Virus record (IMG/VR): IMGVR_UViG_3300032893_000290 | Span: 1 to 22,406 of that record | Reading direction: 5' to 3' (one strand) | DNA length: 22,406 bases | Source of the DNA: a virus | Shown here: in pieces, positions 1 through 22,406 of the stretch | Layout: each line of letters starts with the position of its first letter | Numbering within the stretch: the first letter of the stretch is position 1 | Program-made: the position numbers and the translations under genes | The notes under the pieces: model-generated | The model's input: only the letters and a program-made list of their open reading frames with translations | What the model was told of the DNA's origin: nothing | The model's database searches: none

Positions 1-72
1 GAACGGAAACGATGAATAAATCTGGAGACCGGGAGGGATTCCCAATTCATCTGATTGGCTGCGGCGTGCCAT
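1..72 (-). CDS. N-terminus of an unidentified gene running off the left edge (partial)
   Basis: On the minus strand an ATG at 72 opens a frame that stays open for all 24 codons to the window edge. The protein begins MARRSQSDELGIPPGLQIYS. A GGA lies five bases before the ATG and could serve as ribosome binding site. The gene follows the probable head-tail adaptor in the same direction, with only 73 bases between that gene's stop and this start, so it is probably the next head or tail gene. The visible part is too short to name a family. The start is supported by spacing and by the absence of any longer competing frame. Confidence 0.55.
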   Translation of the reverse strand, partial: MARRSQSDELGIPPGLQIYSSFPF

Positions 73-145
73 TGCTATCCATTCCGAATCTCAGTAAAGA
101 AAGAAAGGACGAAAACGCCAAAATGATTTGCAAATTGTTGGGTCA

Positions 146-901
146 TTAGTAACTCATAGAATTGTACCAGTCCACCACACGTCCATGTTCTGTTGCTGCC
201 CGATTTCTTCCAAGAGATGATTGCCAAAGTTGCAACATGAGTTCGGCTTGTTGGGGACGTTGAGTCCCCAAATAGGCAAGATAAGCCGAATAATATTTTA
301 CGGAATTTTCAAAAGGGTGAGGAATGGCATCGTAATCGCTATCCGTGACCAGAGCGGATGGTGTGCATCGGCATTGCCATTCCATTTCCAAGGATTGGCT
401 TGGCACGGGCCAAAGCCAAACATTAGCGTTCACGCCATCGCCATCCGTCGCCCAAACAAGAGGATAGCTGGAGACGATGTAGTTATATGACCTGGCATAG
501 GCCTGAAAATCATCCCACGGCATGTAATTCAGGGCTGGCCGCATTGATCCCCAAGAGATCGCCAGGGAGGTAATATCCGTCACATATTGGATGCCATCAT
601 TAGTATTCTGGATGATCGCCAGAGCCATGGAGAACGGATATTTTTCTTGGTTGACGATGGTGTTAAATGGAGGAGTTGGCGGGCTACCTGGCGTAAATCC
701 ACCGGGGACCATTGAACCTGGCTGCGCGGCATTGCCATTTGGCGAGAGGCCGGTAGCCAGAAGGTTGATACAGCCCGTGGAATAGGCAACTTGCCGCCTT
801 GCCTCGTTGATCCAGGTTGTAAGCTGAGAAACAGGCGTAAGAAGCCCCAAATTGTCGTGGAGCAAAGATTGCGTATCGGTGATGTATTGGCTGAGCTGCA
901 C
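146..901 (-). CDS. Probable head-tail adaptor (head completion) protein
   Basis: A 251-residue protein with a GTG start preceded by GGAG at a spacing of eight bases. The N-terminus (QYITDTQSLLHDN, then TTWINEARRQVAYSTG) matches the usual opening of podovirus-like adaptor proteins: a helical segment with a conserved W-I-N-x-A-R region that packs under the portal. The middle is rich in W, P and Y, with no catalytic motif. Gene order (terminase, portal, scaffold, capsid, then this gene) supports an adaptor that joins portal to tail; that role is inference from position and from the family pattern. A strong terminator ends just before its ribosome binding site, so it is probably expressed by readthrough and at a lower level than the capsid. 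A less likely alternative is another small neck or virion protein. Confidence 0.6.
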   Translation of the reverse strand: MQLSQYITDTQSLLHDNLGLLTPVSQLTTWINEARRQVAYSTGCINLLATGLSPNGNAAQPGSMVPGGFTPGSPPTPPFNTIVNQEKYPFSMALAIIQNTNDGIQYVTDITSLAISWGSMRPALNYMPWDDFQAYARSYNYIVSSYPLVWATDGDGVNANVWLWPVPSQSLEMEWQCRCTPSALVTDSDYDAIPHPFENSVKYYSAYLAYLGTQRPQQAELMLQLWQSSLGRNRAATEHGRVVDWYNSMSY

Positions 902-919
902 TCCACAAGCTCCAAAATA

Positions 920-956
920 AAAAGCCCAGCGGCGATTTAACGCACGCCGGGCTTTT
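920..956 (-). terminator. Intrinsic terminator after the capsid and repeat-protein genes
   Basis: AAAAGCCC (920-927) pairs perfectly with GGGCTTTT (949-956). GGCG/CGCC adds to the stem around an AT-rich loop. On the minus strand the hairpin is followed by TTTTTATTTT, a good uridine tract. The stem is flanked by A/T on both sides, so weak bidirectional activity is possible. It lies 17 bases downstream of the stop of the repeat-rich virion gene and its tail runs into the ribosome binding site of the next gene. Confidence 0.8.
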
Positions 957-973
957 GATCGTCTGACACGACA

Positions 974-2053
974 TTAAGACGGATAGATATAGTTTTCCGT
1001 GTCATTGAGACCGCCCACGGTAACAGAGAGAACCGCCGCCGTGGTGATAATGCCGTTGAAAGTCACATTAAGAGAGCCAACGGCCGGAATGCTTTCGTAT
1101 GAGCCGCCGTCGATCACGGTTTGGTTCGTGGTGGAGAGCGCCCCGGCTGCACTGGTTGTGGTGGCGACAATGGCCGGTCGCATCGTGACAAGATTTTGCT
1201 GAGACCCCGGATTGGTATAGGCGGATGCCGTACCGAGAGCCACGGGAGTGGGGGTGGCGCTCAGGGTGACAAATCCAGCCGCCGCCGTGTATCCGGCACC
1301 CGCCGTGGAGATACCAAAGGCGGTGATGGCAAAATTCATGATCGCCGTTGCCGCCGCGCCGGAACCGCCGCCGCCCGAGAAGGTGAGGGTGGGAACGGAG
1401 GTGGTGGGATTCCCGTGATTCGTCACCAGAACCGCCGTGACGGTCCCGGCGCCGGTCAGGGTGGCAACGGCTGCGGCATTCGCGCCCGTGCTATCACGCG
1501 GATCGTTGAAGAAGCTGACCGTGGGCGGGAAGGTGTAACCGGCGCCTTGGTTGGTAACGGTAACACCGGTCACGACGCCGCCAGAAATGGTGCAATATCC
1601 GGTCGCCGGAACGCCAGGAGAGGGCGGAGCGGAAAAAACGACATTCGGGGCGAACGTATAGCCAGTACCGCCGTATCCAACGGTAACGCTGGTATTCACC
1701 GCGCCGCCGACAATCGCCATAAGGGTGGCGCCAGTGGTGGTTGTGACGGTGGGCGGAGAGGTGTAGCCAGAACCGGCATTTGTCAGATAGGCACCGACCA
1801 CGCAGCCCGTGGTATTGGCCAGGCGCATGTTCACGCCGTCCGCGCTGATGAAAATATCCTTGCGCGGGCTGGAAATAGCCCGCCAGATCGTCATAATCGG
1901 ATCGTATTCCTGGAGCTGCGTATATCGGCCCAGGGAAAGCCAGTAGCCATTGGCCGGTGGCGTCCAAACGCCACCAGCCTGGAGGGCAACTTGGTTAGAG
2001 GTGAGGTCCGCGAGGGTGTTTGTGACACCAGGACCGCCAAAGCGAATAGGCAT
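974..2053 (-). CDS. Virion structural protein with ~40-residue GxGYT repeats
   Basis: A 359-residue protein encoded directly after the major capsid gene, with a good ribosome binding site (AGGAG, nine bases before the ATG). The first ~85 residues look globular (WTPPANGYWLSLGRYTQLQEYDP in two runs). They are followed by at least four imperfect repeats marked by GSGYT (95), GTGYT (129), GAGYT (170) and GAGYT (252), with a degenerate copy near 214 and each often followed by PPTV. The spacing is about 40 residues. Composition is dominated by G, T, A and V with almost no charge, as in beta-rich virion decoration or fibre proteins. No enzyme motif is present. The role is inferred from position and repeats: a head decoration, stopper or surface protein. 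The GC-rich repeats create a long open frame on the other strand that is not a gene. Confidence 0.7.
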   Translation of the reverse strand: MPIRFGGPGVTNTLADLTSNQVALQAGGVWTPPANGYWLSLGRYTQLQEYDPIMTIWRAISSPRKDIFISADGVNMRLANTTGCVVGAYLTNAGSGYTSPPTVTTTTGATLMAIVGGAVNTSVTVGYGGTGYTFAPNVVFSAPPSPGVPATGYCTISGGVVTGVTVTNQGAGYTFPPTVSFFNDPRDSTGANAAAVATLTGAGTVTAVLVTNHGNPTTSVPTLTFSGGGGSGAAATAIMNFAITAFGISTAGAGYTAAAGFVTLSATPTPVALGTASAYTNPGSQQNLVTMRPAIVATTTSAAGALSTTNQTVIDGGSYESIPAVGSLNVTFNGIITTAAVLSVTVGGLNDTENYIYPS

Positions 2054-2084
2054 TTCCTAAATCTCCTGAAAAATGGTCATGGGA

Positions 2085-3149
2085 TCACAGCACTGCCGGG
2101 GGGCCAGGCACATTCGGCCAGGCCGGGGCGGCTAGGCCGGTGATATGGGCGCCGGAAGACGGTTTGGAGCAGACAAGATCAAGCGCGGTGAGCAGAACGC
2201 CGATGCTGGCGAGCTGTCCGAGCGGGATCATTGATTCAAAGCCGGTGAAGATGAACGGCGCCGCCTCGGACATATACATGGCGAGATAGCGAGAGTTGAT
2301 GATATACATTTCCCCACGCGGACACCACGGATCAGGGAAGATGGGCGTGTTTAGAACCTGGATCGCCCGGAAACCGGAATTCACCACATCTCCCTTGCCG
2401 TACCGGCTTCGCGGCGATGTCTGGTATTGCTCAAACCCCATGAAATCGGCCATGAGCGTGGCCCAATCGGCGGGATTCATCACGGCGAAATCAGCATCTT
2501 CACCGCCAGCTCCGGTCTGCACGCGGGTAAGCATCGTGGCCATGCCGACGCGGGAGGCGATATTCGATATGCCGCCCTGGTTTGGATAATATTGGCCCTG
2601 CCAGAAGGCATTGGACTTGCTGATGCCGCCATAACTGGAAACGTTTGTCCCGTTGTCATAGGCCATATAGAGGCTATCGAGCGCATTCAGATTAGCGGTG
2701 TTATTCGTGAACAGGCTTTGAGATATTGCCTGTTTGATAACCACGGCCGCATCCGCTGTAACGGCGCGGAGCTTCGGAATAATCACATCCGATGATTGAA
2801 CAATTGCTTCCAGATTGAAGAACCCGATGGGAACCATGCCGATTTTCAGATTGAAAGACGCATCGTTAATAGCGGCCTGGTCTTCCGGCATCGGGAAGTC
2901 ACCTGCGAAACTTCCCCAATTGAAGGTGGTGAAGCTGCTTCCCTGCGTTGGAACGGTTATTTGAGACGCGCCGCCCCTCGCTGACTGAGCGTTAGCAAGG
3001 AGAAGGGACAGCAAAGGTGTCGATTGGTATATCTGAACAAAGAGGCTTGGTATAACTGCACGATTCGTGATGTTAGTTAGCTGTTGACCAAGCGCGCCGC
3101 CTGGCATTAACCCGCCAGATACGCCGCTCGTAAAGAATGTCTGTGACAC
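2085..3149 (-). CDS. Major capsid protein (probable)
   Basis: A 354-residue protein, GTG start with AGGAG seven bases upstream. It follows a scaffold-like gene by 11 bases and comes after terminase and portal in the standard order. The N-terminal region (NRAVIPSLFVQIYQSTPLLSLLLANAQ) and the following beta-rich segment (SQITVPTQGSSFTTFNWGSF, FNLKIGMVPIGFFNLEAIVQ) resemble coat proteins of HK97-like fold. A Gly/Asp-rich loop, the NPADWATLMADFMG segment and the C-terminal domain (REMYIINSRYL-like stretch, FIFTGFESMIPLGQLASIG) fit too. Length is typical. The assignment rests on gene order and fold-like pattern; no catalytic residues are expected. There is no sign of an N-terminal prohead protease delta domain, and a separate scaffold gene is present. 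Confidence 0.78.
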   Translation of the reverse strand: MSQTFFTSGVSGGLMPGGALGQQLTNITNRAVIPSLFVQIYQSTPLLSLLLANAQSARGGASQITVPTQGSSFTTFNWGSFAGDFPMPEDQAAINDASFNLKIGMVPIGFFNLEAIVQSSDVIIPKLRAVTADAAVVIKQAISQSLFTNNTANLNALDSLYMAYDNGTNVSSYGGISKSNAFWQGQYYPNQGGISNIASRVGMATMLTRVQTGAGGEDADFAVMNPADWATLMADFMGFEQYQTSPRSRYGKGDVVNSGFRAIQVLNTPIFPDPWCPRGEMYIINSRYLAMYMSEAAPFIFTGFESMIPLGQLASIGVLLTALDLVCSKPSSGAHITGLAAPAWPNVPGPPAVL

Positions 3150-3159
3150 GGGTTATCTC

Positions 3160-3768
3160 CTATGCGGCGTCTGCCGCGCCCTCATTGACGATTTTCATCA
3201 CTTCATTATCGAGCCACTTCATGGGGTCTTTGTGCAGAGCCGCGATATTCTCATCCGATCCACGATCATCTCCGGTCCCATAGAGATGAGCATATTGCGG
3301 CGCATAGGCATTCGGCTTGATCGGCGCCGGGGGCTTGGGAAGGGTTTCCATGTATGCCGGTGCGGCGATTTCCGCATCCGCGATGTTCTTCTCATTCATA
3401 AACTTAATGAGATTATCGGTAGCTTCCGGCGTGAGCTTGTATTTCTCCTGAGCGCGGCCGATGGAATCACGAATTTGTTTTTCCATTTTGGCATTCTGCG
3501 CCGCTTCTTTCTCGGCGGCGCGTTCATCCTGGAGCGCCTTTAGCTGCGCCTGCGTTGCGCTCAATTCTTCCCGGATCGGCGCTACAACCGCATCGCCCAC
3601 ATCAATGCCGGGAAGATTTAGAGACGGATCAAGCTCTTTGAGCTTGCGCTGGACCTGTAGCCCACTGGCCTTGTCGCTGGTGAGCTTGTTAAGCAGCCCC
3701 ACGGCTTTCTGATAGAGCGCAAGATCGGCAGAGGAAATTTCCACTACCTCTGGAGTATCACCGGGCAT
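3160..3768 (-). CDS. Scaffold-like head assembly protein
   Basis: A 202-residue, strongly charged protein rich in E, K, A and Q. Residues ~60-110 (VAPIREELSATQAQLKALQ onward) form a probable coiled coil, as in capsid scaffolding proteins that act inside the procapsid and are then lost. The C-terminus is helical and acidic to mixed in charge. The ATG is preceded by a GGAAAGG sequence and follows the stop of the 64-residue gene almost directly, so translation is probably coupled. It sits immediately upstream of the capsid gene, the classic scaffold place. Sequence alone does not exclude another minor head protein. Confidence 0.65.
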   Translation of the reverse strand: MPGDTPEVVEISSADLALYQKAVGLLNKLTSDKASGLQVQRKLKELDPSLNLPGIDVGDAVVAPIREELSATQAQLKALQDERAAEKEAAQNAKMEKQIRDSIGRAQEKYKLTPEATDNLIKFMNEKNIADAEIAAPAYMETLPKPPAPIKPNAYAPQYAHLYGTGDDRGSDENIAALHKDPMKWLDNEVMKIVNEGAADAA

Positions 3769-3770
3769 TA

Positions 3771-3965
3771 TCAGTTACCCTTTCCATTCGTGCCGTCAGT
3801 GGTGGTGCCGTAATGCTGAAGACCCATGCCGCCATTTCGTGTGCCAGAGGGCAATCCAGCGGGATTGGCGCCAATCCCCATGGTATCGAGCGGAACGATC
3901 TTCTGAATTGGGTCTTTCCCCGCTGCGGGGACCGTATTGACGTAGGGGCCTGGACCTTTGGGCAT
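3771..3965 (-). CDS. Small 64-residue protein of the head operon, unknown role
   Basis: A short protein beginning MPKGPGPYVNTVPAAGKDPI, rich in G, P, N and T, with no hydrophobic segment and probably little fixed structure. The start is well supported: AGGAG lies eight bases before the ATG. It is tightly packed between the Pro/Gly-rich gene upstream (15-base gap) and the scaffold gene downstream (two bases from stop to start), so it is part of the same translation unit. Small Gly/Pro-rich open frames at this place are common in phage head operons, but I cannot name a family. Coding status is likely from the ribosome binding site and the packing. Confidence 0.6.
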   Translation of the reverse strand: MPKGPGPYVNTVPAAGKDPIQKIVPLDTMGIGANPAGLPSGTRNGGMGLQHYGTTTDGTNGKGN

Positions 3966-3980
3966 GATACTCGCTCCTGG

Positions 3981-4511
3981 TTATGCCGCCTCCGCCATAT
4001 CGGGCGCCCCTGCGGGGCCTCCGGGCGGGGGTGCGGGTGGCGGGGGTAAAGCCGGGGGTGCGTTTGGCGCTGGGGGTGCTGCCATGCGCTGGAGCGCCGC
4101 GTTGGGCTGCTGCGTGGCAAGTTTCTGGATCAGCGCCATCAATTGGGTAATTTGGGATTGATCGGTGGCCGGTTGGCTTTCCGCGTGCTTTGCCAGCATG
4201 CCAACGGCCTTCAGGACATCATTATGGACATCCGACCCCATGGGGATGGCGGGCAGGGCTTCTTGAAGCAGGGTAACGGCCGACTTGACCTTTGAAGCCG
4301 CCGCCAGAGCGTTGCCAGGATTGCCCTGCGGGGCCATCATTGGACCTATAGCGGGCGGGCCTCCCATAAGGCCGGGAGGAAGCGGGGGACGGACACCGGG
4401 AATCCCGCCAGGCGGGGCGCCAGGCGGTCCGCCGGGACCGGTGGGCGCTCCGCCACCGGCCGATAGAAGGCCAGCGAGAGCAGGGGGTATTTGTCCATCA
4501 AATGGGGGCAT
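3981..4511 (-). CDS. Pro/Gly/Ala-rich head-operon protein, unknown role
   Basis: A 176-residue protein with an extreme composition. Residues 1-65 and 145-170 are Pro/Gly/Ala runs (for example GPGGPPGAPPGG), flanking a helical core at about 66-140 (AAASKVKSAVTLLQEALPAI, then LMALIQKLATQQP). Disordered arms around a helical core suggest an assembly or minor head factor, by position before the scaffold. The ATG has no clear Shine-Dalgarno sequence (the upstream bases are A-rich), and an in-frame stop at 4542 rules out a much longer start. Translation may depend on coupling or on an A-rich leader. Composition makes homology searches unreliable, so function stays open. Confidence 0.6.
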   Translation of the reverse strand: MPPFDGQIPPALAGLLSAGGGAPTGPGGPPGAPPGGIPGVRPPLPPGLMGGPPAIGPMMAPQGNPGNALAAASKVKSAVTLLQEALPAIPMGSDVHNDVLKAVGMLAKHAESQPATDQSQITQLMALIQKLATQQPNAALQRMAAPPAPNAPPALPPPPAPPPGGPAGAPDMAEAA

Positions 4512-4561
4512 GTTTTTGCTGCGGCAAAATGCGGATGTTTTTTAATCATCCGCGATTTGGC

Positions 4562-4600
4562 TTACTTGCGTTTGCCGCGTCTTCCTTTGCGACGAGCCAT
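4562..4600 (-). CDS. 12-residue very basic micropeptide, copy 2 (MARRKGRRGKRK)
   Basis: A 13-codon frame encoding MARRKGRRGKRK, nine of twelve residues Arg or Lys. AAGGA lies eight bases before the ATG. It is paralogous to the peptide encoded at 4660-4698: same length, nine of twelve residues identical, same SD spacing. Among the nine shared residues four codons differ only synonymously (residues 2, 8, 10 and 11), which suggests selection on the peptide rather than a copied DNA motif. Gene callers would skip it for length. Possible roles are nucleic-acid or scaffold binding inside the head, or a leader peptide affecting translation of downstream genes; neither is shown by sequence. Confidence 0.55.
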   Translation of the reverse strand: MARRKGRRGKRK

Positions 4601-4659
4601 GATGAAAATCCTTTAAAACGACGATTTTGGGGGAAATACAGCTTATGGCTGTAAATCAG

Positions 4660-4698
4660 TTACTTCCGCTTGCCACGGTGCATTTTGCGCTTGGCCAT
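4660..4698 (-). CDS. 12-residue very basic micropeptide, copy 1 (MAKRKMHRGKRK)
   Basis: A 13-codon frame encoding MAKRKMHRGKRK. It has the best ribosome binding site in this stretch: GAGGAG eight bases before the ATG. It is the first reading frame after the probable late promoter at 4772-4801. The 59-base gap to its paralogue contains a small inverted repeat (TACAGC 4637-4642 / GCTGTA 4648-4653). The C-terminal RGKRK is shared with the second copy. No family is recognised. See the entry at 4562-4600 for the codon evidence. Confidence 0.55.
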   Translation of the reverse strand: MAKRKMHRGKRK

Positions 4699-4771
4699 GA
4701 TCCACACTCCTCTATGTCGAGGGGACACCGGATTTACCGGTCCCGTTGTGTCCGCCCAAATCGGCGTGGCC

Positions 4772-4801
4772 TTAGTATTTCCGTTTCAGAATACCCGTCA
4801 A
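4772..4801 (-). promoter_or_regulatory. Candidate sigma70 promoter of the late head segment
   Basis: On the minus strand TTGACG (4796-4801) is followed after 18 bases by TACTAA (4772-4777). The -35 is good and the -10 is weak. It lies just downstream of the hairpin at 4824-4848 and upstream of the two micropeptides, scaffold and capsid genes, where a new transcript would be expected. The leader also holds a short hairpin (CCGG/CCGG around ATTTA, near 4725-4745). Confidence 0.35.
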
Positions 4802-4818
4802 AAGAATAAGCTATATGT

Positions 4819-5082
4819 TCAAGAAACCTCGCACATTAGCGGGGTTTTCGCATGATTTTTCGACTTATTTGTCAAATTTTCGGAAATCATGCTTCGCAAC
4901 ATTTTCGCACGCTTTGCCATTAATTCTTCGATCTTCTTTTCAATGCTTGGTTTTATTTTTGCGCGACCGAATTTCCATTGTGTTACTGTCCAGGACGAAA
5001 CACCTACATTGCGCGCCAAGTCTTTTTGCCATTGGCGCCCATACAATAGCTTCCCCCGAATTTCCAATTCAGATGGCGTCAT
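4819..5082 (-). CDS. Small helix-turn-helix DNA-binding protein
   Basis: An 87-residue basic protein. Residues 15-40 (YGRQWQKDLARNVGVSSWTV, then TQWKFGR) form a typical HTH: a helix, a turn at NVGVS and a recognition helix. A Lys/Arg-rich helix follows (KPSIEKKIEELMAKRAKML). I chose the ATG at 5082 because it overlaps the stop of the preceding gene by 14 bases and starts right before the conserved part; a longer frame reaches 5172 but would cover much of the neighbour. It could be a repressor or a small terminase-like DNA binder; its place between portal and scaffold is unusual for a repressor. The last codons contain the hairpin at 4824-4848. Confidence 0.6.
   Translation of the reverse strand: MTPSELEIRGKLLYGRQWQKDLARNVGVSSWTVTQWKFGRAKIKPSIEKKIEELMAKRAKMLRSMISENLTNKSKNHAKTPLMCEVS
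4824..4848 (-). terminator. Hairpin at the end of the HTH gene, probable terminator
   Basis: AAACCTCGC (4824-4832) and GCGGGGTTT (4839-4847) form a nine-pair stem around ACATTA, with one G-U wobble on the plus strand and one mismatch on the minus strand. The minus strand continues with TTTCTT, the plus strand with TTTTC, so it could stop transcription both ways. It overlaps the last codons of the HTH gene and separates the portal segment from the scaffold/capsid segment. Confidence 0.5.
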
Positions 5083-5350
5083 TGTCTCGGAATTTCCAAT
5101 CTTCCAATAGATCACGCTGCAACACTGCGACCGCCCCAACCAATTCTGACGTCCCACGACTTCCAACATCAAATCTCACGCCAACAAATCCTCCCTCGCA
5201 TATCGTGGCGACTGCAACCGCTACAATTTCTCCTCTTTCAGCTTCCTCCAATAGTTTTTGCAATAACGATATTACGTTTTGATTCGGGCCTGGTGTTTTA
5301 TAGTCCCCAAAAGGCTTTATAATTTCTGCCGGTCTGTTCATCTTTTTCAT
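5069..5350 (-). CDS. Small conserved-type phage protein (GEIVAVAVAT type), unknown role
   Basis: A 93-residue protein. The pattern VISLLQKLLEEAERGEIVAV, followed by a Gly-rich strand (ICEGGFVGVRFDVGSR) and a helical end (LVGAVAVLQRDLLEDWKF), is one I recognise from many small uncharacterised phage proteins with a helix, a beta hairpin and a second helix. No catalytic residues are apparent. AGGA lies about nine bases before the ATG, and the gene begins three bases after the portal stop. It overlaps the HTH gene at its 3' end, so the two are probably translated together. The function is unknown in the family as far as I know. Confidence 0.65.
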   Translation of the reverse strand: MKKMNRPAEIIKPFGDYKTPGPNQNVISLLQKLLEEAERGEIVAVAVATICEGGFVGVRFDVGSRGTSELVGAVAVLQRDLLEDWKFRDNDAI

Positions 5351-5353
5351 AGA

Positions 5354-7186
5354 TTATTTCCTTCCTTTTCCAGGCGGTACGACTCCATGCTGCATTTGCT
5401 CTTGATGAGCAGCAAGGGCGGCGATTTCTGCGGTTTTTACTTCCGCAATAACCGCATCAGCATTTGGCGGATTGATTTGCTCCACAAATTGCGTATTCGA
5501 CATCGCGTTTGCTTTTTTGAGGAGGATTGCTTTCTGTTCCGCCTCGTCTCCAAAGGCCGGGGAAGAACTATGAGCATCAACAGACACGCGAATATTATGC
5601 GGTATTTCGTGCATATAGAACTGATACGCCTTCATGCCTGGCACAGGAGGTTGAACCGATGGATCAATCAACTTACCAAGCAATTCCTGAGAGAACTCCT
5701 TTTCTGGCAAAACCCATGCCGTTAAAAGAGTGCTGGATTTTGCTTTCAAAAGATCAAGCAATAGACCGGCACACGCTTGTATTGATCTTTCTATGCGCAA
5801 AGATTTTGTTTTGAATCGAGGAGTCGCATTTGAGGTTAATTGTCCGGTTTGTCCGTGGCTCCTGACAGATGGAGATGCCAATCCCTGCAAAGTTGGAGTC
5901 ATGCCCGTCATCACGTCAAATAGGCGCTCTGTTTGCTGTAAGCTGGTCCACAAATCCGGAGGAAGGGTTGGCGCCAGTACGATTGGAGGTTTCGCGGTAG
6001 GATCGGGATCGTGCATCCATCCGCCAGGCTTCGTCAGCTTCGATTTCTTGTCCTGGTCCATTCCAGCGCCACCTAAAAACGCTATCGGTGGATTTTCCTG
6101 GAGACGCAAAAGGCCGTTTATTCCATTCACTCTTTTGTTTAGCTGTCTTTGCAAAAGTGCCAAATTGGCAATTTCCGAACGCCCCCAAAAATAATTCTGC
6201 AACCTGTTTGGGCAGAATTCCACAAAAGGCTGTTTGAAGGCGAGGGGATTTGCCTCAAAGGGCGTTCTGGTTGGCTGTTTATTGGCAGGGTCAAGCGCAT
6301 CCGCGAAAATGTTCATACGCTGTTCTTTGCCAAACAGGATGATATTTCCCACGAGCTGGAATGTACTCCACTCCCGCCGTCCCTCATCGTCTGTTCTGGA
6401 ATCGTCATGTATCCACAGCTCATCAACACGGACAAGCTCTGTGATAATCTTGGGATCAAATGACGGATATGGACCGGCAAGCCATTGAACCATGCCATTT
6501 GTTGTTTGCGGATTTGCCGCTCCTACGCCGCCCACGCCCTGGTATGGCTGGAATCCACCGACAATAACTTGCTTCAGCATCGCCGCCTGGTCCGGTCCAT
6601 CGGCAGAACGTGTTTGCGCTGAAAACTGAATCGCCCTCTTGTAAAGTTTCTTGGCGTCAGGATGATCTTTTATCAAAATCCTGAATTGATCCCGCGTCAG
6701 ATACGTTGAATGAACAAATGCCTCTTGCTGGTCTAAACTATTTATATCCGCCCTCAATACGCCCATAAATTCCGGCATAATCAAATGCGGCTCCAGACCG
6801 TTCACGGTCCAAATCATTTTGACGAATGTGATTCCCTTTACCAGCGCCCAGCGTGTAGCCTCTTCAAAAAGCGTGTCCAGTTCGGCGTGGCGGGAATTCT
6901 CCATCAGTTCACGGGCGATTACTTCCGCTTGTGCGCGTTGCAGAGCCGAACCGCCGCCTGGATAGGTCACTAGGTATCGAAGATCGGTGGTAGTGCAAAT
7001 ATAGCTTGTTAGGTCTTCGATGCTGTCAAAAGTCTTATTGTAAATCGCAGCATTGCCATTTTCATCGCCAGATAAGTATATGTTTCTGAAAAAAGCGCCT
7101 CTCTGCAAGCGATCAAGCGCGTCGGGAGTGCATTGGCGTATGATCTCATAGAGCCATTCTTCAAGGTCACGATCAGGGATAATCAC
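5354..7186 (-). CDS. Portal protein
   Basis: A 610-residue protein that fits the dodecameric portal through which DNA enters and leaves the head. Features are an acidic helical N-terminus, a helical region near 85-120 (RAQAEVIARELMENSRHAEL, then a W-x-L-V-K-G strand) and a beta-rich wing. The stem/crown part has NRLQNYFWGRSEIANLALLQ followed by the QRQLNKRVNGINGL helix, typical of P22-like and SU10-like portals. A Gly-rich segment (MTGMTPTLQGLASPSV) and a charged C-terminus ending PPGKGRK follow. The start is a GTG overlapping the upstream TGA (GTGA), with GGGAG at suitable distance, and the next Met is far inside. Position downstream of terminase supports the call. Confidence 0.82.
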   Translation of the reverse strand: MIIPDRDLEEWLYEIIRQCTPDALDRLQRGAFFRNIYLSGDENGNAAIYNKTFDSIEDLTSYICTTTDLRYLVTYPGGGSALQRAQAEVIARELMENSRHAELDTLFEEATRWALVKGITFVKMIWTVNGLEPHLIMPEFMGVLRADINSLDQQEAFVHSTYLTRDQFRILIKDHPDAKKLYKRAIQFSAQTRSADGPDQAAMLKQVIVGGFQPYQGVGGVGAANPQTTNGMVQWLAGPYPSFDPKIITELVRVDELWIHDDSRTDDEGRREWSTFQLVGNIILFGKEQRMNIFADALDPANKQPTRTPFEANPLAFKQPFVEFCPNRLQNYFWGRSEIANLALLQRQLNKRVNGINGLLRLQENPPIAFLGGAGMDQDKKSKLTKPGGWMHDPDPTAKPPIVLAPTLPPDLWTSLQQTERLFDVMTGMTPTLQGLASPSVRSHGQTGQLTSNATPRFKTKSLRIERSIQACAGLLLDLLKAKSSTLLTAWVLPEKEFSQELLGKLIDPSVQPPVPGMKAYQFYMHEIPHNIRVSVDAHSSSPAFGDEAEQKAILLKKANAMSNTQFVEQINPPNADAVIAEVKTAEIAALAAHQEQMQHGVVPPGKGRK

Positions 7187-7710
7187 GATATGATACTCCC
7201 ATCCGGGCGGCGCGGGTTTAGAAGCGTCACAGGCGGCTTTTGCTTGGCCCGGTGAACCATCTCCACAGGATTGGGGGCGCGGGGATCAGAAGGCTTTGCA
7301 AAGGCTCCCAGAGCCTTTCCCTGCTGCGCGGCCCGAACCATGCTCTGCACCCTCGATCCTATCGCGCTGTTGATCTTGGGCGCCGCAAACATGGAATCCG
7401 CCCGCTGCTGCTGTCCTGGAGGCAGCTTAGGCGCCATAATCGCGCCCTCCCGGCCATCGGAGGAAAGGTCCGTCATGCCGTGGTCTTCCATGACCATGTT
7501 CGCGGCCATATCCATCGCCTTTACGGTGTTTGAACCGCCCACGGCCGGCGCTTTTCCGGCCGACATATCCAGCCCCCGCGTTTTCTGGACCGCGCTGCAT
7601 TTGGGGCATTCTTTGTCTGGCACATCCCCCGCATCGGGCAGGCTGCTAACCGCCTTGAAGCGATAGGTATGGGAGCATTGCTGGCATCGGTTTTTGATCC
7701 AGAATTCCAT
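7183..7710 (-). CDS. Zinc-ribbon protein between terminase and portal, unknown role
   Basis: A 175-residue protein. The N-terminus carries CQQC (Cys9, Cys12) and CPKC (Cys35, Cys38), a treble-clef or zinc-ribbon pattern. The rest (residues 55-175) is Ala/Met/Gln/Pro-rich and probably helical or disordered, with basic stretches near the end. I chose the ATG at 7710 because it follows the stop of the upstream gene by two bases and starts right at the zinc motif; a longer frame to 7755 overlaps that gene. Its stop overlaps the portal GTG, so translation is coupled. Such proteins occur beside portals in several alphaproteobacterial phages, by my recollection; no role is known to me. Confidence 0.65.
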   Translation of the reverse strand: MEFWIKNRCQQCSHTYRFKAVSSLPDAGDVPDKECPKCSAVQKTRGLDMSAGKAPAVGGSNTVKAMDMAANMVMEDHGMTDLSSDGREGAIMAPKLPPGQQQRADSMFAAPKINSAIGSRVQSMVRAAQQGKALGAFAKPSDPRAPNPVEMVHRAKQKPPVTLLNPRRPDGSIIS

Positions 7711-7712
7711 GG

Positions 7713-8051
7713 TTAATCGTCCGAATCTTCCAAATTGGAAAGGGGACGCCAGCACAAAGGCTCGAAGGGCAGGGAGGTATTATAAAGCGGCGTCACCCAG
7801 GCCCCTGTTTTTACCCACCTCCAGCCCTTTAACTGCCGCGTGGTGCGCCATCTCGCGGCAAAACCCATAATATCGGGGTCATTGGAAACCATCACAGTTT
7901 CCCCGTTATACGGATATTTCCTTGTTTCCGCGTCTTCGGGATTCAATAGCCGGTAATCGTACACCGGCTTATATGGATCGGGAGTCAGGGAGGGTGCCGG
8001 TGCGGGCTTCTGTTCTGAAGTTTCAGCTTGCGGAGCTGGCCAACGGGGCAT
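7713..8051 (-). CDS. 112-residue phage protein, unknown role
   Basis: The first 25 residues are Pro/Ala/Glu-rich and look disordered. A W/Y-rich folded part follows (YDYRLLNPEDAETRKYPYNG, then FAARWRTTRQLKGWRWVKTG) with an acidic end. The start is strong: AGGAAAGGA upstream of the ATG. It begins 17 bases after the terminase stop and is followed within two bases by the zinc-ribbon gene, so it belongs to the packaging operon. No motif identifies it. The run of Trp and Arg residues suggests a compact binding module, which is only inference. Confidence 0.6.
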   Translation of the reverse strand: MPRWPAPQAETSEQKPAPAPSLTPDPYKPVYDYRLLNPEDAETRKYPYNGETVMVSNDPDIMGFAARWRTTRQLKGWRWVKTGAWVTPLYNTSLPFEPLCWRPLSNLEDSDD

Positions 8052-8068
8052 GGATGTTTCCTTTCCTT

Positions 8069-9925
8069 CTATGCCAAGCCGCGTTCTGACAGGAATTTGT
8101 TGACGGGCGGCTCTGGTTTGGGCGCGTTCAATGCCCTCGTAACGCTGTTATTCAGGACATCAGAAACTTTCGATTGAACATTATCCGTGGCTCTCATAGC
8201 CCTATCATATGTGAGGCCCTGAGCGATCATCGAGGGGCGAATCCAGCTTTTCCAACACTCATCGGCCAATGCCGCCGCGAATACGCGGTCATCATGCAGG
8301 CCTCCAGGCGCCCCGACTTCGGCGCCTTCCTGCACGACCTCGTACATTTCCCGGATACAGGACACCGAATTTATCACGATTTGATCGGTCACATGACTGT
8401 CCCGGAACCCACCCAAAAGCCGGAATTTCGTGCGGACGGATGTTTGCCAGTTATAGACATATCCAGCGCCCATGGAGTCCGGGCGATGGTAAAGATACCA
8501 CCTCATCGTTTCCAAAAAGTTGGTTGCTCCAGCGGGCATATTCATCGCCTTCTGGTATTCTTCGGAGCGGAGCTGCTGACGGACGGAATTAAGCTCCATC
8601 ATCACCTGGTCGCCAGGACCGCCGATTTCCAAATTTACAATACAATTGGAGTACCACCCGGCGAGATGCGCCATGACCCATGCCGCCTGGCCGGGTGTAT
8701 GGTTGTTGCTGGCGTATTCCGCGACTTGAACCCATTTGTCAGCGAAGCATCGGGCAACACAAATCACGTTGTTGTCCGCATTGTCATTGCGGCCGTATGC
8801 GGGGTCAAAACCAATCGCGTACCTGGCGCCAGGAACCGGCGCCTCCCATACGCGAAGCTCCACCTCATTATATCGCTCTGGCGTGATGATTTGCTCACAT
8901 TTCGAGGCCATGAAGCTATTGCCGTGGTAGTAGCGATACCAAAGCGAGGGGTTATTTCTGGCTCTTTCCAGGTCATCCGTTACCTTCCTGATTTGGAAAA
9001 ATGACATGCCCGTGGAAACAAAGGCGTCGTCTTCCGTCCAGGGCTGATTCTCATCCAGCATTTCCTGGCTGACAGTTTTGTTCGACTCTTTCCACCTGAT
9101 CCAGGCCAATTGCTCTTGGGTGATAATCCACCCATAGGCCTCCTTGACCTCGGATATTTTCTCCGTCTCTCTACCGGACGGGGGAGAGGCGCCAAAAATC
9201 TTGAATCTTGGGTCCTTTTTGTCGATCCTGTTAAGCGGCTTGCTCCACCACCCGGCGAATAGGCGCCGCTTGACGTAAATATCCTGCCCAGCATCTTCCC
9301 ACATGCCGCGCCAATGGTTTTGACCATGCGCCGTACTCTCGAATATGTAGAGACGGTTCGGATTATCCATGGACATGGTTTCCATAAAGGAATTCAGGCC
9401 TTCCACTCGGCCATATTTGGAAACCTCGGAAAGCAGTGCCACGGTATAGGCGCGTGACTCGCCCCACGTTGTTTTTGACTTTCCAGCTACCAGGAAATCC
9501 AATCTGGAACCGTTGGAAAACTCCAGGAAAGCCGCGTTATTTTTGGTTATCGTGAACGCCTTCCCAAAGTAGTTTTGGGGGAAACTGCGCATATATCTCG
9601 TCAAAACGTCCCGGAATGCCTGGCTGTTTTTGTCATTATCTATGACTAGGGCGCCGAAAATTCGGGGATGGATTGCCAGCCAAAATAACAAAATGGCAAG
9701 CGTGATTGTGGAAATGCCAAGCTGACGCGATTTAAGTATCAGAAAAATATGGATTCCTTCATCGAGGCCGTTGCCGATGAAGTCCAATGCTCTTTGCTGG
9801 CTCTCCCAAAGCTCCAGCTTTGTGCCTTCTTCAGGCGATTCCGCTGCGGACTCTTTACTGTCGATCCGCAGGTTTGAGATAAATTGGGAGAACGCCTTGA
9901 GCCATTTTCCAGATTTACTGGCCAT
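8069..9925 (-). CDS. terL: Terminase large subunit (ATPase and nuclease)
   Basis: A 618-residue protein that cuts and packages phage DNA into the procapsid through the portal. The ATPase part has a Walker A variant KSRQLGIST at 65-73, a hydrophobic strand with an acidic end at about 162-168 (VALLSEV, a Walker B-like place with Ser instead of the first Asp), and FESTAHG at 195-201 as coupling motif. The RNase H-like nuclease domain shows IGFDPAYG (Asp374), LEIGG (Glu433) and HDDRV (Asp545/546), the expected metal ligands. An in-frame TAA lies four codons upstream, so the ATG at 9925 is the first possible start. It is unusually far (about 20 bases) from the strong GGAGG; a two-codon frame ATG-GCC-TGA sits in between. 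Length and motifs are complete. Confidence 0.93.
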   Translation of the reverse strand: MASKSGKWLKAFSQFISNLRIDSKESAAESPEEGTKLELWESQQRALDFIGNGLDEGIHIFLILKSRQLGISTITLAILLFWLAIHPRIFGALVIDNDKNSQAFRDVLTRYMRSFPQNYFGKAFTITKNNAAFLEFSNGSRLDFLVAGKSKTTWGESRAYTVALLSEVSKYGRVEGLNSFMETMSMDNPNRLYIFESTAHGQNHWRGMWEDAGQDIYVKRRLFAGWWSKPLNRIDKKDPRFKIFGASPPSGRETEKISEVKEAYGWIITQEQLAWIRWKESNKTVSQEMLDENQPWTEDDAFVSTGMSFFQIRKVTDDLERARNNPSLWYRYYHGNSFMASKCEQIITPERYNEVELRVWEAPVPGARYAIGFDPAYGRNDNADNNVICVARCFADKWVQVAEYASNNHTPGQAAWVMAHLAGWYSNCIVNLEIGGPGDQVMMELNSVRQQLRSEEYQKAMNMPAGATNFLETMRWYLYHRPDSMGAGYVYNWQTSVRTKFRLLGGFRDSHVTDQIVINSVSCIREMYEVVQEGAEVGAPGGLHDDRVFAAALADECWKSWIRPSMIAQGLTYDRAMRATDNVQSKVSDVLNNSVTRALNAPKPEPPVNKFLSERGLA

Positions 9926-9971
9926 TTCAGGCCATTATCAAGACGCCTCCCTAGCCATCAAGAAGAATCTA

Positions 9972-10298
9972 CTAGAATGCCTTTTTGATAATCGGCCGCT
10001 CTGCCATCAGGCGGGTAATTATGCGGTCCTGGATTTTCTTTTGGGTGTACTGCCACACGGCATCACCTTCCGATGCTTTTTCAAAATCTATTAGCTGGAC
10101 GAGCAGCGCCCCATAGGACGGAATTCTAACTGATAGGCCGAAATCATCCTCCACATCAACGGGCATTGGATATGTCCCATCTTGTGTTTCCATGGCCGTT
10201 TGAATCTTGTTTCTCTGCGACTCAGCGGAATCTTTATCCCTAAATCTTAGCATGATGGTTTCACCTACGCCTTGCAACACGACTTTCAAAATGTGCAT
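9972..10298 (-). CDS. 108-residue phage protein upstream of terminase, unknown role
   Basis: Begins MHILKVVLQGVGETIMLRFR, a beta-strand-rich start, then PVDVEDDFGLSVRIPSYGAL and a helical basic C-terminus (QKKIQDRIITRLMAERPIIK). Its start has GAGG six bases before the ATG. It is directly upstream of the large terminase, where the small terminase often lies. I see no helix-turn-helix in it, so I do not call it that. It follows the 87-residue gene by eight bases in a common operon. Confidence 0.6.
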   Translation of the reverse strand: MHILKVVLQGVGETIMLRFRDKDSAESQRNKIQTAMETQDGTYPMPVDVEDDFGLSVRIPSYGALLVQLIDFEKASEGDAVWQYTQKKIQDRIITRLMAERPIIKKAF

Positions 10299-10306
10299 GA
10301 TTTTCC

Positions 10307-10570
10307 TCAGTGTTTGACTGTTTGAGTCGTTACTTTTTTACCGAATTCTCGAATCTCGTTTTCGATAGCTTTCATAAAATCCATTTTTTCCCGGACAGTG
10401 TTTTCTTTTTCAAAAAAATTTATTTTCATTATGGTGTACATTCCAGAACACGCCGTAAAGAATATGGTACGCATCAGCTCCAATTGGTATTCGTCAGCTT
10501 CAGCGATCACTTCGTTTCTGAATTCGTTCCAAAATTGCTCAATCGCTGTAATTTCATCATATTTTCCCAT
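10307..10570 (-). CDS. 87-residue helical phage protein, unknown role
   Basis: Almost entirely helical by composition and acidic at the start: AIEQFWNEFRNEVIAEADEY, a central FFTACSGMYTIMKINFF, then KAIENEIREFGKKV. GAGG lies before the ATG. The pattern of a helix, an aromatic Phe/Ala/Gly-containing stretch and a charged helix resembles small proteins found upstream of terminase genes in many proteobacterial phages, which are uncharacterised. AT content is higher here than in the neighbouring recombinase. Confidence 0.6.
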   Translation of the reverse strand: MGKYDEITAIEQFWNEFRNEVIAEADEYQLELMRTIFFTACSGMYTIMKINFFEKENTVREKMDFMKAIENEIREFGKKVTTQTVKH

Positions 10571-10588
10571 GGACGTTTCCTCTTTTTA

Positions 10589-11224
10589 TTATTCTGCTGC
10601 GGCTCTCAATTCGTCTCGGATTCTCAGCACGGTAGAATGTCCGGTGCCGGTGGTTTTGTGAACAACCCACGGACGCATTCCGCCCGCCAGCAATTCCACC
10701 ACGCGCTGGTATCGCTTGGGGTCGCTCACCTCAATTCCCTTGGGACCGGGGCGCCGCCCCTCTTCCTTAACCCTCGCCAGGCCCGACTTAATGCGCGCCT
10801 GGATCATGCTGCGCTCGAATTCCGCGAAGACGCCAAGCATTTGGAAAAGGGCGCGGCCGGAAGGGGTGGTTGTGTCAAGATTCTGCTGGTGCAGATACAG
10901 CCCCACTTTGGCGGAATCCAGGTCCTGAAGGGTGTGGATCAGGTTGCCCAGGGACCGGCCAAGGCGGTCAACCGCCCAAACCAGGATAATATCGAACTCG
11001 CCCGCGTCTGCCGCCTTCAGCATGGCATTCAGCCCCGGCCTGGCCTCGCGCCCCTTGCCGCCGCTAATGCCCTGATCGGTGTATTCGCCTACGACTTCCC
11101 AGCCGCGCTTTTCTGCCAAATCCATCAGCTCACGACGCTGGTTTTCCGTGGTTTGATCGGAAGTGCTGACTCGCGTGTAGATGCAAGCCTTCATGGGACC
11201 GGTGTTTTTCGGGGATTTAGCCAT
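10589..11224 (-). CDS. Small serine recombinase (resolvase/invertase family)
   Basis: A 211-residue site-specific recombinase. The catalytic domain starts at about 11 with CIYTRVSTSDQ; Ser20 is the nucleophile, with Arg18 nearby. AVDRLGRS (Asp86, Arg87, Arg90) and the AEFERSMI helix (about 135-142) are the other family marks. A short C-terminal HTH of ~45 residues (RYQRVVELLAGGM, then HKTTGTGHSTVLRIRDEL) follows. Length and layout fit resolvases and invertases, not large serine integrases. GGAAAG precedes the ATG. Its substrate is not evident: it could act on its own DNA, as a multimer resolvase, or be a transposon or phage passenger. It is only loosely similar to the second recombinase at 13398. 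Confidence 0.88.
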   Translation of the reverse strand: MAKSPKNTGPMKACIYTRVSTSDQTTENQRRELMDLAEKRGWEVVGEYTDQGISGGKGREARPGLNAMLKAADAGEFDIILVWAVDRLGRSLGNLIHTLQDLDSAKVGLYLHQQNLDTTTPSGRALFQMLGVFAEFERSMIQARIKSGLARVKEEGRRPGPKGIEVSDPKRYQRVVELLAGGMRPWVVHKTTGTGHSTVLRIRDELRAAAE

Positions 11225-11229
11225 AGTCT

Positions 11230-11460
11230 TTATCTTTCCACGTATTGATGCTGATACTTGCCGCGTATCAGGGAGTTAAACGCCTTGCCTACGCTTGGCG
11301 ATTTCTGAAGGTCACTGGCGGTTGATGGAGGAACATTGTCATAAGCAGACACCCGCCCGTCTTTCCACCTCACATATAAAGTCTGTGAAGCGTCATCATA
11401 TCCAACCGCGTCTAGGTGAGAGCTGGAAACGGGGGTCAATTCTGGGGTTTGGTTTGCCAT
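11230..11460 (-). CDS. KTSC-domain protein
   Basis: A 76-residue protein matching the KTSC domain pattern: V-S-S-S-H-L near the start, then GYDDASQTLYVRWKDGRVSA, Y-D-N-V-P-P, a helix with S-P-S-V-G-K-A-F-N and a terminal I-R-G-K-Y. The domain is small, beta-rich, and occurs alone in many phages and as a C-terminal fusion to lysyl-tRNA synthetase; its role is not known. Translation start has only a weak GGTG. It sits five bases before the recombinase gene and is co-transcribed with it. Confidence 0.8.
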   Translation of the reverse strand: MANQTPELTPVSSSHLDAVGYDDASQTLYVRWKDGRVSAYDNVPPSTASDLQKSPSVGKAFNSLIRGKYQHQYVER

Positions 11461-11538
11461 GTTGCACCATCATCGTAATTGTAAATTAATCACATCGCAG
11501 ATGATTGTGCAATACTAATTAGCTAGTCGGGCAAAAAT

Positions 11539-11751
11539 TTAAGGAACAATCCAAGCCACTCTGCCGCCAGTTGGCTCTATCTCCTCGAATTTTAGCCGAA
11601 TATATGCTTGCCCATCGCTACCGGCATTCTGCACATATCCCTGGATGCCCCACGCCTTTGGCTCTGTGACCACCACAAGGCAACCGCCGAACACTTCTTT
11701 GGCGGGATCAACCTGGACGATCTCTCCAACTTCCATATTCCGTGGAATCAT
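11539..11751 (-). CDS. 70-residue phage protein (FGGCLVVVTEPKAWG type), unknown role
   Basis: A compact beta-rich protein. The conserved-looking core VFGGCLVVVTEPKAWGIQGY, followed by YIRLKFEEIEP and a terminal AWIVP, is a pattern I recall from numerous small hypothetical proteins of proteobacterial phages and prophages. There is no membrane segment and no clear active site. The start ATG follows the stop of the upstream gene by ten bases without a strong SD. A second Met at residue 6 is a possible alternative start. Confidence 0.7.
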   Translation of the reverse strand: MIPRNMEVGEIVQVDPAKEVFGGCLVVVTEPKAWGIQGYVQNAGSDGQAYIRLKFEEIEPTGGRVAWIVP

Positions 11752-11761
11752 GATGATTGAT

Positions 11762-12142
11762 CTACTTCAAAATGTTGGGATCGGTTACGGTCCCATTTTT
11801 CAAATCTTGCTGTAGCTGGCCCTCGCACAGGTATTCTGACGTGAAAAATTGTATCTCGGCAGGATTACCGTTGGGTTCGTAGAATGACATTGTAACAATT
11901 GAAATTGAGCCATCCGAACTATAGTCTTCCGAAATATGGGGGATAATTCCTTCACTTCTCAATCCGTCTTGCGCGTCGGATGGTGACGTGAAACCGTCTG
12001 CCGGCAACATATCGCACGTCGCATCAGCGGCATTTTCGACAAACCAAACGTTGGCATAAGAGGCCGTGGGCGCGAGAGATATAGCCGCCGCAAAAATTAA
12101 AGACTTCGCTTTCACAAGATTACTCCAGATTTTATGTATCAT
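11762..12142 (-). CDS. Secreted or periplasmic small protein, unknown role
   Basis: A 126-residue protein with a Sec-type signal peptide: basic start (MIHKIW, K11, K13), hydrophobic core SLIFAAAISLA and a cleavage site after ASYA at about residue 30. The mature part is acidic, with two Cys (about 43 and 106) that could form a disulphide in the periplasm, and SSDGSISIVTMSFYEP as a beta stretch. It appears to be an envelope-directed accessory gene inside the leftward operon. No family is recognised. A promoter-like sequence lies directly upstream. Confidence 0.6.
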   Translation of the reverse strand: MIHKIWSNLVKAKSLIFAAAISLAPTASYANVWFVENAADATCDMLPADGFTSPSDAQDGLRSEGIIPHISEDYSSDGSISIVTMSFYEPNGNPAEIQFFTSEYLCEGQLQQDLKNGTVTDPNILK

Positions 12143-12152
12143 AACAAGATTG

Positions 12153-12180
12153 ATGCTAACACGATTTTTCTAATTGTAAA
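12153..12180 (-). promoter_or_regulatory. Candidate promoter of the secreted-protein gene
   Basis: Minus strand TTTACA (12175-12180), 16-base spacer, TAGCAT (12153-12158), ten bases before the ATG of the secreted protein. The -35 matches five of six consensus bases, the -10 four of six. The short distance to the start would leave almost no leader. The gap also has a small TCATC/GATGA hairpin near 12188-12200. The same 11-base string TAATTGTAAAT recurs at 11476-11486. Confidence 0.3.
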
Positions 12181-12200
12181 TAGACATCATCTAAGATGAA

Positions 12201-12545
12201 TTAAACCATTACCCGTGGCGGCAACGGCATCTCAAAATCATGTTTGCGCCAAATATGGAGTACATAGGGATGAATGTTTATGTGATCGGCCGGTGGCACA
12301 TGGTATTGCCAGCATAGCTCATCCTTATTGAAAAACATGAGCTTGATTTGTTCCATCTCATGCCAATTCGGACAGCGGTTTTGCAAGCTGACAGAGACAT
12401 GATCCCATCCCATATCGCTCGATGCAATAACTCTTAGGGTGCGCCTGCTGCTTTTTGATATGACACAAAAGACCCCGTAATATTGGCGGTCGTTTTCTGT
12501 ATCTCCATCAACCCTGTATTTATCTAATTCTCGCAAATCCCTCAT
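12201..12545 (-). CDS. DUF7694-like small phage protein
   Basis: A 114-residue protein. Residues ~45-100 contain GWDHVSVSLQNRCPNWHEME, an MFF segment and YHVPPADHINIHPYVLHIW, a pattern of His/Trp-containing blocks I recall from a common family of small phage proteins annotated as DUF7694. The conserved His and Trp residues suggest a metal or nucleotide site, but function is unknown. The ATG overlaps the stop of the 191-residue gene (ATGA) and has GAGGG upstream. It ends the GC-rich coupled block; its own base composition is more AT-rich than the upstream genes. Confidence 0.7.
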   Translation of the reverse strand: MRDLRELDKYRVDGDTENDRQYYGVFCVISKSSRRTLRVIASSDMGWDHVSVSLQNRCPNWHEMEQIKLMFFNKDELCWQYHVPPADHINIHPYVLHIWRKHDFEMPLPPRVMV

Positions 12546-13117
12546 TTCTGGCCCTCATCTGTCACCATCTCGCGCTGCGCCGTTTCAGATTTCAGCTCAG
12601 CCTCGAACACCGGCCATATCGTCTTCCAGAAACCGACTGCTTGCGGCGCGGGCATGTACTGGATGAAATCGTAATACTCATCCAGCCAACCGTCCGTGCT
12701 ACGCCCGAAGGCTTCTTCCGAGGACTCAATCTCGCTCTGGCTTTCGATCAGGTCATCATAGATTTCACGGGCTTGAACTTTGCCATAGCTGCCGTCGCGC
12801 CGGTACTCCAGCACATGCTGCACGACGCCCTTGAACGTCGCCTCGCCATCGTACACGCGATAGGAGGTGCCGAGGCACTTCTTCATGAAGTAGTCCATAT
12901 CGATCCCGATCAAGAACTTCTTGAACGGCTCGCCGCAGGAGGTCCAGGCGTGATTGAAGCTGCCGAACGACGAATTAATCAGGATCTCGCCGCCGTAGTA
13001 GCCCTCCCGAAGCCCCTGTTGAGCCGGTCCCCACTGGCTTAGGCAGATCGTGGCGTACTCGTGCCCGGCGCGGATGCTGTACTTCTCGACGGTGCTTTTC
13101 TTAACCGTGGCGCTCAT
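12542..13117 (-). CDS. 191-residue protein of the recombinase cassette, unknown role
   Basis: A mixed alpha/beta protein starting MSATVKKSTVEKYSIRAGHE, with GGEILINSSFGSFNHAWTSC followed by GEPFKKFLIGIDMDYFMKKC in the first half and an acidic helical second half. I recall related hypothetical proteins in phages and plasmids with the same GSF...W...F..FL..D..Y pattern, none characterised. I chose the ATG at 13117 because it overlaps the preceding TGA (ATGA) and GGAGG lies eight bases before it; an upstream ATG at 13132 would lie right on that SD. Stop overlaps the next ATG the same way. Confidence 0.65.
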   Translation of the reverse strand: MSATVKKSTVEKYSIRAGHEYATICLSQWGPAQQGLREGYYGGEILINSSFGSFNHAWTSCGEPFKKFLIGIDMDYFMKKCLGTSYRVYDGEATFKGVVQHVLEYRRDGSYGKVQAREIYDDLIESQSEIESSEEAFGRSTDGWLDEYYDFIQYMPAPQAVGFWKTIWPVFEAELKSETAQREMVTDEGQK

Positions 13118-13401
13118 TTTCTGTACCTCCACGGATATTGCAGTTTCAGCGCGGCCCGGGCCTGGCGCTGGCTCTTGCGCAACTCAGCAGAGGTCTTAAT
13201 CGGCCCAGCGCCAAACCAGAAGCGCACCGGGAAAGCGCCCTCATCACGCGCCCGCATGAAGTCGGCACCGATCCGGCAGATTCTCCCTTGCGCATCGGCG
13301 CAGAGCGGATTTGTCCCGCCGATCCAGCTTGTGGCATTGTTCACCCACGTCTGGAAACAGTGAAACTCGCCGTCTGCCGGGCGGTCTGGTAGTTCGCTCA
13401 T
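13114..13401 (-). CDS. 95-residue protein of the recombinase cassette, unknown role
   Basis: A basic protein with Trp- and Cys-containing first half (FHCFQTWVNNATSWIGG, then NPLCADAQGRICRIG) and an Arg-rich helical end (LRKSQRQARAALKLQYPWRY). The ATG at 13401 overlaps the recombinase stop (ATGA) and has AAAGGA eight bases upstream; a longer frame to 13458 overlaps the recombinase too far and is less likely. Three cysteines are visible but no standard zinc motif. It is coupled on both sides, so it is probably a true member of the cassette. Confidence 0.6.
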   Translation of the reverse strand: MSELPDRPADGEFHCFQTWVNNATSWIGGTNPLCADAQGRICRIGADFMRARDEGAFPVRFWFGAGPIKTSAELRKSQRQARAALKLQYPWRYRK

Positions 13402-14024
13402 TGTGTGTCCTTTCTGTCTGCTTCTGACGCTAGGCGCTCGTCCCGCGCCCGCTTCCAATAAAAAAACTTGGTACGGCTGATATATGGCTTCAGCCGGCGG
13501 GCGATCTCGTTCATTTCCAGTGGGGGAACCTCGGCCAGCAGCGCCTCGGCCATCGCCTCAATCTCCGGCGTCATCTTGTCTTTGCGGCCCGGCTTTATCC
13601 CGCGCTCCCGGCTGGCGGCTTGCCCGGCCTTGGTCCGCTCGATGATCAGGTCACGCTCCATCTGGGCAAAGCCCGCCAGGATCGTGATCATCAGCTTGCC
13701 TATGGCCGTCCGCCCGTCGATGCTCTCGGTGAGGCTGACGATCTGTACGTCCCGCTCATGCAGCCGCTTGATCATCTCCAACACGTCAATGACCGAGCGC
13801 CCGAGACGGTCGAGCTTCCACACCACCAGCGTATCGCCAGCGCGCAGCGCCTTCATGCAGCCCCGCAGGCCGGGACGGTCGAACCGCGATCCGCTCGCCT
13901 GATCAGTGTAAACCCGCTCCCGGTCCACGCCGAACTTGACCAGCGCATCCATCTGCAAATCGAGCTTCTGATCGCCCGTCGAAATCCTCGCGTAGCCGAT
14001 CTTGGGGCGGTCCGTATCTGTCAT
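13398..14024 (-). CDS. Second small serine recombinase (resolvase/invertase family)
   Basis: A 208-residue enzyme with all family marks: IGYARISTGDQ (Ser15 nucleophile, Arg13), VYTDQASGSRFDRPGL (about 38-53), KLDRLGRS (Asp72, Arg73, Arg76) and GFAQMERDLIIERTKAG (118-134). The C-terminal HTH (~155-190) is typical of Tn3-like resolvases and DNA invertases. The start is not supported by a clear SD; the leader is AT-rich. The gene and the two following are GC-richer than the adjoining YqaJ gene, a sign of separate origin. It may act on inverted repeats in the adjoining 14025-14259 gap; no invertible segment is visible. Confidence 0.9.
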   Translation of the reverse strand: MTDTDRPKIGYARISTGDQKLDLQMDALVKFGVDRERVYTDQASGSRFDRPGLRGCMKALRAGDTLVVWKLDRLGRSVIDVLEMIKRLHERDVQIVSLTESIDGRTAIGKLMITILAGFAQMERDLIIERTKAGQAASRERGIKPGRKDKMTPEIEAMAEALLAEVPPLEMNEIARRLKPYISRTKFFYWKRARDERLASEADRKDTQ

Positions 14025-14259
14025 GTGTTATTTGCTAAAGGTTTTTGACAGATGGGGCAAGATGATTATGGACAAGTTTGTGGATTCGTGAGAATCTGCG
14101 CCTGGGTCTGGATGACTTCTCCATTCAAGACGGACCCCTTAAATGTCCACGAATGGTGCCGGAACGCCGCGATGATCATGGCGTGACTTTGACGGTGCAG
14201 AGCAACCGGCAGCCCGCCGGGGAGCTATATCCCCGGCACCAGTTCAACAACCGCCGATT
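14025..14259 (-). other. Non-coding gap with inverted repeats, possible recombinase site
   Basis: Between the second serine recombinase and the YqaJ gene. It has no supported gene. It holds a perfect hairpin GCCGGGGA (14216-14223) / TCCCCGGC (14230-14237) with a six-base loop and no T-tract, a GATTC (14083-14087) / GAATC (14092-14096) inverted repeat, and the palindrome ATGATCAT near 14172. Such repeats beside a resolvase gene could form part of a res or operator site. A plus-strand frame with a TTG start crosses the region but is weak. Confidence 0.3.
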
Positions 14260-14928
14260 TTATGAGGTTTGTGAATACGATTGATCTACTGCCGTTAATA
14301 TTTTTTCTTGTTCCTCAAAAAATCCAGATGATCTGGCTTTTCGTATGATTTCATCAAGATCATCGCAAAATTTGGTGATGGCCTCTGACATAAGTTTGAT
14401 AAACGGTTCATCTCGTTCTGTGCGCTGGAGCGCTGGCGGCAGTTCGGGATGCCAAGCATAGCGGTCAACAAAATCCAATTCGGATACCCACATCTGGCCC
14501 TGGACTTGGCATTTATACGCATCGCCAAAACCGTCCACGATATATCCAATCTGAGTCCATGGTGCTGGGCATTTAATTTCTACCCCGCCTTTTGCACCGA
14601 TTATCAGACGGTCTGGACTAGCGCCAACACGGCCATCATCCGTAGTTATAAACCCGCATTTTCTGATTTTAACGTCTTGGACAAATTCGTAATTTTGAGC
14701 CGCAGCTTCCTCATGCATTTTTCCGCGCTGGACCCACTCCAGATGATCCAGGGATTCGAGCTGGCGATTCAGGATTTTTTCAGCCGCTAGAAAACAAGCG
14801 TATTTCCTGGATGATGTGGATAGCTTGCCGCCTGGCGTGATGATTTTTTCAAAATTTGAGGCTGTTGGCAGGCCAAGACGGGCGGCAATCCACTCATTGC
14901 TGCCTTGTTCAACTTGAATTTCCTTCAT
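14260..14928 (-). CDS. YqaJ-type exonuclease (lambda exonuclease-like)
   Basis: A 222-residue nuclease of the PD-(D/E)XK superfamily that would digest one strand of double-stranded DNA ends and supply single strands to the ERF annealing protein. Visible motifs are SNEWIAARLGLPTASNFEKI (10-30), GKMHEEAA (69-76), GASPDRLI (102-109, Asp106), GVEIKCP (115-121, Glu117 and Lys119) and QVQGQMW (141-147). This matches the YqaJ family order and length. The ATG at 14928 is supported by GGGAG eight bases upstream; it overlaps the ERF gene by 20 bases, as expected for a coupled pair. A longer frame to 14961 would lie inside the ERF gene. Confidence 0.88.
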   Translation of the reverse strand: MKEIQVEQGSNEWIAARLGLPTASNFEKIITPGGKLSTSSRKYACFLAAEKILNRQLESLDHLEWVQRGKMHEEAAAQNYEFVQDVKIRKCGFITTDDGRVGASPDRLIIGAKGGVEIKCPAPWTQIGYIVDGFGDAYKCQVQGQMWVSELDFVDRYAWHPELPPALQRTERDEPFIKLMSEAITKFCDDLDEIIRKARSSGFFEEQEKILTAVDQSYSQTS

Positions 14929-15661
14929 TTTTTTTAACTCCCATTTTCGCCTTTTTGGCAAGAAGTGCGTTCAACGCCGCAGCCGCGTTTTTCTGCTCAA
15001 TTTCATCCAGACTGTTCACGCCCATGGCCCGCAAATAAGCCACCGTGTCTGCTTTTGTTTCCCGTATCAGGTCAACCAGCTCGTTCTTCTGGGCTTCCGT
15101 GATGTATCGGATGCCGGCTGCATGAGCATCGTCATCTTCCCCACGTCTCACGATGTTCAGAAGCAGCTCAGTCACGTAGCGCTTGCCGTACGAGAGCGTT
15201 GATCCTGCCGCCTGGAGGCTGTTACGGCCTGGTCCGCTATCGAGAGGCAGGCTAAACCGCGCCGTCTTGTGGTGCCCGTCTATATGCGTCAGCGTGCCAA
15301 TGACGATACTTCCCCCGCCGTCTCGGGCGCGCTCCTCAGTATCAAACGATAGCGTGAATCCTTCACGATCCATGAGCGGCTGGATAACTTCAGCCATATC
15401 TTCCCAACGGGCGAATTTGATTTTCCCCTTTGATCCAAGATCAATGGTCCCGTTTTTTGGAATTTGGGGAAGGTCTTTGCGCAACCGCCATTCTGCGCGG
15501 GCAAAGGCAATCTTTGCCTGATCCGCCATAACCTCCCGCTGCATCTGCAAAAGCGCCTGGAGATTGGCGATATTCGTGTCCGGATTGCGCGCAGCCTCCG
15601 CGATTATATTCAGGAGGGATACGGTTTTTCCCGAATCATCCGTCGAGACGATCTCGTTCAT
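14909..15661 (-). CDS. erf: ERF-family single-strand annealing protein
   Basis: A 250-residue recombinase of the ERF superfamily, which pairs complementary single strands during phage recombination. It has a helical N-terminus, KIKFARWEDMAEVIQPLMDR (about 80-99), and the family mark GSTLSYGKRYVTELLLNI (153-170) followed by GEDDDAH. The ~60-residue C-terminus is helical and ends KKNEGNSS. AGGAAGG precedes the ATG. Its neighbour encodes a YqaJ exonuclease, the usual partner. It may be the first recombination gene of the leftward early transcript from the divergent region at 15900-16059. Confidence 0.9.
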   Translation of the reverse strand: MNEIVSTDDSGKTVSLLNIIAEAARNPDTNIANLQALLQMQREVMADQAKIAFARAEWRLRKDLPQIPKNGTIDLGSKGKIKFARWEDMAEVIQPLMDREGFTLSFDTEERARDGGGSIVIGTLTHIDGHHKTARFSLPLDSGPGRNSLQAAGSTLSYGKRYVTELLLNIVRRGEDDDAHAAGIRYITEAQKNELVDLIRETKADTVAYLRAMGVNSLDEIEQKNAAAALNALLAKKAKMGVKKNEGNSS

Positions 15662-15899
15662 CGAATCCTTCCTGTGTTTTTATCCATTCTTTTACAGCGG
15701 CAACCAAGAATTCCGTTTTGATATTGGATATATTAGCTATCCTTAATCCAGTGTCGCATTTGTATAGGACAAAAACGCAAACCCCTTCATCTTGGAAAGT
15801 TTCAGCGGCATGATCCAAAACTGTTTCCATTTTGGATTGTATTGACCGCATCTTTTCCTTTTCGGATGGCGTCAGAACTTCCTTATTATCTCGCCACAT
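15636..15899 (-). CDS. Small 87-residue protein, unknown role, first in the leftward operon
   Basis: Begins MWRDNKEVLTPSEKEKMRSI, then a helical acidic part and a beta stretch (VCVFVLYKCDTGLRIANISN) and a charged end. A frame can be extended to a TTG at 15914, but GGA six bases before the ATG at 15899 makes the ATG the better start. It overlaps the ERF gene by 26 bases. The SD lies inside a hairpin-forming inverted repeat (15901-15923). As the first leftward gene it might be an early regulator or anti-host protein; nothing in the sequence names it. Confidence 0.6.
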   Translation of the reverse strand: MWRDNKEVLTPSEKEKMRSIQSKMETVLDHAAETFQDEGVCVFVLYKCDTGLRIANISNIKTEFLVAAVKEWIKTQEGFDERDRLDG

Positions 15900-16059
15900 A
15901 TGCAATCCTTTCAATGTATTGCACTAGATATTTCCGGCAGTTTCTTACTTGTTTGCGGGTAGCAACGATATTCTTTTTTTTGGCTCAGCGCAATCCAAAA
16001 TGGACATTTCGCATTTTTCTTGTTAAACAGTGAGTCCTAAAAAATATGGAAACGTCCAA
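15900..16059. promoter_or_regulatory. Divergent control region between leftward and rightward early genes
   Basis: 160 bases separate the leftward small gene/ERF operon from the rightward Cro-like gene. For the plus strand, TGGACA (16001-16006), 17 bases, TAAACA (16024-16029) is a possible promoter. On the minus strand TTGCGC, 17 bases, TATCGT is visible near 15962-15992. A GANTC site (GAGTC, 16032-16036), the CcrM/GcrA-type target, lies at the presumed plus-strand start. The imperfect palindrome TCCA-AAA-TGGA overlaps the plus-strand -35. None of these is strong alone. Confidence 0.4.
15901..15923 (-). repeat. Inverted repeat around the SD of the first leftward gene
   Basis: TGCAAT (15901-15906) and ATTGCA (15918-15923) form perfect six-base arms with an 11-base spacer. 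An inner CAAT/ATTG pair is also present. In the minus-strand RNA the arms would enclose the AAAGGA ribosome binding site two bases before the ATG, so it may be an operator, a translational switch, or both. GCAATCC recurs at 15990-15996. Confidence 0.4.
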
Positions 16060-16296
16060 ATGGATCACAAAGCGTTTTTGGAACGGTTTGCCCCTGGAGA
16101 CGCAGCTAAGGCATTCGCTGTTTCCAGAATTTGCATAAGCCATTGGAAAAAGCGAGGAATTCCGTCTCGGTTTTGGCTTCTGGCGGAGAAAATATCCCAG
16201 GAAAAGGGGTGGAACGTCACGGCCGCAGATTTGGCCAATTCCGCGACTGGAATACGGATAGAAAAGCGCAGGGAAAAAGCCGGTGAAGGGATTTGA
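16060..16296 (+). CDS. Cro-like / Carph-isopro-type DNA-binding regulator
   Basis: A 78-residue protein with an HTH at about 10-45: FLERFAPGDAAKAFAVSRIC, then ISHWKKRGIPSRFWLLAEKI. The pair of a short AF-x-V-S-x-x-x-I-S-x-W-K helix and a following Ile-Pro is the pattern of small phage Cro or YdaS-like repressors. The end is basic (KRREKAGEGI). I place the start at the ATG (16060), which has GGA eight bases upstream; a GTG at 16030 would add ten residues without an SD. It is the first gene right of the divergent region, matching a Cro-like switch protein. Its stop lies inside the next gene. Confidence 0.75.
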   Translation: MDHKAFLERFAPGDAAKAFAVSRICISHWKKRGIPSRFWLLAEKISQEKGWNVTAADLANSATGIRIEKRREKAGEGI

Positions 16297-17449
16297 CGAA
16301 AAATGGCTCATGGACTATCAAGCCAGAATTCGACAATCTAAGAGTGAGTCTAAAGTAGTGTTGTTGTCTAAAATTGAAAAAGATGCGCCTAAGAAGAAAT
16401 TATCTTCAAACCAAAAAGCCACCAATGAAGAACTTGTTTCTGCGTGGGAAGAAACAAAAAACATACGAATCATTGGTGAAAAATTTGGAATGCGACCGTC
16501 GAGCGTCCATGAAAGACTTGTTAAACTAACTGGGGGGAATCTCAGTTATAAACCAATAACTGAGGAGGAAAAAAATATTATAATTTCAAAATACTGTGAG
16601 TATGCAAATTCTGGTAGACGTGAAAAACTCGCAAAACAATTGGGACGCCACCCTCTTTGGTTATCAAGAAAAGCTAAAGAATTTGGACTTACAAATTATA
16701 ATCGCCCTCACGATTGGGCAAAAAGTGATTTAGAAAATGTTGAATCTGAATTTCGTGAAATTCATACATTATTTAATGACCGCGAACTTTCTGACAAATT
16801 TGGAGTCTCGTTAGGCACCATCGTAAAATGGCGAAAAATACTGGGGTTAAAGAAACCAAAGGAAGGCCGTTGGTCATTAAGTCCACATCCGAGAGGTGCT
16901 ACAGGTTTAGTAATATCACCAGAACATCGTGAGAAACTTATTTCAGGAATCAAAAAAGCATGGAATGACCCCAACCATAGATTAAATTCTGATGAGTATA
17001 AACAGATTTGCTCTAATCGAATGATGAATAGGAAGGCCAATAAACCGGAAGAAAATCCTTATTCCCGCTGTTCTGGAGGGAAAAGGTCTGATCTTGGAAA
17101 TGTTTATTTTAGATCATCATGGGAAGCAAATTACGCTAGATATTTGAATTTTCTTGTCAAACACAATAAAATATCAAAATGGGAGTATGAATCTGATACT
17201 TTCATTTTCCACGAAAAAAAGAGAGGAATTAGATCATATAAGCCAGATTTTAAAATCTGGGAAAATGAATCGTCAGAACCATACTTTGTAGAAATAAAGG
17301 GGTGGATGGACGATAAGAGTAAAACAAAATTAAAGTATATGACAAAATACTATCCAGAAATAAAAGTTATAATTGTCGGTGAATCAGAATATAAGTCAAT
17401 TAGAGATTCGGTCAGAAAAATGATTCCGGAATGGGAAAATGTAAAATGA
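16283..17449 (+). CDS. Homing-endonuclease-like protein with PD-(D/E)XK nuclease domain
   Basis: A 388-residue protein, AT-rich and Lys-rich compared with neighbours. Three HTH-like segments can be seen at about 47-83 (IRIIGEKFGMRPSSVHERLV), 94-138 and 145-190 (DKFGVSLGTIVKWRKILGLK). A NUMOD3-like block follows at about 212-253 (SPEHREKLISGIKKAWNDPN). The nuclease domain has GNVYFRSSWEANYARYL (Glu281), SYKPDFKIW (Asp322) and YFVEIKGWMD (Glu337, Lys339), the PD-(D/E)XK signature. The start is a GTG with AGGGA at suitable distance and overlaps the Cro-like gene; a later ATG (16310) is possible. It is probably a free-standing homing endonuclease that arrived by transfer; its target site is not visible. 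Confidence 0.75.
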   Translation: MKGFDEKWLMDYQARIRQSKSESKVVLLSKIEKDAPKKKLSSNQKATNEELVSAWEETKNIRIIGEKFGMRPSSVHERLVKLTGGNLSYKPITEEEKNIIISKYCEYANSGRREKLAKQLGRHPLWLSRKAKEFGLTNYNRPHDWAKSDLENVESEFREIHTLFNDRELSDKFGVSLGTIVKWRKILGLKKPKEGRWSLSPHPRGATGLVISPEHREKLISGIKKAWNDPNHRLNSDEYKQICSNRMMNRKANKPEENPYSRCSGGKRSDLGNVYFRSSWEANYARYLNFLVKHNKISKWEYESDTFIFHEKKRGIRSYKPDFKIWENESSEPYFVEIKGWMDDKSKTKLKYMTKYYPEIKVIIVGESEYKSIRDSVRKMIPEWENVK

Positions 17450-17607
17450 ATAACTATCAAGTTCTTAGCACTCCAAAAAACATCCACCTGATGCGCATGA
17501 CAAAGAAAGAGTTCCGTCCTCCTAACCATAGAATGAACATATGCCCTGACTGTTTATTTATGCCTGTTGGAGAAACATGCCAAAAATGTGGAAGGCTCCA
17601 GAAATAG
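17446..17607 (+). CDS. CxxC...CxxC zinc-ribbon microprotein, copy 1
   Basis: A 53-residue protein missed by usual length cut-offs. The ATG overlaps the endonuclease stop (ATGA). The N-terminus is basic (MNNYQVLSTPKNIHL). The C-terminal half carries ICPDC (Cys33, Cys36) and CQKC (Cys45, Cys48), i.e. C-x2-C-x8-C-x2-C, most likely one zinc site. The segment EFRP-x-N-x4-IC-x2-CLF-x2-VGE-x-C-x2-CGR is shared with the next gene, so the two are tandem paralogues. They precede a GcrA-like regulator in one operon. The role could be nucleic-acid or protein binding; no family name is known to me. Confidence 0.6.
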   Translation: MNNYQVLSTPKNIHLMRMTKKEFRPPNHRMNICPDCLFMPVGETCQKCGRLQK

Positions 17608-17617
17608 AAGCCAGGCA

Positions 17618-17791
17618 ATGCCCCGCCAACGCTCCTTTAATCGCTCTAAACCCAATGCGGCATCTCAAAGGATGGCGACAAATGAATTCAGGCCGGTGAA
17701 TAATGATGTGGATATTTGCTTTGAATGTCTGTTTCTGGAAGTGGGCGAGATATGCCGTCAATGCGGGAGATTTCGGAAAAATGATAAATGA
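17618..17791 (+). CDS. CxxC...CxxC zinc-ribbon microprotein, copy 2
   Basis: A 57-residue protein. The first 20 residues are basic and Ser/Asn-rich. Residues 23-53 (EFRPVNNDVDICFECLFLEV, then GEICRQCGRFRK) repeat the zinc module of the preceding gene with the same spacing (Cys34, 37, 46, 49). The ATG at 17618 follows the first copy's stop by ten bases, but its SD (AGG) is too close to be strong; the frame is open upstream to a TTG at 17567 that would overlap copy 1. The 3' end overlaps the GcrA start by 11 bases, which supports coupled translation. Confidence 0.55.
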   Translation: MPRQRSFNRSKPNAASQRMATNEFRPVNNDVDICFECLFLEVGEICRQCGRFRKNDK

Positions 17792-18239
17792 ATTATGGAG
17801 CGAAAAAAAAGTCGCTTTGTTGAAAGAGCTATGGGCGCTCAATCTTCCAGCGGCGAAAATTGAGGAAATCATGGCAGAGCGGGGAATGCCGACGCCAAAA
17901 AATGCCATTTACAAGAAGGCGCAACGCCTCGGGCTTACGCCTAGAGCATCGCCCATAATCGTCATTGGCGCGGAAAAGACACGCAAGAGGATGATCCAGG
18001 CGGCGCGATCTATGCCAGCTCCAGACAGGCCATCGCCCCCGTCTGATAGAGTGAGTCCGGATTACAATGCGGTGTTGCTGCCGCGTGTGTCGAAATATGA
18101 GCGCGGGGAGGGGTGCTGCTGGCCTATTGGCGATCCCAAAAATCCTGATTTTCGATTTTGCGGAAAAAAGAGAGTAACTAGAAATTACTGCTCTTTCCAT
18201 GACAGGATTGCTTATCATAGGGTGGCAGAATCAGCTTAG
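17781..18239 (+). CDS. gcrA: GcrA-like cell-cycle transcription regulator
   Basis: A 152-residue protein of the GcrA family. The N-terminal HTH is WSEKKVALLKELWALNLPAA (6-25) with KNAIYKKAQRLGL (40-52), close to the R-N-A-V-I-G-K-x-x-R-L pattern of GcrA. A proline-rich linker (about 78-95) leads to the C-terminal part CCWPIGDP (112-119), FCG (126-128) and YC-x2-H (136-140), RIAYHR. In Alphaproteobacteria GcrA binds methylated GANTC sites and sigma70 to control cell-cycle genes; phage-borne copies probably redirect host or phage transcription. The start is the ATG at 17781, overlapping the zinc-ribbon gene; a longer frame back to 17703 would overlap it fully. The stop lies in a terminator-like stem. 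Confidence 0.88.
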   Translation: MINELWSEKKVALLKELWALNLPAAKIEEIMAERGMPTPKNAIYKKAQRLGLTPRASPIIVIGAEKTRKRMIQAARSMPAPDRPSPPSDRVSPDYNAVLLPRVSKYERGEGCCWPIGDPKNPDFRFCGKKRVTRNYCSFHDRIAYHRVAESA

Positions 18240-18268
18240 CGCCAAGAGAGTTTTCCCCTGGCGCTAAG
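18235..18268. terminator. Perfect 10-bp inverted repeat between converging operons
   Basis: CTTAGCGCCA (18235-18244) and TGGCGCTAAG (18259-18268) pair without mismatch around a 14-base loop. It includes the GcrA stop codon and lies between the rightward GcrA operon and the leftward operon ending at 18284. The plus strand continues with an A/T-rich tail (ATATTTT about 10 bases later), the minus strand with little T. It probably acts as a two-way terminator or RNA end stabiliser. Confidence 0.55.
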
Positions 18269-18283
18269 ATAAAGTCTCATATT

Positions 18284-18436
18284 TTACTGCAAAGATTCAA
18301 TTTTTCTTGACAGATAATCATTGAGTTTTTTTGTTTCTTCAATGTTTCTTTTTTGCCTAAAAAAAAGCGAAGCATTGATGAATATCAAAATCCAATTTGC
18401 GAGAATCAGAAGTCCGGCGATTACATCATTTGTCAA
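18284..18436 (-). CDS. 50-residue single-pass membrane microprotein, TTG start
   Basis: Too short for common gene calling. The frame TTG-ACA-AAT... starts in the stop of the exported Ala/Gln-rich protein (TTGA overlap) and ends with TAA. It encodes one hydrophobic helix at about 5-26 (VIAGLLILANWILIFINASL), then a basic, coiled-coil-like tail (RQKRNIEETKKLNDYLSRK). This predicts a protein with its N-terminus outside the inner membrane and its tail in the cytoplasm. GGCGG lies six bases before the TTG. A short ATG frame overlapping it ends after two codons. The role is unknown; an envelope, lysis or exclusion role fits the neighbours but is not shown. Confidence 0.55.
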   Translation of the reverse strand: MTNDVIAGLLILANWILIFINASLFFRQKRNIEETKKLNDYLSRKIESLQ

Positions 18437-18999
18437 TTTCCACCGCCCAATCCAAGGAATCCCCCGGATTTTTTCATCTCGGCCTTGCCGGTGTCCGTCA
18501 TAAGCGCCTTGGCGCCCTGGCCCGCGTCAATCGTGGCCGATGCGTTGGCCTGGGCGGTGACGCGGGCGGTATCGGCCTCGGATTGGGTGACATCGGTTTG
18601 CGCCTTTGATGCCGCAAGCTGGGCGTTCACGATGTCATTTTCCCGGTTCGCGTCCGTCTGCTCTTTTTGCAGCTCGATCTCTTGCTGCTCAATCACAAGC
18701 TGGCGCTCCTGATCCTGGAAACCCTGATCCCGCTTTTTATCGGCCTCCTCAGCCGCCGCAGCCGCCGCATTGGCGGCATCCTGGCGCCGCTGGGCGGCGG
18801 CTTCGCGGTCTTCCTCTCGTGCTGCCGCCTGCGCCTGCGCCGCTTCCTGCGCCCGCTCCTCGGCGGCGGCTTGCGCCTGGTCCTGCGCCTGCGCCTGGCC
18901 CATGGCGGCTAGTCCTGAGTCCAACTGCCCTTGCGATTCCTGAGCCAAAGCCGGGAGGCAAAGAGAGGCAAAAACAACGCTAGTAACGATGATCTTCAT
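18433..18999 (-). CDS. Exported Ala/Gln/Glu-rich helical protein (DUF5384-like)
   Basis: A 188-residue protein with a signal peptide (MKIIVTSVVFASLCLPALA, cleavage before QE). Residues 30-90 are Ala/Gln/Glu repeats of probable long helix. Residues ~90-135 (DQERQLVIEQQEIELQKEQT, then ENDIVNAQLAASKAQTDVTQ) resemble what I recall of DUF5384, small secreted bacterial proteins of unknown function. The end is Gly-rich (GGFLGLGGGN). It lies just downstream of a lipoprotein gene, so both are envelope-directed. Its ATG lacks a good SD. GC-rich repeats give a long shadow frame on the other strand. Confidence 0.7.
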   Translation of the reverse strand: MKIIVTSVVFASLCLPALAQESQGQLDSGLAAMGQAQAQDQAQAAAEERAQEAAQAQAAAREEDREAAAQRRQDAANAAAAAAEEADKKRDQGFQDQERQLVIEQQEIELQKEQTDANRENDIVNAQLAASKAQTDVTQSEADTARVTAQANASATIDAGQGAKALMTDTGKAEMKKSGGFLGLGGGN

Positions 19000-19026
19000 T
19001 GTAGCACCATGGGCCGGGTTAGGGGT

Positions 19027-19539
19027 TTAGGACTGCTTCGGCGGGCAAACCGCGTTCGGCTGGATGCGGGTTTCATTGGCCGATGTGGAAACCACAAGCG
19101 CGGGACCCGGCTTGAACTGGCACATCTGGCCAACCTGGCTGGAGGTGAGAGTCTGGCCATTTTCGTTATAGCCAATCGTCACACCGTCAACCAAGGCAGT
19201 GCTGGAAACCATGGAACCGGCCGCAGCACCAGCCACGCCGCCGAGAGCGGCGGAACCCACGCCCGTATTGGCATTGCCGGTTACGCCGCCGCCGACCGCG
19301 CCGCCAGCCAGGGCGCCGAGAATGCCGCCGACGACTTCAGCGGTCTTCTGGTTTTGCGAGTTGTCCACCTGCACCTTGGCAGGCATGACCGTAAGAATGG
19401 TGATTTCCTTGGCGTTCTGGACCTGATTCACCTGGCCCGCTTGGTACACATTGGCCTGCAAATCGGCGCCAGGCTGGGCGCAAGAGGTGAGAATAGGCAG
19501 GGCAAGAATCGCCGTTGCCGCAAGAAATTTTGCCTTCAT
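19027..19539 (-). CDS. SlyB-like outer-membrane lipoprotein with glycine zipper
   Basis: A 170-residue lipoprotein. A signal peptide leads to a lipobox LTSC (Cys20). Residues 24-60 (ADLQANVYQAGQVNQVQNAK, then ILTVMPAKVQVDN) match the N-terminal pattern of SlyB/Pcp-type lipoproteins. Residues 71-108 form a glycine zipper (GGILGALAGGAVGGG), which inserts in the outer membrane. The C-terminus has two Cys (about 140 and 165). I put the start at the second ATG (19539), where AGGA has the right spacing; the ATG at 19545 is too close to it. It is probably a host-derived envelope gene carried by the phage. Confidence 0.8.
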   Translation of the reverse strand: MKAKFLAATAILALPILTSCAQPGADLQANVYQAGQVNQVQNAKEITILTVMPAKVQVDNSQNQKTAEVVGGILGALAGGAVGGGVTGNANTGVGSAALGGVAGAAAGSMVSSTALVDGVTIGYNENGQTLTSSQVGQMCQFKPGPALVVSTSANETRIQPNAVCPPKQS

Positions 19540-19564
19540 AGTCATGTCCTTTGTTTGTTGGAAA

Positions 19565-19783
19565 TTACGGTTTTTCAGATACCCAACCGTCAGGGAGAGG
19601 ATGCGCCAGCCGGAAATCAGCCAGCACCTTAAGCCAGCTCAAAACCCGTTCGGGCGTGTCATTTTGGCCATTCATCCAGCGCCAGACTCCGCGCTCGTTC
19701 ACTTCCAGGGTGTCCGCAAGGTAGCGCGGGGACCATCCCAGGATATTAAGATAAATGGCAATTTGCGTTGTTTCGTCATCCAT
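19565..19783 (-). CDS. Small HTH regulator, phage repressor type
   Basis: A 72-residue protein with a short N-terminal HTH (about 8-45): IYLNILGWSPRYLADTLEVN, then ERGVWRWMNGQNDTPE. A W-x-W-M-N-G helix follows the turn, as in small XRE-like repressors. The end is helical and ends GWVSEKP. The ATG at 19783 is inside the conserved part; a frame back to 19831 has no SD. It lies upstream of the lipoprotein gene in one transcript, so it might control this operon. It could also be an antirepressor partner; no more can be said. Confidence 0.65.
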   Translation of the reverse strand: MDDETTQIAIYLNILGWSPRYLADTLEVNERGVWRWMNGQNDTPERVLSWLKVLADFRLAHPLPDGWVSEKP

Positions 19784-19968
19784 GGATTCTTCACAGTCCT
19801 GATATGACCGTACATTATGATGATTAACCATTGTGGCCCGATAGCGAAATAATGGTTGTAATTACGTCAAGAATAACAATTGCAACTGCCGCATATTCAA
19901 TAAAAGATATTGACCTTTGCTGTATCAGCAAAAAATGAAAGAACTTTTTCATTGTATTATACTAACAA
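19784..19968. other. AT-rich gap with a 17-bp inverted repeat, likely regulatory
   Basis: 185 bases without a supported gene between the HTH gene and the 75-residue gene. TTTGCTG (19916-19922) and CAGCAAA (19926-19932) form a perfect seven-base inverted repeat with a three-base spacer, a good operator candidate for the HTH protein. A TATAAT sequence (minus strand, near 19952) lacks a matching -35. An imperfect GTTGTAATT/AATTGCAAC pair lies near 19854-19887. A plus-strand frame starting at 19910 is not convincing. Confidence 0.35.
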
Positions 19969-20196
19969 TCAGTTAGGTTTATCGGGCGAAGTTTCGGACC
20001 AGTCTTTGTTTTGTTTCACGAATGCTTCAGCAAGGACCAGGGAATATTTAGGCTCAAGATTCGTGATAGCAAAAGCATTGTCCAGCGACTCAGGCTTGGC
20101 AACCAAAACAAAGTCGCAATTGGGAAGAAGCATGGACAGTAAATCGCAAATCATTTTGGCGGCTTCAGCTTGAAGGTCTGACATCTTATCGGCCAT
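19969..20196 (-). CDS. 75-residue acidic phage protein, unknown role
   Basis: Starts MADKMSDLQAEAAKMICDLL; a helical first half with a hydrophobic stretch (ICDLLSMLLP) too short for a membrane segment, then a DFVLVAKPESLDNAFAITNL strand-helix part and an acidic, Asp/Pro-containing end. GGAG lies about seven bases before the ATG. It follows the 20283-20303 terminator on the minus strand, so it needs its own promoter or readthrough. No motif identifies it. Confidence 0.55.
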   Translation of the reverse strand: MADKMSDLQAEAAKMICDLLSMLLPNCDFVLVAKPESLDNAFAITNLEPKYSLVLAEAFVKQNKDWSETSPDKPN

Positions 20197-20282
20197 TGGT
20201 TGCTCCAGGTGCAGCGGGTAAATCCAGCTAAATATTTAGTAACAAAACGCGAATCGCCGGTCAATTGCGATTTGCCAATTAA

Positions 20283-20303
20283 GAGGGGGAATTAAACCCC
20301 CTC
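20283..20303 (-). terminator. Terminator hairpin after the DUF2786-like gene
   Basis: GAGGGGG (20283-20289) pairs with CCCCCTC (20297-20303) in a perfect seven-base stem around an AT-rich loop. The minus strand continues TTAATTGG, a short T-rich tail. It lies 23 bases after the stop of the DUF2786-like gene. The plus strand continues with a C-rich sequence, so action is mainly on the minus strand. Confidence 0.6.
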
Positions 20304-20325
20304 CATTTGCCCCTCAGAGGCCGTA

Positions 20326-21063
20326 CTAGGCAAGCCGCAATTGATCCGCGCCGCCGACACCCGGATTGATGGCAACCCTGTCACCATGCGCCTGTCCTGC
20401 CTCATAGGCGCTTGCATTGGCGCGGCGGGCGGGCGGGCGCTTAGTTTTAATGTTGTAGCGCTTTTCGTACTCCGCCGCGACGGCTGCGCCCTTGACCAGC
20501 ACCAGGGCCCCGCCAGTTTTGCCAGTGGTTTCATCCACCGCGACATTGCGCTCCGCCTTCATGACCTCCAGGCGGGCGGTAATGCGGCTGGCCATGCCCC
20601 AATCAAACCCGCGCCGGTCAGCGTTCGATTCCTTGCGGCCGATCTTGCGCCCCTTGGCCTCCGACTTTTTCGCGGCCATGAAGGTTTTGAATCCGGACTC
20701 GTTTGCCGTGCCAAGCAAATCCATCATGTAGCGGCACATGAGAACGTCGGTTTCATGGCCGAAAAACACGATTTCCTTTTCTTTGCCGAACTTCGCAGCG
20801 CGGTAGAACACCTTGCAATCGCAGAATTTGGCAATCGCCACGGCGAAGTGATGGTTGCCCTGCGCCGTCCGCTTCACGTCCATGCTGGCCTCGGTGAGAG
20901 CTTCAAGCGGCTCATCCAAATCAGCCGGGGTGAAGCCGTATTTATCAACCAGGCGGGCCAAGAGCGCGGCGGCGGTCAAGGCTTCCGCTTCAGTGCAGCC
21001 GTTATTCACGGTCTTGGCGGCGAGAGCGCGGATGCGACGGAGGAGGGCGGTACGGTTTTCCAT
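20326..21063 (-). CDS. DUF2786-like protein
   Basis: A 245-residue protein. Residues 3-45 (LLRRIRALAAKTVNNGCTEA, then EALTAAALLARLVDKYGF) match the DUF2786 pattern, an N-terminal helical module ending in an L-x-x-Y-G-F/h-L stretch. The rest is a basic mixed region (NHHFAVAIAKFCDCKVFYRA, then IVFFGHETDVLMCRYMMDLL) with a Lys/Arg-rich linker and GAKGAAVAAEYEKRYN-like tail, typical for these phage proteins. The role is unknown; nuclease- or zinc-associated functions have been suggested only by fold, so I do not claim one. Start: GGAAAG nine bases before the ATG at 21063; a longer frame to 21096 runs through a hairpin and is unlikely. Confidence 0.75.
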   Translation of the reverse strand: MENRTALLRRIRALAAKTVNNGCTEAEALTAAALLARLVDKYGFTPADLDEPLEALTEASMDVKRTAQGNHHFAVAIAKFCDCKVFYRAAKFGKEKEIVFFGHETDVLMCRYMMDLLGTANESGFKTFMAAKKSEAKGRKIGRKESNADRRGFDWGMASRITARLEVMKAERNVAVDETTGKTGGALVLVKGAAVAAEYEKRYNIKTKRPPARRANASAYEAGQAHGDRVAINPGVGGADQLRLA

Positions 21064-21083
21064 ATGTTCGGTCTTTCCAGAAT

Positions 21084-21105
21084 CCCGCTGGACCATTCCA
21101 GCGGG
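21084..21105 (-). repeat. Perfect 9-bp inverted repeat before the DUF2786-like gene
   Basis: CCCGCTGGA (21084-21092) and TCCAGCGGG (21097-21105) form a perfect stem with a four-base loop, placed between the stop of the 67-residue gene and the SD of the DUF2786-like gene. No T-tract follows on either strand, so it is more likely an RNA-stabilising or processing hairpin, or an operator, than a plain terminator. Confidence 0.5.
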
Positions 21106-21131
21106 TAATAAAGTTTAATTGTCGATAAAGG

Positions 21132-21335
21132 TTAGTGGACAAACAATTTCACAAAAGAGGCAACCTGAAACGCCAAAACAAAGCCGATCATCCACTTCAT
21201 GAGATTCACGTCCGTTTTGAGGGAGGTCACATCGTCATCCCGCTTGCTCAGCGCCGCCGCCGCCTTCACGGCCTTGTCTTCAGAAACGCCCATGGACCGG
21301 AAGGCATCGAAAATTTCGCTCTGTATCGTTGTCAT
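21132..21335 (-). CDS. 67-residue protein with C-terminal membrane anchor, DUF1640-like
   Basis: N-terminal helical part (SEIFDAFRSMGVSEDKAVKA) followed by a coiled-coil-like KRDDDVTSLKTDVNLMK and a C-terminal hydrophobic helix (WMIGFVLAFQVASFVKLF). This order (helix, coiled coil, C-terminal transmembrane helix) resembles DUF1640 proteins, common small phage and bacterial inner-membrane proteins. The function is unknown. AAGG lies seven bases before the ATG. A TTGACA promoter-like sequence lies just upstream. Confidence 0.65.
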   Translation of the reverse strand: MTTIQSEIFDAFRSMGVSEDKAVKAAAALSKRDDDVTSLKTDVNLMKWMIGFVLAFQVASFVKLFVH

Positions 21336-21361
21336 CTTTTCACCTTAGATAGTGTTTCCAT

Positions 21362-21390
21362 CTTTTAAAACATCGGAATTATAATGTCAA
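21362..21390 (-). promoter_or_regulatory. Candidate promoter of the 67-residue membrane protein and downstream genes
   Basis: Minus strand TTGACA (21385-21390), 17-base spacer, TAAAAG (21362-21367): a perfect -35 and a four-of-six -10. It is followed by AAGG-containing leader to the ATG at 21335. A TATAAT also lies here (minus, near 21379-21384), only two bases after TTGACA, so it cannot serve with that -35. A weak CATCGG/CCGATG inverted repeat overlaps. Confidence 0.45.
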
Positions 21391-21414
21391 TCATAACCCC
21401 GATGATTTTTTGAG

Positions 21415-21687
21415 TTAGGAGAAAACGGCGCGGAAGGCCACGGCCGCAACCATGAAGCCAGCCCAAACCAGGCCAGCGCGGGCGCAGTAAAGCGAGAGGC
21501 GCGGCCGGGCTTGGAACCATTCGACAACCCACGGCCACACGGAATCGGTGGAGTTCAAAACTCCGTCATCTCCTAGCGTGTCCTGAAGCCGGTAGATTGT
21601 TTTAACGATGTCGCGGCGAGCCAGGCGCGGGGATTGCTCCAGGTCATCCAGGATAGCGGAAACGTCATAAAGTTTGGTTGCGGACAT
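21415..21687 (-). CDS. 90-residue protein with C-terminal membrane helix, unknown role
   Basis: Helical, charged first half (YDVSAILDDLEQSPRLARRD, then IVKTIYRLQDTLGDDG), a W-rich middle (SVWPWVVEWFQARP) and a C-terminal hydrophobic segment (AGLVWAGFMVAAVAFRAVF), so most likely an inner-membrane protein with its N-terminus in the cytoplasm. GGAAGG lies about five bases before the ATG. No known motif. It belongs to the same minus-strand operon as the 67-residue membrane protein. Confidence 0.6.
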   Translation of the reverse strand: MSATKLYDVSAILDDLEQSPRLARRDIVKTIYRLQDTLGDDGVLNSTDSVWPWVVEWFQARPRLSLYCARAGLVWAGFMVAAVAFRAVFS

Positions 21688-21745
21688 GGTTGCCTTCCAT
21701 GTGAAGCCCGGACAATTCCAGGCCTTGACCTCTGGCGGTCACAAT

Positions 21746-21767
21746 TCCGGGCGCTCTCGCCCCCGGA
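21746..21767 (-). repeat. Hairpin-forming GC-rich repeat in the intergenic gap
   Basis: TCC + GGGCG pairs with CGCCC + GGA around CTCT, with a two-base CC bulge. It follows the His-rich micro-ORF on the minus strand without a T-tract. The same gap has two direct ACAATTCC repeats (21712-21719 and 21741-21748). It could be a terminator-like or processing structure. Confidence 0.3.
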
Positions 21768-21777
21768 TATGCGGCCG

Positions 21778-21882
21778 TCAATGCGCGGCTAGATGAATGA
21801 CGATATGAAGCAGCTCTAGCAGGAGGTGGAGCGCATGGCGCCCCCCGTGCTTATGGTGGCGGCGCCTATGCCCGTGACTCAT
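21778..21882 (-). CDS. 34-residue His-rich micropeptide (possible)
   Basis: A frame starting in the ATGA overlap with the upstream gene's stop. It encodes a His/Arg-rich first half (MSHGHRRRHHKHGGRH) and a Leu/His amphipathic second half (LHLLLELLHIVIHLAAH); ten of 34 residues are His. The SD is weak, so translation would rely on coupling. The sharp two-part composition is unlike random sequence, and a metal- or membrane-binding role could be imagined. It is short enough to arise by chance in GC-rich DNA, so confidence is moderate to low. Confidence 0.4.
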   Translation of the reverse strand: MSHGHRRRHHKHGGRHALHLLLELLHIVIHLAAH

Positions 21883-22406
21883 GCCTTGGCAGGCGTCCAG
21901 CAAACGCTAAGCCATAGGCCATTGCACTGGATTGCCCGCGCCTCCAGCTCGCCTTCCAGGCGATGCCAAATCATCACGCCTTCAGCGGTTTCGCTATCAT
22001 GCGCCTCCCAGCCGTAGAGGCATGACGTTCCCACGGTAACGGGAATCGGGTCATGATCCTCAAAATATTCATCATCCATGAAGGATTCGCAAAGATTTGT
22101 GTACGCCTCTTTGAGCGATTCAATCTCTTGCTGCACCATGGCGCGGATAGCGCAATCCGCGACGGCCGTAGCATACCGGACCATGGCTTTCTGGAATTCG
22201 CTGGCTTTGAATTCAGCGCCGCCGCCGTCCGACAATTCTTCAGCCTCAGAGCCATGTTCGGACTCGTACCGGTTAATGATGTCCATGCAATCCACGTAAT
22301 AGATGCAAGCGGATTTGGCCTCCTGAGCCACCTCATCGTTTGCGGCCTCTTGCAACTCATCGAAATAATCTTCGCTCTCGATTTTGCTACCGGCCGACTC
22401 AATGGC
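21879..22406 (-). CDS. Unidentified acidic protein, start beyond the right edge (partial)
   Basis: The frame is open from the window edge to the stop, giving at least 175 residues; a TTG at 22355 is inside it and need not be the start. The visible part is rich in Glu, Asp, Ala, Cys and Tyr (for example SEHGSEAEELSDGGGAEF and ESFMDDEYFEDHDPIPVTVG) and has aromatic clusters (SCLYGWEAHD, GLWLSVCWTP). No domain is recognised. It is followed by the His-rich micro-ORF through ATGA. As an acidic small phage protein it could be an accessory or anti-host factor, but this is only guesswork. Confidence 0.6.
   Translation of the reverse strand, partial: AIESAGSKIESEDYFDELQEAANDEVAQEAKSACIYYVDCMDIINRYESEHGSEAEELSDGGGAEFKASEFQKAMVRYATAVADCAIRAMVQQEIESLKEAYTNLCESFMDDEYFEDHDPIPVTVGTSCLYGWEAHDSETAEGVMIWHRLEGELEARAIQCNGLWLSVCWTPAKA

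Follow-up and report, generated by a model that had tools for sequence, protein, structure and literature searches.

A highly basic small protein encoded with the head genes is a trait of microvirus J and of the viral protamines, and the micropeptides described here share it. J belongs to single-stranded DNA phages and has 24-40 residues with a capsid-binding C-terminal part, and the core peptide mu/X of adenovirus is an Arg-rich product cut from a larger precursor by a protease. J, the DNA-binding and packaging protein of phiX174, lies on ordered DNA in the virion (PMC13386984), and protamine-like, Arg-rich condensing proteins are described in double-stranded DNA viruses (PMC5899202, PMC6163548).

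We identify two micropeptide genes, A and B, in one whole virus record of 22,406 bases, hereafter the window. Comparison across related loci demonstrates that the two frames belong to a separately translated micropeptide family in a large clade of uncultured tailed phages. Like J, these micropeptides are very small, basic and phage-encoded together with head genes; J itself binds packaged DNA. Unlike J, they have 10-16 residues and occur in tailed terminase phages. The J-type capsid-binding C-terminal segment is absent, as they end in ..KRK, ..GRK or ..TRR with no hydrophobic tail. Richness in Arg is shared with adenovirus mu/X, baculovirus P6.9 and other viral protamines, whose feature is condensation; unlike mu, however, the micropeptides are translated at their final length, and mu and P6.9 are found in unrelated eukaryotic viruses. 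Judged by sequence, microvirus J and the viral protamines appear to be the nearest systems that would work alike, and the testable features do not make the micropeptides members of either.

In the literature searched for small phage genes, for basic peptides and for the peptide sequences themselves, the micropeptides are not described and no paper prints their sequences; an earlier sequence-only reading likewise knew of no described family. The large-scale survey of small phage genes reportedly made by Fremin and colleagues in 2022 lay outside this search, so the micropeptides may be listed there, unnamed; such surveys may hold them as anonymous families. We place the micropeptides among the small basic viral peptides, with a real chance that they form a class of their own.

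Organization of the head block

On the minus strand of the window the terminase large subunit and portal genes are followed by two small genes, the two micropeptide frames, the Gly/Pro-rich gene, the 64-aa gene, the scaffold-like gene and the capsid gene (Table 1). The micropeptides had been read as the first frames of the head segment, which holds only if the portal is excluded, since the portal gene lies upstream. The window portal also matches the annotated portal of MW202753, and its nearest Pfam match is the portal family of SU10 and phiEco32. Both the scaffold-like protein and the capsid protein (net charge -5) are acidic, and the former is presumably the scaffold. Pfam yields no function for the neighbour genes of the head block; the Gly/Pro-rich protein, whose gene is always linked to the micropeptides, has no match in Pfam or PHROG.

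Table 1. Head-block features of the window, in minus-strand order
Feature	Position	Strand	Remarks
Terminase large subunit	8069-9925	-	
Portal protein	5354-7186	-	Upstream of micropeptides; SU10_portal E 9e-5, under curated cut-off
Small gene between portal and micropeptides	5069-5350	-	
HTH-like small gene in portal-micropeptide gap	4819-5172	-	phrog_3626, phrog_12690; weak YdaS-like Pfam match
Sigma70-like promoter candidate	4774-4801	-	TTGACG-16-AATACT, upstream of A; 9/12 matches
Micropeptide gene A	4660-4698	-	MAKRKMHRGKRK, stop TAA; AGGAG ends 8 nt before ATG
Small hairpin between A and B	4637-4653	-	TACAGC-cataa-GCTGTA; read from sequence
Micropeptide gene B	4562-4600	-	MARRKGRRGKRK, stop TAA; AAGGA ends 8 nt before ATG
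Hairpin after B, before Gly/Pro-rich gene	4531-4553	-	GCGGATG-N9-CATCCGC; counterpart of relatives' terminator-like hairpins
Gly/Pro-rich protein, 176 aa	3981-4511	-	First long gene after micropeptides
Conserved small head-block protein, 64 aa	3771-3965	-	
Scaffold-like acidic protein, 202 aa	3160-3768	-	Net charge -9; charge and position before capsid gene
Major capsid protein	2085-3149	-	PHROG 9953 major head protein, E 5.5e-22

The HTH-like gene lies immediately ahead of the micropeptides' candidate promoter and is not conserved in distant relatives; in near relatives it is possibly a regulator of the head block. Elsewhere in the window, two genes read from their translations as resolvase-like serine recombinases (10589-11224 and 13398-14024). 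An AT-rich stretch (16030-17449, + strand; GC 0.40 vs about 0.5-0.55), whose opposite strand carries a 388-aa gene that looks DNA-binding or endonuclease-like, was probably acquired recently.

Coding evidence for the micropeptide genes

The two 12-residue frames, each with a good ribosome-binding site 8 nt before its ATG, are present as the sequence-only reading had described them. Its count of nine identical residues out of 12 between A and B is likewise correct, a match with P=0.00055 against residue shuffles of equal composition, as are the four synonymous codon differences (A2 GCC/GCT, R8 CGT/CGC, K10 AAG/AAA, R11 CGG/CGC). Among 20,000 dinucleotide shuffles of the 307-nt intergenic stretch, one such frame arose 7 times and two frames never. 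The peptide of gene A is identical, with synonymous changes, in four related loci (L002, L004, L005 and L010), where the orthologues of gene B read MARRKGHRGKRK and MARRKGSRGKRK.

Across 87 loci we collected 128 frames, which encode 93 distinct peptides, mostly of 10-16 residues (36% Arg, 24% Lys), with a net charge of +5 to +8 in all but two of the 93; the stop is TAA in 111 of the 128 frames. The argument that the peptides themselves are kept is borne out, since synonymous change exceeds replacement change and length, TAA stop and position are conserved. In 38 disjoint pairs, picked at >=60% identity and thus by a choice that favours similar peptides, pN/pS is about 0.32 (pS 0.50, pN 0.16), and in locus pairs chosen by capsid similarity alone the differences at codon positions 1, 2 and 3 number 117, 106 and 210. 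In the micropeptides, CGT and CGC make up 86.5% of Arg codons and CGA, AGA and AGG together less than 3%; the CGT and CGC share is 76% for the capsid gene and 49.5% over all ORFs of 200 codons or more. A Shine-Dalgarno match of 5-7 nt precedes 103 of the 128 frames, which had been picked with a weaker ribosome-binding-site filter, vs 45 of 870 random positions.

The last micropeptide is usually followed by a hairpin, with a mean folding z of -2.28 over 87 loci (below -2 in 52) against -0.38 for random controls; several loci have textbook terminators there (L019, L024 and L117). Hairpins after internal copies are weak by the same statistics (mean z -1.16), and where the window has its hairpin between A and B, L002, L005 and L010 have a different paired sequence. 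Taken together, purifying selection, an Arg-codon bias stronger than that of the capsid gene, good ribosome-binding sites and the hairpin that follows the final copy argue for genuine, well-expressed genes. On this comparative evidence we regard the micropeptide frames as almost certainly translated.

Distribution and linkage among related loci

Searches of IMG/VR with the capsid and the portal returned 24 and 12 loci, and capsid alignment reached hundreds more, from which 80 were kept, together with 6 from bacterial assemblies. Capsid-anchored loci were fetched without using the micropeptide frame, and 91 of them, a few being one contig fetched twice, hold enough upstream sequence. The sequence-only reading had proposed to seek the same short frame upstream of the scaffold and capsid genes of relatives, and 89 of these 91 loci have it: 77 carry, at the expected place, a frame with >=45% Arg+Lys and a ribosome-binding site, 11 more do so once the thresholds are relaxed slightly, and L117 has a longer derived form. 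Only L113 and L120 among the 91 show no frame. Relative to the window, capsid identity goes down to about 36%, and the frames keep their character throughout, with 10-16 residues, about 60% Arg+Lys, a net charge usually of +5 to +8 and one to three copies, always between the portal and the Gly/Pro-rich, scaffold and capsid genes. Related loci contain 36 such frames in 18.4 kb of target interval vs 3 in 609 kb elsewhere, and the complete deposited genome MW202753 (35.6 kb) has exactly two, both at the head-block place.

Queried as DNA, the head block matched no deposited phage; close relatives number just two among deposited records, both uncultured, and we found no cultured phage with these micropeptide genes. 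Among outgroups, the head blocks of the Myxococcus phages Mx8 and Mx9, Stenotrophomonas phage BUCT555, Vibrio phage 1.205 and Hydrogenobaculum phage 1 contain no such frame, and Kuravirus SU10 and phiEco32 have no room for one between portal and scaffold.

A degenerate pattern of the clade-2 B type (MARKARK.RK.RK), written without a stop codon, was run on 2.9 million viral contigs of IMG/VR. All 80 kept matches lie at the head-block place, 77 of them with the scaffold/capsid block downstream and the remaining 3 at contig ends with the portal preceding, and TAA follows immediately in all 80, although the pattern had no stop. A second pattern (..HKGRKGRRK) gave 15 of 15 matches at this place, with the portal gene inverted alongside, and a third, the window's own B type, gave 4 of 4. 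That every match falls here argues that the micropeptide sequence is specific to this locus, and the inverted portal in some of them indicates that the micropeptides follow the scaffold/capsid block and not the portal. Inversion of the portal relative to the scaffold and capsid genes is seen in L014, L015, L021, L022, L025 and L326-L339; it covers a large part of clade 1 and is an unusual split of the head gene block, in which the portal begins, on the opposite strand, at a distance of about 190 nt from the micropeptide.

In the capsid tree the frames occur on both sides of the deepest split, and also on the long branch of L070, which by parsimony makes them an ancestral trait. Most clade-1 loci have a single copy, the window's group has two or three, and copy number in clade 2 ranges from one to three, with types that remain recognisable (MY.K..KRxRKxRR first, MARKARKxRKxRK next and MRRKGRKAKR third). 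Relatives lacking the frame, which had been named in advance as grounds for refutation, are confined to one terminal subclade whose neighbours keep an altered, equally charged peptide, in the form of 18-25-residue Met/Pro/Lys variants with a net charge still of +6 to +8. The frame is lost in 36 of 53 loci fetched as near relatives of L113. For the frame-less subclade (L113, L255 and L268), the near-complete record G002 has no clear replacement and no relocated frame, and weak candidates for relocation in G001 are unsupported by the neighbour of that record. This loss means that the micropeptides are not indispensable.

A longer related frame, for example MFDISETAEKRGRKMARKGRK of 21 aa, sits about 1.4-1.5 kb upstream of the capsid gene in L053, L054, L056, L057, L058 and L115. 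In L058 and L115 a terminator-like hairpin comes next, and beyond it another basic frame (MAYGSSCRSKKRSTRK), an arrangement that suggests a fused or extended form. Extra basic frames with ribosome-binding sites lie inside the scaffold/capsid block of L023 (1849-1884) and of L078 (some 330 nt ahead of the capsid gene), at a distance from the usual place, and L018 and L022 have further basic frames inside the block.

Candidate roles of the micropeptides

Short basic frames near hairpins could act in regulation rather than in the head. In one such reading they would be leader peptides, whose Arg/Lys-dependent translation decides hairpin termination into the scaffold/capsid unit (attenuation) or couples translation. 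Like the trp and his attenuator leaders, the micropeptides are short frames with a ribosome-binding site, mostly followed by a hairpin or terminator after the last frame, and both leaders and micropeptides are short and basic. The position of promoter-like motifs depends on the clade. The candidate in the window is weak alone, being near chance level (0.6 such matches expected by chance), and all motif counts come from loci that are related within a clade and so are not independent. Of 50 loci in clade 1, the window's own clade, 38 have TTGAC[ATG] no more than 150 nt ahead of the first frame, as a leader would have it, and none has TTGACA after the frames. In clade 2, by contrast, TTGACA follows the last frame and precedes the Gly/Pro-rich gene in 26 of 37 loci, and the motif stands before the frames in 8 of 37. 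If these motifs act as promoters, they place the frames at the head of the scaffold/capsid unit in clade 1 and at the end of the portal unit in clade 2; in the latter clade the peptides would then not be a 5' leader of the scaffold/capsid unit. Unlike trp and his leaders, moreover, the micropeptides use favoured Arg codons, with the rare ones that would make translation slow or limiting nearly absent, come as up to three frames with separate ribosome-binding sites, and are under peptide selection that keeps Gly and His positions and distinct A and B types, not only Arg/Lys codons. Codon use, selection and Shine-Dalgarno matches are marks of well-translated genes, not of stalling leaders. The ribosome-level leader proposed by the sequence-only reading is thus weakened, by the clade-2 motif and the codons alike, and we consider it unlikely. 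We are similarly sceptical that the peptides are arginine-rich RNA-binding regulators that bind the adjacent hairpins and set late gene expression. Their length, charge and composition fit an arginine-rich motif such as the boxB-binding segment of lambda N or those of lentiviral Tat and Rev, and hairpins adjoin the genes in most loci. Stems and loops, however, share no sequence between distant loci, so a sequence-specific RNA motif was rejected, and the order of Arg and Lys drifts freely while charge is kept. Unlike the lambda N segment, the micropeptides are free-standing and have neither an effector domain nor a conserved target hairpin, whereas arginine-rich motifs are as a rule part of larger effectors.

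Many phage small proteins act on the host, and dispensability in one subclade would suit cationic peptides directed against a host nucleic-acid enzyme, the ribosome or the membrane, or against defence, that are encoded in the head block by chance. Host-directed genes usually vary in place and presence, however, and the strict linkage to scaffold and capsid down to 36% capsid identity makes this reading improbable. Far less probable still is a conserved DNA or RNA element, or an antisense gene, that mimics a basic frame by chance. Antisense hypothetical proteins are annotated over the micropeptides in MW202753.1 (4740-4877 and 4874-5038) and MW202825.1 (25683-25943), and gene annotation missed the micropeptide genes in the records checked. 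These antisense ORFs are hardly conserved between the two genomes, being alignable over 15 residues only, and the antisense-gene reading was rejected because no antisense frame is open through the micropeptide frames in 48 of 87 loci. The concentration of change at synonymous positions and the failure of shuffles to yield the frames also speak against a non-coding element, and an Rfam search gave no match.

We propose that the micropeptides are polycations of head assembly that bind DNA, RNA or acidic head proteins, a role to which, reasoning from sequence, we give somewhat less than an even chance. They would be made in quantity late in infection, from short cistrons that combine strong ribosome-binding sites with the most favoured Arg codons, and would act in head assembly as small unstructured polycations. 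Binding would be by charge to nucleic acid, either the packaged genome or DNA and RNA around the procapsid, or alternatively to the acidic surface of scaffold or capsid, and the bound peptides would neutralise and bridge. Neutralising and bridging by charge would make total charge matter more than exact sequence, and charge that stays constant while sequence and length change freely is the pattern expected of a charge-based binder. Late abundant synthesis, the binding partner and presence in heads are what we infer, and the protamine-like or scaffold-cofactor role suggested by the sequence-only reading stands in this sense as the best inference. From charge alone, DNA, RNA and protein partners cannot be told apart. 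The weakly acidic scaffold of clade 2 (-1 to -2) counts against binding to an acidic scaffold, and to our knowledge tailed double-stranded DNA phages generally package without protamine, which counts against a head polycation. A bolder reading, which we hold to be possible but rather doubtful, is that the micropeptides represent a new class of phage gene, namely free-standing polycations of 10-16 residues that would bind the genome or the scaffold as counter-ions inside the heads of tailed phages that package by terminase; we know of no such phage in which the counter-ion job of the head has its own gene.

Genes of 10-16 codons are too short for the length limits that most gene callers apply, and peptides almost entirely of Arg and Lys would vanish in tryptic proteomics. 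Nearly every member of a large phage clade has the micropeptide genes, which are under selection and keep a fixed place in the head block; if they do form a new class, few conserved genes known would be as short. Should they not be head polycations, position-anchored comparison is still shown to find ultra-short genes of fixed position. If they are, a task ascribed to polyamines and metal ions would have a gene of its own in tailed phages.
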